In this document: in pieces, positions 1 to 64,000 of the stretch | Numbering within the stretch: the stretch's first letter is position 1 | How the letters are laid out: every line of letters begins with the position of its first letter | From: Bacteroidia bacterium | GTDB lineage: Bacteria; Bacteroidota; Bacteroidia; SpSt-205 | Length of the DNA stretch: 64,000 nt | Direction: 5' to 3' | Assembly (NCBI GenBank): GCA_026414975.1 | Contig: JAOAHZ010000011.1 | Coordinates: 1-64,000 of the forward strand | Program-made: the position numbers and the translations under genes | Notes under the pieces: model-generated | What the model was told of the DNA's origin: nothing | What the model saw: only the letters and a program-made list of their open reading frames with translations | Database searches by the model: none

Positions 1-496
1 GTCGGAGGATTGGTAAAGACGGGCGTATTGTTACATGGGGCAGCTTGCGTATTCATGCGGGTGAAGATAAAGAAGTCCTCATCGTTAGAGCCCGTGGTAA
101 TGGAGGAATTGCGACAACAATCCGTAAGCGAGATAATCCAGTCGGAGCAGTTCTGAAGCTGGATCGTACCTTCATACACATGCTCCTCCCAGCCATAGGG
201 AGCCGAAGAGTTCGTACAGAGACTTTGCTGCCCTGGACAAGTCGGTGTGATGTCTGTAAGGCTGACCCGATTGAGGGTGATGGTGTTGTTAACATTACAT
301 GATGAGGACTGGTAGCGAACAGAAATGGTACTGGGCTGAGAAATCCCCCCACAGTCCCTATATACCCGAACCCGGATGCGATAGGTCGGTGGGTTAGTAC
401 TAGAGTTCAGACACTCCAGCCTGATTTCACCACCCATGAGGTGAGTCGCCCATGCAAGCCCGATAAGTCCCGTAAGGAGTGTAAAGTAGCGCATAG
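1..496 (-). CDS. Secreted large repeat-type protein, 5' part (runs off window start)
   Basis: This reading frame is open from the ATG at 496 to the window edge, giving 165 codons. It starts with a hydrophobic signal peptide (MRYFTLLTGLIGLAWA) followed by HLMGGEIRLEC, then YRIRVRVYRDCGG. A His-x-x-Gly-Gly-Glu-Ile start followed by a VYRDCGG strand is typical of the N-terminus of very large Bacteroidota surface proteins with PKD-like repeats and gliding-motility or T9SS C-terminal domains. Several paired Cys follow (CNVNN, CPGQQSLC, NCSDW, DCCRN), consistent with an extracytoplasmic disulfide-bonded domain. The C-terminus is outside the window, so the export route is inferred. A TAACTTTG -7 element ends 4 nt before the ATG, which supports this start. 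Confidence 0.72.
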
Positions 497-500
497 AACA

Positions 501-508
501 AAGTTAGG
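501..508 (-). promoter_or_regulatory. -7 promoter element TAACTTTG (leaderless start at 496)
   Basis: On the minus strand TAACTTTG matches the Bacteroidota -7 consensus TAnnTTTG and ends 4 nt before the ATG at 496. Transcription would begin at or next to the start codon. Confidence 0.6.
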
Positions 509-648
509 GAAAATATCCGATACCTTACTAGTCTGAGCTCAGAGCGGGTCCGACTGCTGTATTCTCAAAGCAAAACCAAGTAGCACTCATAGGGTAGGTA
601 GTTTTACTGATAGATGACGAGACTCAGTGAGCTCTTAGGTAGGATATA

Positions 649-2211
649 TCACCTTTTTACTTCCAGCCGCACGAATGGCACTACAATCTCCTCTAAACTG
701 ATGCCGCCGTGCTGGTAGGAATCGCGGTATAGGCGCACGTAATCATGGTAGTTGGTCGGATAAACGAGGAAGTGATCTTCTAAAGCGAAAAGGTAGGTGG
801 AGCTGGCTGTGGCTCGGGGTAGACGGGCTTCCTCTGGCTTGCGGATGTGATACACGCCCTTCTCGGATTTATCGTAGCTGAGATTGCGTCCTTGTTTATA
901 GCGAAGATTAGTGGTGGTCTCGCGATCTCCCAGAACCCGCACTGGTCGCTTGACTTGAACGAAGCCATGGTCTGTCGTGATGAAGACCTGGGAGACATGT
1001 TGAGGTAGCAAGCGCAGGACTTGAAAGAAGGTAGAGGTCTCCAGCCAAGCTCGCGTCGTAGCCCGAAGAGCAATGTCGTTGGCAGCTAACTCCTTCAGCA
1101 CATTCATTTGGACGCGCGTGTGCGCCATCAAGTCCAAAAAGTTGAATATCAGTAGCACTATCTCATTCTGGCTCAAAAGCTGGGGCAGTTGCTGAACGAG
1201 GGCTTTACCCTCTTCCGGACGCAGAACCTTGACATAGCCGACTTTTACGGGCATTTTATGCCGATGGAGGAGGTCCTTGAAAAACTCCTCCTCAAATAGG
1301 TTTTTTCCACCCTCCTCGTCGTCATCAGCCCAATACCGAGGGAAACGCTGAGCTATCTCCAGAGGAAAAAGACCTGAAAATAAGCTATTACGAGCATACT
1401 GAGTCGCTGTGGGAAGGATAGAGAAGAAGAGATGCTCTTCCACTGTGTGATAATAAGGCATGCAAAGGGCCTCTAAAACTTTCCACTGATCATAGCGCAT
1501 GCCATCTATGAGAAGTAGAACGGTAGGTTCTCCCTTTCGCTCGCCTACAAGGGGTAAAAAGAACCGCTGAAGCACATCCGGCGAAAGAGGAGGACGTTGA
1601 GATGTATTCACCCATTCTAGGTAGTTTTCAGAGAAAAAGCGGGAGAACATTAGGTTAGCTTCGGCCTTCTGTCCCTCTAAGATATCTCGCAGCTCGGTGG
1701 TATCGGCCTTTTCCAAAGCAAGGTCCCAATGCACTAAGTCGCGGTATAGCTGCCGCCACTCCTCCAGCGTAGGACCAAAAGCAATCTGCGTGCTCAAGCG
1801 CCGAAACTCTCGCTGATAATCCATGGACGCTTGACGCTGCTGGAGACTCTCGCCTATTAGAAGGCGCTTACACGTAGAGAGGAGCTGCTGAGGCTTAACT
1901 GGCTTGATAAGGAAGTCAGCTATGTCCGTGCCGACAGCTTCTTCTATGAGCTTCTCATCTTCATCCTTAGTAACCATCACAATGGGGAGGTAAGGATGCA
2001 ATCGCTTGACTTGCCGCGCTAAGGTTATGCCGTCCATCCCAGGCATATGCTCATCTACGATAAGCAGGTCTACGGGCTGCTGGCGCAGCATTTCCATAGC
2101 TTCACTGGGGTGGCGCGAGGTGAGAACCTCAAAGCCCTTTGCTGTTAGATGGAGAACTTGCGGCTCTAAGTGCTCTATCTCATCGTCTATCCACAGGATG
2201 CGACTTCGCAT
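649..2211 (-). CDS. porX: PorX-type response regulator with PglZ/alkaline-phosphatase-like domain
   Basis: This 520-residue protein has a receiver domain (about 1-120; acidic pair D9/D10, phosphoacceptor D53 in IVDEHMPG, K103), an alpha-helical linker, and a PglZ domain of the alkaline-phosphatase superfamily from about 225 to the end. Metal and active-site motifs visible are LLLIDGMRYDQ (D236), the ILPTATQYARN Thr segment (T268/T270) and FITTDHGF. This order is diagnostic of PorX, which with the kinase PorY controls T9SS gene expression and hydrolyses oligonucleotide signals in characterised species. Its presence agrees with the T9SS cargo proteins in this window. It is divergent from a PP2C phosphatase gene, with only 34 bp between the two start codons. 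A TATCTTTG element ends 4 nt before the ATG. Confidence 0.93.
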   Translation of the reverse strand: MRSRILWIDDEIEHLEPQVLHLTAKGFEVLTSRHPSEAMEMLRQQPVDLLIVDEHMPGMDGITLARQVKRLHPYLPIVMVTKDEDEKLIEEAVGTDIADFLIKPVKPQQLLSTCKRLLIGESLQQRQASMDYQREFRRLSTQIAFGPTLEEWRQLYRDLVHWDLALEKADTTELRDILEGQKAEANLMFSRFFSENYLEWVNTSQRPPLSPDVLQRFFLPLVGERKGEPTVLLLIDGMRYDQWKVLEALCMPYYHTVEEHLFFSILPTATQYARNSLFSGLFPLEIAQRFPRYWADDDEEGGKNLFEEEFFKDLLHRHKMPVKVGYVKVLRPEEGKALVQQLPQLLSQNEIVLLIFNFLDLMAHTRVQMNVLKELAANDIALRATTRAWLETSTFFQVLRLLPQHVSQVFITTDHGFVQVKRPVRVLGDRETTTNLRYKQGRNLSYDKSEKGVYHIRKPEEARLPRATASSTYLFALEDHFLVYPTNYHDYVRLYRDSYQHGGISLEEIVVPFVRLEVKR

Positions 2212-2215
2212 GGCT

Positions 2216-2223
2216 CAAAGATA
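2216..2223 (-). promoter_or_regulatory. -7 promoter element of porX
   Basis: TATCTTTG on the minus strand ends 4 nt before the porX ATG at 2211. It lies 9 bp from the opposing element of the divergent gene, so the two promoters overlap in their upstream regions. Confidence 0.65.
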
Positions 2224-2232
2224 GCGCTTTCG

Positions 2233-2240
2233 TACCTTTG
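2233..2240 (+). promoter_or_regulatory. -7 promoter element of the divergent PP2C gene
   Basis: TACCTTTG on the plus strand ends 5 nt before the ATG at 2246, again leaving no room for a leader or a Shine-Dalgarno site. Confidence 0.65.
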
Positions 2241-2245
2241 AGAAA

Positions 2246-3997
2246 ATGAAAGGGCCTATCGTGGTGGCCTGGCTTCCAGGGCACTGGAGATCAATACAGG
2301 CTATATTGGAGAGTAGCTTAGGGGAAGTGGAACTGCGAACTTTTGAGCAGCTACAGGCTGCCCAATCCTTTATAGAGCGAGGCATCTTAGAAGGCCTGGA
2401 CCTGTTTCTTTTAGTTGCTCCTTTACCGGAAGGCAATAAGTTCTTGGAGGAAGGGATTCGCCGATGGCCTCATGCATATGGACTGGCTATCACCGATGAT
2501 GTGAGCCATATCCAACCCAACGCCCCCTATCTCATAGCCTACCTCAATAGTAGCCAGCACTCCTTGCAGCCCTATCTAAATGAGCTTCGTCATCGGTACC
2601 TTGAACGGCAAGCAAGAGAACGCGAGCAGAAAATCTTAACCGAACTTCACCGAGTCTCTCTATCCCTGATTGGGGAGGTTCGATTAGAGCGGCTCATCTT
2701 TAAGCTCCTTCGCATAGCTTTGGACAATAGCGCTGGTGAAGCCGCCTTTCTCATCGTACCAGATGAACAACAGCCGGAAAAACTTCAAGTAGTAGGCTAT
2801 GCTCACCGCGAGGACCGAGAGCCTCATCTTTATCCACCTCGTCCAGTGGAAGCGGAGAACCGCCTATTCCTTCCTCTTATTCTACACGCTGTGCGATCTC
2901 GGGAAAACATTTTCATCACTGCCCATGCATCCCATACTTTCCTTCAGCAGCATCCTGACTGGGACCGATTAGGGGTACGAGCCTTGCTCTGCTTACCCCT
3001 GGTGTATCAAGGGCGCTTGATCGGCCTTCTGTATATCCACGAGCCCTTATCCGATTTAGAGAACCAGCCCGATAAAATAGAGTTTCTGAAACTTTTCGCA
3101 GCGCCGGCTGCCATCGCTCTCCAAAATGCCCAGCTTTACGCCGACATGGAAGCTCGTGTGCGAGAGCGCACCGAAGAGGTCATTCGCCAAAAAGAGGAAA
3201 TAGAACGGCAAAGTCTGCTCCTTCGCCAGCAGAATGAAGATATTTTAGCCAGTCTTCGCTACGCTCAGCGGGTCCAACGAGCTATATTCCCTTCTTGGAG
3301 TGAGTTCCAGAAAACCCTACCGGATAGTTTCCTCTTCTATCAACCGCGAGAGATAGTTGGAGGAGACTTCTACTGGTTTGCTCAGCGTTTGAGTAAGATT
3401 ATTGTGGCGGTTGGCGATTGTACGGGACACGGCATCCCGGGCGCCTTCATGACCATCATCGCCAATACCCTACTCAAGCAGATCGTTGAACTGGAAGGGG
3501 TATTCAAGCCTTCTGAAATCTTATACCTTCTCAACCTTCGAGTCCGAGCAGCTCTCCAGCATGAAGAGGCGGTCTATCAACGATTTCAAGAAGGAATGGA
3601 ATTAGCTTTGTTACAAATTGACCCCAAGCGACATAAACTCCTTTATGCAGGGGCAGGGCGCCCGCTCTTCTGGGTACGACACGGTAAAGGAAGCGAAATA
3701 CGGCCCGATCGGATAACCTTAGGAGCTTCCTATGAAGGCGAAGCCCCTGAGTTTACCCTACATGCCATGGACCTCGACCCTGGCGATATGCTCTATCTTT
3801 TCTCCGATGGTTTTACGGATCAGCTCAATCCAGAGGGTAAGCGGTATCAGCTTCGGAGGTTTTACGAGTTTCTTGAGGTAATCTCAGATCAGCCCCCTAA
3901 ACAGCAAGGACTACTTTTAGAGGCCGAGTTCCAGCGATGGATGGGGGGGAGCCGACAAACCGATGACGTCCTTATTTTAGGTTTGCGCGTACCCTAA
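2246..3997 (+). CDS. Pseudo-receiver/GAF/PP2C (SpoIIE-type) serine phosphatase
   Basis: In this 583-residue protein, residues 1-115 look like a degenerate receiver domain with no clear phosphoacceptor Asp (the equivalent strand reads DLFLLVAPL). A GAF domain follows (about 135-295), then a strongly charged coiled coil (300-345) and a PP2C/SpoIIE phosphatase domain (about 365-583). Metal-binding motifs are GGDFYW (372-377), DCTGHGIPGAF (391-401), LFSDGFTDQ and a C-terminal TDDVLIL. The family dephosphorylates serine on anti-sigma-factor antagonists in partner-switching pathways. No anti-sigma or STAS gene is seen here, so the target is unknown. Its position opposite porX suggests, but does not prove, a link to envelope or T9SS signalling. 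The start is fixed by the -7 element 5 nt upstream. Confidence 0.87.
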   Translation: MKGPIVVAWLPGHWRSIQAILESSLGEVELRTFEQLQAAQSFIERGILEGLDLFLLVAPLPEGNKFLEEGIRRWPHAYGLAITDDVSHIQPNAPYLIAYLNSSQHSLQPYLNELRHRYLERQAREREQKILTELHRVSLSLIGEVRLERLIFKLLRIALDNSAGEAAFLIVPDEQQPEKLQVVGYAHREDREPHLYPPRPVEAENRLFLPLILHAVRSRENIFITAHASHTFLQQHPDWDRLGVRALLCLPLVYQGRLIGLLYIHEPLSDLENQPDKIEFLKLFAAPAAIALQNAQLYADMEARVRERTEEVIRQKEEIERQSLLLRQQNEDILASLRYAQRVQRAIFPSWSEFQKTLPDSFLFYQPREIVGGDFYWFAQRLSKIIVAVGDCTGHGIPGAFMTIIANTLLKQIVELEGVFKPSEILYLLNLRVRAALQHEEAVYQRFQEGMELALLQIDPKRHKLLYAGAGRPLFWVRHGKGSEIRPDRITLGASYEGEAPEFTLHAMDLDPGDMLYLFSDGFTDQLNPEGKRYQLRRFYEFLEVISDQPPKQQGLLLEAEFQRWMGGSRQTDDVLILGLRVP

Positions 3998-4881
3998 GCC
4001 TCCGCATGTGCAGCCCTCTTGAGGTAGGCATGTGGCTGGGGGGATTTTAGAGAAACCAACAAGCGGCAGAGTCCCTTGTATGGGCCGTTAGCAAGCTCTT
4101 CCTTTTCCTGAAACGCCTTTCGTACTCATCTCAACGAAGCCCACAGCCGTAGAAACAGAGTCATAGCCAGGTTTTTCCCTTCATGGGCGGTCTCTCCAGA
4201 AGTCTAAATCTGGGGAGAAAGGGTACGAGTACCCTGCCTTCGCAATATAGGAAGCTGCTTGATAGCTTTTCCTTTCTTCCTCCCTTGCAGGATGTACAGA
4301 CCTGATTCTTCTGGGAAAAGTGGGTCTTCGGGCACTTCTATCGCTACCTTGTCGTCCGCAGGATTCAGATAATCATGAAGGGTGAAAGCCTCTGGGTCGG
4401 GAAGAAGGCTAATCTTTACCTTTCCGCCTCCTGAGCTAATGGTATCCTCATTCCCCACAGGAGGCATCATCCGAGTCGTACATCGAGTCTCAAGTGATCG
4501 TACCCAGAATATTTCCCAAATGTAAAACCCAGGGCCTGACAGCCCCTCCCAAAGGATGCAATTGGAGGGTTGTTTATACAAGAAGCCCCTCTTCAAGGCA
4601 AAGGGCCACCGTTTCGGCCGAGTTAGATTATCTCAACCCACCCTTGCGAAGCACATGTCCATGAAGCTTTATTGCGTGCAGCAAACAGGGAGCTACGGGA
4701 TGGGGCCATATTTTGATGGATTAGAAGATTGGTTCAGCCCTCCAGATGGGAAGAGATTACCAGCGCATGGGGATTTTGGGAGTTTATAGAACTGACCACC
4801 TGCGGCTGGCCCAACAGCGAACTTTCCCTTTGGAAGCTAAGCTCAGCGATGGAGGGAACCAGACGGCAGGCCAATGGTATT
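3998..4881. other. 884-bp gap, no convincing gene; possible decayed coding sequence
   Basis: The gap lies between two convergent genes. The longest minus-strand frame (4204-4596) has a plausible, polar second half (LPDPEAFTLHDYLNP) but an unconvincing N-terminus. On the plus strand two short overlapping frames (4556-4789, 4746-4955) carry protein-like strings in different registers, including EAKLSDGGNQTAGQWYFNP. None has a recognisable family, a promoter element or a good start. These could be remnants of a frameshifted gene or non-coding sequence. I saw no tRNA or strong hairpin. Confidence 0.4.
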
Positions 4882-6600
4882 TCAATCCGAGTTGCCCAGT
4901 AAGACGTCTCGCAAGCGGAGATGCGTACGCCCGGAGGGGGATAAACGAGGCGTAATCACGAGGGATAGCGCTTGTCCCTTGCGCTGATTCAGATGGGCTC
5001 GCAAGCGTGCGAGCCCTCGTTCTTCTGCGCGCGCATCATATATGACCCTTCCATCCCCGAAATGAAATCGCCCTTCTTGCTCACCCCAAAAGTAAAGTCC
5101 ATTTAGTTGAAAGCGAGGCGCTTCATTCTGAGGCCCAATGGGCTCAAACCGCTCCACCCAGTTAGCCAAGTTAGACGCCTGTAAGTCAAGAACGCTAATA
5201 GATGCATCCATGACATTGGTGGGAATCAGCTCTCCATAAGCTGCACACCCCTTCTGAAAGGATTTTGTAAAGGCCTCCAGCTTTTCAGGGTAGAGGATTA
5301 GGCCAGCTGCTCGGCTATGACCTCCGAAACGCTTCAGATGAGGCGCGCACCAGGAGCGTAAAACCTCATACAAAGGCACCTCCGCTGGACTACGAGCTGA
5401 ACCTACCCATCCATCATTTGTCTGGGTAAATACAGCTACCGGCCGATAAAATCGTTCCATGAGATTAGAAGCTACGAGGCCAAGAATTCCTTTATTCCAT
5501 TTGGGATTAGCTACTACCAAGGCAGGGGGAGCCAGCCTCACATCGCTTGTAATCCCGGGATACCGCAATTCCAAGTAATCCAGAGCCTCTTGATAGGCTT
5601 TCTGCTGAAGCCGCTGGCGATATGTATTGAGCTCATCCAAATACTTGGCTATCTGATTGAGTCTGTCAGAATAATGCTCGGCTAAGAGCAGAAATAAAGT
5701 GGAGCGTGGATTATGGATTCGTCCGGGGGCATTGAGACGGGGGACGAGCTGAAATACAATAGAACGACTTCGACCCAAACTATGGGGAGGTAACGCGATG
5801 GTCTCTAAAAGCGCCAGAATACCAGGACGGGGGCTTTTCTGGAGCTGAGCCAGCCCCAGTTGAACCAAAGTACGATTTTCGCCGACCAGGGGCATAATAT
5901 CAGCCAGCAGACTGATGGCAGCCAAATCTATCCCCTCCCATGTTTCAGGACGGCCATACCGCTCGCGATAAGCCTCTAAAACGCGATAAGTCAAAGCTCC
6001 CGCAGAGAGATGGGGATTGGGATACTCGGAATCTGGACGTTGAGGATTCACAAAGGCATCCGCTGGAGGAAAGGGGTCTTCCTCTCCCATAGCGTGATGG
6101 TCTAATACAATCACCTTCATGCCCGCCTGCTTCAAACGCATCAGGCGAGCTCCCTCCTTCGTCCCGCAATCTACCGCTATGAAGAGAGCCGTATTTTTCT
6201 CCAAAGCTAAGCTCACCGCATAATCAGAAATCCCGTATCCCTCTTTGAAGCGGTCAGGAAGATGGAGATAAAAAGCTGTATGCCCTATAGCCCGAAAAAA
6301 GCTGCCTATCAAGGCCGCTGAGGTTGTCCCATCCACATCATAGTCCCCAACCACGAATATAAAGCTGCCTCTGGAAAGAGCTTCATGCAGAATAAGAAGG
6401 GCTCGATCCAAATCTGGCAAAGCATCTACAGGGAGTAGATGGGTTGGGTCTGGGTGGAAGTAACGGTGAACATCCTGAGCTGTGAGAACGCCTCGTCTAT
6501 ATAAGGCTTGCTGGATAGGCACGGGGATATCTGCTCCCAACGAGGAGGCTTTCGTATGCGCCGAGAGCGTCCACCGACTTAGGACGCCCTGATAGATCAT
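4882..6600 (-). CDS. recJ: Single-stranded-DNA-specific exonuclease RecJ
   Basis: This 572-residue DHH-superfamily nuclease degrades single-stranded DNA 5' to 3' in recombination and mismatch repair. The catalytic motifs are present: GDYDVDG (85-91), AVDCG (143-147), DHH (167-169) and, in the DHHA1 domain, FGGHSRAAG. Length and motif spacing fit RecJ. Its ATG at 6600 overlaps the TGA of the upstream phosphatase gene (ATGA), so it is the last gene of a leftward signalling operon and is probably translationally coupled to it. That placement is unusual for a repair gene and carries no obvious functional message. Confidence 0.95.
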   Translation of the reverse strand: MIYQGVLSRWTLSAHTKASSLGADIPVPIQQALYRRGVLTAQDVHRYFHPDPTHLLPVDALPDLDRALLILHEALSRGSFIFVVGDYDVDGTTSAALIGSFFRAIGHTAFYLHLPDRFKEGYGISDYAVSLALEKNTALFIAVDCGTKEGARLMRLKQAGMKVIVLDHHAMGEEDPFPPADAFVNPQRPDSEYPNPHLSAGALTYRVLEAYRERYGRPETWEGIDLAAISLLADIMPLVGENRTLVQLGLAQLQKSPRPGILALLETIALPPHSLGRSRSIVFQLVPRLNAPGRIHNPRSTLFLLLAEHYSDRLNQIAKYLDELNTYRQRLQQKAYQEALDYLELRYPGITSDVRLAPPALVVANPKWNKGILGLVASNLMERFYRPVAVFTQTNDGWVGSARSPAEVPLYEVLRSWCAPHLKRFGGHSRAAGLILYPEKLEAFTKSFQKGCAAYGELIPTNVMDASISVLDLQASNLANWVERFEPIGPQNEAPRFQLNGLYFWGEQEGRFHFGDGRVIYDARAEERGLARLRAHLNQRKGQALSLVITPRLSPSGRTHLRLRDVLLGNSD

Positions 6601-8309
6601 AAATTGAACGTTTTCGTCGGAAAGGTGTAGCGAAATCCTACGACAAGAATATCATCCGTCTGCTCTAAATCCCCTTTCCATTCGCGGAATCGCTGCTCCA
6701 AAACACGCTTTTGCTGTTCGACAGGCAAACCATGGATCTCATCTAATAGTTCGTAAAATTGATTTTTACCCATGCGACGCCTAATGACGCTCTCCTGGTC
6801 AGCGTAGCCATCTGAGAATAGAAAGAACATGTCGCCTGACTTAGGAGTGAGCCTATGCCCTTGGAATTGCACCCCTTTGAAAAGCTCTGGATCGTCAGCT
6901 ATACTACGAGGTGTAGGGGGAATTTCATATCGTTGTCCATCTCTGTAGTAGATCAGAGGTCGGCGAGACCCAGCCACACAAAGTTCCCCTGTTTCCCGGT
7001 CTAACTGGACGATTATCATTTCGGCCCCATCTTTGAGTGTCTCGCCTTGGGCTTGCCTTTGAAGTTTTTCTCGGACCTGTATATCCACCATTTGGAGAAT
7101 AGCCGCTACATCGGTGATGCCCATTTCATTCACGGCATAAGCCAGGGCATTGCTTACTAATACGCTCATGAAAGCGCCGGGGACACCATGTCCGGTACAG
7201 TCTACCACAGCGAGATAGATGTATCGACCTGCCTGTTGCTCGGCAAACCAGTAAAAGTCCCCACTTACTACGGCCTTTGGAAGGTAGAGAATGAAACTCT
7301 CAGGCAGATGGTATTGGATGAGCTCGGGGGAGGGAATAAGAGCAAGTTGGATGCGTTTAGCATAACGAATGCTATCTTCCAACTCCTTCTTTTGCTCAAG
7401 AATAGTATGATAAAGAGCTGCATTCTCTAAGGATATGGCGAGCTGACTGGTGAGAGTCTGCAGTGTATTTTGAATCTCGCGCTGCTCACGAAGGAAATCC
7501 ACCGCTTCGCTTCGCTCTATGACCACATGACCAAGCTCACGCCCGCCCTGCTGCAGACGAATAGGCGCCACAAGTAGATGCGGGCTGTCCTCCAGCATCG
7601 CTTGCATAATGCTCCCCTCTATCTCTCGGCGAAGCGCAGTGTAACGTTCTATATCGGCTTCTCTCTGCAGGATCTCTACCTGAAGCCTTTTATTGTATGC
7701 ACTAATGACCTTCGCCACACCTTCCAGGTAGATATCCTGCTGCGGATATTCTACGAGCACCTTGGCTGAAGCAAATCCTACCGTATCTACAAGACTTTCA
7801 AAGTATTTCTCTATGAGACGGTTGATTTCTCTCTCTCCAGATAGCTTCTGAGTGAGGGCGTTGATATCCCGAAGAAGACGCATATATAGCTGAAGCCGTA
7901 TACGCTGTAAATAAGCCTCAGCTGCTTCTTCCACCGTGAGCATTAGGTCATCCTCACGCCAAGGCTTCATCACATATCGATAGAGGCGAGCATGGTTAAT
8001 GGCGTTCTGAACTGCGTCCAGAGTGGCTTGTCCAGTCAAAAGAATCTTATAGGCATCGGGTGCCTTTTGGTGGGCAGCAATAAGGAACTGGTCACCTTTC
8101 ATGGAAGGCATGAGTTGGTCTGAGATAATCACCGCCACATCATGTCCATCGGCGCGCAGCTCATCAATGAGCTCAAGTCCTTCTTCGCCACTCTGAGCAA
8201 CTTCACAATCAAAGCGAGCCCCTAAGCGGTTGAGAATCTGCTCCTGAAGGCTGTCTAAGATGATTTTCTCGTCATCTATACAGAGGATAATCGGTTTTTT
8301 GAGAGACAT
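6597..8309 (-). CDS. Receiver-PP2C (RsbU/SpoIIE-type) serine phosphatase
   Basis: In this 570-residue protein a true receiver domain (1-130; acidic pair D12/D13, phosphoacceptor D64 in ISDQLMPS, Lys in MKPWRE) is followed by a GAF-like and coiled-coil region (about 140-320) and a PP2C/SpoIIE domain (about 340-560) with SGDFYW, DCTGHGVPGAF near 373, LFSDGYADQ and TDDILVVGF. Phosphorylation of the receiver would be expected to gate the phosphatase, as in RsbU-like partner switching. It lies 11 nt after the stand-alone receiver gene and overlaps recJ by 4 nt. The C-terminal half closely resembles the PP2C of the protein at 2246-3997, which instead has a degenerate receiver. Confidence 0.92.
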   Translation of the reverse strand: MSLKKPIILCIDDEKIILDSLQEQILNRLGARFDCEVAQSGEEGLELIDELRADGHDVAVIISDQLMPSMKGDQFLIAAHQKAPDAYKILLTGQATLDAVQNAINHARLYRYVMKPWREDDLMLTVEEAAEAYLQRIRLQLYMRLLRDINALTQKLSGEREINRLIEKYFESLVDTVGFASAKVLVEYPQQDIYLEGVAKVISAYNKRLQVEILQREADIERYTALRREIEGSIMQAMLEDSPHLLVAPIRLQQGGRELGHVVIERSEAVDFLREQREIQNTLQTLTSQLAISLENAALYHTILEQKKELEDSIRYAKRIQLALIPSPELIQYHLPESFILYLPKAVVSGDFYWFAEQQAGRYIYLAVVDCTGHGVPGAFMSVLVSNALAYAVNEMGITDVAAILQMVDIQVREKLQRQAQGETLKDGAEMIIVQLDRETGELCVAGSRRPLIYYRDGQRYEIPPTPRSIADDPELFKGVQFQGHRLTPKSGDMFFLFSDGYADQESVIRRRMGKNQFYELLDEIHGLPVEQQKRVLEQRFREWKGDLEQTDDILVVGFRYTFPTKTFNL

Positions 8310-8320
8310 AATCTAAATCA

Positions 8321-8737
8321 TCAAGTCAGCCCCATCTTTTTGAGGGCATTATTGACATAATTGATTAGGTCTTCTTCTCGCCAAGGCTTACGAATGTAGG
8401 CGTAAAGGTTAGCATTCTGGAATGCATTTTCTACGGCTTCGGGGTCCGCTTGGCCAGTGAGCATGATGGTAACCGTTTCAGGATACTTCTGATGAAGTTC
8501 TATCAGAAATGTATCCCCTTTGACTCTGGGCATAAGCCAGTCGGAGATGACGAGCACCATTTCATAGCCCTGGTCGACTAAGTCTTCTATGACCTCCCAA
8601 GCTTCATCTACACTCTCGGCGATTTCGTATTCAAACTTATCGCCGAAAGTAGCCCGAAGCTGCTCCTGTAGACTATCCAGGACTATTTTCTCGTCATCCA
8701 CACATAAGATAGCACGCTTTACTTTCGCTTCACTCAT
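8321..8737 (-). CDS. Stand-alone receiver-domain response regulator
   Basis: This 138-residue protein is a single receiver domain: acidic pair D14/D15 (CVDDEK), phosphoacceptor D66 (VISDWLMPR), Thr in MLTGQ and Lys in IRKPWREED. It closely resembles the N-terminal receiver of the next protein (shared ILCxDDEKIxLDSLQEQL start and KPWRE end), which suggests duplication. It starts 5 nt after the histidine kinase stop, so it is cotranscribed and likely receives phosphate from that kinase. Having no output domain, it may act as a phosphate relay, a sink or a protein-binding regulator. Confidence 0.93.
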   Translation of the reverse strand: MSEAKVKRAILCVDDEKIVLDSLQEQLRATFGDKFEYEIAESVDEAWEVIEDLVDQGYEMVLVISDWLMPRVKGDTFLIELHQKYPETVTIMLTGQADPEAVENAFQNANLYAYIRKPWREEDLINYVNNALKKMGLT

Positions 8738-8742
8738 ATAGG

Positions 8743-11700
8743 TTATGCGGATTGGACAGTTTGCTTAGTTATTGTGGTTGCTTCAAAAGGTGTCTTGATA
8801 GGCAACCTCACATAGAAGGTCGTTTTACCCGGCTCGCTTTCAAAGTATATCTTCCCCCCGTGTTTTTCTACGATGCGGCGGGATATATCTAAGCCTAAGC
8901 CTGTACCTTCCCCAGCTGGTTTAGTCGTGAAGAAAGCATCAAATATCTTATCCTGTATTTCCTTGGGAATGCCAGGACCCGAGTCAGTAAAGCTCGCAAT
9001 GATGCTATCGCCTTCTTGGATAACCCGTATGTGCAAAGTGCCTTTGCCCTGCATAGCTTGAATAGCATTAGAGAGGATGTTGGTCCAGACTTGGGCAAGC
9101 TGGTCTGGAAGGCCGAGAATTTGAGGGAGATCTGGGGCGTACTCCTTCGTAACTTCTACCCCATATTTGAGCTGATTGTGATAGATGATTAGGACGGTAT
9201 CTATCGTTTCAGGAACATTCACATACTCTGGGCGATCCTCCACACCTTTTCGGGAATAGGCTTTTAGGGCAAAAACTATCTTTTGAGTCTTGTTGACAGC
9301 AAGCTCTATGTTATCTACATTCAGCCTGAGCTTACCGATATTGCCGACCATGTCCAAGATGAAATCGGCCTTAGGATGCCTAAATAGAGGCAGGAAAGGG
9401 TCTAAATTGTCAAATACCCCTATCTTGATGAGAGACTGAGCCAGAGAAGCCGGATTAGGAATGTTGTGCTGCTCAAGCCACTCAGTCAGAGTTCGCCGAT
9501 ATTGTCGCTCCTCTCTGGAAGTGAGGGAGCCTGTGAAGCCCAGCGCCCGTTCTACCATCTGATGAAATAGAGGAGCCAAATCACCCAATATGGAAATCAG
9601 CTCAGGGTATTGTTGGAGGGTTTGAGGAAGGGACTTTGAGATATTAGAAACCGCTGCATTGATAGCACCAATGGGTGTGTTAATCTCATGAGCTACGCCA
9701 GCGATAAGCTGACCAAGAGCTGCCATCTTTTCAGACTGAACGAGCTGTTGTTGGGTATTCTTGAGGTCTTCATACGCTTTTTCCAAATCTTTTTTAGCTG
9801 CGGCAAGCTGGCTATAGCTCTGCTGAAGCTCAGCGGTACGAGCCCGGACCATCGCTTCCAGCTCCCGATTGCGCGCTTCCAGACGGGCGGCATTCAAGCG
9901 AATCAGGGCGAAAACAATCAAAACTCCCAAAATACCATACAGCACGTAAGCCCATGTGGTTCGCCACCAGGGAGGTAGAACTCGGAAGCTATACTTCGAA
10001 GAAGACGCCTCTACGCCGTAAGGAGCAATGGCCTGTACTTCCAAGGTATAAGAGCCCTCAGATAAGTCTGAGAAAGGGAGAGAGGCCCCTGATTCTATGT
10101 AGCTCCACTCACGAGATTGATTGGACTCGCTCAGGCGAAAACGAAACTTAGTTGGAGCCAGTTCACCATAAGGATTGACCCAGCCCAATAAAAAGCGTCC
10201 GTAAGCCAAGGTGATGGGTACGTCGGGAATAAGTTTGTCTGGCTGGGTCAGGGACAGAGACATAGACTCCACGAGATAGTACCGACCACCCCACAATACC
10301 GAATCCTCACCCATAATAGCTGCTCTTATGAGAGTAGGAGGAGTCCAGAGGGGCTCAAAGGTAAGCTGACCGATTACCAGCTCATCTTTGTATGCAGCCC
10401 ACACAGAGTTCCCTTCCGCATGAAGAACATCTGGCCGGCGCGCTATCGCATTCAGCGAAAAAGGTTTATCTCCCAACATGAGGGATAAAGCATTACCCTT
10501 AGGCGTCTTATGAAGTACGCGAACCCCCTCAGCATGACGGACAATCAGATAGCCACCGACGGAATTCACTCGGTCTATCCGCTCATAAGCCAAGAGAGAA
10601 CCCAAATCTGGCACCCTTTCAAACTTACCTAAACCTTCTTTGTAGGCGTATACCGTTTGACCGCTCTGAGCCAAAAGGCGGTCTTGCAGTCGACTCACAT
10701 GGTAACTTGCTTTCTCTAAGCCAAGGTCCTCATCTGTTGTCTGTACAGTTCGGCTAGCTAAGTCATACTTGAGTAAGCCCGTGGAGGTTCCAAGCCAGAG
10801 CGTCTGGCCTTCCTCCACTAAGCTCTGCACATCTTGAGCGTATAAGTTAGCTGATTCTTTCCATCGTCCGCCCTCAAACTGAAGGAGGTACAAGCCACTA
10901 CGACCATAGGCGTAAGCCATCTGGGAAGTTTGGGCTGAAGGACTAATCCCTACCACAGCTTTTCCATTTAGAATGGGGGCTGCAAAGCCCTTGGTTACAT
11001 CGTACAATCCTTGCGAACTGGCAACTAAAATCCGTCCGTTGAGCTGAACAAGTCTCCAACACTCACTACGCAGCCCAGCGATGCGCTCTACCTTGTTCTC
11101 GGGCATGCGCAGTTTGAATACACCCTGAATGGTAGTCAAGTAGACGACATCACCAACGGGAAGTATATCGGTGATTTTTCCCTCTATACCGATACCCTCG
11201 TAACTGCGCAGAGGCAGAGCAGAGAGAACATGAGTGAGCCCTCGTCCATGTGAAATCCAAGCGTTACCCACTTCGTCTACAAATACGGCGTAGATAGCAT
11301 TATCCGGTAGGCCTTGAGCCCGAGTCCAACGCTCTATCGTACGCCCCTTAGGCGTTATCACTAAAACCCCGCCATTCAAAGTACCGATCAGTATATTATC
11401 TCCAAAACTCGTTGCCCTATAGATGCGATTCTCTCGCAGGTAGGCTTCGTCCTGAAGTTTGACGGGGAGGAAACTACCCGTGCCCGAGCGCTTGCCCTCA
11501 TACACTCCCCCTTCCTCTGTGAGAACGAACACGGTATTACCTACCGCAACAATGCTGGTAACGTACTTATCATCAAACAGCCGCCCTGCAGGAATAGGTT
11601 GAAGGTTTCGCTGCGCAACTCGGTGTAACCCGCCTCCGCCTCTCAGATTGACCCATATCTCTTCTCCTACCTTGCCTGCCGCAGTTAGCACCACCTCCGA

Positions 11701-12168
11701 GCTGAGCGGAATAGTGTAAGGAGCTACAGCCAAATCCGATCCATTGACATGAATGATGTTGCGAGGTCCCAAGAAGTAAATGTTATCCTGAGAGTCTGAA
11801 AAAACCCACTCAATGTCGGCTATCTTCTGCTTGTCTTTCGGCAAAAAGCTCCGATAAGAAGCATAAAACAACCTTCCCATCGAGTCGGTGCGCAACTCAC
11901 CAAAATCCCCTCTGGCTCCTACCCAGATGCGGTGATTAGGGGACACAGCTAAACCGCGCACTAAGCTATTAGTTGGATAGAAGCGCCATCGCTGGCCATC
12001 GTACTCTGAGATGCCTTGGTTAGTGCCTACATATATGATACCGGTAGTGGGGTCTTGGGCTATGGCCCGAACTTGGGTATAAGCCCCATAATCATCTTCT
12101 GAGAATGTATGCCATAGAGGATGCCCTTGGCCCCATAGCCACCCAAGGAGTAAGCCCCAAATTGTCAT
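8743..12168 (-). CDS. Two-component-propeller sensor histidine kinase
   Basis: This protein of about 1141 residues has a signal peptide (GLLLGWLWG, then Gln), a long beta-propeller ligand-binding region with repeated two-component-regulator-propeller blades, and a Y_Y_Y-like Ig domain (about 670-730). One membrane helix follows (about 740-760), then a coiled coil and a histidine kinase core: H-box GVAHEINTPIGAI near 827, N-box TNILSNAIQAM near 1035, and G-boxes DSGPGIP and GTGLGLDI. A helical insert of about 120 residues separates the H-box from the ATPase part. It has no receiver of its own; the receivers are the next two genes. A TTG at 12171 is an alternative start. The ligand is unknown; propeller sensors of this type often respond to glycans. 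Confidence 0.9.
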   Translation of the reverse strand: MTIWGLLLGWLWGQGHPLWHTFSEDDYGAYTQVRAIAQDPTTGIIYVGTNQGISEYDGQRWRFYPTNSLVRGLAVSPNHRIWVGARGDFGELRTDSMGRLFYASYRSFLPKDKQKIADIEWVFSDSQDNIYFLGPRNIIHVNGSDLAVAPYTIPLSSEVVLTAAGKVGEEIWVNLRGGGGLHRVAQRNLQPIPAGRLFDDKYVTSIVAVGNTVFVLTEEGGVYEGKRSGTGSFLPVKLQDEAYLRENRIYRATSFGDNILIGTLNGGVLVITPKGRTIERWTRAQGLPDNAIYAVFVDEVGNAWISHGRGLTHVLSALPLRSYEGIGIEGKITDILPVGDVVYLTTIQGVFKLRMPENKVERIAGLRSECWRLVQLNGRILVASSQGLYDVTKGFAAPILNGKAVVGISPSAQTSQMAYAYGRSGLYLLQFEGGRWKESANLYAQDVQSLVEEGQTLWLGTSTGLLKYDLASRTVQTTDEDLGLEKASYHVSRLQDRLLAQSGQTVYAYKEGLGKFERVPDLGSLLAYERIDRVNSVGGYLIVRHAEGVRVLHKTPKGNALSLMLGDKPFSLNAIARRPDVLHAEGNSVWAAYKDELVIGQLTFEPLWTPPTLIRAAIMGEDSVLWGGRYYLVESMSLSLTQPDKLIPDVPITLAYGRFLLGWVNPYGELAPTKFRFRLSESNQSREWSYIESGASLPFSDLSEGSYTLEVQAIAPYGVEASSSKYSFRVLPPWWRTTWAYVLYGILGVLIVFALIRLNAARLEARNRELEAMVRARTAELQQSYSQLAAAKKDLEKAYEDLKNTQQQLVQSEKMAALGQLIAGVAHEINTPIGAINAAVSNISKSLPQTLQQYPELISILGDLAPLFHQMVERALGFTGSLTSREERQYRRTLTEWLEQHNIPNPASLAQSLIKIGVFDNLDPFLPLFRHPKADFILDMVGNIGKLRLNVDNIELAVNKTQKIVFALKAYSRKGVEDRPEYVNVPETIDTVLIIYHNQLKYGVEVTKEYAPDLPQILGLPDQLAQVWTNILSNAIQAMQGKGTLHIRVIQEGDSIIASFTDSGPGIPKEIQDKIFDAFFTTKPAGEGTGLGLDISRRIVEKHGGKIYFESEPGKTTFYVRLPIKTPFEATTITKQTVQSA

Positions 12169-12175
12169 CAAGGCG

Positions 12176-12183
12176 CAATATTA
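12176..12183 (-). promoter_or_regulatory. Weak -7 element of the kinase operon
   Basis: TAATATTG differs from TAnnTTTG at one position. It ends 4 nt before a TTG and 7 nt before the ATG of the kinase gene. Confidence 0.35.
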
Positions 12184-12200
12184 CGAACTTTGTCTCAAAC

Positions 12201-13877
12201 ATGCTTACTCGTTTGAGCGTTCAGAACCTCGCTTTCCTCCGTCAGGCGGATATAGAATGGAGCTATAACTTGAACATAATCACCGGGGAGACGGGAGCAG
12301 GTAAGTCTCTGCTGATAGAGTCGCTCAGCGCTCTCTTAGGGTACAAGGCTGACCTCCCCCCTCTCACCGAAAAAGCGATTGTAGAAGCCGAGTTTGACAC
12401 CATCCCTGAAGCGGTCATCCCTCACTTGCCTGAACCCGCCGACACCCTAATCCTGCGATGTGAAATCCTTCCCACAGGGCGACGGCGATTTTTCCTCAAT
12501 GACAGCCCTGCCTCGGCCCAAATCCTTCGTGAGATAGCTTATTATCTCGTGGAAATCCATAGCCAACATGAGAGCCAACAGCTTTTTCAAGCTCCTTTTC
12601 AACGGGAACTTTTAGACAGCTACGCCGATCTGCGCGCTGAGCTGCACGCATATCAAGCCCTCTACACAACATGGAAAGAGCGAAGCAGCGTCTTGGCTGA
12701 GTTAGAAAAAGGGCTGACTGAACGAGAAGAGCGACTTGCATGGCTCTCCCAGCAAATAGGCGAGCTTAAGTCGGCTAACTTATCACCCGATGAATACGCT
12801 CAGTTGGAGAAACAAATACGACGCTTAGACCATCAAGCTCAAGCCTTACAGCTGCTATCTCAATGGTTCTATCAGCTTAGCGAGAATCCACACGCTCCCT
12901 CTACCCTCCTCCGAGAAGCAGAAAAAGCCTTGGGCCGCTTACCTCTCCCCGAAATCCAGACCATTTTGAACCATTTGGAGGAAGCTCGCACTTCTTTACA
13001 AGAAGCCCTCACGCACATAGAGACTCTACTGAGTGAAATCGCTCTAAACCCCGAAGAAGCTGAGCGCCTCCGACAACGGTACGACCTCTATAATACCTTG
13101 CTTATCAAGTATCGCGTTCCCACTGTGGGGGCTCTCTTGGATCTATTCAACCGACTTGTCTCGGAGTATGAGATGCTGAGCCACGCCCAAGAATCCGTCG
13201 AACCACTTCGGAACGAAGTAGATCGACTTACCCAAGCACTCTTAGAGAAAGGGTATCGTTTAGAGCTTGCGCGATTGGCTGCTGCTCAAGCGCTTTCAGA
13301 CCATGTACAAAGTTATTTAGCGGACCTAGGCCTGGGTTATGCCCACTTCCATATCGCTGTGGAACGAATTTACTCTCCAGATAGCCCCTACAAATGGGCG
13401 GATCAACCTGTTCAACTGACGCCCTATGGCTTCTCTACCGTTACCTTTCTCCTCAGGACTGCACCTGACTTCCCGCTGGCCCCCCTTTCTCAAGTAGCCT
13501 CTGGAGGTGAGCTATCTCGCATTATGCTGGCTCTAAAGGCTGCCTTGGCCGAAAAAGTTCAGCTACCCACCTTAGTCTTAGACGAAATAGACACAGGCCT
13601 CAGCGGGGAAGGTGCTCGTCGCATGGGGGAATTCCTTTCTTGGCTCAGTAAGCGAGTCCAAATCATCCTCATAACCCATCTACCGGCTATAGCCGCCCAG
13701 CGAGGTTCGCACTTTTATATTTGGAGAGATCGGGAAGGAGATACTTGGCGCACCTATATTCGTCAGCTTTCTTCCGAAGAACGAATCCAAGAGGTCGCTC
13801 GCCTCCTTAGCGGCGAAGCCGTCAGCGAAGCTGCTTTAGCTGCAGCCCGAGACCTTCTCAACCTAGCCGCTTCATGA
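12201..13877 (+). CDS. recN: DNA repair protein RecN (SMC-like ATPase)
   Basis: This 558-residue SMC-family ATPase acts in double-strand-break repair. The N-terminal Walker A is GETGAGKS (29-36). A central coiled coil (about 150-370) follows, then the ABC signature ASGGELSRIML and Walker B LVLDEIDTGLSGEGA. Length is normal for RecN. I chose the ATG at 12201 because MLTRLSVQNLAF is the conserved RecN beginning; the frame also runs upstream into the divergent kinase gene, but that part does not look like RecN. A TTTG lies 8 nt before this ATG without a clear TA. The gene overlaps the following thioredoxin-like gene by 4 nt. Confidence 0.94.
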   Translation: MLTRLSVQNLAFLRQADIEWSYNLNIITGETGAGKSLLIESLSALLGYKADLPPLTEKAIVEAEFDTIPEAVIPHLPEPADTLILRCEILPTGRRRFFLNDSPASAQILREIAYYLVEIHSQHESQQLFQAPFQRELLDSYADLRAELHAYQALYTTWKERSSVLAELEKGLTEREERLAWLSQQIGELKSANLSPDEYAQLEKQIRRLDHQAQALQLLSQWFYQLSENPHAPSTLLREAEKALGRLPLPEIQTILNHLEEARTSLQEALTHIETLLSEIALNPEEAERLRQRYDLYNTLLIKYRVPTVGALLDLFNRLVSEYEMLSHAQESVEPLRNEVDRLTQALLEKGYRLELARLAAAQALSDHVQSYLADLGLGYAHFHIAVERIYSPDSPYKWADQPVQLTPYGFSTVTFLLRTAPDFPLAPLSQVASGGELSRIMLALKAALAEKVQLPTLVLDEIDTGLSGEGARRMGEFLSWLSKRVQIILITHLPAIAAQRGSHFYIWRDREGDTWRTYIRQLSSEERIQEVARLLSGEAVSEAALAAARDLLNLAAS

Positions 13878-14392
13878 CTCGCCTAATCCTGTCCGTGATT
13901 CCTTCTCTCGCTTTGGCTCAAGCGCTGCCCTCCCGTCGCTGGACCGAGATAGAGAATCATCTGCGCCACACCCCCGAGACACTATATGTCCTGAACTTTT
14001 GGAGCACTTGGTGTCGCCCTTGCATCGCTGAGCTCCCTCATCTCCAGGCAGCTTATCACAAACTCAAATCCACTCTGCCCGTTCAGTTCTGGCTCATCAG
14101 TTTAGACTTGCCTCCCGACGGAGCTTATAAGGCTGCTCAACTCCTTCGACAAAAACACATCTCCCTACCCGCCTTTTGGCTATCTGAAAACGACCCTAAT
14201 ACTTGGATACCTCGCCTCAACCCGGAATGGGATGGCGCCATCCCTTACACCCACCTCGGCCTTACTCCGATAGGACATCCTCACGCCTTCTCCAGCCCAC
14301 AAGAAGTAGAAGATTTTGTTAAGAGGGGGTATGATGCGATGGGTAACCCTTTTCGTCAGCCTCCTGCTGACTGGCGTCAAGGTGGGCGATAA
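13874..14392 (+). CDS. TlpA-like periplasmic thioredoxin-fold protein
   Basis: This 172-residue protein has a signal peptide (cut after LALA, before Gln) and a thioredoxin fold with the redox motif WCRPC (C47/C50) in the context NFWSTWCRPC, typical of the TlpA/ResA group that reduces extracytoplasmic disulfides. The cis-Pro region corresponds to IPYTHLG. It overlaps recN by ATGA and overlaps the next thioredoxin-fold gene by 62 nt in another frame. The substrate is not evident. Confidence 0.83.
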   Translation: MTRLILSVIPSLALAQALPSRRWTEIENHLRHTPETLYVLNFWSTWCRPCIAELPHLQAAYHKLKSTLPVQFWLISLDLPPDGAYKAAQLLRQKHISLPAFWLSENDPNTWIPRLNPEWDGAIPYTHLGLTPIGHPHAFSSPQEVEDFVKRGYDAMGNPFRQPPADWRQGGR

Positions 14393-14912
14393 AGCCCCTA
14401 CCTTCTCCCTCAAGAATATAGACGGAAAACTCGTCAGCTTATCCGATTACGCTAAAGAAAAAGGGGTTATTGTCATTTTCACCTGCAATCACTGCCCTTA
14501 TGCCAAGCTGTACGAAGACCGCATCATAGCGCTTCATAAAGAGTTTGCCTCCAAGGGATTTCCCGTTGTAGCCATCAATCCCAATGCCCCTGAGATTGTG
14601 CCAGAAGACAGTTATGAGAACATGCAGAAGCGAGCTAAGGAAAAAGGCTACCCATTTCCTTACCTCTTTGATGAGACGCAGGAGGTAGCTAAGGCCTATG
14701 GCGCCACTAAAACCCCCCATGTTTTCCTCCTCAAAAAAGAAGGGGACGACTTCAGAGTAGCCTACATTGGAGCCATTGATGATAGCCCTAATGATGCGAA
14801 AAAAGTCCAAAAACGCTACCTTGCTGAGGCCATACAAGCTCTTCTGGACGGTAAAGCCGTACCTATCCCAGAGACGAAAGCTATAGGCTGCAGCGTCAAG
14901 TACCGAAAGTAG
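14331..14912 (+). CDS. Thioredoxin/peroxiredoxin-like family protein (CNHC)
   Basis: This 193-residue protein has an N-terminal hydrophobic segment followed by an AhpC/TSA-like start (VGDKAPTFSL) and a CxxC site in FTCNHCPYAK (C52/C55). The cis-Pro is in KTPHVFLL. This family is common in Bacteroidota and is usually annotated only as redoxin-domain or thioredoxin-family protein. The start chosen is the ATG at 14331, which has a purine-rich AAGAGGGGG stretch just upstream; it lies inside the end of the preceding gene, suggesting coupled expression. Export is likely but the signal peptide is short and lacks the Ala-Gln end seen in neighbours. Confidence 0.83.
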   Translation: MMRWVTLFVSLLLTGVKVGDKAPTFSLKNIDGKLVSLSDYAKEKGVIVIFTCNHCPYAKLYEDRIIALHKEFASKGFPVVAINPNAPEIVPEDSYENMQKRAKEKGYPFPYLFDETQEVAKAYGATKTPHVFLLKKEGDDFRVAYIGAIDDSPNDAKKVQKRYLAEAIQALLDGKAVPIPETKAIGCSVKYRK

Positions 14913-14913
14913 T

Positions 14914-14929
14914 AGCCCTTTCAAGGGCT
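14914..14929 (+). terminator. Short hairpin after the redoxin gene
   Basis: AGCCCTT-TC-AAGGGCT forms a 7-bp stem one base after the stop codon. The U-tract is poor, so terminator function is only suggested by position. Confidence 0.4.
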
Positions 14930-15225
14930 CTTCTCAGAGAATTGCCAACTGGAGGGCGGCTCTATCTAAAAGAAAAATCCTTCGCATTTTGCCTTATCTC
15001 TCTTAGGCACAGAGGGTGCCTTAACTTCGGGATTATCTGCGGGGCCTAAAGGTTGTCCTTGCTACCATTCTGGTAGAGGGTGGAGTTTGCTTCAGTTAGA
15101 TTGAGGATTACACCCGGCATTGCTGCTCCAAGGCCTATTGAGGCCGGTGGTGAGGTGTTCTGGGGATATAAGAAGGGGTGCGCTGGGGCCGAAGGCCCCA
15201 GCGCACCCCTCACCCACAAACCTTT
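14930..15225. other. Convergent intergenic region with stacked hairpins
   Basis: Between two convergent genes. Besides the stem at 14914-14929 it holds AGGCAC/GTGCCT at 15005-15021 (6-bp stem), GGCCT/AGGCC near 15132-15145 and the 35-nt palindrome at 15175-15209. No coding frame here is credible. Confidence 0.5.
15175..15209. repeat. 35-nt perfect palindrome, copy 1
   Basis: The left arm GGGGTGCGCTGGGGCC and its exact reverse complement flank a GAA loop, giving a 16-bp GC-rich stem. It lies 17 bp past the 3' end of a leftward gene. A second copy at 43629-43663 has the same outer nine bases but a different inner stem. It could be a REP-like element or a strong bidirectional terminator. Confidence 0.85.
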
Positions 15226-16353
15226 TCAACTCTTCTTAGGAAGCCCGATACAAACTACATCCACATCCAGGGACTTAGCCTTTGCCCCAGCAACCACTAT
15301 AGCCCGTCCGTCAGCTCCTAGATCCCAAAAACGCCCCCGCAGAAAAATATTCAGCCCGATGGCAGCGGAGTCATGCGCAGGAAGGCGACCTCCCATAGCA
15401 TAGGTCAGCCAAGCTTCACCCTCAGTCATGGAAGTACGCTTAACATCAGGAGGTGAATCCCAGCCGCTATACCCTCGCCACGGTAAGCCCCAGCATGAAT
15501 CTTTCATGAGGTAGGAAGGAACTGCCAGCAAATCTATTTCTCCGATGGCTTTATAGCTCTGCGGAAACCAGCTATCTGCGCAGATCAAGACACCCAACCG
15601 ACCCATAGGCGTTTCATAGGTTGGCAGGTCCTGAACCGCTCCAGGACGGGTAAAGCCTAACTCCATGGCAATGGGAAAGGCTTTCCGAACGATGCGGGAG
15701 TCTGGACGCCCATCGGGCTTGTAGAAGATGGCAATGTTCTCCAGGGGAGCTTCAGGATTTACTTCTAAGCTATCTTTCACAATCTGGGCCCCGGGAAGAA
15801 CGATAGACCCCGCTACGATGAAAATACGATAAAGACGAGCTAACTCCGCAAAGGTCTGATGAAAAGCCCGAGCCATAGACTGAGCTTTCAAGCGAAAGGC
15901 AGCGACAGCCGCTGGATCGGACCAACCTTCTCTCTTGGCTGTTTGATAGGCTCGCCAGAAAGCATAAGGCTGTCGCAAGACAGCCCATGCCATGGCTCCA
16001 TTCAGGGTTTGGGCGTGAAAGGCCCCCGCCGGTTCCCCCATCAGCACTAACCAGGTTCCTATATACTCGGGAAAAACTACGATAGAGCTCTCGGGCAGGC
16101 AGCCCACTGAACGGACCGAATCCAAGTAAGCCGCCAACTTTCGCCTAAAACGGTCGGCACAGGCATAATCCTTTGGACTGAGGAACGGCTGAATGCCTAC
16201 CAAATGACCTCCATCTCCTAAGCTCATAGGACTAAATCGGAGAGCGGCCATCTCGACCTGTGAGTCGCAAGCAAAGGGTTTCGTTATCATCCAGTAGAAA
16301 AGACTCAAACCGGCTACAAGGATAATAGCGCCCATCAAGATTCGCTTGTACAT
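15226..16353 (-). CDS. Membrane-anchored carbon-nitrogen hydrolase (nitrilase superfamily)
   Basis: This 375-residue protein has an N-terminal hydrophobic anchor (about 5-22) followed by a nitrilase-superfamily domain. The catalytic triad can be placed at Glu96 (VVFPEYIG), a Lys near 224 (IVRKAFP) and Cys258 (LGVLICADSW). The family hydrolyses or transfers acyl groups at C-N bonds; the substrate cannot be read from the sequence. An extracytoplasmic location is inferred from the anchor. It is divergent from the amine oxidase gene, with only 25 bp between start codons and back-to-back -7 elements. The start is supported by a TATATTCG element 4 nt upstream. Confidence 0.8.
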   Translation of the reverse strand: MYKRILMGAIILVAGLSLFYWMITKPFACDSQVEMAALRFSPMSLGDGGHLVGIQPFLSPKDYACADRFRRKLAAYLDSVRSVGCLPESSIVVFPEYIGTWLVLMGEPAGAFHAQTLNGAMAWAVLRQPYAFWRAYQTAKREGWSDPAAVAAFRLKAQSMARAFHQTFAELARLYRIFIVAGSIVLPGAQIVKDSLEVNPEAPLENIAIFYKPDGRPDSRIVRKAFPIAMELGFTRPGAVQDLPTYETPMGRLGVLICADSWFPQSYKAIGEIDLLAVPSYLMKDSCWGLPWRGYSGWDSPPDVKRTSMTEGEAWLTYAMGGRLPAHDSAAIGLNIFLRGRFWDLGADGRAIVVAGAKAKSLDVDVVCIGLPKKS

Positions 16354-16357
16354 GAAG

Positions 16358-16365
16358 CGAATATA
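16358..16365 (-). promoter_or_regulatory. -7 element (TATATTCG) of the nitrilase-family gene
   Basis: On the minus strand it ends 4 nt before the ATG at 16353 and directly abuts the opposing element at 16366-16373. Confidence 0.5.
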
Positions 16366-16373
16366 TACCTTTG
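16366..16373 (+). promoter_or_regulatory. -7 element (TACCTTTG) of the amine oxidase gene
   Basis: It ends 5 nt before an in-frame GTG at 16379. This makes GTG the likely start, since the upstream ATGs at 16346 and 16352 precede the predicted transcription start. Confidence 0.6.
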
Positions 16374-16378
16374 AGAGC

Positions 16379-17701
16379 GTGTTAGATGTAGTTATCGTAG
16401 GAGGGGGGGTGAGCGGCCTTTACGCCGCCTATCTCCTTCAGCAGAAAGGCTTGAAGGTACAAGTCATAGAAGGCTCCGCTCGGCTGGGGGGACGACTACA
16501 AACAATCTACACGCCCGAGGGACATCCCGTTGATTTAGGTGGGCAGTGGATAGCTCCCCAGCACACTCGCCTACTGAATTGGATCAAAGTGCATCGCATT
16601 CCCATTCATCCGACTTATACGACTGGAGCCAACCTACTCATAACTCGGAATCGGCGTCGCCGCTATCATGGCTCCATACCTCGGCTTTCTGCCTTAGCCC
16701 TTTTAGATTTAGGATGGGGCTTAGCTCGTCTGAAGCGCATGGCTCGGCACGTTTCACCCCAAAGCCCTTGGCAGATCTCACGTCCCGCATGGGATGAAAT
16801 AAGCTTAGCTACATGGATGCGCAAGCAGTTTTATACGAAGGAAGCCCGCAAGACCTTCGCTGTAGGACTCTCCACCGTACTGGGCTGCGAGCCAGAAGAA
16901 GTGTCGCTCTGGCACACTCTTTTCTATATTCAAAGCGCAGGTTCTTTGGAGGTTCTCATACAGACGCAGGGGGGAGCTCAAGAAATGAAGTTCTCCCAGG
17001 GGGCTCAGACTTTGGTGGAAACACTTTCTTCTCAGGTTTCGTGGGTGATAGATGAGCCAGTGCGCCGTATCATTTGGGAAAGAAGACGGGTTCAGGTTTA
17101 TACCACTAAGCATCATTACGACGCCCGAGTCGTCCTGTTAGCTATTCCACCTGCACTGACAGGGCACATAGGGTTTGAACCGCCGCTTCCCCCTTCATAC
17201 AGCCAACTTGCTCAGCATATGCCCATGGGAAGCGTTACTAAGGTGGTAGCCTTATACGACAAACCCTTTTGGAGAGAGGAGGGGCTCAGCGGACACATAC
17301 TTCGTTTAGAGGGAGGGGTGCGTGTTACATTTGACACGTCCCCCGCCGATGGTTCCTATGGACAGATTACGGGTTTTGGAGTAGGTCCGAATGCCCGTTC
17401 CCTCCTGCGCCTTTCGCCCGAGGAGAGACAAGCCTACTATGAAGCAGAGCTGCATAGCCTCTTCGGGGTTCGTCCACAGCGGCTTTATTACAAAGTATGG
17501 GCGGAGGAGCCTCTTATAGGGGGATGTTATGCAGGATATTTTACCCCAGGTGGATGGCGGTATTTTGGGGAAAGTATGCGGCGCTCTCTACCGCCTCTTT
17601 ACTGGTGCGGAACTGAACGCTCCTCCACCTGGGCAGGATACATAGAAGGAGCTATGGCCGCCGCAGAGCAGGCTACAGAAGACCTACTCCAAGTAATATA
17701 A
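16379..17701 (+). CDS. FAD-dependent amine oxidase (flavin monoamine oxidase family)
   Basis: This 440-residue flavoprotein has an N-terminal dinucleotide-binding motif (VVIVGGGVSGLYAAYLL), an Arg-rich FAD contact (GGRLQT), the GGQWIAPQH segment common to monoamine oxidases, and a C-terminal FAD-binding stretch YWCGTERSSTWAGYIEGA. The family oxidises primary or secondary amines, but putrescine-, tyramine- and phytoene-type members cannot be separated here. I chose GTG 16379 rather than ATG 16346 because the TACCTTTG promoter element sits between them, and because the family normally begins a few residues before the GGGxxG motif. Confidence 0.84.
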   Translation: MLDVVIVGGGVSGLYAAYLLQQKGLKVQVIEGSARLGGRLQTIYTPEGHPVDLGGQWIAPQHTRLLNWIKVHRIPIHPTYTTGANLLITRNRRRRYHGSIPRLSALALLDLGWGLARLKRMARHVSPQSPWQISRPAWDEISLATWMRKQFYTKEARKTFAVGLSTVLGCEPEEVSLWHTLFYIQSAGSLEVLIQTQGGAQEMKFSQGAQTLVETLSSQVSWVIDEPVRRIIWERRRVQVYTTKHHYDARVVLLAIPPALTGHIGFEPPLPPSYSQLAQHMPMGSVTKVVALYDKPFWREEGLSGHILRLEGGVRVTFDTSPADGSYGQITGFGVGPNARSLLRLSPEERQAYYEAELHSLFGVRPQRLYYKVWAEEPLIGGCYAGYFTPGGWRYFGESMRRSLPPLYWCGTERSSTWAGYIEGAMAAAEQATEDLLQVI

Positions 17702-17813
17702 GCCCGCTAAGCAGGTCTAAGCCCCCTACAGGGATTTTGGCGTATTTGACCCTCCCCGTGAACCCTCTCCCTGACTCCAACCTCATAAAGCCTTTACATA
17801 TAGAGAATACCCG

Positions 17814-17821
17814 TAACTTTG
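17814..17821 (+). promoter_or_regulatory. -7 promoter element of rpsP
   Basis: TAACTTTG ends 5 nt before the rpsP ATG at 17827, implying a leaderless ribosomal-protein mRNA. Confidence 0.65.
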
Positions 17822-17826
17822 CTGAC

Positions 17827-18174
17827 ATGGCAGTCAAGCTAAGGCTACGACGAGATGGGCGCACCCATTATGCTTTTTTTCACTTGGTAGCTGCTGATAG
17901 CCGGGCACCGCGCGACGGACGATTTATAGAAAAATTAGGCTATTACAACCCCAATACTCATCCCCCTGAAATCAAGTTTGACCATGCCCGAGTCCTATAC
18001 TGGTTGCAGAATGGTGCCCAGCCCACGGAAACTGTACGGTCCCTCCTTTCCAAAGAGGGTATTCTTCTCAAGCTACACCTCTGGCGCAAAGGCAAAACCT
18101 CAGAAGAAATAGAAGCAGCCTACAACGCGTGGAAAGCCCAGAAGGAAGCTCGGCTTGCAGCGAAGACCAAGTAA
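17827..18174 (+). CDS. rpsP: 30S ribosomal protein S16
   Basis: This 115-residue protein has the S16 start MAVKLRLRRDGRTHYAFFHL followed by VAADSRAPRDGRFIEKLGYY and NPNTHPP. The C-terminal Lys/Ala-rich tail is longer than in E. coli S16, as is common in Bacteroidota. It is followed by rimM, overlapping it by 20 nt. The trmD and rplS genes that often complete this operon are absent; the next gene is convergent. The start is the only ATG that gives the conserved N-terminus. Confidence 0.97.
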   Translation: MAVKLRLRRDGRTHYAFFHLVAADSRAPRDGRFIEKLGYYNPNTHPPEIKFDHARVLYWLQNGAQPTETVRSLLSKEGILLKLHLWRKGKTSEEIEAAYNAWKAQKEARLAAKTK

Positions 18175-18790
18175 GGCAATAGGAGAGGAAGCCCCACCGC
18201 CAGCCCCAGCTTCTTTGACTGAACTCCCCTTAGAAAGGCTATTTCTTTGGGGAAAAGTTCGGCGGGCCCACGGATTGAGAGGGTATGTGATAGCTGAAAC
18301 ATTCTCAGAGGCCCCCAACCGCTACAACCTGAGTACTTTTTGGATATGTAGAGGATCGGTAGCGGTGCCTCATCCAGTTAGCCACATCGCACCCCTTAGG
18401 TCAAAAAACACCCGAAATATTCCGCTTCGTTGGTGGTATCTACGCTTCCAAGGCGTGGAAAACCGAACGGAAGCCGAAAGATGGGTAAAAGCCGAGCTTT
18501 ACCTTCCTCGCGACTACCTACCACCCCTGCTTGACGATAAACAGTTTTACTATGTGGAGGCTATTGGGGCACAAGTCGCAGACGAACAGGGTAAAACCCG
18601 AGGTACCGTCCGCTATATTCAGATGGGAACAGCCTACGACTTTTTCATCGTAGAGAATGAAGCCAACGAAACATTCTGGATTCCCGCCCCATTCGTGAAG
18701 CGTATAAATCGCACTACGCTCCCCTTTACCCTTGAGGTAGAAGGACCCGACGGTATATGGGACCCTTCTCTAGCTAAAGGAAAGCCCTAA
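18155..18790 (+). CDS. rimM: Ribosome maturation factor RimM
   Basis: RimM assists 16S processing and assembly of the 30S head, where S19 and S16 bind. This 211-residue protein has the N-terminal RimM barrel (FLWGKVRRAHGLRG, then VIAETFSE), the linker FQGVENRTEAERWVKAELYL and a C-terminal PRC-barrel-like half (YYVEAIGAQVADEQG). The first possible start is a TTG inside rpsP; a TTG near 18215 (LTELPLERL) would remove an Ala/Pro-rich extension and is an equally credible start. The adjacency rpsP-rimM is conserved in bacteria. Confidence 0.9.
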   Translation: MQRRPSKAIGEEAPPPAPASLTELPLERLFLWGKVRRAHGLRGYVIAETFSEAPNRYNLSTFWICRGSVAVPHPVSHIAPLRSKNTRNIPLRWWYLRFQGVENRTEAERWVKAELYLPRDYLPPLLDDKQFYYVEAIGAQVADEQGKTRGTVRYIQMGTAYDFFIVENEANETFWIPAPFVKRINRTTLPFTLEVEGPDGIWDPSLAKGKP

Positions 18791-18838
18791 AGACAGCAAG
18801 CGGTTATTTGCGCTTTCTAAAAAACTCTGCACTCTAAA

Positions 18839-18851
18839 CGGGCTGCGCCCG
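18839..18851 (+). terminator. Small hairpin after rimM
   Basis: CGGGC-TGC-GCCCG lies about 50 nt after rimM and is followed by a T-rich stretch (TTACTTTTAC). It is a possible terminator of the rpsP-rimM unit. Confidence 0.4.
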
Positions 18852-18944
18852 ACTTACTTTTACTCTTCGGTCATGAGCCAAGGCTGCGGTGCTCTTTTTG
18901 CTAAGCTCCTTTCAAGGAGATATGCTCATTCCAGAGAAAACCCC

Positions 18945-20963
18945 TTACCAACTTGCCGAGACCCCTATGCGCACCAGCCGTCCCAAGAAGGGCATGTTCC
19001 CTACGCTAAGGTGGTCCCACCCGTAGGCATTGAAAAGGTTTTCCACGCTTGCGGTGAAATAGAAGATTTGGGCTGCTCGCTCCCATACCCGATAGGCGTA
19101 TCTCACATGAGCCAGCCAATACGCTGGCGAGTAATCCTCTATGTATATCGTACGAGATAAATGAGATTGAGCTGCTGCTCCGTACACCTCCAAACTGAAC
19201 TGATGACGGCGATATTGTCGGGTATAACGGAGCCGTCCGAAAAAGGGATAAATCCACGGAAGAGGTTCTCGCAGAGTTTGATGCCAACCCTTCGTATATC
19301 CCATCCAACCCTCTAATAAATCCAGAGATGATAGATGAACAGAGCCATGAGCGGTAAAGCCAACAGTGTAAGCGGATCCAGTATTTTTGAGGATTCGCCA
19401 TTGCTGGCGGGTACTGTTCCCACTCGCTCCGATGGGCAAAAAGGTAATCGGGGAAATGTATTCATGAATCTGGTTGAAAAAGGCAGACAATTGACCCATC
19501 CAAAGACCCCGTCTGTATTCGTAAGAAAGCTCTGTGCGCAAAAGCCGCTCGGGCTTCAATGTAGAGTTTCCCATTTGGATGCTATTGTCCATCGGCACAT
19601 ATAGATAATATGCATACAGCTCGGTATGGGTAGGGGCTCGTGTGCCGATAGATACCAACCCGCGAACGCTATGGCCTCCAAAGGTATAGCTGCTTCTAAG
19701 AATGGCTTCGTACGTTAGAAATTGACGCTGGGCTACGCTACCCCCTGCGTACGCTTCCTGATAAAGACGTAAGGGGATAAAGCCTACTGTATCTCCTACC
19801 GCATAGCTAAATGCGTTAAGTCGCCCCTCTACCTGTGTTCGCCAAGCCCCCTTTTGATAAACGACGGAAAGAGCAGAGCCACCTTGGCGAAACCGAATAT
19901 CGGGGAGGTTGGCGAGCCGCATGGGCGTACCCCCATCTATAGGAAGCATGTCCATTTGAGCCCGTATAGCGCTGAAGGTGTATTCACTGCGCTGATGAAT
20001 CTCAAACGACTCGCTTTTTAGCCACCGAAGCTCCCACACCCCACCGATGGTATAGGTCAACCCCTTCATCGGCATGTACATATTCGGCATAACCAAGCGA
20101 CCCCGAATTTCTGTCTCTGAACGCCCCTCGTCAGTCATGTCATGATAGACCGTATTAGCATATAAACGCAACACCGATACTTCTTTCCACAGGTGTCGTA
20201 GACTTGCCATGTGCATAGCACTATGACGAGCGTCCATGATGAGGGCCGGATAAGCCACATCATAGAAATAATCCCCTAAGTAGCTGACTTCTACGGCATG
20301 AGCCTCCGAGAGATTATACCGCAGCGCTGTATAAGCATTCAGTTTGCGCAGAGAGGGAAGATGAAGGACGGTGTCGCGCTCCCATGCGCTGTCTTCTCGG
20401 GCAAAGGGGGTCAGAAGATTTTTACCTATTCTGTAGTCCGTGCCTAATCTGAAGGTTAGAGCCGAAGCCAAAGCGAGTGGACCTATCTTCTGTCGATGGT
20501 GAGCGCTGAAAAGGAGCCGATGGTAGTTGTCGCCGAGTAGCAGAACAGCTTGTCCGCCAGCCGGTCCCTCAGGGGAGAAAAGTTCTATGTTGAGGGTAGG
20601 CGTAGCGCCCCAATTACTCATTGTCCGCCAGGTGGCGTAGTCTATCACAGCGGTTTCTACAAAAGTCAATACAGGGTCCATCCGATCTACACAAGCAGGC
20701 AGGAGCCGCATCCCGTCAATCGTTATTTGAGTCTGTTGGGGCATAAGACCCTGATACACTACCTCTTGGGCAAATGGCACGCTCCGATAGACCCCCTGCG
20801 TACCCGGAGCTAATCGGAATACTTTCTCGGCATTACCTTCACTGACAGAGGCTGAGAGAGACCGGAGAGCTTCTATGCGAACCGTATCCACTTGATAGGA
20901 ACGGACAGAATCTTCTTGCGACCAAAGGAAGCCTACCAGCAGAATAAGGCGCTTGCCTCCCAC
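18945..20963 (-). CDS. TonB-dependent outer-membrane receptor
   Basis: This 672-residue protein has a short signal peptide ending WS|Q, a plug-like domain (VRIEALRSLSASVSEG through ITIDGMRLLPACVD) and a long beta-barrel with alternating aromatic strands, ending in the aromatic-rich segment LVRIGVSASW. It lacks the carboxypeptidase-like N-terminal domain of the SusC group; the GMRLLPACVDRMDP stretch resembles metal- or siderophore-type receptors. The substrate is unknown. No SusD partner is adjacent. The start was moved to GTG 20963 because TATATTTG ends exactly 5 nt upstream; a TTG lies one codon further up. Confidence 0.82.
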   Translation of the reverse strand: MGGKRLILLVGFLWSQEDSVRSYQVDTVRIEALRSLSASVSEGNAEKVFRLAPGTQGVYRSVPFAQEVVYQGLMPQQTQITIDGMRLLPACVDRMDPVLTFVETAVIDYATWRTMSNWGATPTLNIELFSPEGPAGGQAVLLLGDNYHRLLFSAHHRQKIGPLALASALTFRLGTDYRIGKNLLTPFAREDSAWERDTVLHLPSLRKLNAYTALRYNLSEAHAVEVSYLGDYFYDVAYPALIMDARHSAMHMASLRHLWKEVSVLRLYANTVYHDMTDEGRSETEIRGRLVMPNMYMPMKGLTYTIGGVWELRWLKSESFEIHQRSEYTFSAIRAQMDMLPIDGGTPMRLANLPDIRFRQGGSALSVVYQKGAWRTQVEGRLNAFSYAVGDTVGFIPLRLYQEAYAGGSVAQRQFLTYEAILRSSYTFGGHSVRGLVSIGTRAPTHTELYAYYLYVPMDNSIQMGNSTLKPERLLRTELSYEYRRGLWMGQLSAFFNQIHEYISPITFLPIGASGNSTRQQWRILKNTGSAYTVGFTAHGSVHLSSLDLLEGWMGYTKGWHQTLREPLPWIYPFFGRLRYTRQYRRHQFSLEVYGAAAQSHLSRTIYIEDYSPAYWLAHVRYAYRVWERAAQIFYFTASVENLFNAYGWDHLSVGNMPFLGRLVRIGVSASW

Positions 20964-20968
20964 CAAAA

Positions 20969-20976
20969 CAAATATA
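20969..20976 (-). promoter_or_regulatory. -7 element (TATATTTG) of the TonB receptor gene
   Basis: Full match to TAnnTTTG on the minus strand, 5 nt before GTG 20963. Confidence 0.6.
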
Positions 20977-21113
20977 GCCCAAGAGAAAAGGCCCGAAGAA
21001 AGGGTGTTTTGAGGATGAGGGCGGTTGATGCTATCTCGCTAGGAGCTTAGCTGACCATAGAGGTGTAGAGCGACTCAGGGATTCCCAGAAAGGGGTCGAT
21101 CCGACCTCTGCAT

Positions 21114-22649
21114 CTACCACAGCTCTAATAGACGATAATCCACACCAGGCCAAAAATGAGCGGGTTTAGGACCAGCATATTTTTTTAGCCACTCAGATAG
21201 GCGCGTTCGCTCCTCTGGATAAGCCCGCACTAACCAAGCTATTTGGCGTTTCCTCACCAGCTTCTCTATCTGAATAGCTTTGGTCTCCTCAACGGATAAG
21301 CGCTTCCGAACAAGCTCCATTCCCTCCAAAGCATCAAACCCTTCTATACCAGGTAACCCTTTGATATAGCGGCGCTTTTTAGATGGTTTCTTAGCTGGCT
21401 GAGGCACCCAAACCTCTAACTGCTTGAGCGCCCAAACTTTACGCTTTTCCAGCTTAGGTTTTTTCAGGAAACGGCCTTTTTTATCCGAGAAATGCGCCAA
21501 CACATAGACCCGATACCCCATCACATAGCCTGCTACGGGCACGCGCCCATAGGCTTGGGTATTGACCCATTCACTGATAGAAACGCCGCTATAGGCGCTA
21601 ACGAGTTGGCAGTGCTTTTTATGACGAGTGAATAAATAGCGAAGGTCATGGGCAAAGCGCTCGGTAGCGGTCATTACACCCCTTCTTTGAGCATCACAGG
21701 GCACATCGTAAGCCTCAGGCAAACGATGCCTGATTACAGGAGCGCTACAACTGTACCGATCAAAACTTTTATGCGGTACCGGGGGCGGCAAACAGGCTAC
21801 TTGCTCATACCGCTTAGGCGCCAGATGGAATAGACGAGGTGGTTTGCAAGCATAGCGATCAAAGTTCTTGTGAGGTATAGCTGGCGGCTGGCAAGTTTGG
21901 GTTGGTTCGGGTCGCTTGTGTCGCACAACGGGAGGAAAGCAACTCACTTTTTCTGTCAAACGATCTCGTGGAGGAGGTGGAGGCTCGCAGGCTGAACGAG
22001 AGGGCTGACGATGGCGGATCGGACGCTGGCTGTAAAGCATACCCTCTGGAGCTCTGCGATGACGCAGAGACTTTGGCTGGAAAGTATAGCGTTCAGCCCG
22101 ACGGGAACGAGAGATGTTGTAGGCTTGGAACCGCTGGCGTTCTGCCCGCATCAGGGCACGCTGCTGACGACGACTCTCCCGAAGCGCTAGTCGTTCAGCC
22201 CGCTTGTAGGCCCGATGCTGATGACGATACGCCCGAAGAACATGCCGCTCAGCTTGTCTTCGGTGCCTAATCCTCGGAGAATAAGGCTGGAAAGCCTCCT
22301 GCCGCTCTAAAGGCTTATGACGAGCTGAGTAAGTCGGCATACGAAAGCGTTCAGAACGGCGTCGGTGGATGACAGGCGACTCATAAGGACTGAATGATTC
22401 CTGTCGCCGAATAGAAGAGTGTTCTGGCGCAGAGGTTGAAGTACGAAATCGCTCGGCTTTGTTGGCTCGTTTGGGGTAACCGTACCTATCTACGCGAGCT
22501 TCAGCTCGCCGTAAGGAGCGGCGGCGAGGCTTCTCCTCAGAAACCTCCACTTTCTCAGGACAGTTTGGGCCCGTACATTTCTCTCGGGAACGCAATTTCT
22601 GACCCCATGCCCCCCCTAAAATAAGGAATACAGCCCAGAAATAACGCAT
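21114..22649 (-). CDS. Secreted, very basic tandem-repeat protein of unknown function
   Basis: I do not recognise a family. The 511-residue protein has a signal peptide (MRYFWAVFLILGGAWG, then Gln). Residues about 41-318 consist of some 16 degenerate units of 15-18 residues, each ending near RRAE/RxxE and carrying a R-H-K/R or H-R-R core. In the first units the anchor position is Phe, Leu or Tyr (RYTFQP, EAFQPY). In the last it is Cys (CEPP, CFPP, CQPP, CKPP, CLPP, CSAP), with Cys at 221, 237, 253, 268, 286, 301 and 318. A Lys/Arg-rich C-terminal domain (about 330-511) has no visible repeat. The net charge is strongly positive, suggesting binding to a polyanion or a disulfide-linked envelope scaffold; this is inference. 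A GATATTTG element lies 16 nt before the ATG. Confidence 0.75.
   Translation of the reverse strand: MRYFWAVFLILGGAWGQKLRSREKCTGPNCPEKVEVSEEKPRRRSLRRAEARVDRYGYPKRANKAERFRTSTSAPEHSSIRRQESFSPYESPVIHRRRSERFRMPTYSARHKPLERQEAFQPYSPRIRHRRQAERHVLRAYRHQHRAYKRAERLALRESRRQQRALMRAERQRFQAYNISRSRRAERYTFQPKSLRHRRAPEGMLYSQRPIRHRQPSRSACEPPPPPRDRLTEKVSCFPPVVRHKRPEPTQTCQPPAIPHKNFDRYACKPPRLFHLAPKRYEQVACLPPPVPHKSFDRYSCSAPVIRHRLPEAYDVPCDAQRRGVMTATERFAHDLRYLFTRHKKHCQLVSAYSGVSISEWVNTQAYGRVPVAGYVMGYRVYVLAHFSDKKGRFLKKPKLEKRKVWALKQLEVWVPQPAKKPSKKRRYIKGLPGIEGFDALEGMELVRKRLSVEETKAIQIEKLVRKRQIAWLVRAYPEERTRLSEWLKKYAGPKPAHFWPGVDYRLLELW
21696..22529 (-). repeat. Degenerate 15-18-residue coding repeats (about 16 units)
   Basis: Within the basic secreted protein, units align on a pattern of aromatic-or-Cys, then Pro, then His-Lys/Arg, then a terminal Glu/Asp. 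The last six intervals between Cys are 16, 16, 15, 18, 15 and 17 residues. Divergence between units is high, so this is an old expansion and not recent slippage. Confidence 0.7.
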
Positions 22650-22712
22650 ACACCAGCTGCTTCGGCAAATATCGTGAGATTTCGGACTTTTGTCTTCACC
22701 TATTCCACATCC

Positions 22713-23783
22713 TTACTTGACAGAGGGCAAAGCCTCTAATCTATAGGCGCTCAGGCCAGGCAATCTAAAAGTCCGCCTATAAGTTAGCCGTATCCACAAG
22801 CCCATGAGCCGCCAAAGTCCCCATTTTTCACGCAGGTACTTTATCGTACTGGGCAGAGAGCTCCAGAAATACTTGGAAACCTCTACCGCAAAACTCGGCT
22901 CCATGTAGCAGTTTATGACGCAGCCTTCACAAAAGGCGAACCGTCCTTCTAAGCGCCTCAAATGTGCAATAGTCGGAGAGTGGTACAGCTCATACAAACG
23001 CCCTTGAATAGGGAAACGATAGCCTTGCTCATGAGCATGGTAACATGGCAAAAGCAGCTCATCCATAGGCGAAATAACCACCGCAGCCGAGGCAGCTCTA
23101 CAGACGGGGTCGTAGATAGAGTTTCCACCAGCTTCTCGCAACCGCAGGAAGGCTTCATTTAGGTAGATGTACTTTCGGCGAGCCCAACGACTTAGTTCTC
23201 GGAGGACCTCGGCTGGGAGAGTAGCGGCTCCCAGACCATTGTAGGCAAAGATGGGATTCAGAATCAAAATCAACCTATATGGCTCGGCAAAGCGGCGATA
23301 GACCGCCTCTATGTCCATCCAGTTCTCTTCTGTAACAGTGAAGAGAATGTCGGGATGCTCGCCGAGTTTTCGGGCAACCCGAATACTTTCCTCAAAAAAT
23401 TCAAAGCAGGGCACATTACCCCTCAAGCGGTTGTGCTTCTCGGCTGTGGCAGCATCTAAAGAGAAGTGGAGCATGTCTATTTTGCCTGCCAACTCTTTGG
23501 CTCGCTTGGGGTAGAGCAGGGTGTTGGTTGTGACCGTGGTTAGAAAGCCCATTCGCTGGGCCATATCCAAGAACGCTGGCAGCTTCTGATGCAGGAGCGG
23601 CTCCCCTCCTGTGAAGTCTATAATCCGCACCCCTAAACGCCTGAGGTCTCTCAGGTTGCGAGCTACGCTCTCTTCAGTGGCATAGGGCGAAGGCTTTTCC
23701 CAAATATCACAAAAGCTACAAGCGGCGTTGCATCGGTAGGTAAGGTAGTAATTGCAAAGAACAGGATGGGTAATCAGGCGCAT
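22713..23783 (-). CDS. Radical SAM protein with C-terminal Cys motifs
   Basis: This 356-residue protein binds a 4Fe-4S cluster through CNAACSFCD (CxxxCxxC), followed by the GGEPLL motif of radical SAM enzymes and the FSLDAATAEKH strand. C-terminal Cys (PVCRAA, LLPCYHAH, FCEGCVINCYME) resemble a SPASM-like auxiliary-cluster region. A basic amphipathic tail follows. The true start is ATG 23783 (MRLITHPVLCNYYLTYRCN); the frame extends further upstream only inside mpl. It follows mpl by 2 nt and is cotranscribed with it, so a role in envelope or sugar-lipid modification is possible, but the substrate is unknown. Confidence 0.86.
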   Translation of the reverse strand: MRLITHPVLCNYYLTYRCNAACSFCDIWEKPSPYATEESVARNLRDLRRLGVRIIDFTGGEPLLHQKLPAFLDMAQRMGFLTTVTTNTLLYPKRAKELAGKIDMLHFSLDAATAEKHNRLRGNVPCFEFFEESIRVARKLGEHPDILFTVTEENWMDIEAVYRRFAEPYRLILILNPIFAYNGLGAATLPAEVLRELSRWARRKYIYLNEAFLRLREAGGNSIYDPVCRAASAAVVISPMDELLLPCYHAHEQGYRFPIQGRLYELYHSPTIAHLRRLEGRFAFCEGCVINCYMEPSFAVEVSKYFWSSLPSTIKYLREKWGLWRLMGLWIRLTYRRTFRLPGLSAYRLEALPSVK

Positions 23784-23785
23784 CC

Positions 23786-25132
23786 TCAAGGAATACCGAT
23801 ATCTTGAGGGGTAAGCCCAGCAAAGGTCCCAGAAGAAAGGAGTAAAATAGCTCGGGGGGGATGATGGAAGGCTTCGCATAAAGCGGTCGCCAGAGCCTGA
23901 CGGTCGGAAAACCACCGAACACCCTTGCCTAAGCTCATTCGCAGGGACACAGGGTCAGCTCCCTTTTCCCATGCTACCTTTTCATCCAAAAATATCCAGC
24001 ATTCCTTAGCCGACCGCACGGCCTTTTGGTATTGAGTAGCATACGAGGGTTGAAGGCTGCTATAAGTGTGAAGCTCCAAAACAACTGTCAAAGGTAGCTT
24101 GGGGAATGTCTCTCGGACGGCTTGGATGACGGCTTGAACCTTGCTGGGGGCATGAGCAAAGTCCCGCACCACCACCCGTTCAGCGTCTCTGTACCACACG
24201 ACTTGCCGCTGCTCAGGCAGCTCAAAAGTGCTGAGAATCTCAGCAAAATCCCGATCCTCTACGAAAAATTCTTGGAGTAGGCGCCAGACAGCGGCAGCGT
24301 TGAGTAGGTTATGCCGCCCCCAAAAGCGGACCGGAACCACCCGACGACCCAACCGAACAAACCATCGTCCCTCTCGCCGGAAGTGAGGCAGTTCGTTATA
24401 CGGTATAGCCATCTGCCAACCGGGACGCAGGACCTTCTCTACCAAAAGTTTTACGCTGGGGTCGCTGGCATTGTAGAAGCACACACCTCCCTTAGGAAGG
24501 GTCTGAAGTAAGTGTTCAAAAACTTGGAGATATCGCTCAGGAGTGGGATACACATTAGCGTGATCCCATGCTATACCATTCAGAATAAGCCAGTGCGGAC
24601 GATAGACCGCTGCTTTGGGTTGGGGATTGAGAGCGGAGGCAGGGTATTCGTCTCCCTCAAAGGTAAATGTAGGGGCATCGGTCAAGCGCAGCGTAGTCTG
24701 TAAGGCTGGCGTGCGCGCCCCGATAAGCCAGTCTACCGGTATTCCTAACTTCTGAAAGGCATAGACCAGCAGAGCGGTGGTGGTGGTTTTACCGTGGCTA
24801 CCAGCTACGACGATTCGGTGCTTTTGCTCGGCAGCTTTCGCAATAAAGGTTGGCATGTCTATAATAGGTAAGCCCAGCGCCTGAGCCCGTAGAAGCTCGG
24901 GGTTATCGGGACGAGCATGCATGCCTATTATTACCAGCTCTATGTCGGGGGAGAGTCGATCAGGAAACCAGCCTTCCTCAGGCGGCAGGAGATTCGCCGC
25001 TGCAAGACGAGAGCGAGCTGGCTCTTCTATGCGATTGTCGGACCCTGTTACGATATTGCCGGCTTGCTGGAGGTGAAGCGCTAAAGCATGCATCACACTG
25101 CCCCCAATCCCTATAATATGGACGCGCCGCAC
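23786..25132 (-). CDS. mpl: UDP-N-acetylmuramate:L-Ala-gamma-D-Glu-meso-DAP ligase
   Basis: This 448-residue Mur ligase is of the Mpl type, which reattaches recycled tripeptide to UDP-MurNAc. It starts VHIIGIGGSVMHALALHL, has the ATP-binding loop VAGSHGKTTTTALL, the central motif FEGDEYP (Mpl has FEGDEYD-like, where MurC has EADE) and WDHANVYPT. The DAP specificity agrees with the DNPR motif in MurE. The start is GTG 25132, 4 nt after TAACTTTG. The radical SAM gene follows by 2 nt. MurC itself is not in the window. Confidence 0.9.
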   Translation of the reverse strand: MRRVHIIGIGGSVMHALALHLQQAGNIVTGSDNRIEEPARSRLAAANLLPPEEGWFPDRLSPDIELVIIGMHARPDNPELLRAQALGLPIIDMPTFIAKAAEQKHRIVVAGSHGKTTTTALLVYAFQKLGIPVDWLIGARTPALQTTLRLTDAPTFTFEGDEYPASALNPQPKAAVYRPHWLILNGIAWDHANVYPTPERYLQVFEHLLQTLPKGGVCFYNASDPSVKLLVEKVLRPGWQMAIPYNELPHFRREGRWFVRLGRRVVPVRFWGRHNLLNAAAVWRLLQEFFVEDRDFAEILSTFELPEQRQVVWYRDAERVVVRDFAHAPSKVQAVIQAVRETFPKLPLTVVLELHTYSSLQPSYATQYQKAVRSAKECWIFLDEKVAWEKGADPVSLRMSLGKGVRWFSDRQALATALCEAFHHPPRAILLLSSGTFAGLTPQDIGIP

Positions 25133-25136
25133 TGTA

Positions 25137-25144
25137 CAAAGTTA
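25137..25144 (-). promoter_or_regulatory. -7 promoter element of mpl
   Basis: TAACTTTG on the minus strand ends 4 nt before the GTG start at 25132. Confidence 0.6.
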
Positions 25145-25192
25145 GCCCTGAGCTGAACGAAAGACAGGACCTACCCATTCAGCGCAAGGCTA

Positions 25193-26434
25193 CTACGAAA
25201 CGGGGGAAAAAAATCGTACGGTCTCCTCCAGAGCTTTGGCTAGCTGGTCTATTTCCTCAGGTAGATTGTAGAAAGCTAAAGAAGCCCGAGCGGTGGCTGG
25301 CACGCCCAGGGCTTCCATGAGAGGCTGGGCGCAGTGATGACCAACCCGAATGGCAATCCCCATCTGATCTAAAAACGTCCCCACATCGTGAGGGTGAATA
25401 TCACCCAAAGTGAAAGACCACAGGGAGCCTTTGGGGCGAGCTGAGCCGTAAAGCTTTAGGTTAGGAACAGCCCCGAGACGCTCTTCTGCGTAATCTGTCA
25501 AATAAGCCTCGTAAGTTTGAATAAAAGCCCATCCGACTTTTTGGATGTAGCGAATAGCTTCGGCGAGCGCTACAGCTTCGGCAATAGCAGGCGTACCGGC
25601 TTCAAACTTAGCTGGGAGAGATGCAAAGAGAGACCCTTCCCATCGCACTCGCCTAATCATGTCGCCTCCACCCTGATAGGGTGGTAGTTTATCTCCCCAA
25701 GGACGCCGCATGTACAGAACGCCAATACCCGTAGGCCCATACAGCTTGTGCCCCGAAAAAACCAGAAAATCTACCCCCCAATCCTCCACGGACAGCGGAC
25801 GATGTACCACCGCTTGACAAGCGTCCACAAGCACGGGTATGCCTCTTTGGTGAGCCACTTTCGTTATCTCAGCGATGGGCATTTCCGTCCCTAAGACATT
25901 AGACATTCCTGTAATCGCAATGAGCCGGGAGCGGGATGAAAGGCTCTCGTGAAAGCTCGCCCAGTCAAAGCGACCATCCTCCCCAAGGGGAACAGGGACT
26001 AAGCGTATGGGTATTTCTTCAGCGACTAAGTGCCAAGGCACAATATTAGCGTGATGCTCGGCAATCGTGAGAATGATCTCATCATGAGGCTGAAAGTAAA
26101 CCCGGCGCAGGCCGTTAGCAACAAGGTTGATGCCTTCCGTAGCTCCCCGCACAAATACTATCTCTTCAGAGGATGCCGCTCCGATAAACTCCGCCACAGT
26201 CTCTCGAGCCGACTCATACAAGCTCGTGGCTTCCTGACTCAGCCAATGAACACCTCGATGGATGTTTGCGTTGTACCTTCGGAAGAACTGGGCTATCGCC
26301 TGAATGACGACCTCGGGCTTCTGGGCTGTTGCAGCATTATCTAAATAAATGAGTGGGCGCCCCGACGGATGCATCTGGCTCAGCAGAGGGAAGTCGGATC
26401 GCCATCGTTTTGCTTCACGGACAAGGTCTTTCAT
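25193..26434 (-). CDS. sufS: Cysteine desulfurase SufS
   Basis: This 413-residue class V aminotransferase-fold PLP enzyme mobilises sulfur for Fe-S cluster assembly. Visible features are IYLDNAATAQKP, the PLP-binding Lys in FSGHKLYGPTG, the pre-loop RGATEGINLVAN and the catalytic Cys in RVGHHCAQP, whose context is of the SufS/CsdA group. It is alone: sufB, sufC, sufD and sufE are not adjacent. ATG 26434 (MKDLVREAKRWRSDF) is the conserved start. Here the TATATTTG element is 16 nt upstream, so this mRNA has a short leader, unlike most neighbours. Confidence 0.94.
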   Translation of the reverse strand: MKDLVREAKRWRSDFPLLSQMHPSGRPLIYLDNAATAQKPEVVIQAIAQFFRRYNANIHRGVHWLSQEATSLYESARETVAEFIGAASSEEIVFVRGATEGINLVANGLRRVYFQPHDEIILTIAEHHANIVPWHLVAEEIPIRLVPVPLGEDGRFDWASFHESLSSRSRLIAITGMSNVLGTEMPIAEITKVAHQRGIPVLVDACQAVVHRPLSVEDWGVDFLVFSGHKLYGPTGIGVLYMRRPWGDKLPPYQGGGDMIRRVRWEGSLFASLPAKFEAGTPAIAEAVALAEAIRYIQKVGWAFIQTYEAYLTDYAEERLGAVPNLKLYGSARPKGSLWSFTLGDIHPHDVGTFLDQMGIAIRVGHHCAQPLMEALGVPATARASLAFYNLPEEIDQLAKALEETVRFFSPVS

Positions 26435-26450
26435 TTGGATAAGGTCTAAA

Positions 26451-26458
26451 CAAATATA
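26451..26458 (-). promoter_or_regulatory. -7 promoter element of sufS
   Basis: TATATTTG on the minus strand, 16 nt before the ATG. The implied leader is about 10 nt and contains AAGG. Confidence 0.5.
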
Positions 26459-26541
26459 CAAAGCCCACCGCGATTCGGTCGGACGGAGGAGCCTATCGCC
26501 CTGATTGTTTAGTAGGCTGGGACGAGGGAGGATTACTTAGC

Positions 26542-27216
26542 TCAGACTGGCGGAATGATCTGAGCCTGGAAGACCCATGGAAGGGTCTGGATATAGGTCA
26601 GGCTTTCTTCCCGAAGCGGCTCGTCCAGCTCATATACTTGTAGGGCAATGTCTTCCTTAGCTCGGCGACTGACCGTGAGGGTGGCGATATTCACTGAGTC
26701 GTAAGCCAAAATAGCTGATAGAAAAGCCACTGCCCCTCGAACGTCACGAGCCTGTACAATCAGGGTGTGAAGCTGTCCCGTGAAGTTGGTATGAAGTTCA
26801 TCTATGGAGCTGATGAGAATAAGCCCTCCACCCCGAGAAATACCTTCTACAGAAACTTGGCGATCAGCTCGGCGAGCGCGTATGACCAAGGTATTCGGGT
26901 GATTCTTAGCCGAGCTGATAACTGGATCAAAAGTGTATCGTAGCTTCAGCTCATCGGCTAGGGCGATAGCGTCTCGGATGCGTTCATCATCCACCGCAAA
27001 GCCCATCAATCCCGCCAGTACCGCTTTATCGCTGCCGTGCCCTTTATAGGTCATGGCAAAAGAGTTGTAGAATAGGATTTCTGCCTCATCAGGCACACCT
27101 CCTAACAGGAAATGTACAACCCGAGCAATGCGCACAACCCCGGCTGTATGAGAGCTGCTGGGCCCTATCATGATAGGACCCAGCATGTCAAATATCCCAC
27201 TGGGCTCTTGACTCAT
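26542..27216 (-). CDS. sdaAB: L-serine dehydratase, iron-sulfur-dependent, beta subunit
   Basis: This 224-residue protein begins GIFDMLGPIMIGPSSSHTAG, the signature of the beta domain of Fe-S L-serine dehydratase, and contains YNSFAMTYKGHGSDKA. An ACT domain follows (about 150-220; LIVQARDVRGAVAFLSAIL), a likely serine-sensing site. The enzyme deaminates serine to pyruvate together with an alpha subunit that carries the cluster Cys; no alpha gene is adjacent. The ATG overlaps the upstream gene's TGA, so it is the last gene of a three-gene leftward operon that is divergent from mraZ. Confidence 0.9.
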   Translation of the reverse strand: MSQEPSGIFDMLGPIMIGPSSSHTAGVVRIARVVHFLLGGVPDEAEILFYNSFAMTYKGHGSDKAVLAGLMGFAVDDERIRDAIALADELKLRYTFDPVISSAKNHPNTLVIRARRADRQVSVEGISRGGGLILISSIDELHTNFTGQLHTLIVQARDVRGAVAFLSAILAYDSVNIATLTVSRRAKEDIALQVYELDEPLREESLTYIQTLPWVFQAQIIPPV

Positions 27217-27782
27217 CGGAAGCGAGGACGGGTTGGTTCTGTGGACAGAAGGTAGAAAGCTATTTGTCCCAAAAAGCCTTCTATGCGGTCGCGAGCCGGC
27301 CCAGGCACACCCTCTAACAGGTTTGTTTGCGGTCGGCGGCGCACATACAAAAGAGCTATCTCCCCCATGGAACTCCATCGCCACGATAAACCTGCAGCCC
27401 ACCCAAGTCCATTGGCGGATAACGAAGCGGGAGCGCCAGGGACTGACTTGTCCTCAACGGTACGAGGCGTAGCAGTCAGACGAAAGGCATATAGTTCTAA
27501 AACGGGCGATAGACTTTTCTTGAGGAAGCGCGATCGGAGAGAGAAGCCTATGGAAGTCCAACGGGTCTGAGAAAAGCGAGCTTGACGACGATCCTGACTG
27601 ATAAATCGCCCCAGTTCTAAGCCCAGTCCAGGTTGGAGTCGCCGCTCAATCAGAAAGCGAACTCCTACTGTACCCATGCTGTAAAAACGATGCCATATCT
27701 CCTCAGGAGCTACAAGGTCGTTATAACTCGTATGTCCCCCCCACCCTCCAAATAGAGCCACTTGTAGCCAAAGCCTAATCAT
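27213..27782 (-). CDS. Putative outer-membrane beta-barrel protein
   Basis: I do not recognise a family. The 189-residue protein starts with a hydrophobic signal-like segment (MIRLWLQVALFGGW), and then alternating hydrophobic and charged strands such as VGVRFLIERRLQPGLGLELGRFI, consistent with a small outer-membrane barrel. It starts inside the 3' end of the small coiled-coil gene (8-nt overlap) and overlaps sdaAB by 4 nt. The frame could extend upstream, but only inside the preceding gene. Confidence 0.6.
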   Translation of the reverse strand: MIRLWLQVALFGGWGGHTSYNDLVAPEEIWHRFYSMGTVGVRFLIERRLQPGLGLELGRFISQDRRQARFSQTRWTSIGFSLRSRFLKKSLSPVLELYAFRLTATPRTVEDKSVPGAPASLSANGLGWAAGLSWRWSSMGEIALLYVRRRPQTNLLEGVPGPARDRIEGFLGQIAFYLLSTEPTRPRFR

Positions 27783-27984
27783 CTTGCAAAAGTAGGATTT
27801 TCTCGGCGCGGCGCAAGGCATTCTTCAGTTGGCGCAGCCGTTTAGCCTCTTTCTCCAGTTCGGTAAGACGAGCCATATCCCGTAGCCTGATGGCTTCGCT
27901 TAGCTCGGACTGTAAAGTCTCTTCGTAGCCTCCTAAGACTTCGCAAAAGCGATGCCATGCATCTAATACGCTTTCCCACATCAC
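27775..27984 (-). CDS. Small coiled-coil protein divergent from mraZ
   Basis: This 69-residue, charged, helical protein has heptad-like spacing over most of its length (EAIRLRDMARLTELEKEAKRL is part of it). There is no signal peptide or membrane segment. It resembles small cytoplasmic coiled-coil proteins such as the FlgN or ZapA size class but has no decisive motif. GTG 27984 or ATG 27981 is the start. A TACCTTG element, one T short of consensus, is 5 nt upstream. It leads the operon coiled coil-barrel-sdaAB, and the TGGGN-like repeats between it and mraZ could control it as well. Confidence 0.6.
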   Translation of the reverse strand: MMWESVLDAWHRFCEVLGGYEETLQSELSEAIRLRDMARLTELEKEAKRLRQLKNALRRAEKILLLQDD

Positions 27985-27989
27985 ACCCT

Positions 27990-27996
27990 CAAGGTA
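27990..27996 (-). promoter_or_regulatory. Possible -7 element (TACCTTG) of the coiled-coil operon
   Basis: One base shorter than TAnnTTTG; ends 5 nt before GTG 27984 on the minus strand. Confidence 0.3.
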
Positions 27997-28029
27997 GGGA
28001 TTAGTGGGAGAAAGTGGAGCATAGTGGGA
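27995..28029 (+). promoter_or_regulatory. Probable MraZ operator: four TGGGN-like repeats at 10-bp period
   Basis: TAGGG (27995), TGGGA (28005), TGGAG (28015) and TGGGA (28025) begin exactly 10 bp apart and end 7 bp before the mraZ -7 element. MraZ of E. coli and Mycoplasma binds TGGGN direct repeats of this periodicity before its own gene. The site covers the -10 to -45 region of the mraZ promoter, so repression is the simplest reading. It also lies at the promoter of the divergent gene. Confidence 0.7.
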
Positions 28030-28036
28030 AGCTGTG

Positions 28037-28044
28037 TACCTTTG
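28037..28044 (+). promoter_or_regulatory. -7 promoter element of mraZ
   Basis: TACCTTTG ends 6 nt before GTG 28051. This argues against the upstream in-frame GTG at 28024, which would begin before the promoter. Confidence 0.65.
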
Positions 28045-28050
28045 TGTGAA

Positions 28051-28503
28051 GTGTTTCTCTTCGGGGAGTATAGAGCTCGCTTGGATGGAAAGCGACGCTT
28101 CGGCATGCCCAGTGCTTTACTGGCGCTGCTGCCGGAAGGAGCCCGAACTGACTTTGTTCTCCAGCGCGCCTCTGATCCTTGCCTCTGGCTATATCCTCTC
28201 CCCATTTGGCGCGCCGAGTTAGAAGCCTTGTATCGCCGTATCAACCCCTTTTCCCCAGAGGAACGAAACTTCCTACGACTTTACCAGGCAGGAGCTCAGC
28301 CAGTAAGTTTAGACAGCGATGCACGGCTCCTGCTTCCAAAGCCCCTTTGCGACTACGCTGGCATCCAGACGGACATCGTGCTCTTAGGTATGAAAGACCG
28401 CATAGAAATATGGGCGGAGCCCCAATACACCGCATGGAAAGCCGAAAATGAAACTAACCTCACAGCATGGATGCAGAAGTTTCTCGGACAATCTCTCCAG
28501 TGA
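28051..28503 (+). CDS. mraZ: Transcriptional regulator MraZ
   Basis: This 150-residue protein has two SpoVT/AbrB-like swapped-hairpin domains: FLFGEYRARLDGKRRFGMPS at the N-terminus and QPVSLDSDARLLLPKPLC in the second half. MraZ is the first gene of the dcw cluster and regulates it by binding TGGGN repeats upstream; such repeats are present here. GTG 28051 gives the conserved start MFLFGEY and fits the promoter spacing. It overlaps rsmH by a GTGA. Confidence 0.94.
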   Translation: MFLFGEYRARLDGKRRFGMPSALLALLPEGARTDFVLQRASDPCLWLYPLPIWRAELEALYRRINPFSPEERNFLRLYQAGAQPVSLDSDARLLLPKPLCDYAGIQTDIVLLGMKDRIEIWAEPQYTAWKAENETNLTAWMQKFLGQSLQ

Positions 28504-29378
28504 GGGCTTATCACGCACCGGTTTTATTGCAGGAGGCCGTAGAAGGGCTCATTACTGACCCCACAGGCGTATATGTAGATGCCACCTTCGGTGGAGGCGG
28601 CCATAGTCGCCTCATAGTAGAGCGACTCATTCCCCCAGGACATCTGTACGGGATAGATAAGGACCCTGACTCACCCTTAGAGGAGCTGCAAGATGAGCGG
28701 TTTTCTGGGATGAGGGGAGACTTTCGAAACATAGAATCACTACTTGAGGAGAGAGGCATAAGAAGCCTGACAGGGCTTTTGGCGGACTTAGGGATTTCTT
28801 CTCATCAGATTGACTCCCCAGAGCGGGGGTTCAGTTATCGCTGGGAAGCTCCTTTAGACCTTCGGATGAATCCTAAAACGGGAGTGCCAGCTTGGATGTG
28901 GTTGAGTCGTCAGACGCCAGATACGCTGGCTCGGGTACTGCATGAATACGGGGATCTCCCCAAAAGCCGACGTTTAGCTGAGAAGATCCTCTATCGGTGG
29001 CAGCCTGAGTTCAGCACCCATCAGCTTGTGATGTGCGCTGAGATGGTCTATGGGAAAAAGGCTGCCTCATCTTATCTATCTCCTCTTTTTCAGGCAATAC
29101 GAATAGCCGTGAATGATGAGTTCGGTGCTTTGAAAGCCCTCCTCAGGGCGGCCGATGCCTTGGTAAAAAAGGGGGGACGATTGGTGGTTCTGACCTACCA
29201 TAGCGGAGAAGTGCGGCTTCTTAAGGGCCATTTGCGCTTGCCTATAGAAGAGGACCCTCTCACTGGGCAAAAACGATGGGGCTGGCGGCTTCTATCTAAG
29301 ATCGTTCCCTCTCCCACGGAGGTCTTATCCAACCCTCGTAGCCGATCAGCTACCCTTTGGATTGCGGAGAAGATATGA
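28500..29378 (+). CDS. rsmH: 16S rRNA (cytosine-1402-N4)-methyltransferase RsmH
   Basis: RsmH methylates C1402 in the ribosomal P site with S-adenosylmethionine. This 292-residue protein shows YHAPVLLQEAVEGL, the SAM site DATFGGGGHS, LADLGISSHQID, GFSYRWEAPLDLRM and the C-terminal LVVLTYHSGEVRL. GTG 28500 overlaps the mraZ stop (GTGA) and gives the usual start just before YHxPVLL. An upstream ATG at 28467 inside mraZ is the alternative. It overlaps ftsL by ATGA. Confidence 0.95.
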   Translation: MRAYHAPVLLQEAVEGLITDPTGVYVDATFGGGGHSRLIVERLIPPGHLYGIDKDPDSPLEELQDERFSGMRGDFRNIESLLEERGIRSLTGLLADLGISSHQIDSPERGFSYRWEAPLDLRMNPKTGVPAWMWLSRQTPDTLARVLHEYGDLPKSRRLAEKILYRWQPEFSTHQLVMCAEMVYGKKAASSYLSPLFQAIRIAVNDEFGALKALLRAADALVKKGGRLVVLTYHSGEVRLLKGHLRLPIEEDPLTGQKRWGWRLLSKIVPSPTEVLSNPRSRSATLWIAEKI

Positions 29379-29671
29379 AACGGGCTTGGCGCTATCTAAA
29401 TCCCCTTCACTGGCTACCCCGACAGATAGGACTATGGCTATATATCGCCTTTTGGCTTCTGATTTATGTAGCGACTCAGTACCGAGCTGAGATAAAGATT
29501 CGTCAGCTTCATCAACTGCGTCGGGCCCTGTCCGAGAAACGAGCCGAATACCTCCAACTCAACGCCAGCGTCAGCCAGAAGCGTAGCTATTCAGCGCTCA
29601 AGCCTGCACTGGATAGCATGGGATTAGAACTGCCCAAGCAAGCCCCTCTACTCATATCCGTGTATGAGTAA
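29375..29671 (+). CDS. FtsL-like division protein
   Basis: This 98-residue, bitopic protein has a short cytoplasmic N-terminus, one membrane helix (about 19-37, IGLWLYIAFWLLIYVAT) and then a periplasmic coiled coil (EIKIRQLHQLRRALSEKRAEY). Sequence conservation of FtsL is low; topology, size and place between rsmH and ftsI make the assignment. FtsL with FtsB and FtsQ activates septal peptidoglycan synthesis. It overlaps both neighbours by a few nt. Confidence 0.85.
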   Translation: MKRAWRYLNPLHWLPRQIGLWLYIAFWLLIYVATQYRAEIKIRQLHQLRRALSEKRAEYLQLNASVSQKRSYSALKPALDSMGLELPKQAPLLISVYE

Positions 29672-31715
29672 GCCTCTCAAGCGGTTTTATGTCTTCTTCA
29701 TAGCAGCGGCTTTGGGATGGGTTGGATTAGTGGGGCGCCTGATTTACCTTCAATGGACATATCGGGATGCCTCACCCTATGACCCCTACGCTAAACGCCC
29801 TTATCTGAAGAAAGTCGCCGGAGAGAGAGGGAGCATTTTCGCTCGAGACTATACGGTCTTAGCCACCAGCATGCCATTTTTTCGGCTTGCTGTGGACCCG
29901 AGCCTGTGGAGCGCAGAGGACGTGCGCGATTCGCTTCGGGGGCTGGCCGAGGGGCTAAGCCGTTTATTCCCCGACATCTATCCCCAACCCGAACCAGTCT
30001 ATCGGTTTCTTTACAACCGCTGGAAGGCAGGTGATCGCCATGTATATCTGCTGCCATATAAAGTCTTGCTGACTTACGCTCAAAAAAAGGCTGTGGAACA
30101 GCTTCCCTTATTACACAAGCGGCCAAGTAGACGCGCCTTGATTGTGGAGAAGATCACGCACAAGCGCTCTTATCCTTACGGAAACTTAGCCCGAGCTACG
30201 CTGGGCTATCTCATCAATGACTCGGTAGCCTGGCGAGGGTTAGAAAGCGCTTTTCATGATTTTTTACGAGGCGAGGAGCGTTGGGTGCTGGTGCGACGCC
30301 TACCTAATGGGGTAGAGATTCCCTTAGAGGACTTAGCAGAGTTTGAGCCCCAAGCGGGGGCTGATCTCTTCACTACCTTAGACCCTCACCTTCAGGACTT
30401 GGTCAGCGAGGCTTTAGAAAGGGCGGTACAGACCCATCAAGCCAAGGAGGGGGTAGCTATTTTGATGGAGGTACGGACGGGGGATATTTTAGCGATAGCC
30501 AATGCAGGAGAGAACTTCAATCATGCTGTGAGTACCCTCTGGGAGCCTGGCTCTACTTTCAAAGTAGCTACGGCTGCTGCATTGTTAGAAGCCCGCGCCG
30601 TGGAAGCCCATCAGCGCTTCGTGGTCCCAGCCAGCCTCACTGTAGCCGACCGAACCCTCTCGGATGGCCACAGCGGTGAGGTTATGAGCTTCTCTGAAGC
30701 CTTAGCTCGTTCCAGTAATGTAGCGTTTGCCAGCTTATGTTACAAAGCGTTCGGCTCTAAGCCAGAACAGTTTTACGGATATCTGGAACGGTTCAAGCTG
30801 TTAGAAAAATCGGGAGTTTCGCTTTACTCTGAACCTCGTCCGGCCTATATTCCGCTGCGCAGCCCGCACTTCAATGCGACTACCCTACCTTGGATGGCTA
30901 TTGGGTACAACATCCGATTGACCCCTCTCCAGCTACTGACTTTTTACAATGCCATAGCGAACGATGGGCTTTGGCTTGCTCCCCGTTTAGTGCGTGAGAT
31001 ACGGTATCCTGATGGCAGGCGTGAGGCTCCTACGCTACCCCCTTCTGAACGCATCATGAGTCCAAGCACCGCTCAGACCCTGCGCCGGCTCATGCGAGAA
31101 GTCGTAGAAAAAGGAACGGCTCGGGGCATCGCTACGCCCCTCTACTCTATCGCAGGCAAAACTGGCACCGCAAAGAAGGTAGAACGAGGGACTTATGTGA
31201 ATCGGTATCGAGCTTCATTCGTAGGATTCTTCCCAGCGGAGCGTCCCCGCTACTCTTGTATCGTCGTCATAGATGACCCGCAGAAGGGCTCAATCTACGG
31301 CGGAGAGGTGGCCGCGCCAGTGTTTCGGGAGATTGCAGATGCGGTGGTCTTTCGGGATTTAGGGGTAGCTCCTCGCTCCGTAGAACCGTTACCCGATAGA
31401 CAGCTGCCCAGCTTACCCGTAGTCGTACAACACCGCACGATCCAGTTATACAATGCGCTAAGCATATCTACGCCTGATCGGCCTAAGACACCTATAGTAC
31501 GCACCCGCCCCACTCCCCACTTTGTACAATTCTTGCCTCACACCGCTCCTCTACCCGAAAGAGTCATAGGCATGAGCCTGCGCAGCGCCGTGACCGAGCT
31601 TGAAGCAGCAGGCTACCAAGTGTATTGGCATGGAACTGGACCTTTCGTCTCACGCATAGAGATGCGCCCAGGGAAGGAAGTCCTATTAGAACTGGGGTAT
31701 GAAGCGCCTTTCTGA
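29664..31715 (+). CDS. ftsI: Penicillin-binding protein FtsI/PBP3-type transpeptidase with PASTA domain
   Basis: This 683-residue class B PBP has an N-terminal membrane helix (about 9-27), a dimerisation domain and a transpeptidase domain with SxxK at S297-K300 (EPGSTFK), SSN in LARSSNVAF and KTG at 499-501 (AGKTGTAKK). One PASTA-like domain lies at the C-terminus (VIGMSLRSAVTELEAAGYQV), as in Spo-VD-like and Bacteroidota FtsI. It cross-links septal peptidoglycan with FtsW, which is not in this cluster. It overlaps ftsL by 8 nt and murE by 17 nt. Confidence 0.95.
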   Translation: MSKPLKRFYVFFIAAALGWVGLVGRLIYLQWTYRDASPYDPYAKRPYLKKVAGERGSIFARDYTVLATSMPFFRLAVDPSLWSAEDVRDSLRGLAEGLSRLFPDIYPQPEPVYRFLYNRWKAGDRHVYLLPYKVLLTYAQKKAVEQLPLLHKRPSRRALIVEKITHKRSYPYGNLARATLGYLINDSVAWRGLESAFHDFLRGEERWVLVRRLPNGVEIPLEDLAEFEPQAGADLFTTLDPHLQDLVSEALERAVQTHQAKEGVAILMEVRTGDILAIANAGENFNHAVSTLWEPGSTFKVATAAALLEARAVEAHQRFVVPASLTVADRTLSDGHSGEVMSFSEALARSSNVAFASLCYKAFGSKPEQFYGYLERFKLLEKSGVSLYSEPRPAYIPLRSPHFNATTLPWMAIGYNIRLTPLQLLTFYNAIANDGLWLAPRLVREIRYPDGRREAPTLPPSERIMSPSTAQTLRRLMREVVEKGTARGIATPLYSIAGKTGTAKKVERGTYVNRYRASFVGFFPAERPRYSCIVVIDDPQKGSIYGGEVAAPVFREIADAVVFRDLGVAPRSVEPLPDRQLPSLPVVVQHRTIQLYNALSISTPDRPKTPIVRTRPTPHFVQFLPHTAPLPERVIGMSLRSAVTELEAAGYQVYWHGTGPFVSRIEMRPGKEVLLELGYEAPF

Positions 31716-33240
31716 ACTCATTGCTGGACTAAAAGGGGTAAGGGTCGGCTGCGGCTCCACAGACTTACTCATAACTCAGCTTACAGCCGATAGTCGCACA
31801 GTACAGCCAGGCGCTCTCTTCGTAGCTTGGAAGGGGCGACAAACAGACGGACATCGGTTTATCCCGGAGGCGATTGAGCGGGGAGCCGTGGCTATCCTCG
31901 CTGAAAGTGCCGTAGAGGTGCCCTCATCCGTTACCCTCCTCCTCTCCCCGCATGCGCGTGAGTCGTATGCTTATTTATCTGCGGCGTGGTTTGACTATCC
32001 TGCACGCCAGCTTCGTATCGTAGGCATCACGGGTACCAATGGCAAAAGCTCCACAGCTTACTACCTCTACCAACTTCTGCGAGGCTTGGGCTATCGGACA
32101 GGGCTAATAGGCACAGTCTTCTGCTTAGCTGAGACCGAGACTCTTCCAGCCACCCTCACGACGCCAGATAGTTACGAGCTGCACCGACTACTCCGCTATT
32201 TCGTTGAACGGGGCATCACCCATGTGGCGATGGAAGTGAGCTCTATTGCGTTGGATCAGCGTCGGTCGGCGGGCATAGACTTCGCTGGAGCGGTTTTTAC
32301 CAATCTCAGCCACGATCATCTGGACTATCATGGGACCTTTACCGCATATAGAGACGCAAAGAAGCGGCTTTTCGATGGGCTTTCACCGAGCTCATTCGCT
32401 CTGACTAATGCGGATGACAAGCACGGACTCTTCATGCTTCAAAATACGGCTGCTCAGCGCTATTGCTACACCGTAGAGGGACGAGAAGACTTTGGATTGC
32501 GCCTGAGAGCCTTGGGATTGTGGGGCATAGAGTACGACCTCATCTTACGCTATGGAGAGGTAAGGCCGAAATCTACAGACGTGCCCTTGGTCATGGAAGA
32601 CATAGGCCCACTGAGTGCGCCGCTTTTAGGACGATTTCAAGCCTATAATCTGCTGGCAGCTATAGCGAGTGCCTTCTTGTTGGAAGCTAAGGGAGATAGG
32701 ATAGCTCTAAGGGAGCAATGGATGGAGCTGGGACGATTATCTACTTTACTTCAGACCTTGCCGGGGCGCTTGGAGCCCATAGCCTTACCCGAAGGGCGCA
32801 TGGGCTTGGTAGATTACGCTCACACACCCGATGCTGTGGAGCAAGTGCTACGAACTTTGAGGCCTCTCGTTCCAGAGGGCGGCAAACTCTTCGTAGTGCT
32901 GGGGGCAGGGGGAGACCGAGACTCGTCTAAACGAGCCCCTATGGCTAGTGCAGCCGCTCGCTTGGCGGACGTAGCTATCTTCACCAGCGATAACCCACGC
33001 AGCGAAGACCCTCTCGCCATTCTGCGGGACATGCAGTCAGGGGTCCCCCCTACGCTGACTTCTAAAGTCCTTACCATACCTGATAGAGCCGAAGCCATTC
33101 GAGCTGCCGTTCAGCTTTCTCCGCCTCATAGCCTTATCGCAGTATTAGGCAAAGGACACGAGACCTATCAGGAAATCCAAGGCGTCCGATACCCTTTCAG
33201 CGACCGACAAGTTCTCCAATCACTGGCCTATGCTGAGTGA
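31699..33240 (+). CDS. murE: UDP-MurNAc-L-Ala-D-Glu:meso-DAP ligase MurE
   Basis: This 513-residue Mur ligase has the ATP loop GITGTNGKSSTAYYL, the carbamylated-Lys region and LSHDHLDYHGTFTAY. The amino-acid selectivity motif is DNPR (SDNPRSEDP), which marks meso-diaminopimelate rather than lysine. The result is the cytoplasmic UDP-MurNAc-tripeptide, consistent with Mpl above. The start ATG overlaps the ftsI 3' end by 17 nt and the gene overlaps mraY by 11 nt. Confidence 0.96.
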   Translation: MKRLSELIAGLKGVRVGCGSTDLLITQLTADSRTVQPGALFVAWKGRQTDGHRFIPEAIERGAVAILAESAVEVPSSVTLLLSPHARESYAYLSAAWFDYPARQLRIVGITGTNGKSSTAYYLYQLLRGLGYRTGLIGTVFCLAETETLPATLTTPDSYELHRLLRYFVERGITHVAMEVSSIALDQRRSAGIDFAGAVFTNLSHDHLDYHGTFTAYRDAKKRLFDGLSPSSFALTNADDKHGLFMLQNTAAQRYCYTVEGREDFGLRLRALGLWGIEYDLILRYGEVRPKSTDVPLVMEDIGPLSAPLLGRFQAYNLLAAIASAFLLEAKGDRIALREQWMELGRLSTLLQTLPGRLEPIALPEGRMGLVDYAHTPDAVEQVLRTLRPLVPEGGKLFVVLGAGGDRDSSKRAPMASAAARLADVAIFTSDNPRSEDPLAILRDMQSGVPPTLTSKVLTIPDRAEAIRAAVQLSPPHSLIAVLGKGHETYQEIQGVRYPFSDRQVLQSLAYAE

Positions 33241-34639
33241 GTTTATGCGATGGTTAGATGAGACATGGATGATACCCGGGATGGGCTTAGCTCAATACAT
33301 CAGCTTTCGGACGCTCATGGCTGCCTTTACAGCAGGGGCTGTAGGGCTATGGATGGGTCCTATCCTGATTCGCTGGCTACGACGAAACGCTTTGGGAGAA
33401 ACGATCCGCTCAGAAGGACCCACCACCCATGCAAGCAAAAAGGGAACTCCCACGATGGGCGGGCTGCTTATCTTATTCAGCTTAGCGGCGGGGGCGCTTT
33501 TATGGGGCGAACTGAGCAGCGCTTATCTCTGGGCCCTCTTAGGTTTAGCGCTTTGGCTGGGAACCATCGGTTTCTTGGATGACTGGCTCAAACGCACCCG
33601 CAATAAAAAGGGCCTTTCCCCTCGGCTCAAGCTTTTAGGTCAGATGGGAGGGGCGATTTGGCTGACTGTGCTAATGCTCTTGGAGCCGAGCTTTCATAGC
33701 ACACGAGAGCGAGTGCGGGCTGATGGCTATATTCGGCTCTCCCCGCTTTTGGCCGAAGTAGGATTCCGCCGAGGAGATAGACTCTTAGCTGTGGACGGCC
33801 TGTCTTTTAGCTGGCGAGAATGGCGATTTCGACCCACTACCCCTGAGGGCACGCCTCCTCTCACCTATATCATTCAGCGTCAAACCGATACAGTCCATCT
33901 TGCCGTCCCTTCTGATAAGGCCTCGGCCGTCGCAGGCGAACTCTTCGGACAGGCCCAGCCTGAGACGGTCTTCCTAACCAACCTACCCCTGGTGAAAAAT
34001 CAGCTTATCGCTTATGGTGAAATAGGTAAGTGGCAAGCTCCCCTCTGGCTGCGCGCCTTAGTGTATGGGCTTATCGTCCTTTTTATTCTCACTGCAACAA
34101 GCAATGCCTTCAACCTAACGGATGGATTAGACGGATTGGCGGTAGGCGTGGGAACCGTAGCGTTTGTAAGTTTAGCCAGCTTTGCATACTTCTCCAGCAA
34201 TCGGATCTGGGCGGATTACTTCAAGATTCTTTACCTACCTCATGCTGCCGAAGTTACTGTATTTGCCGGGGCAGTAGTGGGAGCTTGCATCGCTTTTCTG
34301 TGGTACAATGCCTACCCAGCTCAAGTATTCATGGGGGACACAGGGAGCCTCATGTTAGGAGGACTGATTGGAGCCATGGCCCTCATGGTGAAAAAAGAAC
34401 TGCTTCTTCCTCTCATAGCTGGTATTCCATTCGCCGAAACCTTGTCGGTAATGATCCAAGTGGCTTATTTCCGCTACACCAAACGCAAGTACGGTGAGGG
34501 ACGAAGGATTTTCCGCATGTCTCCTCTTCACCACCATTTTGAGCTATGCGGCTGGCACGAAGTCAAGGTGGTAACCCGTTTTTGGATCATCGCTTTGATT
34601 CTGAATGCCTTAGCCTTCATAACGCTCAAGCTGCGATGA
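33230..34639 (+). CDS. mraY: MraY (phospho-MurNAc-pentapeptide transferase) with inserted PDZ-like domain
   Basis: MraY transfers phospho-MurNAc-pentapeptide to undecaprenyl phosphate to form lipid I. Conserved parts are GTPTMGGLLIL (72-82), the DDW catalytic pair (117-119), NLTDGLDGLAVG (295-306), FMGDTGS (367-373) and SPLHHHFE (431-438). At 469 residues it is about 100 longer than the E. coli enzyme. The extra sequence (about 155-246) lies between two membrane segments, in the extracytoplasmic loop that normally forms a short beta-hairpin. Residues about 165-228 read like a PDZ domain: LLAEVGFRRGDRLLAVDG followed by a YIIQRQTDTVHLAVP strand pair. The hairpin strand NLPLVKN follows. ATG 33245 is an alternative start. 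Confidence 0.95.
   Translation: MLSEFMRWLDETWMIPGMGLAQYISFRTLMAAFTAGAVGLWMGPILIRWLRRNALGETIRSEGPTTHASKKGTPTMGGLLILFSLAAGALLWGELSSAYLWALLGLALWLGTIGFLDDWLKRTRNKKGLSPRLKLLGQMGGAIWLTVLMLLEPSFHSTRERVRADGYIRLSPLLAEVGFRRGDRLLAVDGLSFSWREWRFRPTTPEGTPPLTYIIQRQTDTVHLAVPSDKASAVAGELFGQAQPETVFLTNLPLVKNQLIAYGEIGKWQAPLWLRALVYGLIVLFILTATSNAFNLTDGLDGLAVGVGTVAFVSLASFAYFSSNRIWADYFKILYLPHAAEVTVFAGAVVGACIAFLWYNAYPAQVFMGDTGSLMLGGLIGAMALMVKKELLLPLIAGIPFAETLSVMIQVAYFRYTKRKYGEGRRIFRMSPLHHHFELCGWHEVKVVTRFWIIALILNALAFITLKLR
33722..33913 (+). other. Segment encoding the PDZ-like insert in MraY
   Basis: It codes for residues about 165-228 of MraY. The string GFRRGDRLLAVDG matches the carboxylate-binding-loop and beta-strand pattern (G-x-x-x-G-D-x-I/L-x-x-V-D/N-G) of bacterial PDZ domains, as in RseP or DegS. 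The reading frame is continuous with MraY on both sides, with no stop or frame change. Confidence 0.6.
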
Positions 34640-36015
34640 GTCAGCGCATCGGGATTTGGGGTTTGGGGGAAAGTGGGGTAGGAGCAGCTCTCTTAGCCCA
34701 GCGCTGGGGGTATGAGACTCTCCTGGTGGCAGACAAACCCCCAAGCTCGCTCCATGCTCAACGGCTCCAAGAAGCAGGCCTCACTTGGCATATAGCAGAG
34801 GACCCAACTCCTCTACTGAAAGAAGCTGACTTAGTCGTGCGCAGTCCCGGCATTCGACCAGATACCCCTGCCCTCCACCAGCTAATCGCATCGGGTGTGC
34901 CAGTCGTATCAGACTTAGAGTGGGGATGGCGTCATTTTCCTAAATCATCCCAACTATGGCTCGTTACGGGTTCTGCTGGCAAAACCACGACCACTACCCT
35001 TTTAGCCCATCTCATACGAACCGCTGGACGACGCGCCATCGCCTGCGGTAATATCGGCTATAGCTTTTGTCTCGCTCTCTGTGAAGACAAGCCCTATGCG
35101 TACTACGTCGTAGAAGCGAGTTCTTTCCAGCTTTGGGACACTTATTCACTGATACCCAACCTTTTCGTGATCACGAGCTTAGTCCGCAATCACATAGATT
35201 GGCATGGCAGCTTGGAGGCTTACGCCCACGCTAAGCTCCACATTTTAGGACGGCTGCCCAGCGAGACCCATCTCATTTACGCTGCCGATAGCGAGCTACT
35301 CGTGGAGAAACTGCGGCTTTATCCTACACATGCCCAGTCTTGGCGCTTCGCTGTGGCACCCAGCGAGGGCATACACGCATGGATAGAAGGAAACAAACTC
35401 ATATGCGATATGAAAGTAGGCGATGATGCAGACCGATGGGAAGTGTCGTATGAAGCGACCCCGCTTCAAGAGCTTCCTAAAAGAAAGAACGCCTTAGCGG
35501 CAGCTATTGCCGGACGATTGGCGGGCCTACGGCGAGCTGACTTGCGACGCTCGTTTGAGACGATGGAAAAGATGCCCCACCGATTAGAGCAGGTGGCACT
35601 CATTGATGGAGTACTCTATGTAAATGACTCCAAAGCTACTACGACCGACGCTGTATGGTATGCCCTTCAGAGCTTTGAGCGTCCTATCATCTGGATCGCC
35701 GGCGGCGTAGACAAGGGTAACGATTGGGGAGAAATCCTGGATATCGTTCGGGCTCGTGTAAGGGCTTTGGTTCTGATTGGAACCAATCCTGAGCCGATTT
35801 ACCGGGCCTTTTGCGACACAGTGCCAGTAATAGAGCGAGCCGGCTCTATGAGAGAAGCCGTGGAGAAAGCCCACAAGTTAGCTCGCCCCGATGAAGTCGT
35901 ACTCTTATCGCCCGGATGTGCGAGCTTTGACTGGTTCAGCAGTTATGAAGAACGGGGCAACGCTTTCCGAGAAGCGGTCTCTCAGCTCAAAAGTGAAAAG
36001 GCGCAATCCGTTTAG
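34636..36015 (+). CDS. murD: UDP-MurNAc-L-alanine:D-glutamate ligase MurD
   Basis: This 459-residue Mur ligase adds D-Glu to UDP-MurNAc-L-Ala. It has the N-terminal Rossmann start IGIWGLGESGVGAALLA, the ATP loop VTGSAGKTTTTTLLAHL, MPHRLEQVALIDGVLYVNDS and the C-terminal LLSPGCASFDWF. ATG 34636 overlaps the mraY stop as ATGA; the upstream in-frame extension lies inside mraY. The usual downstream genes ftsW, murG and murC are absent. A CHAD-like gene starts inside its last codons. Confidence 0.95.
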   Translation: MSQRIGIWGLGESGVGAALLAQRWGYETLLVADKPPSSLHAQRLQEAGLTWHIAEDPTPLLKEADLVVRSPGIRPDTPALHQLIASGVPVVSDLEWGWRHFPKSSQLWLVTGSAGKTTTTTLLAHLIRTAGRRAIACGNIGYSFCLALCEDKPYAYYVVEASSFQLWDTYSLIPNLFVITSLVRNHIDWHGSLEAYAHAKLHILGRLPSETHLIYAADSELLVEKLRLYPTHAQSWRFAVAPSEGIHAWIEGNKLICDMKVGDDADRWEVSYEATPLQELPKRKNALAAAIAGRLAGLRRADLRRSFETMEKMPHRLEQVALIDGVLYVNDSKATTTDAVWYALQSFERPIIWIAGGVDKGNDWGEILDIVRARVRALVLIGTNPEPIYRAFCDTVPVIERAGSMREAVEKAHKLARPDEVVLLSPGCASFDWFSSYEERGNAFREAVSQLKSEKAQSV

Positions 36016-36703
36016 GTTGGGGCTGAGACGCCTGCGCAAACCTACCCCGAAGGCTATCTATCGCTTCAGGCGACGCGTAAAGCGACTGCGAGTTTATCTG
36101 GAGCTTTATACATTCCCGAGCGAGGCGCCTCATAGTCCTGCTTTGAGTCGACTATTTCGCCGGGCCGGCAAGCTCCGTCAAGCTTACTTACATGAGGAGT
36201 GGGTACGGCTTCATGCACCCGAATGGAGAAAAGCCGTGAAGAAGGAAATCCGCTATCGCAAGCGCCGCTTTAGCAAGCTATACCGAAAGTCAGTAGAGGA
36301 TATTCGGGGGGTGCTGGCGGAGTGGCGAAAACGCTTCCCGCCCCCTTGGAAGGAAAAGGAAAGCTTAGTGATGTGGGAAAAGCAAGGCCAAAGCTGGATT
36401 CAGGTCCATAAGGCAACTCTCAGACAATTCCCCTCTCCACCCTACACGACCAAGCAGCTTCATGAACTGCGTACGCTTATACGGAAGTGGGAGTTAGCGA
36501 CGGTATGGGTAGACCTTCTAGAACGGCCTCCTGCCGAGCTTTCTACGCTTTTGGGAGAAGCCCGAGACCTCTATCTCCTTCAAAAGTGGCTTACTCAAAA
36601 GGGTTCCAAAAAGCCACTTCTAGACTCCATTCGTCATGAGCTGCTTCGAAAAGAATCTCAAGCTATCGCTCTGTGGCAAAGCTGGCGAGCTTCCTTGGGT
36701 TAA
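35993..36703 (+). CDS. CHAD-like basic helical protein
   Basis: This 236-residue, very basic, all-helical protein resembles CHAD domains (polyphosphate-binding helical bundles). An N-terminal helix AIYRFRRRVKRLRVYLELY matches the RVxxRRLR core, LHELRTLIRKWELA matches the second LHxLRxxxKxxRY helix, and LLGEARDLYLLQKWL matches the Gly-x-x-x-Asp-Leu step. The first CHAD His is replaced by Arg, so the match is partial. GTG 35993 lies in the last codons of murD, giving a 23-nt overlap. The following TPR gene starts inside it. Its place at the end of the dcw cluster is unusual. A role in polyphosphate or other polyanion binding is inferred. Confidence 0.6.
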   Translation: MKRRNPFRLGLRRLRKPTPKAIYRFRRRVKRLRVYLELYTFPSEAPHSPALSRLFRRAGKLRQAYLHEEWVRLHAPEWRKAVKKEIRYRKRRFSKLYRKSVEDIRGVLAEWRKRFPPPWKEKESLVMWEKQGQSWIQVHKATLRQFPSPPYTTKQLHELRTLIRKWELATVWVDLLERPPAELSTLLGEARDLYLLQKWLTQKGSKKPLLDSIRHELLRKESQAIALWQSWRASLG

Positions 36704-39624
36704 TATGGGCTCAGGCCCTTCCTACATGGTGGGGGCCTGAGCACTTTCGCAGCCGTTCAGAGATAGCTCACTTTCAAGGTGCTCAAAACTGGGCCCGTCA
36801 ATACGATCTGCTATACGAGCGACGCTGGCCTCTTCCTATCCCTTCTGCGCCTCCTTCCCCCATGGCTTCGCTATGGGAAAAACAAGCTCTTTTTGACCTT
36901 CTGCGCCAGAGCACACCGTACGAGCTGGAGCGCTACGCCGAGGCTGAGGCTCCGTCTTATCGGAGCACCCTGACTCGGTTTTACGCAGCCAAGTATGCCT
37001 TTCTCCTCAAGCGGTATGAAGAGGCGCTGCAACACTTGGCGGGCCTCAATCCCAGCGACTTTCCTCCCGTGCTGCGGCAGGAGATGCAGTTCATAGAGGG
37101 CTATGCTGCTTACGCTACGGGCGATAAGGGCAAAGCGCTTAATCGGCTACGCCCCTTAGCAGAAAAACTTGGACCTTTCCACGATGCGGCCAACTATTAC
37201 TTAGGTCTAATCTTCTACGAGCGAGGCGATTGGCGAAGTGCGGCGGGACACTTTGAGGCGGTCCAACTGAGAGCCCCCTATGCGCAGGAATCGTCTATTT
37301 GGTTAGCGTATGCTCTGGGTAAGATTCCCGACCTCCCTCGTTTGGCCCAGTGGGCCGAGCGCTGGCGCACCCAAAATCCCCCGCCCGCTCACGCCGAAAC
37401 TCTATGGACCTTCGTTGTTGTAACGTTAGCTCAGGCTCAGCAATGCGAGTCGGCTGAGCGCTTTGCTGAACCCGTGGAGAATCACCCCATTGTACGGTTG
37501 CACTTAGGGGCTTGTGCTTACCGAAAAGGAGCCGATACCGAAGCTCTCCGATGGTGGGAGCCTCTTCTTAGCCGACAAGATAGCCTCGGCCAGTGGGGAA
37601 GGTATGGCTATGCCTCTACCTTAGCCCGCTTAGGACGAAAAGAAGAAGCGTTGGGCGTTCTCACCCAAATCCCTGTTACATCCGCCCCCCCTGGACCCGC
37701 TGCGTTGTGGCTCATAGCTCAGTTAGCATGGGATCTCCGACTTTTAGAATCAGGGCGGCAAGCTCTTCTCTCCTATGTCAAACTCCCTGCGGTTCCGAAG
37801 CGGCTCACGGCTCTGAGCTATTTGGCCGAATTTTACGCCGCCGAAGGTAAGTACACTGAGGCAGTCCGCACTTTAGATACTCTCTCTGATCCGGTTCTCA
37901 CTGAACCCAAGCAGCGCATATGGCTTATAGCGGGCTTTCAGGAGCTTGCCGGCAGAAGGTACGCTGCGGCTGATAGCTGTTTTTCCCAAGCTGCCCGTAT
38001 AGAGGGACCCCATACCGCTATGGCTCTTTTCTGGCGAGGTGAAGCGTTGTACCGTCAGGGGGAATTGCGTCAGGCTATACAAGCCTACCAGCGTTTTCTC
38101 CAATACCCCCGCCAACGGGAAAACCTCTACATCCATGAAGCGCGTTTAGCCATAGCTTGGTCCTACCTCCAACTCAACTTAGCCGAAGAGGCTCTACGCT
38201 ATAGCGAACCTTTGCGTCGGGAGGGGGATTCTCGCATTCGCCCTTATGCGACATTCGTCTCGGCAGGCGCTTTTTATCTCAAAAAGCGCTATACCGATGC
38301 TCTTTCTTTGTACCGAGAGCTACTGAGATCGCCTTTGCCCCAGACCCAAGTGCGGTATCATTTAGCGCAAACCCTCATTCGCTTGGAGCGGTACGACGAG
38401 GCAGAAGCTATCCTCGCCGAAGTCTCCCCTACATCGGCAGGGGCTGATGCAGCCCTATACCTAAGAGCAGAACTGTGTGCGTTATGGCTCAATCGCCCTG
38501 CCTGCACCAAAGCAGCCGCCGAAGCTCTTCTGCGATATTTTCCCTCTTCCCCAAAAGTTCCCTTGGCCCAAGCTCGGCTGGGTTTGGCTCTGGCCGAGCT
38601 GGGCGACAAAGCAGGGGCCACTAACACGCTGCGTCGCACCTTGACGGAATACCCCACCTCCCCTGAAGCCGCCAAGTTGGCTTTGGACGGGCTGCGAGCC
38701 CTCCTACCTCCAGCCGAATACGACGACCTCTACCAAGACCTATTGCAACACTTGCCTCCTGAGAGTGAAACCCGACTGAGCTTTGAACGGGATAGGCTGC
38801 GCCAACTTGCTGAAAGCGGACGCTGGGGCGCATTAGAAAGTGAAGCCGCTGGTATAGCCGCTCGATACCCCGCTCTGACGGGAGAGGCCTTGGCATGGCG
38901 GGCCCTCGCTGCAGAAAACCTTCGTGATACAGCTCGGGCTCTCTCCTACTACCGAGAACTTACTAACTACCCTGAGCAGCGCAGTCAAGCCTGGGAAAAG
39001 CTCGCTCGCCTCTACGCTGACCAGAGAAACTTTTTGGAAGCTCTCAGGGCCCAGGACTCTTTCCTTCGGTATGTGCCTTATACCAGCTCTCTCAGAGTTC
39101 AGGCTCTCACTCAATGGGCTGACTTAGCGGCTCGCTTAGGTAAAGCCGATAGCGCTCGCCAGATTCTCATGCACCTGCTCTCCGATACCCTCCTCAACGC
39201 CTACTCTCAGCAAAGGCTTCTCCTTACAATAGGAGCCCTTTGGGAGCAGTCGGGTCGTCTTGATTCCGCCTTAGCCTACCTACGACAAGCCGTCTCTGGG
39301 GAGAAAAGCCCTCTCGCCGCCGAAGCTTTGTACCAACAGTCCCGCCTTCTCTACGCAGAGAAGCGCTACGATGAAGCCCGAGCGGCTATCTATCGTCTCC
39401 GCGATGAGCTACCCCAATACTTGGAGGCGCGGGCGCGAGCTTACCTCATTCTGGCCCGAATTTTCATAGACGAAAACAAGTTCAAGTCGGCTCGCCAGCT
39501 TCTGGACAGTTTGATTGAGAATGCTCCCACAGAGGACATACGCCAAGAAGCTCAAAAGCTCAAAGAGAGCCTACCTTCCGAGCCTCCCCCTACCCCATCA
39601 AAATCCAAAAAGAAAAAATCGTAA
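36673..39624 (+). CDS. Large periplasmic TPR-repeat protein
   Basis: This 983-residue protein has a signal peptide (MAKLASFLGLIWA, then Gln) and then about twenty-five TPR-like helical pairs across its length. Typical pieces are AEALYQQSRLLYAEKRYDEAR and EALYRQGELRQAIQAYQRFL. A Lys-rich tail (KSKKKKS) ends it. Such proteins in Bacteroidota act as periplasmic or outer-membrane scaffolds, for example in gliding or secretion, but no specific partner can be named. GTG 36673 overlaps the CHAD-like gene by 31 nt, so it belongs to the dcw transcript. About 90 bp separate its end from the next gene. Confidence 0.85.
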   Translation: MAKLASFLGLIWAQALPTWWGPEHFRSRSEIAHFQGAQNWARQYDLLYERRWPLPIPSAPPSPMASLWEKQALFDLLRQSTPYELERYAEAEAPSYRSTLTRFYAAKYAFLLKRYEEALQHLAGLNPSDFPPVLRQEMQFIEGYAAYATGDKGKALNRLRPLAEKLGPFHDAANYYLGLIFYERGDWRSAAGHFEAVQLRAPYAQESSIWLAYALGKIPDLPRLAQWAERWRTQNPPPAHAETLWTFVVVTLAQAQQCESAERFAEPVENHPIVRLHLGACAYRKGADTEALRWWEPLLSRQDSLGQWGRYGYASTLARLGRKEEALGVLTQIPVTSAPPGPAALWLIAQLAWDLRLLESGRQALLSYVKLPAVPKRLTALSYLAEFYAAEGKYTEAVRTLDTLSDPVLTEPKQRIWLIAGFQELAGRRYAAADSCFSQAARIEGPHTAMALFWRGEALYRQGELRQAIQAYQRFLQYPRQRENLYIHEARLAIAWSYLQLNLAEEALRYSEPLRREGDSRIRPYATFVSAGAFYLKKRYTDALSLYRELLRSPLPQTQVRYHLAQTLIRLERYDEAEAILAEVSPTSAGADAALYLRAELCALWLNRPACTKAAAEALLRYFPSSPKVPLAQARLGLALAELGDKAGATNTLRRTLTEYPTSPEAAKLALDGLRALLPPAEYDDLYQDLLQHLPPESETRLSFERDRLRQLAESGRWGALESEAAGIAARYPALTGEALAWRALAAENLRDTARALSYYRELTNYPEQRSQAWEKLARLYADQRNFLEALRAQDSFLRYVPYTSSLRVQALTQWADLAARLGKADSARQILMHLLSDTLLNAYSQQRLLLTIGALWEQSGRLDSALAYLRQAVSGEKSPLAAEALYQQSRLLYAEKRYDEARAAIYRLRDELPQYLEARARAYLILARIFIDENKFKSARQLLDSLIENAPTEDIRQEAQKLKESLPSEPPPTPSKSKKKKS

Positions 39625-39703
39625 GGCGATCCAGAGAGCTCCGTTAATCGCATCTGAGGGCTCACTAAGGAGAGAGAGGGCATGTCTGCCTTGGAAAAAC
39701 CTG

Positions 39704-39711
39704 TATCTTCG
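39704..39711 (+). promoter_or_regulatory. -7 element (TATCTTCG) of the beta-oxidation gene
   Basis: It ends 5 nt before ATG 39717. TTCG replaces TTTG. It favours ATG 39717 over the out-of-frame ATG at 39713. Confidence 0.5.
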
Positions 39712-39716
39712 CATGG

Positions 39717-42155
39717 ATGCAAGTAACTGTACAACCTTCTGCGACGACTCAAACGCGTCGTCGCATACGCAAGGTAGCCGTACTCGGAGCAGGCGTTATG
39801 GGCTCTCAAATCGCCCTGCATTTCGCTGGAGCGGGCTTTCCCGTGATTCTCTTGGATATGGCTCCTAAGGAGCTTACACCTGAGGAATCTGCCAAGGGCC
39901 TATCGCTCCAGTCCCCTCAAGTACGCAACCGCATCGTACAAGACCTTTTCCAACGCGCTCTAAAGCTCTCTCCTTCTCCTACGTTTGATAGCACAGTCCC
40001 TCAGCGGGTTACCTTAGGTAACTTCGCTGACGACCTTCCTAAAATCGCCGAAGCCGACTGGATCATAGAGGTCGTTGTAGAGGACCTTGGCATCAAGCGT
40101 TCCCTATACGAAGAGGTAGAGAAGTATCGGCGACCTGGTACGCTCATTACCAGTAACACATCTGGCATCCCCATGCGGTTTCTCGTGGAAGGCCGCTCAG
40201 AGGATTTTCGCCGGCACTTCGCAGGTACCCACTTCTTCAACCCACCCCGTTACTTACCCCTTCTGGAGATCATACCGGGCCCTGACACGGACCCTGAGGT
40301 GATACAGTTTCTGATGGATTTTGGTCAGATTCACCTCGGTAAGCAAACCGTCTTATGCAAAGACACACCCGCTTTTATCGCTAATCGGATCGGCGTCTTT
40401 GCCATCATGCATCTTCTCCATGCTTTGCGTCGGTATGGATTCACAGTAGAGGAGGTAGATAGACTCACAGGGCCTGTTATCGGGCATCCTAAGTCAGCCA
40501 CCCTCCGCACGGCGGACGTGGTCGGCTTAGATACTTTGGCTAAAGTCGCCAAAGGTCTGTACGACAACTGTCCCCATGACGAAGCCCGGGAAACGTTCAA
40601 GCTGCCTGACTTTTTAGAAAAAATGTTAGACCGGGGGCTCTTAGGTGAAAAAACGGGCAAAGGCTTCTACTACAAGCAGCGTGTGAATGGCAGCAGTGAA
40701 ATCCTCAGCCTCAACTTAGACACCTTAGACTACCAGCCTCAGAAGAAGGTGCGATCTGCTCTTTTAGAGCAGCTTCGGAGCGAAGAAGACCTGCGCAAGC
40801 GTCTGCGGCTCATCGCTAAGAGCGATGAACCCTATGCTCAGCTCCTCCAAGAAAACATGGCTGCCCTATTTGCCTATGTATCTCATCGCATTCCCGAAAT
40901 CTCGGACGAAATCTACCCCATAGACGAAGCCGTACGGGCGGGATTTGGATGGCAACTCGGTCCTTTTGAAAAATGGGATGCGGTCGGAGTAGAAGAAGGA
41001 CTTGCCGCCATACAGCGGTTCAAGTACAAGCCAGCAGGGTGGGTCGAACGCATGCTGGAAAAGGGCTATGGGCGGTTCTACGAAGTACGCGAAGGCCGCC
41101 GATACGTGTATAGCCCGATTCGGGAGGATTACATTGAAGTGCCTGGCCAGGATCGGTATATCTTACTGGATACTTTACGGTCAGAACGGGTAATATGGCG
41201 CAATAGCGGGGCCTCGCTTTTTGATTTGGGTGATGGAGTCCTATGTCTGGAGTTTCACACGAAGATGAACACCCTCGGTGGAGAGGTATTGGATGCTATC
41301 CATAAGTCCATAGACATCGTTGAGCGCAGCTATGTAGGTCTAATAATCGGCAATCAGGGGGAAAACTTCTCTGCAGGGGCCAACTTAGCGATGATTTTCA
41401 TGATGGCGGCAGAGCAAGAGTGGGATGAGTTAGATTTCGCTGTGAGGACGTTTCAGCGGACAGTGATGCGCCTGCGACATAGCGCTATTCCTGTCGTGGT
41501 CGCTCCTCATGGTCTCACTTTAGGTGGAGGCTGCGAAATGGCCCTTCATGCGGACGGCGTACAAGCTGCTGCTGAAACCTATATCGGATTAGTGGAGGTA
41601 GGGGTGGGTCTTATTCCCGCCGGCGCTGGTACCAAGGAGATGGCAGCCCGTATCGCCGAACGATATGTAGAAGGAGATGTAGAGCTAAACTACTTTCGCG
41701 ACATTCTCACCCTCATCGCTACGGCCAAGGTGGCCACCTCGGGGTTTGAAGCTATTCAGATGGGACTTTTGAAGCCCTATCAGACCCGCATTACGCTCAA
41801 TCGCCAGAAGCTCCTTCGGGACGCTAAGTCCTATGTTCTTTTCTTAGCTGAAGGGGGCTATGTCCCTCCCCAACCCCGCTCACAAATCCGAGTACTGGGT
41901 CGCACCGCCTTAGGCGGAGTAGAAGCCTCCATCTATCAAATGTGGCAAGCTGGATATATCACTGAATACGACCGCCACATCACGCTGAAGCTGGCTTATG
42001 TCCTGGCAGGAGGCGATCTCACCGGCGTTCAATATGTATCGGAGCAGTACTTGTTAGACTTAGAGCGGGAAGCCTTTCTGAGCTTGTGCGGGGAGAGGCG
42101 AACCTTAGAGCGCATTCAGCACATGCTCCAAACAGGGAAGCCGCTGCGCAACTGA
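39717..42155 (+). CDS. 3-hydroxyacyl-CoA dehydrogenase/enoyl-CoA hydratase fusion (FadN-like)
   Basis: This 812-residue bifunctional enzyme has an N-terminal NAD-binding dehydrogenase domain (VAVLGAGVMGSQIALHF; catalytic region GTHFFNPPRYLPLLEII), dehydrogenase C-terminal domains with a second partial copy (about 190-450), and a C-terminal crotonase domain (about 500-720; NFSAGANLAMIF oxyanion region and HGLTLGGGCEMAL). This order, dehydrogenase first, is that of Bacillus FadN and opposite to E. coli FadB. It hydrates and oxidises acyl-CoA in beta-oxidation. Thiolase and acyl-CoA dehydrogenase are not adjacent. Its stop overlaps the start region of the esterase-like gene. Confidence 0.92.
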   Translation: MQVTVQPSATTQTRRRIRKVAVLGAGVMGSQIALHFAGAGFPVILLDMAPKELTPEESAKGLSLQSPQVRNRIVQDLFQRALKLSPSPTFDSTVPQRVTLGNFADDLPKIAEADWIIEVVVEDLGIKRSLYEEVEKYRRPGTLITSNTSGIPMRFLVEGRSEDFRRHFAGTHFFNPPRYLPLLEIIPGPDTDPEVIQFLMDFGQIHLGKQTVLCKDTPAFIANRIGVFAIMHLLHALRRYGFTVEEVDRLTGPVIGHPKSATLRTADVVGLDTLAKVAKGLYDNCPHDEARETFKLPDFLEKMLDRGLLGEKTGKGFYYKQRVNGSSEILSLNLDTLDYQPQKKVRSALLEQLRSEEDLRKRLRLIAKSDEPYAQLLQENMAALFAYVSHRIPEISDEIYPIDEAVRAGFGWQLGPFEKWDAVGVEEGLAAIQRFKYKPAGWVERMLEKGYGRFYEVREGRRYVYSPIREDYIEVPGQDRYILLDTLRSERVIWRNSGASLFDLGDGVLCLEFHTKMNTLGGEVLDAIHKSIDIVERSYVGLIIGNQGENFSAGANLAMIFMMAAEQEWDELDFAVRTFQRTVMRLRHSAIPVVVAPHGLTLGGGCEMALHADGVQAAAETYIGLVEVGVGLIPAGAGTKEMAARIAERYVEGDVELNYFRDILTLIATAKVATSGFEAIQMGLLKPYQTRITLNRQKLLRDAKSYVLFLAEGGYVPPQPRSQIRVLGRTALGGVEASIYQMWQAGYITEYDRHITLKLAYVLAGGDLTGVQYVSEQYLLDLEREAFLSLCGERRTLERIQHMLQTGKPLRN

Positions 42156-42904
42156 GAGTTCTTTTTTTCGGTATAGCGCCACTTATGGCGCAGACTTTTC
42201 AAATAGCCTCTTGCCTTATAGAGGTGCGAGAGCCCGCCCGGCCTGTTAGGCGCACTCTCATTTTACTACCCGGCTGGAACTATCCACGAACAAGATGGTG
42301 CGATAGCTCATCTGTTTGTACGGAGGCCCTGAGCCGAGGATATCGACTCCTTCTCTTAGAGATGGGTAAGAGCATCTATGCTTCCCAAGTATTTCCTGAG
42401 ACACGACCTGATTGGCGCAGCTATCCGACATTGCGAACTTTGATAGATACGGTCTTTCCAGAGCTTCAGCGTCGTCATCTTTTAGAAAATGGCAAAGGTT
42501 ACCTGTTAGGTCTCTCTACAGGAGGACGCGGCGTTGTTCTGCTTTTGGCTCACACGGGAGCATTGTTTGCGGCAGGAGCGGCTTTGTCAGGAGACTTTGA
42601 TCCCCACTTAGATAGCCGAGACCCTCTTCTCACAGGTTGGTATGGCCGGTACAGTCAGCGGTGGGACGAGGTAGATAATCCGATGCGCCTGGCCCAGCGG
42701 ATTCAGCGGCCGCTCTTTTTAGCGCATGGAGTAGCTGACCCTGTCGTTCCATACCAACACTCTCAGCGACTTTTTGAACACCTTCGGTCTGTACGGCCTG
42801 ACCTGCCCTGCGTACTGCACTTAGACCCAAAAGGCAAACATGACTTCACCTTTTGGGATAAGTACGGACGATTAGCCTTGGATTTTTTTGAAGAGTATGA
42901 CTGA
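42152..42904 (+). CDS. Secreted alpha/beta-hydrolase (esterase-like), probable CTG start
   Basis: This protein has an alpha/beta-hydrolase fold: GLSTGGRG gives the Gly-x-Ser-x-Gly nucleophile, GVADPVVPYQHS holds the acid and DPKGKHDFTFW the His. The substrate is unknown. The sequence before ATG 42185 reads RVLFFGIAPLMA followed by Gln, a signal peptide of the same short type as its neighbours. The codon that would begin it is CTG at 42152, overlapping the upstream TGA as CTGA. Starting at GTG 42086 or ATG 42185 would respectively bury or remove that signal. I therefore give 42152 as start, with doubt. Confidence 0.7.
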   Translation: MRVLFFGIAPLMAQTFQIASCLIEVREPARPVRRTLILLPGWNYPRTRWCDSSSVCTEALSRGYRLLLLEMGKSIYASQVFPETRPDWRSYPTLRTLIDTVFPELQRRHLLENGKGYLLGLSTGGRGVVLLLAHTGALFAAGAALSGDFDPHLDSRDPLLTGWYGRYSQRWDEVDNPMRLAQRIQRPLFLAHGVADPVVPYQHSQRLFEHLRSVRPDLPCVLHLDPKGKHDFTFWDKYGRLALDFFEEYD

Positions 42905-43427
42905 AACGAGCTGGGTGGCGCTACTAATCGTAGCGCTGAGCGGCCTATTGAGCGTAAGTGCAGTCTTAGTTTTCTTCTGGCGTCGCGAGATAGAGGAAAG
43001 GCGCCGGGCCCTTCGTCAGCAGGTGCTTCAGACTACCTTGCCTCTGCGCCTTCAAGCCTTGGAACGGGCAGCGCTGTTTTTAGAACGAAACGACCCGAAT
43101 AACCTTCTCCCTCGGATAGCTCCACATACCTTTCAGCGCACCAGCGACTTAGTCCAAGCCCTGTTTCAGCTTGTACAAGATGAGTACCTCCATAATGCCG
43201 CTTATCAAATCTACATGGGACCCCAAGTGTGGTACGCCCTCCGCACAGCTAAAAATACCCTTCTCCAGATGCTCCAAACAACCCTTAGCGAGCACCCTCC
43301 TCAGCAGACTCCACCTCTAGTCTGGGTAGAATGCTTTAAGGAAAAGTGGCGCGCACAGCCTACAGACCCTTTTCAGGCAGCTCTCGCCTACACCCATCGA
43401 GAAATACAGCGCTTAGTAGAAGGATAG
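42897..43427 (+). CDS. Membrane-anchored protein of unknown function (DUF7935-like)
   Basis: This 176-residue protein has one N-terminal membrane helix (about 6-28, VALLIVALSGLLSVSAVLVFF), then a charged helical domain containing LPLRLQALERAALFLERNDPNNLL. This pattern is shared by small Bacteroidota proteins that I recall as an uncharacterised family; the family number is from memory and uncertain. The ATG lies inside the end of the esterase-like gene (8-nt overlap). Confidence 0.7.
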   Translation: MTETSWVALLIVALSGLLSVSAVLVFFWRREIEERRRALRQQVLQTTLPLRLQALERAALFLERNDPNNLLPRIAPHTFQRTSDLVQALFQLVQDEYLHNAAYQIYMGPQVWYALRTAKNTLLQMLQTTLSEHPPQQTPPLVWVECFKEKWRAQPTDPFQAALAYTHREIQRLVEG

Positions 43428-43766
43428 GTCTCATCAGAAGCAACTAACCTGCCTTGCCGAAAGCTGTCCTTCATTGTCCGAGGAAGGTTTCAATGAGCAG
43501 ATATTCGTGGGCGCGATTGCTTTAGGATAGGGAGGGAGGGAGTTAGCCAGGGGATTTGGATGCGTGCCCTCGGAGGATGCAACACGCTCTGTCACCTGTT
43601 TGAGAAGGGTATGGGCGAAGGATTTTTAGGGGTGCGCCAGCGCCTTCGGCGCTGGCGCACCCCCCTACTTCCCTGTTACAGCCAGCGCATAAACATTTAG
43701 GATGCGATTGAGCTGCCACAGACCCATCTTCAATGCCGCTTTCTAACTTCGTCCTACCCACCCCTT
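43428..43766. other. Intergenic region holding palindrome copy 2
   Basis: 339 bp between two rightward genes. The only strong structure is the 35-nt palindrome at 43629-43663. A TAACTTCG at 43744-43751, 15 nt before mutY, could be its -7 element. I see no gene. Confidence 0.5.
43629..43663. repeat. 35-nt perfect palindrome, copy 2
   Basis: The left arm GGGGTGCGCCAGCGCC and its exact reverse complement flank a TTC loop. It shares the outer GGGGTGCGC/GCGCACCCC with copy 1, while the inner seven base pairs differ in a compensated way. Confidence 0.85.
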
Positions 43767-44777
43767 ATGTCCTCCCCCAGCAGAGAGACAGTAGAAACCC
43801 TATTGGAGTGGTACGCTCAGCAAGGGCGCAACTTACCCTGGCGGGAGACCCGAGACCCCTACAAAATCTGGGTGATAGAGACCATCCTTCAGCAGACCCA
43901 GATTTCCCAAGCTCAAGCCTATATACACCGATTTCTAGAGCGATTTCCCACCTTAGACGCTTTGGCGGGCACCTCGTTAGAAGCGATTTTAGAAGTGTGG
44001 CAGGGATTAGGCTACTATCGAAGAGCCCTTCACTTGCATCAAACGGCTCAGCAGATCGTATCGGCGGGGGGGTGGACAGCCGTCCAATCGCAAGCTAATC
44101 CGCTTCACTTCTTAGAAAGTCTGCCGGGTATAGGACCCTATACAGCCCGAGCTATCCTGAGCTTTACGGGCTGGGCTCCGTACCTCCCCGTAGATGGAAA
44201 CTTAGTCCGTGTCTTGAGCCGCTTATGGGGGCTATCCAGTAGAGACCGCCGACTTTATCAGACCAAAGCAGACGCTCTGCCTGAATACTGGAGGAAACGA
44301 GAGATAGCCTTTGCGCTGATGGACTTGGCTCGGCTTCTATGCCTCCCCCGCCGACCTAAGTGTCTCCTTTGTCCTCTTGCATCCACCTGCGTGGCTTTAC
44401 AAAGAGGGACTCCCGAGCAATATCCTCCAGCCTATACCCCTCGCCCCAAACCCACGAGGTCATTTATGCTTACCCTATGCGCAAACAAAGAGGGAGTGTG
44501 GTTACAAAAACAGCCTTTAGGTGGTCTTTGGAGCGGCTTATGGTCCCTCCCCATGCAAGCCACCGATGCACCGATGGTCGCTCAGCCTACCTTAACTCAT
44601 GAATTCACCCATTTTCGGCTTGTGGGATATGTGCATCGCCAAGCTCATCCCCCTGATGATGCGGTGTTCGTAAGTTGGGCTCACCTTGCCCAATACGGTC
44701 TACCCGCTCCAATTCGCCGCCTACTTGCGCAGGAAGCGAAAGCTCAGGGTTTTTCCTTCTCGGTAGAGAAGCCCTAA
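43767..44777 (+). CDS. mutY: A/G-specific adenine glycosylase MutY
   Basis: This 336-residue glycosylase removes adenine opposite 8-oxoguanine. It has LPWRETRDPYKIWVIETILQ with catalytic Glu38, the helix-hairpin-helix LPGIGPYTARA, catalytic Asp in VDGNLVRV, and the 4Fe-4S ligands in CLPRRPKCLLCPLASTC. A NUDIX-like C-terminal domain ends with HEFTHFRL. Its last 57 nt overlap the 3' end of the convergent protease gene. Confidence 0.95.
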   Translation: MSSPSRETVETLLEWYAQQGRNLPWRETRDPYKIWVIETILQQTQISQAQAYIHRFLERFPTLDALAGTSLEAILEVWQGLGYYRRALHLHQTAQQIVSAGGWTAVQSQANPLHFLESLPGIGPYTARAILSFTGWAPYLPVDGNLVRVLSRLWGLSSRDRRLYQTKADALPEYWRKREIAFALMDLARLLCLPRRPKCLLCPLASTCVALQRGTPEQYPPAYTPRPKPTRSFMLTLCANKEGVWLQKQPLGGLWSGLWSLPMQATDAPMVAQPTLTHEFTHFRLVGYVHRQAHPPDDAVFVSWAHLAQYGLPAPIRRLLAQEAKAQGFSFSVEKP

Positions 44778-46976
44778 GTACAGTCCCTCCTCCCACTCCG
44801 CCACAGGAATAGCCGTCTCGCCGCTCCCTACCGTCCCTCTCCATATCAGCCGTCCCCCTGTATCATACAGGAGAAGTTCAGCTGAAGGACCTGCTGGCAG
44901 AGAAATCCAAAGTTGATCCCGAGCTGGGACGGGATAAATCCGCACCCCATCAAGGCTTTCACCCCTCTCTATGCTCGTGTATATTCCATTGCTTGTATAT
45001 GAGGCCTCCCATCCGGCCCGAGTAATAGAGCTGTCGGAAGTAAAAACAATCAGCATTTTACCGCTATTCGCAGTGATGGAGGGTGAGATATTAGCACCAC
45101 TGTAAGAACCTAATAAGGGGGCATTGGTCGTGGTGCCATCGTATATCCGGACAAAATCGTAGTTAGCCTCGGTGTTAAAGCTACTAAAAGTGAGCCGAAC
45201 CCATGTAGCGCCTGGCGGCTGGATTAGCCAGCTACAGAGAGAGCGGTTGGTGTAATCACTTACACCACTCTCATCCGATACGGTTCCAGAAGGAGCTGTG
45301 AGAATGGTGGTGCCGCTACAATAGGGCGTACTTATCGTTGTGTAGGTGAGAGACCAACCTTGCTCGGTGACGCTATTGTCTGTAGTGAAATATATCGTCG
45401 CCTCAGGTATAGACGTAGTTACGACGGGAGGAAGGTTGGTACCTGAGAAGCGCCGAACCATATACGAGACATTCGGCTGCAGGCCGTCATAAATGGTTAC
45501 AAAGTCGTAGCTGGCTTCGGTTCGGAAGCTATTGAACTGTATGCGAATCCCCGCCCCTTGGCCCGGCTGAATAACCCAGCGACAGTCCGCATCATTTCGG
45601 TAGTTGTTGGGACCACTGCCATCACTGATAGTTCCACTACTCTGCGTGAGAAGCTGAGTACCTCCACAGCTTCCAGGCACCTGAGCGGTGTAAGAGGCTT
45701 GAAACCCTGCTGCTGTACCTGAAGCATTTGTAAACAATTGAACCAGCATGCTACCTACCGAAGAGGTAAGTGTGGGAGGTAGATTCGTCCCTGAAAAAGC
45801 CCCCAGTCGCGGTGCGCTCGTCGTAGAGCCGTTATAGACTATGACGGAGTCGCCTGTAAGAAGGCTGAAACTTTGAAAGGTGAGAGTAATAGAGGTAGCC
45901 CCTGAGGGCTGTATTAGCCAGCGGCAATCAGCATTATTCGGGTAGTCGCTGCCTCCATCAGAAAAAGTACCCGATAGAGCGCTAAGGGTAACGGTACCGC
46001 TACAGCCTCCCGGTGCACTGCAACCTTGCGAAGTGAGAAGTCCAGCTCGGTAGCCCGTAGGACTCAATACAGCACGCATGCGATTCTTTTGACCTTGAGT
46101 GAATAGATTCATGCAGGCGTCATTCGTGTAGTCCATGTAGTTCATAAACATCTCGCTCTGGGTGTTATTACAAGCGGGAGCGGGCTTAGGAAAAGAAGGG
46201 CAGCCGTAGTTAGAGGTTTCATGCACGGGTGTGTCATTCACATAATCGTTTCCACACTGAGCATCCCCCCATATGTGCCGTAGATTGAGCCAGTGACCGA
46301 CTTCATGTGTGGCTGTTCGTCCTCCATTATAGGGTGCTTGGGCGCTCCCACCTCGTCCAAAATACCTGAAATCCACCACTACCCCGTCAGTATTCGCAGG
46401 CCCTCCACCTGGAAACTGGGCATATCCTAATACGCCCCCTCCAAGACGGCAGACCCATATATTCAAGTATTGGTCCGTCGGCCAAGCATCCTTACCACCT
46501 TGACTGGAGAACTTTACATCGTCCGCATAGGGACTGAATGAAGTCTTAGTCGTTTGGGTACGGGTGATCCCTGTGGTGGGGTTTCCTTGAGGATCCCGGG
46601 TCGCCAAACAAAATTCTATCTGGGCATCAGCCGCTACGGATGCAAACAAAGCGGGCGTATTGGAAGCATCGGCATTCTGACGGCGAAAATCCTCATTTAG
46701 CACTTGTATCTGAGATAGCACTTGAGCATCGGATATGTTTTCAGAAGCTGTACGATACACAATATGCACGACAACAGGAATCGTTATGACATTATTTGTG
46801 CGCAGGTGGGGAAACCGCTCCATCTGTTCAATGTAGGACCGAGTTTGAGACTCTACGGCAGCCATACGCTCGGCTATGGAGGGGTCCTTCTCTATCAAGT
46901 ATTGAAGGCGCTCCATGGTACCACAGCGGTGCTGAGCATACAAACCGAGGCTGCATACAAGAATAAGGTGCCGCAT
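44721..46976 (-). CDS. Secreted M43-like metalloprotease with CUB-like domains and T9SS sorting domain
   Basis: This 751-residue protein has a signal peptide (LGLYA, then Gln), a pro-region and a zinc protease domain with HEVGHWLNLRH (224-234) and a Met-turn near NYMDYTND, as in pappalysin-like M43 enzymes. Three CUB-like domains follow (about 324-660), each with a conserved CRWLIQP or CSWLIQP strand and a SFxxxxxYDFVxIYDG motif. The C-terminal domain (about 670-751, starting VRIYPVPARDQLW, then LLLYDTGGRLIW) is a type-A T9SS sorting signal. It is thus a cell-surface or secreted protease. TATCTTTA lies 4 nt before the ATG. Confidence 0.9.
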   Translation of the reverse strand: MRHLILVCSLGLYAQHRCGTMERLQYLIEKDPSIAERMAAVESQTRSYIEQMERFPHLRTNNVITIPVVVHIVYRTASENISDAQVLSQIQVLNEDFRRQNADASNTPALFASVAADAQIEFCLATRDPQGNPTTGITRTQTTKTSFSPYADDVKFSSQGGKDAWPTDQYLNIWVCRLGGGVLGYAQFPGGGPANTDGVVVDFRYFGRGGSAQAPYNGGRTATHEVGHWLNLRHIWGDAQCGNDYVNDTPVHETSNYGCPSFPKPAPACNNTQSEMFMNYMDYTNDACMNLFTQGQKNRMRAVLSPTGYRAGLLTSQGCSAPGGCSGTVTLSALSGTFSDGGSDYPNNADCRWLIQPSGATSITLTFQSFSLLTGDSVIVYNGSTTSAPRLGAFSGTNLPPTLTSSVGSMLVQLFTNASGTAAGFQASYTAQVPGSCGGTQLLTQSSGTISDGSGPNNYRNDADCRWVIQPGQGAGIRIQFNSFRTEASYDFVTIYDGLQPNVSYMVRRFSGTNLPPVVTTSIPEATIYFTTDNSVTEQGWSLTYTTISTPYCSGTTILTAPSGTVSDESGVSDYTNRSLCSWLIQPPGATWVRLTFSSFNTEANYDFVRIYDGTTTNAPLLGSYSGANISPSITANSGKMLIVFTSDSSITRAGWEASYTSNGIYTSIERGESLDGVRIYPVPARDQLWISLPAGPSAELLLYDTGGRLIWRGTVGSGETAIPVAEWEEGLYLGLLYREGKTLSFRFLRK

Positions 46977-46980
46977 AAAG

Positions 46981-46988
46981 TAAAGATA
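46981..46988 (-). promoter_or_regulatory. -7 element (TATCTTTA) of the protease gene
   Basis: On the minus strand, 4 nt before the ATG at 46976. The last base differs from TAnnTTTG. Confidence 0.45.
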
Positions 46989-47000
46989 CTTATTATCGTT

Positions 47001-49112
47001 CTATGCCGTGAAAAGCTCTAAGCTATGCCGTTCAACATACTCACTGAGATGCGTCCTCAGAGTTGGATAAAGAGCCAGAGAAGGGTCCTGCGAAACCAGG
47101 TTCTCAGCAGCCTGTCGGGCTTGCCGGAGGATAGCCTGATCTTCCACAATGTCCGCTATCTTGAACTCAGGTAAGCCACTCTGTTTAGTCCCCAGAAAGT
47201 CGCCTGGCCCACGCAGCTTGAGGTCTATCTCAGCGATATGGAAACCGTCATGGTACTGAGCCAAAGCCTGAAAACGAGTCAGAGCTGTCTCCGATAGGTT
47301 ATTAGGAGCTATAAAAATCGCATAAGATGGATATCCCCCTCGACCCACACGACCCCTCAGCTGATGAAGCTGGGATAGACCAAAGCGATCTGCATGCTCC
47401 ACAATTAATACCGTCGCATTAGGTACATCCACGCCGACCTCTACCACCGTCGTGCCAACAAGGATGCGCGTATGACCTGATTTGAATAGGTGCATCTCAC
47501 GCTCTTTACGCTCACTGTTCATGCGTCCATGAATCATGCCTACGGGGTACTCGGAGAATGTCCTCTGAATCAGCTCGTACCCCTCCTCCACGGCTTTAAG
47601 ATCGGTTTTCTCAGACTCTTCCACGAGAGGGTAGATAACATAAGCCTGATGACCTTTTTGAAGCTCAGCGCGGAGGAGATTCCACACTTCGCGTCGTTGG
47701 GCTTCTGTACGGATGTAAGTCTTAACAGGCTGGCGCCCTGGCGGAAGCTCATCAATGATAGACACATCCACATCCCCATACACTGAGAGAGCTAATGTAC
47801 GGGGTATAGGTGTGGCCGTAAGGAGAAGGTTATGAGGACGATAGGGATGGGCTTTCTCCCAAAGCGCAGCCCGCTGCTTAACCCCAAACTTGTGCTGCTC
47901 ATCAATAATCGTCAGCCCTAACCGATGATACTGTACATTCTTTTGAAAGAGAGCGTGCGTACCTATAATGCAAGCCAACTCTCCAGTAGCTAACTTTTCT
48001 AAGATGCGTTTCCTTTGGGCTGGTGGAGTGCTACCCAATAGCAGTCCTACCCCGATACCAAGAGGAGCAAGCCATTTACGAAAGCTACGAGCATGCTGTT
48101 CAGCCAGCACCTCCGTTGGTGCCATAAGAGCGACTTGGTAGCCGTTTCCAATAGCAATCAAGGCAGCAAAGAGGGCTACAATCGTTTTTCCACTCCCCAC
48201 ATCCCCCTGAATGAGTCGATTCATAGGTGTAGATAAGGCCATATCGCGCCGAATCTCCTTGATAACTCGCTTTTGGGCTTCCGTGAGAGCAAAGGGCAGA
48301 TACTTTTCATAAAACTCGTTTAGCAAAGAGCCAACCTGGGTAAAAGAAGGCGCCGTGTACTGGGTCTTGAGAAAATATTTTCGCCGAATAAGGAGGACTT
48401 GCAGGAGAAAAAATTCTTGGAACTTAAAGCGATAGCGTGCTTGGTCAGCCTCCTCTATGGATGTAGGGAGGTGCAAAGCCCGAAGAGCTTCCGACAAAGG
48501 CATAAGTTGATAAGCCTCCCGAATAGGGGCCGGTATGGGGTCTTCCCGCTCAAATCGTGTAATGCGATAAAGCTCCTCAAAAAGCATATGAAGTCGTTTA
48601 TTATCCAATCCAGCTTGACGCAGCTTTTCGCTAAGAGGATAAACAGGGTAAATCCGCAAAAACTGCTCGGGTACTTTGCTATCTGTTAGCAGAACCAGGT
48701 CAGGGTGAGCAATCTGGAGGATTCTTTTCTTATAGAGGGGGCGGCCTATGGCTAAGACTTGTTGCCCAGGGCTGAATTTTTGACGAACCCACTCCCATCC
48801 TTGATACCAGACTAATTCTATCCAAGCCTGACCATCATAAAGCGTAGTCGTGAGGAGAGCACGACGACCGCCTGCTAAAGGTCGCACTTGAAAAGGCCCA
48901 AGCTTACCTCGGAATACCGCCTCCTGTTCGGGGCGAGCCTGCGCAATCGGTGTGATCTGCCCATAATCTAAATAACGCCGAGGGAAGTACTCCAGCAAGT
49001 CCTCGTAAGTACGAAGCCCTAACTCTGTCTCAAGTACCTCTGCTCGGCGGGGTCCAACGCCCTTCAGATAGGCTAAGGGAGTCTTCCATATATCGGGTTG
49101 AGGGGATTTCAC
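47001..49112 (-). CDS. recG: ATP-dependent DNA helicase RecG
   Basis: This 703-residue helicase remodels stalled forks. It has the N-terminal wedge/OB domain (PLAYLKGVGPRRAEVL, YFPRRYLDY), helicase motif I GDVGSGKT, motif II DEQH (RecG has DEQHRFG-like; here DEQHKFGVKQR), motif III TATPIPRTL and motif VI region QLRGRVGRGGYPSY. GTG 49112 overlaps the stop of the large secreted protein (GTGA), so recG is translated from that transcript. Confidence 0.95.
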   Translation of the reverse strand: MKSPQPDIWKTPLAYLKGVGPRRAEVLETELGLRTYEDLLEYFPRRYLDYGQITPIAQARPEQEAVFRGKLGPFQVRPLAGGRRALLTTTLYDGQAWIELVWYQGWEWVRQKFSPGQQVLAIGRPLYKKRILQIAHPDLVLLTDSKVPEQFLRIYPVYPLSEKLRQAGLDNKRLHMLFEELYRITRFEREDPIPAPIREAYQLMPLSEALRALHLPTSIEEADQARYRFKFQEFFLLQVLLIRRKYFLKTQYTAPSFTQVGSLLNEFYEKYLPFALTEAQKRVIKEIRRDMALSTPMNRLIQGDVGSGKTIVALFAALIAIGNGYQVALMAPTEVLAEQHARSFRKWLAPLGIGVGLLLGSTPPAQRKRILEKLATGELACIIGTHALFQKNVQYHRLGLTIIDEQHKFGVKQRAALWEKAHPYRPHNLLLTATPIPRTLALSVYGDVDVSIIDELPPGRQPVKTYIRTEAQRREVWNLLRAELQKGHQAYVIYPLVEESEKTDLKAVEEGYELIQRTFSEYPVGMIHGRMNSERKEREMHLFKSGHTRILVGTTVVEVGVDVPNATVLIVEHADRFGLSQLHQLRGRVGRGGYPSYAIFIAPNNLSETALTRFQALAQYHDGFHIAEIDLKLRGPGDFLGTKQSGLPEFKIADIVEDQAILRQARQAAENLVSQDPSLALYPTLRTHLSEYVERHSLELFTA

Positions 49113-52100
49113 ACCTTCAGAAGGCGAACGCGATAACGCTGCACAGGATTAGCTTCTACCATTAGCGTATAATACCCCGCTGGGAGCTCTAGCAGTGAGA
49201 GCTTATGCTCACCTCCTCCCTGGAGATTCCACTGTTTCACCAGACGCCCTGTCATCTCATAAAGTTGAATGGTCCACGAGCCATCGGGCAGAAGCAGATT
49301 TAGCTCATCCCGTACCGGATTGGGATAGCAAGAGATGATCCCCTCTTGCGCACTACCCAGTGCAGAGGGAGTTTGCGGCTCGGCGCGCAGGACAGTTATA
49401 GTCTGAGTGGTGCTGTCCCGACAGTTGAAGTTAGTCGCCACGAGTGTAACAGAATAAGTACCAGGCTGAGTATAGGCGTAGGAAGGTGAAACAGCTGTAC
49501 TGGTGTCACCCGTTCCAAATCGCCATAGGTAAGCCGTAGCGCCTACAGAGATATTGTTGAAATACACCGTCCCTCCTCCTGCGTTTAGATCAACAGGATT
49601 AGGCGTAGCGCTAAAGCGAGCTTGAAGCCCCAGCGTAGTACAATCCCATCTTACCTCCACCTCTTGGACCGCTGTGTCGCTACATAGTCCATTCCCTACC
49701 GCTAAGACCACTGGAAAGCGCCCGGCTCGCCCATAAGTATGCGTAGGGTTAGACAAACCACTGACTGGAGGCGACCCATCTCCGAAATTCCACAATCGCT
49801 GGGTAGGAGGAGGCACGCTTTGGTCGGTAAAAGTAATGGGCTGTCCAACCTGAGCAACACTGGGCGCAGAGAATTGAGCCGTGATAGCGCTACCTAAGGT
49901 GAGATTGATTTCATCGGTAGCACTGCATCCGTTAGCATTTTGAGCAATAACTTGATAAGTACCCGAGCCGGTGGCCGTAATTTGGCAACTCGTACCGGGC
50001 AGAGGAGAGTTATTGAGAAGCCATTGACACATAACCGCTTGCGGCCCAGCATCTAGAGATACAGCAGATGCACAAACAGATTGGTCCGGCCCCAAATCAA
50101 CCGCAAATCGCGTAAAAGTAACTTGTACCGTATCGCGCCCTATACATCCATAGGGATTGCTGACTAAGACAGCGTAACTTCCGCTCTGGGTTGCCAAGAT
50201 GGTTTGAGTAGTTGCAATAGGCACGCCATTTAGCGTCCAGAGATATTGATTGCCTGGAAAGCCTGCATCTAATAAGGGAGGGGGATCGCCGGCACAAAGA
50301 CTTCGGTCAGGACCCAGATTGACGGGTATAGCAGAAACCACTTGAAGGTTAAAGGTATCTCGTCCGACACATCCTCCTGGATAAGATACTTCTGCCACAT
50401 ATTCCCCTGGACCTGTTGCAGCATAGGTAGAGAGGTTCGTGGCAACGGGGGTGCCGTTGTAGTACCATGTGATAGTCGCCCCGGGAAAGCTGATCACTGT
50501 CAGAGGCAACGGGGGATCCGACTGGCACCGCACTGTATCAGCCGGAAGACTGACTGAAGGGACAGAAACAACATAAACCAGCACACTATCCCATGGAGAA
50601 AGGCCGCAGCACGCGCTACCTACACGAAGCTTGACCCAGTGGGCTCCTGGCGTAGAAAAGGTAACGGGAGGTGGATTAGGCGTAGAAGCTGTGGAGGGGG
50701 TTCCATTGGAGAAGAGCCATTCATAAGAGTCAGCTAACACGGGCGTAGAAAATGAGACAGGAGCTCCCACACAGGTAGCTATGTGAGATACCTGGATTTG
50801 AGGAACAGGAGTCTTGCGAGTGACGAGGACAAAGTCTGCGTAACTATAGGGCAGTCCGTCTACAAGGAGAGTAGGGGTTTTCGCTCCCTCTGAAGGGTAG
50901 GAGACCGATCCCGAAGATGCGGTAAGAGCAGCTGGGTCCCCGCCTGTATTCCATACGAAGTAGGAGCCTGCAGCACTGGTAGAGAGTACTACAGGCTGAT
51001 ATGTGCAAGAGGAAATGTTATCCACGAGGATAGGAGGCTCCAAGGGATTGTATCCATTTTGGACGATAGCAGGATATACGTTGGAACCCGGATGCTCGTA
51101 GAGAGTGTAGGCTACACCGGGCGATCCATTTCCACCTCGGCCTCCATTTCCACCTCGGCCTCCGTTGCCGCCCCGACCGCCGGCGCCGCCCTCACAGCCG
51201 GCTGCATTCCCGCCGTTGAGGAGGCGGTCATTGCCGGGCAACCCTCCTACTCCCCCTGCTCCGCCCATCCCTCCTGCTCCCCCGATGCCCGCAGCTCCAG
51301 CTCCTCCCGTGGTGAGCCGACAGTCTTTGAAGAGGCCGTTCGGACCATTGGCCCAGAGAAATACAGCAAAGCTGCCCCCCCCGGCCGTACCTCGTGTGCC
51401 TCCTGTTCCACGCTGTCCACCTTCGCCGCCTCCACCTCCTCCGCCCCCCGGGCTATTCCAGTCGTAGGTCACACCATTGAACCCGGGGATACACCCTACA
51501 CTTCCTCCTCCGCCGCCGCCTCCCCCTCCACTGCCATCGGTACCATCGGTTCCATCCGTCCCATCCTGCGGCACAAAATATCCTCCTACGAACTGAGCCA
51601 CTCCATCTTGACCGTCTTGTCCATGTTGGCCATTAGCCCCAGCTTGCCCGTCCTCTCCTGTATGATCTGGCAGATTGAAAGGCGTCGGACAGTTATTGAA
51701 GAAGTTGATAATGTCTGTGGCATTCAAGCCGTTACTGCAGTAACAGAGTCCAGGTTTACCCGATCCTCCTGCTCCGCCTCCCGGACCATTGCCAGGTAGT
51801 CCATTTTGTCCATCAGGTGCAGAAGCAATGCTCGGATCGCAAAGCGAACAGAATAAGCAGTTAGTACCTGTACCTCGGTTGCCTCCATTACCCCCCGCTC
51901 CTCCTGCTCTGGCTCCTCCGGACCAACTGCTCCCTCCCGCCCCTCCGAGGTTGGTGTAAGGAGAGGTAATTGGATCACAGCGCCTACACCCCAATCCCCC
52001 CGCTTGACCGGGCGCCCCCGCTGCACCATTGACGCCAGGAGTCCCATTCACCCCATCTCCACCTTTTCCAGCATGAATCTTACACCGGGCTACCGTGTAG

Positions 52101-52564
52101 TCTCGGCATCCATTGAGGTACAAACCGTATGTGGAAATGCCAGGACCCGGGGCATTCGCCACCTCTATCTCTAAATCTTGTAGTCGGAAACCCCGCCGAT
52201 TCACCGCTACTATGGCTGTAAGGCGAGGGGGATTGGGTTCCACATTCGCATCGCTCCGAACTATCTTGGTTACGGCAGTATTAGACTTTTTCCACCCCTG
52301 CGCTGGAAGGTAGCCCCCCTCTATGATAATGCTATCCAAAGGCAGCGTCAGGGGTGAACTGATAGTATATGTACCAGCAGCCATGCGTAGATACCGAGCC
52401 GAAGGAGACACAAGTGAAAGACCATAAGACAAGCTCGCCGGATTAGACCGGGTACCCGCTGCCCCACTGTTAGCTCCAGAAGGAGAAATATAGATAATGC
52501 CGCATTCCTGTGCCCACAGAAGCATAGCAAAGGCGCTACCAAGCCAGATAGTGGATGATGCCAT
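49109..52564 (-). CDS. Large secreted Gly-rich/PKD protein with T9SS sorting domain
   Basis: This 1151-residue protein has a signal peptide (WLGSAFAMLLWA, then Gln) and an N-terminal region resembling a parallel beta-helix (YISPSGANSGAAGTRSNPAS). A Gly-rich stretch of about 330 residues includes GRGGNGGRGGNG and DGTDGTDGTDG runs. Four or five Ig-like modules follow (repeated LGPDxSxCA and GxYxVxxxNxxGC), then two PKD domains (RLWNFGDGSPPV, YLWRFGTGDT) and a C-terminal sorting domain (CYPNPVRDELNLLLPDG, LYEMTGRLVKQW). It is likely a surface or adhesin-type protein; the ligand is unknown. ATG 52564 is preferred over the upstream 52606 because TACATTTG sits 4 nt before it. Confidence 0.87.
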   Translation of the reverse strand: MASSTIWLGSAFAMLLWAQECGIIYISPSGANSGAAGTRSNPASLSYGLSLVSPSARYLRMAAGTYTISSPLTLPLDSIIIEGGYLPAQGWKKSNTAVTKIVRSDANVEPNPPRLTAIVAVNRRGFRLQDLEIEVANAPGPGISTYGLYLNGCRDYTVARCKIHAGKGGDGVNGTPGVNGAAGAPGQAGGLGCRRCDPITSPYTNLGGAGGSSWSGGARAGGAGGNGGNRGTGTNCLFCSLCDPSIASAPDGQNGLPGNGPGGGAGGSGKPGLCYCSNGLNATDIINFFNNCPTPFNLPDHTGEDGQAGANGQHGQDGQDGVAQFVGGYFVPQDGTDGTDGTDGSGGGGGGGGGSVGCIPGFNGVTYDWNSPGGGGGGGGEGGQRGTGGTRGTAGGGSFAVFLWANGPNGLFKDCRLTTGGAGAAGIGGAGGMGGAGGVGGLPGNDRLLNGGNAAGCEGGAGGRGGNGGRGGNGGRGGNGSPGVAYTLYEHPGSNVYPAIVQNGYNPLEPPILVDNISSCTYQPVVLSTSAAGSYFVWNTGGDPAALTASSGSVSYPSEGAKTPTLLVDGLPYSYADFVLVTRKTPVPQIQVSHIATCVGAPVSFSTPVLADSYEWLFSNGTPSTASTPNPPPVTFSTPGAHWVKLRVGSACCGLSPWDSVLVYVVSVPSVSLPADTVRCQSDPPLPLTVISFPGATITWYYNGTPVATNLSTYAATGPGEYVAEVSYPGGCVGRDTFNLQVVSAIPVNLGPDRSLCAGDPPPLLDAGFPGNQYLWTLNGVPIATTQTILATQSGSYAVLVSNPYGCIGRDTVQVTFTRFAVDLGPDQSVCASAVSLDAGPQAVMCQWLLNNSPLPGTSCQITATGSGTYQVIAQNANGCSATDEINLTLGSAITAQFSAPSVAQVGQPITFTDQSVPPPTQRLWNFGDGSPPVSGLSNPTHTYGRAGRFPVVLAVGNGLCSDTAVQEVEVRWDCTTLGLQARFSATPNPVDLNAGGGTVYFNNISVGATAYLWRFGTGDTSTAVSPSYAYTQPGTYSVTLVATNFNCRDSTTQTITVLRAEPQTPSALGSAQEGIISCYPNPVRDELNLLLPDGSWTIQLYEMTGRLVKQWNLQGGGEHKLSLLELPAGYYTLMVEANPVQRYRVRLLKV
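51126..51179. repeat. 18-bp tandem repeat in the Gly-rich coding region
   Basis: Three units; the first two (CCATTTCCACCTCGGCCT) are identical and the third is degenerate. Each encodes a GRGGNG unit on the minus strand. Length change by slippage would stay in frame. Confidence 0.75.
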
Positions 52565-52568
52565 ATGA

Positions 52569-52576
52569 CAAATGTA
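52569..52576 (-). promoter_or_regulatory. -7 element (TACATTTG) of the Gly-rich protein gene
   Basis: Full TAnnTTTG match on the minus strand, 4 nt before ATG 52564. Confidence 0.6.
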
Positions 52577-52666
52577 GCAGATTCTGAGGAGGTAGAATGC
52601 TAACAATCCCTCTCACCTGCAAATGGCCGCAAACTTCCACTACACTTAGAAGTAAAATTAATTTTG

Positions 52667-52674
52667 TATCTTTG
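52667..52674 (+). promoter_or_regulatory. -7 element (TATCTTTG) of the lipoprotein gene
   Basis: It ends 7 nt before ATG 52682. The AT-rich stretch just upstream (AAAATTAATTTT) is unusual for this window and may strengthen the promoter. Confidence 0.6.
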
Positions 52675-52681
52675 CTGCGAT

Positions 52682-53590
52682 ATGAGACGACGGACAAACC
52701 CAACCTACATCACAGCCTTAGTTGTGGCGCTGGTACTGTCAGCCTGTAAGAAGAAAGACAAAGACGACGATCATCAGCATGACCATGGAGGCGGTAGCGG
52801 AGGCGGCGGCGCTATCCAGATGAGGTGGGTAGAGCTGGGACATGCTCATGACAGAAGAGATCAATATCACGCCGACTTGTATGCGGAGATGCCTACGGGA
52901 CAGACCGAACTCACGGAAGGGTATTATCGCTTCCGAGTTCGAATCAAGCGTGGCCATGGCCCCTCCGATCCAATCTACACAGGCACCGACGTACGCTTCG
53001 TATCCTTGATGTATATGACCGGTCATACTCATTCCTGCCCTGCAGAGCAGCCTCAAGGACCTGCCCAAGATGGCTTTTATTACGGCGCAGCCTTCTTCCA
53101 GATGCCTACCACCATCCAAAATAATGCAGAGACCGAACCATGGAAATTTCATGTCTTCATCGGCTCTGATACGGTGACCTTCAACATAAGGGTTAATCCT
53201 CATCCCAGAGGTTGGGTGCGCCGAGGACGTCAGTTTGGCAACCCCGCCAATCCCAGCTATCTCTACGAGATGAAGCTGCCTCGCTTAGCTGTAGGGACCC
53301 AAGACGTGTCCTTCTACGTGTATAGGAGAAACATGAGCCGCCCTGCAACAGAGCCCGAAGGTTTCCCTCCAGTTACGAACTTTACTCAGATAGAGGTAAA
53401 AACTTGGATGCCCAGCATGGGACATGATGGAGGTCCGGGCAGCCAAAACGCCACACCCGTACAAGGGAAGCCTGGACGCTATGATGGCAAGGCCGCTTTC
53501 AACATGACGGGGGATTGGTGGGTCATAGCTACCTTCAAGGAAGGAGAGACTGTTATCGGGCGCGATACTTTTGCCTTTGAGATGCGCTAA
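52682..53590 (+). CDS. His-rich lipoprotein with YtkA-like domain
   Basis: This 302-residue lipoprotein has the lipobox LVLSAC (Cys22), followed by a Lys/Asp/His-rich linker (DDDHQHDHGG) and a Gly-rich spacer. The C-terminal part reads WMPSMGHDGGPGS and KAAFNMTGDWWV, the pattern of YtkA/FixH-like beta-sandwich domains. A first half (GHAHDRRDQYHADLY ... GYYRFRVRIK, with GHTHSCP) looks like a related module. The many His and Met suggest metal binding, possibly copper; this is inference. It is monocistronic, and divergent from the Gly-rich secreted protein gene. Confidence 0.75.
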   Translation: MRRRTNPTYITALVVALVLSACKKKDKDDDHQHDHGGGSGGGGAIQMRWVELGHAHDRRDQYHADLYAEMPTGQTELTEGYYRFRVRIKRGHGPSDPIYTGTDVRFVSLMYMTGHTHSCPAEQPQGPAQDGFYYGAAFFQMPTTIQNNAETEPWKFHVFIGSDTVTFNIRVNPHPRGWVRRGRQFGNPANPSYLYEMKLPRLAVGTQDVSFYVYRRNMSRPATEPEGFPPVTNFTQIEVKTWMPSMGHDGGPGSQNATPVQGKPGRYDGKAAFNMTGDWWVIATFKEGETVIGRDTFAFEMR

Positions 53591-53872
53591 GCTATTCGTG
53601 GCTGGACAGTTTCTAAGAGAAACTCCTCCTAAGCTACGCTCCGAGTAAAACCTTCTCCTCATGCTGACGGGGACTGTGCAGGTTTCTGTGGACCTGTCGC
53701 AGCCCCCATTGGTTCTTGTTCTATCCCTATCTACTCATCTCTTCGGAGTCCCACAGCAAAGAACATTGGTATGGCGTTATCCACGCCAAGGAATCTAAGC
53801 TAAGCCGAACCACATCCTCAATAGCCAAAGATAGCTATAATGCCTCACTGAATCCTACTTTGCAGTGGAGTC

Positions 53873-54777
53873 ATGAACTTACCCCGAGGAGAGAGAATCC
53901 AAGATAATCTGCGGCTATATATAAATCTGTTTTGCTGGATACCGATTCGGCTCTTCTATCGCCTGAACAGTTCTAATCGGTCAGAGATGCGGAAAAAGTT
54001 AGAAGCCTTTGTAGCAAGACACCCTCGCTTTCACTGGCTCAACTTTCCCTTCTCTCTGCGACATAAATGGTACTGGTACAAAGGTATATGGACGGATGCA
54101 TTCGGCTTGAGCGGGTTTTGGGTAGGCATGGAAGAAGATTTCCCTCCACACTGGTTAGAATCTCTATCCAGAGAGGGTATCGGGTTAGATATCGGAGCCC
54201 ACAGAGGCTATTGGACTCTCTCGCAAGCTAATCGTCTATCCTCAGAAGCTCGGGTTTTTCTATTAGAGCCGGACCCTGAGAACTACAGCTATATCATTGA
54301 AAACCTCCGAAGGAATAGATTTTATCGGGGCATACCCCTTCCGATAGCAGCATGGCATTCACCTGCCCGATTGCGTTTCTTTCGGAAGCCTTCGGATCGT
54401 TTCTCAACAACGGGTCGTATCAGCGAAGAAGGACAGGAGGTTTGGGCTACCTCCATAGATGCCTTAGTTAAGGCTCTTGCGCTTCCTATGGTGAGTTGGA
54501 TCAAGATAGACGTGGAAGGAGCCGAAGAAGCCGTCTTGAAGGGCGCAGCGCACACCCTCCAAGTGATGAGACCAACCTTATGACCTTATGGATTGAGACT
54601 CACGGTACCCTCCCCGCAGTAGAGACCCTACTTGATCAAATGAACTACTACATTCGGGAGAAATCACTCCACACACAGGCGGTAAGCACCCCAGCTTGGA
54701 ACGCAGCCACATTTGGGCAGAACCCAAAGATAGATAGAGTCGTATGGAAGAAAAGGTCCCTCGCTGGGTCGGAATAG
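53873..54777 (+). pseudogene. FkbM-family methyltransferase broken by an 8-bp tandem duplication
   Basis: The first frame (53873-54583) encodes 236 residues of an FkbM-type SAM methyltransferase: GIGLDIGAHRGYWTLS, FLLEPDPENY and WIKIDVEGAEEAVLKGA. It stops abruptly after RPTL. The expected continuation LWIETHGTLPAVETLL lies in another frame from 54587 to 54777. The break coincides with two adjacent copies of ACCTTATG (54575-54582 and 54583-54590); removing one copy restores a single frame. The product would methylate a sugar or glycolipid hydroxyl. It may be a recent mutation, a phase-variable site or a sequencing or assembly error. The restored frame overlaps ruvC by 34 nt. Confidence 0.85.
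54575..54590. repeat. 8-bp tandem duplication causing a frameshift
   Basis: ACCTTATGACCTTATG: two perfect adjacent copies. The TGA at 54581-54583 spanning their junction ends the methyltransferase frame. Confidence 0.9.
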
Positions 54778-55271
54778 ACTTAGGCAGTCAAGCTATCGGT
54801 TTAGCTGTTATCTGTAAGAGAGAAAAAGGTTACGAGCTTGTGCTTTGTGAAGTTCTTCACCTAACCTCTAAGCCCTTAGCTGAGCGACTGCCCCCCCTTT
54901 ATCAGTGGCTGAAAACCCAACTTGAATCCATCCTACCAGCCGAAGCTGTAGTTATAGAAAGCCCTTTTGTCGGTCGCAACGCCCGAACCGCTATTACTCT
55001 CGGTGTAGTTCAAGGACTTCTGTGGGCCATTCTGATAGAGAAAGGCTGTCAGCTTATGACTTTAAGCCCAGCTGAAATAAAGCGCACCATCGCAGGGCGC
55101 CCCCACGCTTCAAAAGAGCAAGTAGCTGCTATGCTTGTACATCATTTACATATGAGCGTTCCTATTCCCGACTCCAGCCACGCTTCTGATGCTGTTGCTA
55201 TCGCCCTCGCTGCTGCCTACCATCAGAACTCCCCTATTACCCGAAGATTTATCAGACGAGCCGAAAGATAG
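54744..55271 (+). CDS. ruvC: Holliday-junction endonuclease RuvC
   Basis: This 175-residue protein resolves Holliday junctions with RuvAB. Catalytic acidic residues are visible: Asp12 in VGIDLGSQAIG (family usually GIDPGS), Glu in VVIESPFVGRNARTA, and the C-terminal pair in DSSHASDAVAIALAAA. The basic ASKEQVAAML helix is conserved. Length is normal. It begins inside the restored methyltransferase frame, and its last 49 nt overlap the convergent TonB receptor gene. Confidence 0.93.
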   Translation: MEEKVPRWVGIDLGSQAIGLAVICKREKGYELVLCEVLHLTSKPLAERLPPLYQWLKTQLESILPAEAVVIESPFVGRNARTAITLGVVQGLLWAILIEKGCQLMTLSPAEIKRTIAGRPHASKEQVAAMLVHHLHMSVPIPDSSHASDAVAIALAAAYHQNSPITRRFIRRAER

Positions 55272-57580
55272 TTAGGCACCGCCCAGCGAATCCCATACAC
55301 ATCTGCAATCCACTGGTAGCTCACCACATTGTAGCGCTGGAAGAGATTGAAGACATCTACACCGACCCACAGCGAGCGAAGGTATTTTTTATCTATCGGG
55401 AAGAAGCGGCTCAAACCTATATCAGCTCTCCCATAGGACGGCATTTGAAAGATAGTCCGAGCTGAGAGACGGCGAGGCACCCCAAACGGGGCTCCTGTTG
55501 CCCATACAAGCTGGAGAGTAACCTTGTAGAGGGGATTGCTCGGAAGCTCATCTTGAAGGTAAAGCGCAAAACTTAGCCGCTGGTCACTTGGTCGGCGCAC
55601 CCAACCCACTTCAGGTAAGTGCTCCTTCGTGGATAGTAAAGCTATCGCAGCCCACGAATCAACTCCGCGTAGAAATTCGCCATTGAGCCGCATGTCTATA
55701 CCATAAGCGTATCCCCGAGCTAAATTGGCTCCGTAGTACCGTAGGCGTACATTTTCTATCTCGTATGGAATCAGGTCCCACAGGTGCTTGTAATACAACT
55801 CTATGAAATAGCGAAAAGGGCGTTCCCACACCGTGAAGGTATAATCCATGCCTGAAATGAGCTGGAGGCTCTGCTGAGCTCGCAGAGTCGGAATAAGCCG
55901 GTAATCTATGCCTCGCAGTTCGCGGTAAAAAGGCGGCTGAGCATAATGCCCCCCGCCCACCCGCAGTTGAAGACGGTCATGAACTTGCCAAAGAAGCTGA
56001 AACCGAGGGCTAAGGAAGACCTGTTTATTCGCTTGTGAATAATGAAAGCGTAAGCCCGATTCCAACCGCCATGCCCCCCATCGCCATCCTTGTTGAATAA
56101 AACCCATGAGACGCTGATTGCGCAGAGACTGATCCCAAAAGTATCGCTCATCCATCTCCACATAATCCGCCGAGTCTAATGCACTCCACTCATACACTCG
56201 GTCTTGGAAAGCCTCTCCCTGCCAACGCAGCCCCCATAAGAGCCGATGCCGCAGCTCCTTATCCCAGAACCACTCCCCCCGCTGCTCTACATACAGCGCA
56301 TGGATATCTAAATAATTGCGGATTCGGCGGATTTGACTCCCTGCCCCACGCAGTACGGTGATTTCGTTGTAGAGCTGGCTACCCAAGCTAGTTTGGACTT
56401 CACCCAGCCAATAGGCTCCTTCCACATCCACGATCTCATCCTCTAAGCTCCCAAAATAGCTAACCTGATGCGTCAAACGCCAATAAGGTGAGGGACGCCA
56501 AGTTAGAGTGAGGGCCTGTTGAGCAGTTCGATAGCGGAGCTCCTCCGCCCCAGCAAAAAATAACTGGACTCGGAAAGCAGCGTTGATGAGTCCAAATGTC
56601 GCCTCGCCCGTTCGGGGGAAAAGACGATAGCGATTGAGTAGCCCCGTACTGAGTCCTTCTACACGCCAAATCTCTCGCCCAGTGGAGTCCTTCTTAATCC
56701 AGCATAGATAAGCCTGTCCATCGTAAAAAACAGGCCTATATTCCCCTTGGACAGGAAGGGTGCGCAGAAGGTATCCAATAGAGAAGCGACGGGCCCCGAG
56801 CGTGTAGTACACACCTCTAAATTTTCCACTGGTAGCGAAACTCTGGGTGAGCAGTCCTACTTCTGCCGTGGCTTCGGGGCGATCGCGCCGCTTATAAGCC
56901 ACCTGTAAAACCGACGAGAGCTTATCCCCGTATCGGGCTTCAAAGCCTCCAGTACTGAAATATACCTCTTCCAGAAGGAGAGGATTAGTGAAGCCGAGAC
57001 CTTCCTGCTGCCCACTGCGAGCCGAAAAGGGACGATATATCTCTATCTCTCCAGCATACACCAGATTCTCATCAAAATTCCCTCCCCGGACCCGGTATTG
57101 TGAAGAAAGCTCGCTGGAGGTGAGAGCCCCCATCAGTACCAACCGACTCTCAACATCGGGTTTGATAGAAGGCATAAAGCGTAGGGCTTCAGTCCGAATC
57201 GGAATAGGTTGGAGAAAGGGAGCGGAAGGAAGAGCAGTAGGAGAAGGACGCACATCTTGAACCCGAACAGAGTCTATAGCCACCTCTCGTAGAGCCAATG
57301 TAACAGCATAGAGCGTGGTCGCCCCCGAGCGTATGACGACTTCAGTCTCGGTAGGGTAAGCATTGATGTGAGTTACTCGCAAACGGTAGCGCCCAGTGGG
57401 AAGGGACAACTGCACTCTTCCCAGGGAGTCAGCTACGGTCGTCGTACCTCCAGGCGACACTATGACTTGCGCATAAGGGAGAGGACGATTTTCGGTGGAA
57501 AGAATACGCAAACTTAGGCGCCCCTCCTGAGCATAGACCATAAAATAGGCGAGCGAGGAAAAGCGGATGACTAAGCGCAT
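55223..57580 (-). CDS. TonB-dependent receptor with carboxypeptidase-like N-terminal domain
   Basis: This 785-residue outer-membrane receptor has a signal peptide (SLAYFMVYA, then Gln), a carboxypeptidase-regulatory-like domain (about 20-95; LSLRILSTENRPLPYAQVIV), a plug (YRVRGGNFDENLVYAGEIEI) and a long beta-barrel. The STGGFEARYGDKLSSVLQV segment is typical of this Bacteroidota receptor group. No SusD gene is adjacent, and the ligand is unknown. The 3' end overlaps ruvC by 49 nt. Confidence 0.87.
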   Translation of the reverse strand: MRLVIRFSSLAYFMVYAQEGRLSLRILSTENRPLPYAQVIVSPGGTTTVADSLGRVQLSLPTGRYRLRVTHINAYPTETEVVIRSGATTLYAVTLALREVAIDSVRVQDVRPSPTALPSAPFLQPIPIRTEALRFMPSIKPDVESRLVLMGALTSSELSSQYRVRGGNFDENLVYAGEIEIYRPFSARSGQQEGLGFTNPLLLEEVYFSTGGFEARYGDKLSSVLQVAYKRRDRPEATAEVGLLTQSFATSGKFRGVYYTLGARRFSIGYLLRTLPVQGEYRPVFYDGQAYLCWIKKDSTGREIWRVEGLSTGLLNRYRLFPRTGEATFGLINAAFRVQLFFAGAEELRYRTAQQALTLTWRPSPYWRLTHQVSYFGSLEDEIVDVEGAYWLGEVQTSLGSQLYNEITVLRGAGSQIRRIRNYLDIHALYVEQRGEWFWDKELRHRLLWGLRWQGEAFQDRVYEWSALDSADYVEMDERYFWDQSLRNQRLMGFIQQGWRWGAWRLESGLRFHYSQANKQVFLSPRFQLLWQVHDRLQLRVGGGHYAQPPFYRELRGIDYRLIPTLRAQQSLQLISGMDYTFTVWERPFRYFIELYYKHLWDLIPYEIENVRLRYYGANLARGYAYGIDMRLNGEFLRGVDSWAAIALLSTKEHLPEVGWVRRPSDQRLSFALYLQDELPSNPLYKVTLQLVWATGAPFGVPRRLSARTIFQMPSYGRADIGLSRFFPIDKKYLRSLWVGVDVFNLFQRYNVVSYQWIADVYGIRWAVPNYLSARLINLRVIGEF

Positions 57581-57907
57581 GATCTATCAAATGGCCCCCA
57601 CACCTCAAGCACAGCATATGAGACCGACTCAAACCCGACGATGGAAAGTTCGGCAAAAAAGATCAGCGAGCCTTTTGAATACAAGGCGATACCCCAGCAC
57701 CTTCCATTCATATTCAGGCAAAGATGCATGCAGCTCGCTTGACCCGGCAGCTTAGATAGCGGGGCTTGATACGACCCTATTGGCTGGATGACATTTGGCA
57801 CATACAGCACTCTCCAACCTCAGGTAGTCTTTAGCGGCGGCTAAGACGCTGAGAGGCAGGGGCATCCACCCCACTGAATGCATGAGCGTTTCTATCGCTT
57901 AGAAGCC
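57581..57907. other. 327-bp intergenic region with nothing identified
   Basis: It lies upstream of the TonB receptor gene and past the 3' end of the DUF4412-like operon. I see no consensus -7 element close to the receptor start (a CCATTTG ends 7 nt before it), no strong hairpin and no credible frame. Confidence 0.4.
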
Positions 57908-58552
57908 CTAATCCTGTTCTGCCTCTGTCTGCTCTTCTATGTAGCCAGCAGGCAGTTGGAAAAGGGACTCATCCGGCAGAGTCGTTTGGAGCTGAGTTGC
58001 TAAGAATATGATCTTGAGGTCCACGCCAGGAACATCCATTGCAATCCGCAAGGGAATCCCCTCTATTTTCACCCCTCGGGTGAGCGAGTTAGAACGCTGA
58101 GCAGCCTCAGGGACCTTAAAGTTCGGAGCAGCCCATATCTCCATCTTGATAGGTCCCTGTTCTGTGGAGAGGTCCGCTAAGTACCGCTCTACCGTATGGC
58201 CAAGAATCTTGGTCCTATCTTTGGTTTTGACAACCTTAGGCTGAGGGTCTTTTTCATCTGGGGTGCGTATCGGGGCTTTTTGATAAGTCTGCAAAGCTGG
58301 ATTGAGCAGGTATACCATGCCTGCATCGCCATCGCTTATCAGCACCATATCACCCACCTCCGTACGAACCTTATTCCCTCTGTAGAACATAGTCATCTTT
58401 TCAGGCAGCTGGCTCTTGACCATATCGCCCATTTGAGCCGCCATGGCTCCTTCTACCTTCGTGGTGTATGTGATGCTGCCTTCAAAGGTCTTCTGAGCCC
58501 ACAGAAGCGTGAGAAGTCCCGTGGCTGTCGTCCATGCTCGTGTCATATTCAT
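57908..58552 (-). CDS. Secreted DUF4412-like protein
   Basis: This 214-residue protein has a signal peptide (TATGLLTLLWA, then Gln) and then FEGSITYTTKVEG, a start typical of DUF4412-like periplasmic proteins. The rest is a predicted beta-sandwich with DRTKILGHTVERYLADL and a GVKIEGIPLRIAMDV strand. Function is unknown; the fold is of the LolA/LolB-like type in related proteins. Its ATG overlaps the stop of the upstream paralogue as ATGA. It is the last gene of the rpsO-pnp-epimerase operon. Confidence 0.78.
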   Translation of the reverse strand: MNMTRAWTTATGLLTLLWAQKTFEGSITYTTKVEGAMAAQMGDMVKSQLPEKMTMFYRGNKVRTEVGDMVLISDGDAGMVYLLNPALQTYQKAPIRTPDEKDPQPKVVKTKDRTKILGHTVERYLADLSTEQGPIKMEIWAAPNFKVPEAAQRSNSLTRGVKIEGIPLRIAMDVPGVDLKIIFLATQLQTTLPDESLFQLPAGYIEEQTEAEQD

Positions 58553-59190
58553 TTGGCTTTTCTAAAATCCAAAGGTACGATGAAAAGATCGTCGCTCAAA
58601 CGCTTTCTATCCACCCAGACAGCTTCGTAAATGAAAGTAAGGGATTGGCCCAGTATGCTAGATTCTAAGCGCAAAGGAAAGCCCTCTATCCGAACGCCTA
58701 AGGGTAAAATCGGCAGTTTCTCTCGAGCAAGCATAGAAGGTCTTAGAGCAGGGGCTTCCCAAAATGTCAGCGCATAGGACTTACCATCAGCGGCGTATTC
58801 AACGCGTTTGGCTATGCAATCATACCCTACTATCTGTCTCTTCTCGGGCAAAGCTTGCATACTCAGCGTTGGGAGACTATCCCCCCGACTCAGCTCAAAC
58901 CCTATGAAGCTACTGTCTTGGGGAAAGATCACGAATGCACTGTCTTGATCATACCGCACGATGATAATCCTATCAGGATACTCCACCCGCAAGTGATCGC
59001 CTTTCTGGTACAAGATAAAGCCCAAGCGTTGAGCTCGCAGAAGCGGCTCTAGAATCTCAGCACCCTCGCCACTCAGTGAAGTTTCATAGCGAATACTTCC
59101 TTCAAACGAATCGCTGCAAGCACTGAAGAATATAAGGGCTACAAGAAGGATGGGCTGCCTACCGAGCTTAGTTAGATACGGAGGTTGCAT
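58549..59190 (-). CDS. DUF4412-like lipoprotein, paralogue of the next gene
   Basis: This 213-residue lipoprotein has the lipobox LIFFSAC, followed by FEGSIRYETSLSG. It aligns along its length with the downstream protein: FEGSIxYxT, RQIVGYDCIAKRVEY against TKILGHTVERY, and GVRIEGFPLRLE against GVKIEGIPLRIA. The pair is therefore a tandem duplication in which one copy is a lipoprotein and the other is soluble. Its ATG lies 23 nt inside the epimerase gene. A TACCTTTG occurs inside its 3' end, 17 nt before the next ATG, and may be an internal promoter. Confidence 0.75.
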   Translation of the reverse strand: MQPPYLTKLGRQPILLVALIFFSACSDSFEGSIRYETSLSGEGAEILEPLLRAQRLGFILYQKGDHLRVEYPDRIIIVRYDQDSAFVIFPQDSSFIGFELSRGDSLPTLSMQALPEKRQIVGYDCIAKRVEYAADGKSYALTFWEAPALRPSMLAREKLPILPLGVRIEGFPLRLESSILGQSLTFIYEAVWVDRKRLSDDLFIVPLDFRKAK

Positions 59191-60169
59191 AGAGTATGAC
59201 TTCCCTGAGAATGTCTTCTAAGGTGCGCTGGGGCTGCCACCCAAGCCAAGATTGAATCTTAGCGATATCTGGAGTGCGACGCTGCATGTCTTCAAATCCC
59301 TTTCCATAGGAAACTTCATAAGGAATGAACTCTATGGGTGAATCGGAGTTGGTGAGGGCTTTGATCCGTTTAGCTAACTCTATGATGGAGATTTCCATGG
59401 GATTGCCTAAGTTAAATATCTCACCCCAGGGAGGCCGAGGCGGTTCTATGAGAAGACAATAAATAGCCTCGACGGCATCGGCAACATGAAGGAAAGAGCG
59501 TTTTTGCTGTCCCGTTCCATACACGGGCAAGGGGCGACCTGAGAGAGCCGCCTGAACGAGATTAGGAATGACCATACCGTAAGCGGGAGATTGACGGGGG
59601 CCTACTGTATTGAAAAAGCGTACAACCACGAAAGGGGATTCCCTCTGCCGATGATAGCTGATAGCCATGGCTTCCTTGGCGAGCTTAGTGATGGCGTAGA
59701 CCCACCGATGTCTGTCAGGCGAGCCTAAAAGAAGGGGGCTATCCTCGGAGAGCCGCCCTTCTTCAGGCGGATACAAATAGTCCAAAGCTCGTCCGTACAC
59801 TTCACTGGTTGAAGCGATGAGAGTCGGACGCTCCAGTAGGGCAGCTGCCGTGAGAATGTGGTCTGTGCCCCTCAAGCCTTCCAAAACCGTAACTAAGGGC
59901 TCTGCCAGCACGCGCTTTACGCCCACGACCGAAGCGAGATGATAGATCCTATCGTGCTGCTCAACTAAGTCCTTGACCAAGCGCTCATCCTCCACACTCC
60001 CCTCTACAAAGTGAAAGCGATCAGGATGATTAGAGAGCAGGGTTGTGAGGTTATCTAAGCTACCAGTGGAGAGGTTATCTAAGACTGTTACATGGTGGCC
60101 TGCTGCAATGCAACGTTCGGACAGGTGAGACCCTATAAAGCCAGCTCCCCCTGTTATGAGTATTCTCAT
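59168..60169 (-). CDS. NAD-dependent nucleotide-sugar epimerase/dehydratase
   Basis: This 333-residue extended SDR protein has ILITGGAGFIGSHLSE at the N-terminus, ASTSEVYG, the catalytic YxxxK in WVYAITKLAKE and FFNTVGPRQSPAYGMV. It is close to the UDP-glucose-4-epimerase/UDP-glucuronate-decarboxylase group; the exact substrate is not decided. Its ATG overlaps the pnp stop as ATGA. Co-expression with pnp is unexpected. Confidence 0.87.
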   Translation of the reverse strand: MRILITGGAGFIGSHLSERCIAAGHHVTVLDNLSTGSLDNLTTLLSNHPDRFHFVEGSVEDERLVKDLVEQHDRIYHLASVVGVKRVLAEPLVTVLEGLRGTDHILTAAALLERPTLIASTSEVYGRALDYLYPPEEGRLSEDSPLLLGSPDRHRWVYAITKLAKEAMAISYHRQRESPFVVVRFFNTVGPRQSPAYGMVIPNLVQAALSGRPLPVYGTGQQKRSFLHVADAVEAIYCLLIEPPRPPWGEIFNLGNPMEISIIELAKRIKALTNSDSPIEFIPYEVSYGKGFEDMQRRTPDIAKIQSWLGWQPQRTLEDILREVILYATSVSN

Positions 60170-62361
60170 GAAGAGCGACGATGGGGTCTTCCTCTTGCAG
60201 TAGCTCTGGGATGAGACCGAGTAGAGGGGCGGGGAATAGAGCTATCGCCCCCATTCACCGCTTTGTGGCTCACCCGGTGCTTACCTGTGCGTTCATCAAC
60301 GCCCAAGTACTTGACAGGTAGCTCCTGCCCCACGCGCAGGACATCTTGAATCCTATTCACCCGGTACGGAACTATATCTGATATGTGAAGAAACCCCTCT
60401 TTGCCTCGCATGAACTCTACGACAGCCCCAGCTTCTTTGAGCAGCTTGACCTTAGCAGAGTAGACCTGTCCAATCTCGGGCTCCGATATGATTTCACGGA
60501 TGATGCCAGCGGCTTTTTCTAAAGCAGCTTTATCTTGGGCATAAATCACCGCAACCCCACTCTTCTCATCTTGTTCTATAGTAATCGTTGTACCCGTAGT
60601 ACGCTGAATCTCCTGAATGACCTTCCCACCTGTACCTATGACGGCCCCGATGAGATCAAAAGGAATAGGCATACGATAAATGCGGGGAGCATAAGGCGAG
60701 AGCTCCTGACGGGGAGCCGGCAAAGCAGCTGTCATTTTTTCTAAGATGTGAAGGCGGGCTTGACGAGCCTGAAGAAGAGCTTTTTCTAAAACCTCATAAG
60801 GCATGTGCTGGATTTTGATGTCCATTTGGCAAGCCGTAAGACCCTGCGCAGTCCCTGCGACCTTAAAGTCCATATCACCAAGGGCATCTTCATCGCCTAA
60901 TATGTCCGTCAATACTGCATACCGTTCAGCGTCCGACCAAATGAGTCCCATAGCTATTCCAGCGACGGGAGCCTTAATCGGAATCCCAGCATCCATGAGA
61001 GCCAAGCAGCCTGCACATACCGTCGCCATAGAAGAAGAGCCATTAGACTCTAAAATGTCCGAGACTACGCGTATCGTGTAGTCAGCAAATTCACCCTCCG
61101 TGGGGATGACCTGGCGAAGGGCTCGTTCTGCAAGGTAGCTATGGCCTACCTCTCGACGAGAAGGCGCACGCAGCGGCTTCACTTCGCCTGTGGAAAAGGG
61201 GGGAAAGTTATACTGCAGGAGAAACTTTTTAGTGCCCTGCTGGGTAGCATAGTCAATCACCTGTTCATCTTGCTTCGTACCGAGCGTAACGGTGGCAAGG
61301 GCTTGGGTTTCCCCTCGAGTAAATATCGCCGATCCATGCGTACGAGGCAGCACACCGACCTCACACCAGATGGGACGAATCTCATCTGTTCGGCGCCCAT
61401 CTAAGCGAATCCCTTCGTTCAGTATGACCTCCCTCATGATGCGCCGCTTCATCTCACTGAAGTAGGAAGCGGCAAACTTTTGAATCTCGGGTAAAGCCCA
61501 ATCGGGATTCTGGGCAATAAGGGCATCGGCGGCTTCTTGCAAGGCAGCTTCAAAAGCTTCTCGGCGCTCTTGCTTCCGAGAGAAACCTTTGACAATCGCA
61601 TAGAGCCGCTCCCCTAAAAGTTCCTCCAATCGCTGAGCCACCTCGGGAAAGTTAGGCGGCGGCTCAAGAGCCATCTTAGGCTTTCCATATCGAGCCTGTA
61701 TTCGCTCTATGAATCGTACGAGCTGCTTAATGTATTCATGGGCGTGACGCAGAGCTTCTACCAGCACACTCTCCTCAACTTCCCGCATCTCCCCCTCTAC
61801 CATGACGATGGAATCCCAAGTGCCCGATACGACAAGATTGAGTTCAGCCCCCTCTGTGTGGATAGCTGGAGGGTTGAGCAGAAACTGACCCTCCTTTCGT
61901 ATTACTCGGGCGGTTGCAACTACCTGTTCGGTGGGTATAGAAGAAAGCGCCAGAGCCGCAGAAAGTCCCAATCCAGCTAAGACATCAGAGGGATACTCTG
62001 GGTCGTACGATTCCAAGATAGCAATAAGCTGAGTCTCACGCCGCCAGCCCTTAGGGAAAAAGGGCCGTAGAGAACGATCTATGAGGCGAGAGGTAAGAAC
62101 TTCTGCTTCGTTTGGACGACCATCTCGCTTGAAGAACCCCCCGGGTATCCTCCCACTACTGGAGAAGTTCTCCCGATAATCTACCGTAAGGGGCAGGAAA
62201 TCGGACTCTCCAGTTTTTTCGCTTGTGCAAGCTGTGCAGATGACAATCGTACCGCCCTGCTGAATCCATACGGCACCATCGGCCTGTCGAGCAATATGCC
62301 CAAAGTGTAAATATATCGGTTCAGCTCCCTCTATCTCAAAGACCTCAGTTTGTCTGAGCAT
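60166..62361 (-). CDS. pnp: Polyribonucleotide nucleotidyltransferase (PNPase)
   Basis: This 731-residue 3'-5' phosphorolytic exoribonuclease has two RNase PH domains (NFSSSGRIPGGFFKRDGRP in the first; QYNFPPFSTGEVKPLRAPSR and DILGDEDALGDMDFKVAG in the second), a KH domain (IGAVIGTGGKVIQEIQ) and an S1 domain (VYSAKVKLLKEAGAVVEF). It begins 3 nt after rpsO, the classic rpsO-pnp order. The C-terminal tail is Ser/Arg-rich. Confidence 0.97.
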   Translation of the reverse strand: MLRQTEVFEIEGAEPIYLHFGHIARQADGAVWIQQGGTIVICTACTSEKTGESDFLPLTVDYRENFSSSGRIPGGFFKRDGRPNEAEVLTSRLIDRSLRPFFPKGWRRETQLIAILESYDPEYPSDVLAGLGLSAALALSSIPTEQVVATARVIRKEGQFLLNPPAIHTEGAELNLVVSGTWDSIVMVEGEMREVEESVLVEALRHAHEYIKQLVRFIERIQARYGKPKMALEPPPNFPEVAQRLEELLGERLYAIVKGFSRKQERREAFEAALQEAADALIAQNPDWALPEIQKFAASYFSEMKRRIMREVILNEGIRLDGRRTDEIRPIWCEVGVLPRTHGSAIFTRGETQALATVTLGTKQDEQVIDYATQQGTKKFLLQYNFPPFSTGEVKPLRAPSRREVGHSYLAERALRQVIPTEGEFADYTIRVVSDILESNGSSSMATVCAGCLALMDAGIPIKAPVAGIAMGLIWSDAERYAVLTDILGDEDALGDMDFKVAGTAQGLTACQMDIKIQHMPYEVLEKALLQARQARLHILEKMTAALPAPRQELSPYAPRIYRMPIPFDLIGAVIGTGGKVIQEIQRTTGTTITIEQDEKSGVAVIYAQDKAALEKAAGIIREIISEPEIGQVYSAKVKLLKEAGAVVEFMRGKEGFLHISDIVPYRVNRIQDVLRVGQELPVKYLGVDERTGKHRVSHKAVNGGDSSIPRPSTRSHPRATARGRPHRRSS

Positions 62362-62364
62362 AGA

Positions 62365-62640
62365 TTAGCCGCGCAGGTTGAGCTTATCCAAAAGCGCGCG
62401 ATAGCGCTGAATATCCGTCTTCTTGAGATAAGATAACAGTCGCTTGCGCTGCCCAACGAGACGGAGCAGTCCGCGCTGAGTAGAAAAGTCTTTCTTGTGC
62501 TCTCGCAGATGATTAGATATCTCTTGGATTCGGTAGGTCAATAGGGCAATCTGGCTCTCTGGCGACCCGGTATCTTTCGCATCGTGCCGCGGACTATGCT
62601 CGGCAATGATCTGGGCCTTGATCTGCTTATCCCAATACAT
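62365..62640 (-). CDS. rpsO: 30S ribosomal protein S15
   Basis: This 91-residue protein has the S15 features DTGSPESQIALLTYRIQEIS, LREHKKDFSTQRGLL and the RKRLLSYLKKTD helix. It leads the operon rpsO-pnp-epimerase-two DUF4412-like genes. A perfect TACCTTTG ends 4 nt before its ATG. Confidence 0.97.
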   Translation of the reverse strand: MYWDKQIKAQIIAEHSPRHDAKDTGSPESQIALLTYRIQEISNHLREHKKDFSTQRGLLRLVGQRKRLLSYLKKTDIQRYRALLDKLNLRG

Positions 62641-62644
62641 AGGG

Positions 62645-62652
62645 CAAAGGTA
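62645..62652 (-). promoter_or_regulatory. -7 promoter element of rpsO
   Basis: TACCTTTG on the minus strand, 4 nt before ATG 62640; leaderless. Confidence 0.65.
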
Positions 62653-62666
62653 CGAAACAAAATCCG

Positions 62667-62674
62667 CACCTTCG
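62667..62674 (+). promoter_or_regulatory. Weak -7 element (CACCTTCG) of ybaB
   Basis: Two differences from TAnnTTTG, but at the usual 4-nt distance from ATG 62679. Confidence 0.3.
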
Positions 62675-62678
62675 GTGT

Positions 62679-62972
62679 ATGTGGGACTTCTCGAAAGCTC
62701 TACAAAAAATGCAAGAGCTAGCTCAAGAGTTGGAGCAAGTACGAATCGTAGGCAGCTCAGCGGAGGGAGGCGTTAAGATAACCCTCTCGGGTCATCAAGT
62801 CGTTTTGGGTGTTGAAATATCACCTTCCCTTCTCTCCCATAAAGAGGCTCTGGAAAAAGCTATCGTCGAGGCTTTTCAAGATGCCCGAGATAAGCTCCAA
62901 AGACTTATCATAGAAAAACTGGGGGGAGGGGGCTTGCCTCCTTTTCTTCACGGGAACATCGGTTTAGGGTAA
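62679..62972 (+). CDS. YbaB/EbfC-family nucleoid-associated protein
   Basis: This 97-residue protein has the YbaB pattern: an N-terminal amphipathic helix (KALQKMQELAQELEQVRIVG), a central antiparallel sheet (VKITLSGHQVVLGVEISPSLL) and a C-terminal helix (AIVEAFQDARDKLQRLIIEKL). Members bind DNA as dimers. It is often next to dnaX or recR elsewhere, but not here. It is divergent from rpsO with 38 bp between start codons and overlaps the convergent nuclease gene by 9 nt. Confidence 0.88.
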   Translation: MWDFSKALQKMQELAQELEQVRIVGSSAEGGVKITLSGHQVVLGVEISPSLLSHKEALEKAIVEAFQDARDKLQRLIIEKLGGGGLPPFLHGNIGLG

Positions 62973-64000
62973 AAGAAACACGCGATGGGTAATCCCATCG
63001 TCAGAGCGCAGCAGGTACAATCCAACGGGCAGCTCGTACCGACGCTGCTCCCCAGCCCCCAGATGAGCTGTGTCCCAGAGCCGCCCTTGCGTATCATATA
63101 AGGCGACTTTGCATGGGATTCGCGCAAGGAGGACTAACCCTCCATTCTGGATTTCCCAAGTGTATGGAGAGTCCGAGGAAGAGTACATGGAGAGCTCGGT
63201 CGTAAACCGCCTCACAGATAAGGCAAAATCAGCCACCACAGGCAAATGGTCCGACATGACATATAGCGCGTTAATAACACCACTCGGATACCCGGCTGGA
63301 AGAGGTGTAGAGTTGATACTCTGGTTGAATCTCTGACCATCCTGCCCTATGACTCTATGAGTTCCTGGAATATACCGAGCGCGAGCCGTAGAGGTCGTGC
63401 ATTCAGGGGAAAATAAGATAAAATCAAATCGGTCGTTCAACCCGCCTCCTACGCCTCCATCAGCCAGCGAACTGGTTCGTGTGGATTGAGTGTGGAAGAA
63501 TGCATAGGTGGAATTGCCGCTCCACGGACCGGCTGGACCAGGGTCCATCAGAACCTGAGTGAGGGTCTGGTAAGCTGGCTCAGAAGAGCCATAAAGATTA
63601 TGATCACCCATCTCTACAACGAACCGCTGCCGATTGAGGGGTAAATTTTCTATGTACTGCTTTATAGCTGCTGCTGCTTGAGCTCGTGTTTGCTGGTCAG
63701 AAGGAGTATTCCCTGCTTTCAAGTGGCTGACAATCGCTACAAGAAAGAGTGTATCAGTTGTCAGATTAGGCTCCCTGTAGTACAAATGATAAGCCCATAT
63801 GTCGCGGAGTCCACCCTGAGTCGTGATTAGCTCTTGGCCCACCCACTCAAAGCGCCGACTGTCATAAAAAAGGGCACTGACGATATTACTATTGGGGGTG
63901 TTAGCATACACACTACTGCGCCAGTATGTAACGCCCCCCACATTGAGGACTGAATCCAAGATTCGTCTGAGGAGGGCAGGCGAAGGACCTATCTCATTCA
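62964..64000 (-). CDS. Secreted endonuclease/exonuclease/phosphatase-family protein, 3' part
   Basis: The frame stays open to the window edge (345 codons visible, N-terminus missing). The fold is of the DNase I-like EEP family: VAIVSHLKAG, EMGDHNLYG, DRFDFILFS and the catalytic MSDHLPVVADF. A C-terminal segment of about 70 residues (VALYDTQGRLW, ELPVGLYLLRSDDG) resembles a T9SS sorting domain, so the protein is probably secreted. Whether it acts on nucleic acid or on phospholipid-like substrates cannot be told. Confidence 0.8.
   Translation of the reverse strand, partial: NEIGPSPALLRRILDSVLNVGGVTYWRSSVYANTPNSNIVSALFYDSRRFEWVGQELITTQGGLRDIWAYHLYYREPNLTTDTLFLVAIVSHLKAGNTPSDQQTRAQAAAAIKQYIENLPLNRQRFVVEMGDHNLYGSSEPAYQTLTQVLMDPGPAGPWSGNSTYAFFHTQSTRTSSLADGGVGGGLNDRFDFILFSPECTTSTARARYIPGTHRVIGQDGQRFNQSINSTPLPAGYPSGVINALYVMSDHLPVVADFALSVRRFTTELSMYSSSDSPYTWEIQNGGLVLLARIPCKVALYDTQGRLWDTAHLGAGEQRRYELPVGLYLLRSDDGITHRVFLLP

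Follow-up and report, generated by a model that had tools for sequence, protein, structure and literature searches.

A gene on the minus strand of the window (the whole stretch of DNA that was analysed, 64,000 nucleotides) encodes a protein with a degenerate repeat, which is divided into an Arg-rich and a Cys-containing zone and is followed by a conserved C-terminal domain. It is a core gene of two orders of Bacteroidia, being present in 13 of 13 genomes examined from its own order and in 3 of 3 from the order of genome G051. Sequence comparison indicates a real family that is undescribed in the libraries searched, with repeat and C-terminal domain both apparently new.

Gene extent and parts

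The gene was delimited by an ORF call, and its parts are listed in Table 1. The first-pass annotation, which gave no strand, had placed the protein at 21696-22529. This interval corresponds exactly to residues 41-318 and thus to the repeat region, but it covers no more than the central part of the gene, and the signal peptide, the C-x-G-x-x-C pair and the C-terminal domain all lie outside it.

Table 1. Parts of the gene, with positions in the window.
Feature	Position	Strand	Basis
Whole gene, 511 aa plus stop	21114..22649	-	ORF; full-length orthologues in relatives
Predicted signal peptide, residues 1-16, MRYFWAVFLILGGAWG before Q17, without lipobox	22602..22649	-	By eye; Q17 nearly invariant in a 15-row alignment
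C-x-G-x-x-C pair, Cys25 and Cys30	22560..22577	-	Present in 17/20 proteins with intact N-terminus
Cys-free, Arg-rich repeat zone (residues 41-215)	22005..22529	-	Autocorrelation, unit matrix, unit alignment
Cys repeat zone (residues 216-315) with six Cys in 15-18-residue units	21705..22004	-	Autocorrelation, Cys spacing, unit alignment
Conserved C-terminal domain, residues 316-496 (about 180 aa), Cys318 and Cys347	21162..21704	-	Alignments of relatives
C-terminal tail, residues 497-511, AHFWPGVDYRLLELW	21117..21161	-	Kept in own family

Inspection of the window protein by eye revealed no lipobox; cleavage is likely before Gln17, and the first Cys is residue 25. In the set of 20 whose N-terminus is intact, the proteins of G287, G157 and G186 lack the C-x-G-x-x-C pair. 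One of the two domain Cys was invariant in 21/21 proteins, and the other was nearly so. Minus its signal peptide, the window protein has a pI of 10.8 and a charge of about +68. The earlier description of an exported basic repeat protein was supported. Judged from the sequence, its location is most likely periplasmic.

Repeat unit and periodicity

BLOSUM62 autocorrelation over residues 41-318 gave peaks at lags 34, 18, 16, 33 and 15, and the maximum was reached by 0 of 500 shuffles. The same autocorrelation gave 0/500 for the Arg-rich part alone and 0/500 for the Cys part alone, in contrast to the C-terminal domain, whose maximum was reached by 15/500. The periodicity therefore lies above that of all 500 shuffles, so that this comparison, which the first-pass annotation had named as one that could refute it, came out on its side. 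Its estimate of about 16 degenerate units of 15-18 residues is likewise in agreement with the 278 residues, into which about 16-17 units fit. From the lags of 33-34 it appears that units of two slightly differing lengths, 15-16 and 17-18 residues, alternate. No tandem repeats were found in the gene at the DNA level, so the protein repeat is old.

For the unit alignment the repeats were cut at His, so that the His column exists by construction and the other columns do not. The unit in the N-terminal zone follows the pattern H-[K/R]-x-x-[A/F]-[E/D]-[R/K]-[F/Y]. Units of both kinds share the starting His, an acidic column (E in 56/59 Cys-free units, D or E in 31/43 Cys units), then Arg/Lys and an aromatic residue. 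A terminal Glu, which had been described together with a His-Arg/Lys core, was not confirmed, since Glu/Asp is internal and lies 4-5 residues after His. Constraint acts more strongly on the domain than on the repeats, which have drifted; identity to three relatives was 80-82% in the domain and 49-58% in the repeats, and third codon positions differed most in both.

Relation of the two repeat zones

A unit matrix was built from the Cys units of the other proteins of the same taxonomic family, with Cys omitted, and was scored on the Cys-free zone against 500 shuffles. Its score was reached by at most 10 shuffles in 10 of 12 proteins, by 17 in G007 and by 61 in G010, and the earlier proposal that both zones consist of one unit was thus supported within the family. 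A stricter matrix, trained on other taxonomic families only and applied to 14 proteins with 300 shuffles, was weaker. It was clearly above the shuffles in 3/14 proteins (G240 and G347, 0/300 each; the window protein, G000, 6) and weakly above them in G002, G287, G012, G004 and G007 (11-41/300). Scores did not rise above the shuffles in G001, G005, G006, G008, G009 and G011 (91-161/300).

The Cys had been taken to replace Phe/Tyr in the unit. This is correct for the relative G287, in which Cys clearly stands in the aromatic column (other units there: Tyr 6, Phe 2 of 9). In the own family the aromatic residue stays and the Cys follows two residues later. The aromatic column is present there in both kinds of unit (Tyr in 16/43 Cys units, Phe in 28/59 others), and the column of the Cys is occupied in the 59 Cys-free units by Pro (19), Tyr (10), Leu (7) or Phe (6). 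The replacement of Phe/Tyr by Cys consequently applies to only some members of the family.

Cysteine layout

Seven Cys were located at residues 221, 237, 253, 268, 286, 301 and 318, with the spacings of 16, 16, 15, 18, 15 and 17 residues that had been claimed. Six of them belong to the repeat as described; C318 belongs instead to the C-terminal domain, as the first of its conserved Cys (residue 3, alignment A3). Across 21 proteins, the distance from one Cys of the repeat region to the next was 15-18 residues in 122 of 131 cases, the other nine being 5, 7, 10, 20 or 47. Homologues with conserved Cys spacing thus do exist, and the second condition under which the first-pass annotation would have been refuted likewise came out in its favour. 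The set of 21 omits G090, in which the gene is partly masked, and includes G059, which is cut by a contig end.

In the part of the repeat region that lies beyond residue 80 of the protein, Cys occurred only in the C-terminal half, next to the domain, in 14/21 proteins (the first 80 residues were ignored in this count except for G059). The exceptions were G003, G010, G051, G123, G157, G059 (cut) and G186 (no Cys repeats). Cys extend through most of the repeat in G051 and G123 and through almost all of it in G157. Given these layouts, and the presence of the domain in G186 in the absence of Cys repeats, members of the family can do without the Cys zone. In G051 and G123 (loci L048 and L081) the repeat alternates strictly between 15 and 16 residues, two C-x-G-x-x-C pairs lie close to the N-terminus, and after the domain comes a long tail rich in Lys and Glu. 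The G186 protein (L080:7356-8372, plus strand) carries N-terminal repeats of another kind, SFADxxxPFxRGDPRGxG.

In 8/12 own-family proteins the number of Cys, counted from residue 21 onwards, was odd. At least one Cys in each of these is thus left without an intrachain partner, which argues against simple intrachain pairing of every Cys. Such pairing is also disfavoured by a search for DsbB (PF02600) and VKOR (PF07884), which detected neither in the 22 carrier genomes that it covered.

Distribution and family status

One match was obtained in the own genome. In the order of G347, the gene was detected in 6/22 genomes, which belong to four families, and in 0/13 of the genomes listed for family f3 of that order. 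The class sample contained 22 carriers among 395 genomes, and in the phylum sample 1/395 matched, which was the own genome. The best GldN scores were 81-118 bits in all 22 carriers, compared with more than 235 among the best matches that were listed for the class. Low scores were seen in the related family f3 as well.

A search of Pfam-A with the window protein yielded no matches at E-values up to 1, and other members gave sub-threshold chance matches only, none over the gathering score. NCBIfam, including the models of T9SS sorting domains, gave no matches for the window protein or for 9/9 relatives tested. With PHROGs, searched with the window protein only, no match was obtained at E-values up to 5. 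Against the PDB, E-values were 0.49 or worse for the window protein; of the domain profiles one gave 5.5 and one none, and two relatives gave none better than 0.9. Literature searches listed no paper on such a protein. The statement that it belongs to no known family was therefore upheld, in that none of Pfam, NCBIfam, PHROGs and PDB gave a convincing match.

AlphaFold2 models from five-sequence alignments reached a mean pLDDT of 43.8 for the whole protein and 50.1 for the domain and provided no usable fold. Foldseek with the latter model gave no PDB matches at E-values up to 0.001, a result that carries little meaning with such a model. The order of elements in the domain model (a helix, about six strands and three helices) is only a hint at a pLDDT of 50.1.

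Gene neighbourhood

Orthologues and conserved neighbours had been proposed as a further check; orthologues were found, but the neighbours are not conserved. Directly upstream on the same strand lies a radical SAM gene (PF04055; window 22713-23915, minus strand) with a Cys-rich C-terminal stretch. It was rejected as a modifying enzyme, the same gene being upstream only in the closest relative, G004. A TonB-dependent receptor gene (Pfam) is located downstream in the window. The commonest neighbour in the own family was a convergent asparagine-synthetase-like gene, at or near the 3' end in 7/11 other genomes (by eye, partial ones included). At loci L036, L038, L039, L043 and L045, from own-family genomes, the 3' end of the gene overlaps this convergent ORF by tens of bases, a place taken in the window by the TonB-dependent receptor gene. 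The asparagine-synthetase-like gene was discarded as an operon partner and says nothing on function. No neighbour recurred in such a way as to name a function or a partner. Scans of the window for Rfam families and tRNAs gave nothing, and a scan for promoters and terminators gave no more than was found in shuffles.

The T9SS locus of the own genome (L088, C46:83000-92500) comprises, in order, a uroporphyrinogen-III-synthase-like gene, a PorP/SprF-like gene and apparent gldK, gldL, gldM and gldN (GldN by Pfam, the others by eye).

Proposed role and alternatives

The protein is tentatively regarded as a periplasmic polymer-binding scaffold that is cross-linked by its Cys zone, a possible representative of an undescribed family of exported structural proteins. 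The first-pass annotation had suggested that the polycation might bind LPS, DNA or polyphosphate, or might be joined by regular disulfides into a layer of the envelope. The chain would be exported by Sec and cut by signal peptidase I before Gln17. The N-terminal zone would form an extended ribbon of strongly cationic character, which may follow an anionic polymer of the envelope (peptidoglycan, lipopolysaccharide or another polyanion). The Cys zone by the domain, with one Cys per unit, would form thiol or disulfide links together with the C-x-G-x-x-C pair and the two domain Cys, probably in part between chains, and these links may hold the ribbon in place at the docking site of the conserved domain. 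The cationic ribbon, the position of the Cys zone beside the domain and the core-gene status are all consistent with an exported structural protein. Disulfide cross-linking is favoured by a Cys spacing that is kept while the unit drifts, by the odd Cys counts and by the interchain disulfides reported for the phylum. In Bacteroidota, envelope proteins are reportedly tied to a periplasmic track by interchain disulfides (PMC12635249), which makes such links possible in this phylum. The lack of DsbB and VKOR in the carriers counts against cross-linking. The scaffold reading is further weakened by the Cys layouts of G051, G123, G157 and G186, by the low-confidence models, by neighbours that name no partner and by the weaker result of the cross-family unit matrix. 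A more far-reaching version, speculative and in our view unlikely, is a new class of polymerising envelope protein, in which a cationic aromatic ribbon sits on the envelope polymer, a Cys ladder locks the oligomer covalently and the new domain serves for docking; the C-x-G-x-x-C pair could initiate the exchange as donor disulfide, with no need of DsbB or VKOR.

Cys-rich cross-linked envelope proteins exist, e.g., the proteins of the chlamydial outer-membrane complex. The window protein would share with them export, the presence of Cys and a proposed stiffening of the envelope by disulfides, but no sequence relation was found in the searched libraries, and the present family is set apart by a regular His/Arg/Glu unit of 15-18 residues and by its new C-terminal domain. 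Repeats of 15 residues form the triple beta-spiral of the adenovirus fibre and the beta-helix of the spruce budworm antifreeze protein, the latter with Cys. The likeness consists in a repeat length of about 15 residues and, for the antifreeze protein, in the Cys, with no sequence match. The disulfide attachment of SprF and PorG to GldK, in the gliding and T9SS track of Bacteroidota (PMC12635249), has in common with the proposed scaffold the phylum, a probable envelope location and Cys motifs that possibly make interchain disulfides. SprF and PorG are outer-membrane proteins, SprF with a C-x-C motif (PMC12635249), whereas the window protein is a soluble-looking repeat with C-x-G-x-x-C and one Cys per 15-18 residues.

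With its strong positive charge, the protein might also be a plain polycation. Its ribbon of Arg, Lys and His would then serve as a spacer or attach to an anionic polymer, its Cys would brace the chain internally only, and the domain would be the functional part. The domain is indeed the best conserved part, and in G186 it occurs without Cys repeats; we nevertheless consider this reading doubtful, as the regular Cys spacing across three orders despite the drift of the unit suggests that the Cys matter, and the odd Cys counts also speak against it. Since every Cys unit contains a single Cys and a single His, neighbouring units could instead line up Cys/His sites that bind zinc, copper or some other ligand, and the basic zone would tether them. 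The window protein contains five C-x6-H pairs; Cys and His are 6 apart in most units of the own family and 5-8 apart in G012, f49, f65 and G347. The missing DsbB and VKOR would fit as well. Such a metal or cofactor binder was judged unlikely, however. The His are equally regular in Cys-free units and so occur independently of Cys, the Cys period persists in G051 and G123 although they have just 3 and 0 Cys-His pairs, and no metal-binding family was matched above the cut-off.

An accessory role in T9SS or gliding, with disulfide links to the moving track as reported for SprF and PorG on GldK, has the published precedent (PMC12635249), the presence of the locus described above and GldN in 22/22 carriers in its favour. 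Since GldN was also detected in 378/395 sampled Bacteroidia genomes, this co-occurrence is uninformative. The gene lies outside that locus, and the low-scoring GldN, which is found in non-carriers of f3 too, is read as a mark of the clade. A relation of the domain to GldN/PorN was rejected at an hhalign probability of 0.2%, and the accessory role as a whole appears very improbable. A chance low-complexity Arg-rich ORF without function would fit the degenerate unit and the lack of a tandem repeat in the DNA, but orthologues in 13/13 genomes of the order, the codon-position constraint and a periodicity above 500/500 shuffles leave it practically no likelihood; it is refuted by the conservation of the gene.

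Implications

A gene that is kept in every examined genome of two orders, and whose repeat and domain occur in no searched library, may well be a component of the cell envelope of these bacteria that has been overlooked, and is a good candidate for one. The alignments made here suffice to define two new families, one for the domain and one for the repeat. Should the Cys zone be cross-linked, the protein would constitute a covalent envelope scaffold in genomes in which neither DsbB nor VKOR was found (22/22 carriers).

Follow-up and report, generated by a model that had tools for sequence, protein, structure and literature searches.

MraY is an essential enzyme and an antibiotic target, and its membrane topology is established. 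The copy encoded in the 64,000-nucleotide stretch of Bacteroidia DNA analysed here (the window) has a long segment between two of its membrane helices, and this raises the question of what the segment is, how it came to be part of a cell-wall enzyme and what it could do there. The features to which we refer, all on the forward strand, are the following:

33230..34639, forward: mraY, 469 aa, overlapping the end of murE and followed by murD
33578..33583, forward: catalytic D117-D118 (invariant alignment columns)
33620..33682, forward: TM4, residues 131-151, the last membrane segment ahead of the insert (helix in the AlphaFold core model)
33683..33973, forward: predicted PDZ-derived insert, residues 152-248, ~97 aa (loop lengths, alignments and profile comparison)
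33722..33919, forward: predicted PDZ homology core, residues 165-230 (phmmer/hmmsearch to RseP/S2P PDZ structures, hhalign to RseP PDZ1)
33761..33778, forward: GFRRGD turn, with G178 and D183 invariant in 27 insert carriers
33866..33907, forward: predicted βE-βF pair YIIQRQTDTVHLAV, with R217 invariant and Y213 present in 96% of the 27 carriers
33911..33949, forward: conserved linker, probably helical, ending in LFG, with G240 invariant in the 27 carriers
33974..34015, forward: retained MraY periplasmic β-hairpin, with T250, P253, K256 and Y262 invariant in carriers
34112..34132, forward: NLTDGLD catalytic motif, residues 295-301 (invariant alignment columns)
34529..34537, forward: HHH motif, residues 434-436 (invariant alignment columns)

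The host enzyme and the position of the insert

The window ORF scores 329.6 bits against the TIGR00445 mraY model (cut-off 192.05), and a 31-member MraY alignment shows D117/D118, N295/D298/D301 and H434-H436 to be invariant. Both results agree with the original prediction of a 469-residue MraY with intact catalytic motifs. AlphaFold returns a confident polytopic membrane core for the full-length protein (pTM 0.81), and the gene sits between murE and murD within a cell-wall cluster. Apart from mraY, PF00953 matches just one frame of the window genome, a separate one of 356 aa on a different contig. By these sequence criteria, the product of 33230-34639 is a true MraY, with predicted lipid I synthase activity, carrying a PDZ-derived domain similar to the first PDZ domain of RseP (PDZ-N). 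Further downstream, a 270-aa strongly basic ORF (window positions 35891-36703) overlaps the end of murD; Pfam gives no match to it at E <= 0.001. This ORF apparently marks the end of the cell-wall cluster, with a gene for a 983-aa TPR protein coming next instead of ftsW, murG or murC.

Between the conserved columns of TM4 and TM5 the window MraY has 153 aa, as against 50-67 aa in most MraY proteins from outside Bacteroidota, 77 in that of Fermentibacteria and 79-126 in the insert-less Bacteroidia. The gain amounts to ~100 residues in total, ~97 of which lie upstream of the periplasmic hairpin. As the hairpin motif T..PFxK...Y comes after the insert and is intact, the domain is an addition between TM4 and the hairpin rather than a swap. 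The earlier description of about 90 extra residues where the E. coli enzyme has a short β-hairpin is thus corrected in two respects, the size of the gain and the retention of the hairpin. The stretch first singled out, 33722-33913 (residues 165-228), coincides almost exactly with the part that matches solved PDZ domains. Given the established topology of MraY, the insert faces the periplasm. Known MraY proteins (PDB 8g01, 4j72, 5jnq) share with the window protein the catalytic core with its Asp/His motifs, the periplasmic hairpin, the murE-mraY-murD context and the residues of a proposed lipid II cavity, but they lack the ~97-residue domain between TM4 and the hairpin. In the insert-less Bacteroidia proteins this position is occupied by a linker that varies widely in length and could be what is left of a lost domain.

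Homology of the insert to the RseP PDZ domain

When a profile of 24 inserts is compared by hhalign with a profile of the first PDZ domains (PDZ1) of Bacteroidota RseP proteins, the two match with a probability of 98.8%, an E-value of 4.6e-17 and a score of 89.6; the reversed control scores 10 and the best of 30 column shuffles 16.4. The probability is 98.6 without the window family, and with flanks included the match spans 95 collinear columns, from F155, just past the membrane helix, to the hairpin. Likewise, phmmer aligns residues 142-237 of the window MraY with RseP. A profile of 14 inserts run against the PDB places the PDZ domains of S2P and RseP first (E 1.3e-4 and 4e-4), followed by DegP and HtrA. 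In whole genomes, insert profiles recover MraY inserts first and RseP second, and all of the 30 loci fetched for the weaker matches from other genomes have HExGH and NxxPxPxxDG, i.e. they are RseP. We conclude from these comparisons that the insert is homologous to the segment following TM2 of RseP together with its first PDZ domain. The PDZ pattern and the comparison to RseP had been proposed from the sequence of this one protein; the hhalign probability and the S2P/RseP-led PDB profile matches make both right, and stronger than was seen at the time.

The insert and the PDZ-N of RseP and site-2 proteases (3wkl, 7w71, 2zpm) are alike in the collinear arrangement from the post-membrane segment to the PDZ core (GF..GD, YTV.R, IP) and in forming a periplasmic domain after a membrane helix. 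They differ in that E. coli RseP has tandem PDZ domains and MraY a single one, in which the segment corresponding to the groove helix is shortened or altered. The host of the insert is a transferase, and direct reading of the window MraY sequence finds neither of the zinc-site motifs HExxH and NxxPxPxxDG, so that the PDZ domain is all that it has in common with RseP. The PDZ domains of HtrA, DegP and DegS belong to the same fold family, with weaker profile matches; the insert scores lower to them than to RseP, and the HtrA-type carboxylate-loop motif is not seen in it.

One alternative is that the segment forms a loop, disordered or extended, with a GD motif that looks PDZ-like by chance. Taken singly, the window sequence does fall short of a Pfam assignment, matching PDZ_6 at E=0.0075 with 16.4 bits (below the gathering cut-off of 27) and the S2P PDZ 3wkl in the PDB at E=0.0022. 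The structure prediction could be read in the same way: the full-length protein was modelled with a 31-row alignment in which all relatives are insert-less, the insert was also modelled alone, and in the alignment without insert-bearing relatives the pLDDT of the insert is ~41, while the core is excellent. Foldseek with this low-confidence insert model finds no match at E <= 0.001. Since AlphaFold gave no confident model of the insert, the fold assignment rests on homology. However, a profile-profile match far above shuffled controls, PDB profile matches led by PDZ proteins and the fact that the insert profile retrieves RseP PDZ1 from many genomes all speak against a chance resemblance, which we regard as very improbable. 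An SH3-like identity, suggested by single-sequence PDB matches, was rejected, as the insert profile puts PDZ first and leaves SH3 at E >1.

Taken jointly, the homology to the RseP PDZ and the placement between TM4 and the hairpin are highly probable on these alignments. Because single sequences stay under the PDZ cut-off, routine annotation misses the insert, and we use the term PDZ-derived, for a diverged relative; it should not be named a canonical peptide-binding PDZ domain, nor RseP. In the RseP of the window genome itself, the first PDZ domain is shortened (AQPLLGIQTGDRLLAVNG), some residues that usually precede the GD turn being missing.

Distribution, history and constraint

A search of 12 relatives from the genus, family and order found the same insert in all of them, with one copy cut by a contig end; this places it beyond chance. 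In a class sample of 395 Bacteroidia genomes from ~78 family groups, it occurs in 8 of these groups, with a clear gap between the MraY matches (E <= 2e-14) and all others (E >= 3e-8). A phylum sample of 395 genomes, which leaned to complete genomes and included the window's family as the only carrier family, yielded no MraY-type match outside Bacteroidia. None of the ten odd-looking weak matches fetched from the class and phylum samples is MraY. The MraY loci examined from a contig scan all lack the insert, and a scan of viral contigs for relatives found nothing. In one carrier genome, two contigs match plasmids of Pontibacter sp. G13 with full identity over the 12 kb sampled.

In a tree built on the MraY core, with the loop left out, the 15 insert-less Bacteroidia group in a single clade (support 100), and the carriers are paraphyletic. 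This topology fits one old gain of the insert followed by one loss. The scenario is tentative, because constraining the carriers to one clade is disfavoured only weakly (AU p = 0.042), and the branching order is tentative because the window family lies on a long branch. A single gain is compatible with either order and is favoured as the probable history by both the distribution and the tree. Hence, a branch of the Bacteroidia would have acquired an RseP-PDZ-N-like domain in MraY, probably once, between TM4 and the hairpin.

In comparisons with the three closest relatives, dN is 0.28-0.32 for the insert and 0.08-0.11 for the core, with dS >1 or saturated, so that dN/dS ratios are indicative only. 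The insert is constrained, though it evolves ~3 times faster than the core; G178, D183, R217 and G240 are invariant in the 27 carriers. Its faster evolution and its absence from most Bacteroidia indicate that MraY can in general do without it. These observations bear on a non-regulatory reading, in which the insert would be an old structural ornament that stabilises or tethers the TM4-TM5 loop and was removed, or has a short linker in its place, in most Bacteroidia. The variable linkers at the same place in insert-less Bacteroidia, the rapid evolution relative to the core and the one loss implied by the core tree all suit such an ornament, whereas the retention of the invariant residues and of the hairpin-side LFG motif across 8 families speaks against it. 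Amino-acid change well below the synonymous rate also stands against it, although a domain kept for stability only would be constrained too. On balance, we consider the ornament unlikely.

A possible regulator on the extracytoplasmic face

A second possibility is that the PDZ fold acts as a dock or sensor, binding a periplasmic protein or peptide (a division protein, MurJ, a PBP, a lipoprotein or a misfolded protein) and coupling precursor supply to it. PDZ domains commonly mediate protein contacts, a partner-specific surface would suit the fast evolution of the insert, and the window family has a full-length βD-βE segment with a conserved WRFRP stretch. However, the stretch that should form the groove helix is shortened or altered. 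From the GD turn to the βE arginine there are 24-30 residues in 7 of the 8 carrier families, compared to 30-32 in RseP and 32-33 in the window family, and in the latter the stretch reads WRFRPTTPEGTPP, which is proline-rich and not helix-like; RseP sequences at this place include YWEEALDPEHLAS. No carboxylate-loop or GLGF-type motif was seen by eye in the insert sequence. The nearest relative is also described in other terms, the PDZ pair of RseP being regarded as a size-exclusion filter, and no candidate ligand was identified. The shortened or proline-rich groove-helix stretch, together with the unseen carboxylate-loop motif, weakens the peptide-sensor reading. Thus, the module for binding the C-termini of periplasmic ligands envisaged in the original prediction is the part that gains no backing: the sequence lends no support to a canonical peptide sensor, and docking in the broader sense appears rather improbable.

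Instead, the insert might work by its position and not by canonical capture of C-terminal peptides. The MraY dimer interface has an extracytoplasmic cavity at which lipid II has been proposed to inhibit the enzyme (PMC10914600). By alignment, the E. coli contact residues Y21, T23, W217, F224, Y227 and K358 correspond to Y23, S25, Y320, W327, Y330 and K467 of the window MraY, i.e. they are kept or conservatively changed. We propose that the folded insert could cap the extracytoplasmic mouth of MraY, sterically or allosterically, by analogy to RseP, in which the PDZ pair forms a steric filter above its own membrane domain. Such a cap might limit or tune how far externalized lipid II or undecaprenyl phosphate can enter the periplasmic cavity, which has been proposed to control MraY activity, or it might alter the response of this cavity. 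The cap mechanism is put forward tentatively, with odds somewhat short of even, and the same reserve applies to the best explanation as a whole, which combines single gain, homology, placement and cap. A bolder and somewhat doubtful extension is that the RseP-derived domain serves as an in-built regulator of MraY on the extracytoplasmic side, sensing the state of the envelope by way of either a protein partner or externalized lipid II, and setting lipid I synthesis from outside the membrane.

If this doubtful reading is true, an extracytoplasmic regulatory layer of this sort would be undescribed for any MraY. A search of the open-licence literature on MraY and PDZ domains turned up incidental mentions only and nothing on a domain insertion in MraY, in line with the earlier claim that a PDZ-MraY fusion had not been described. 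With a feedback site recently placed on the extracytoplasmic face of MraY, a natural added domain at that face offers a ready-made comparison for control from outside, and here a domain of a stress-response protease is found within a cell-wall synthase. The conservation of the insert in one set of lineages and its absence from their relatives provide a useful contrast. Among the carriers themselves, there is one family in which the insert is extended by up to 12 residues between its last two strands.
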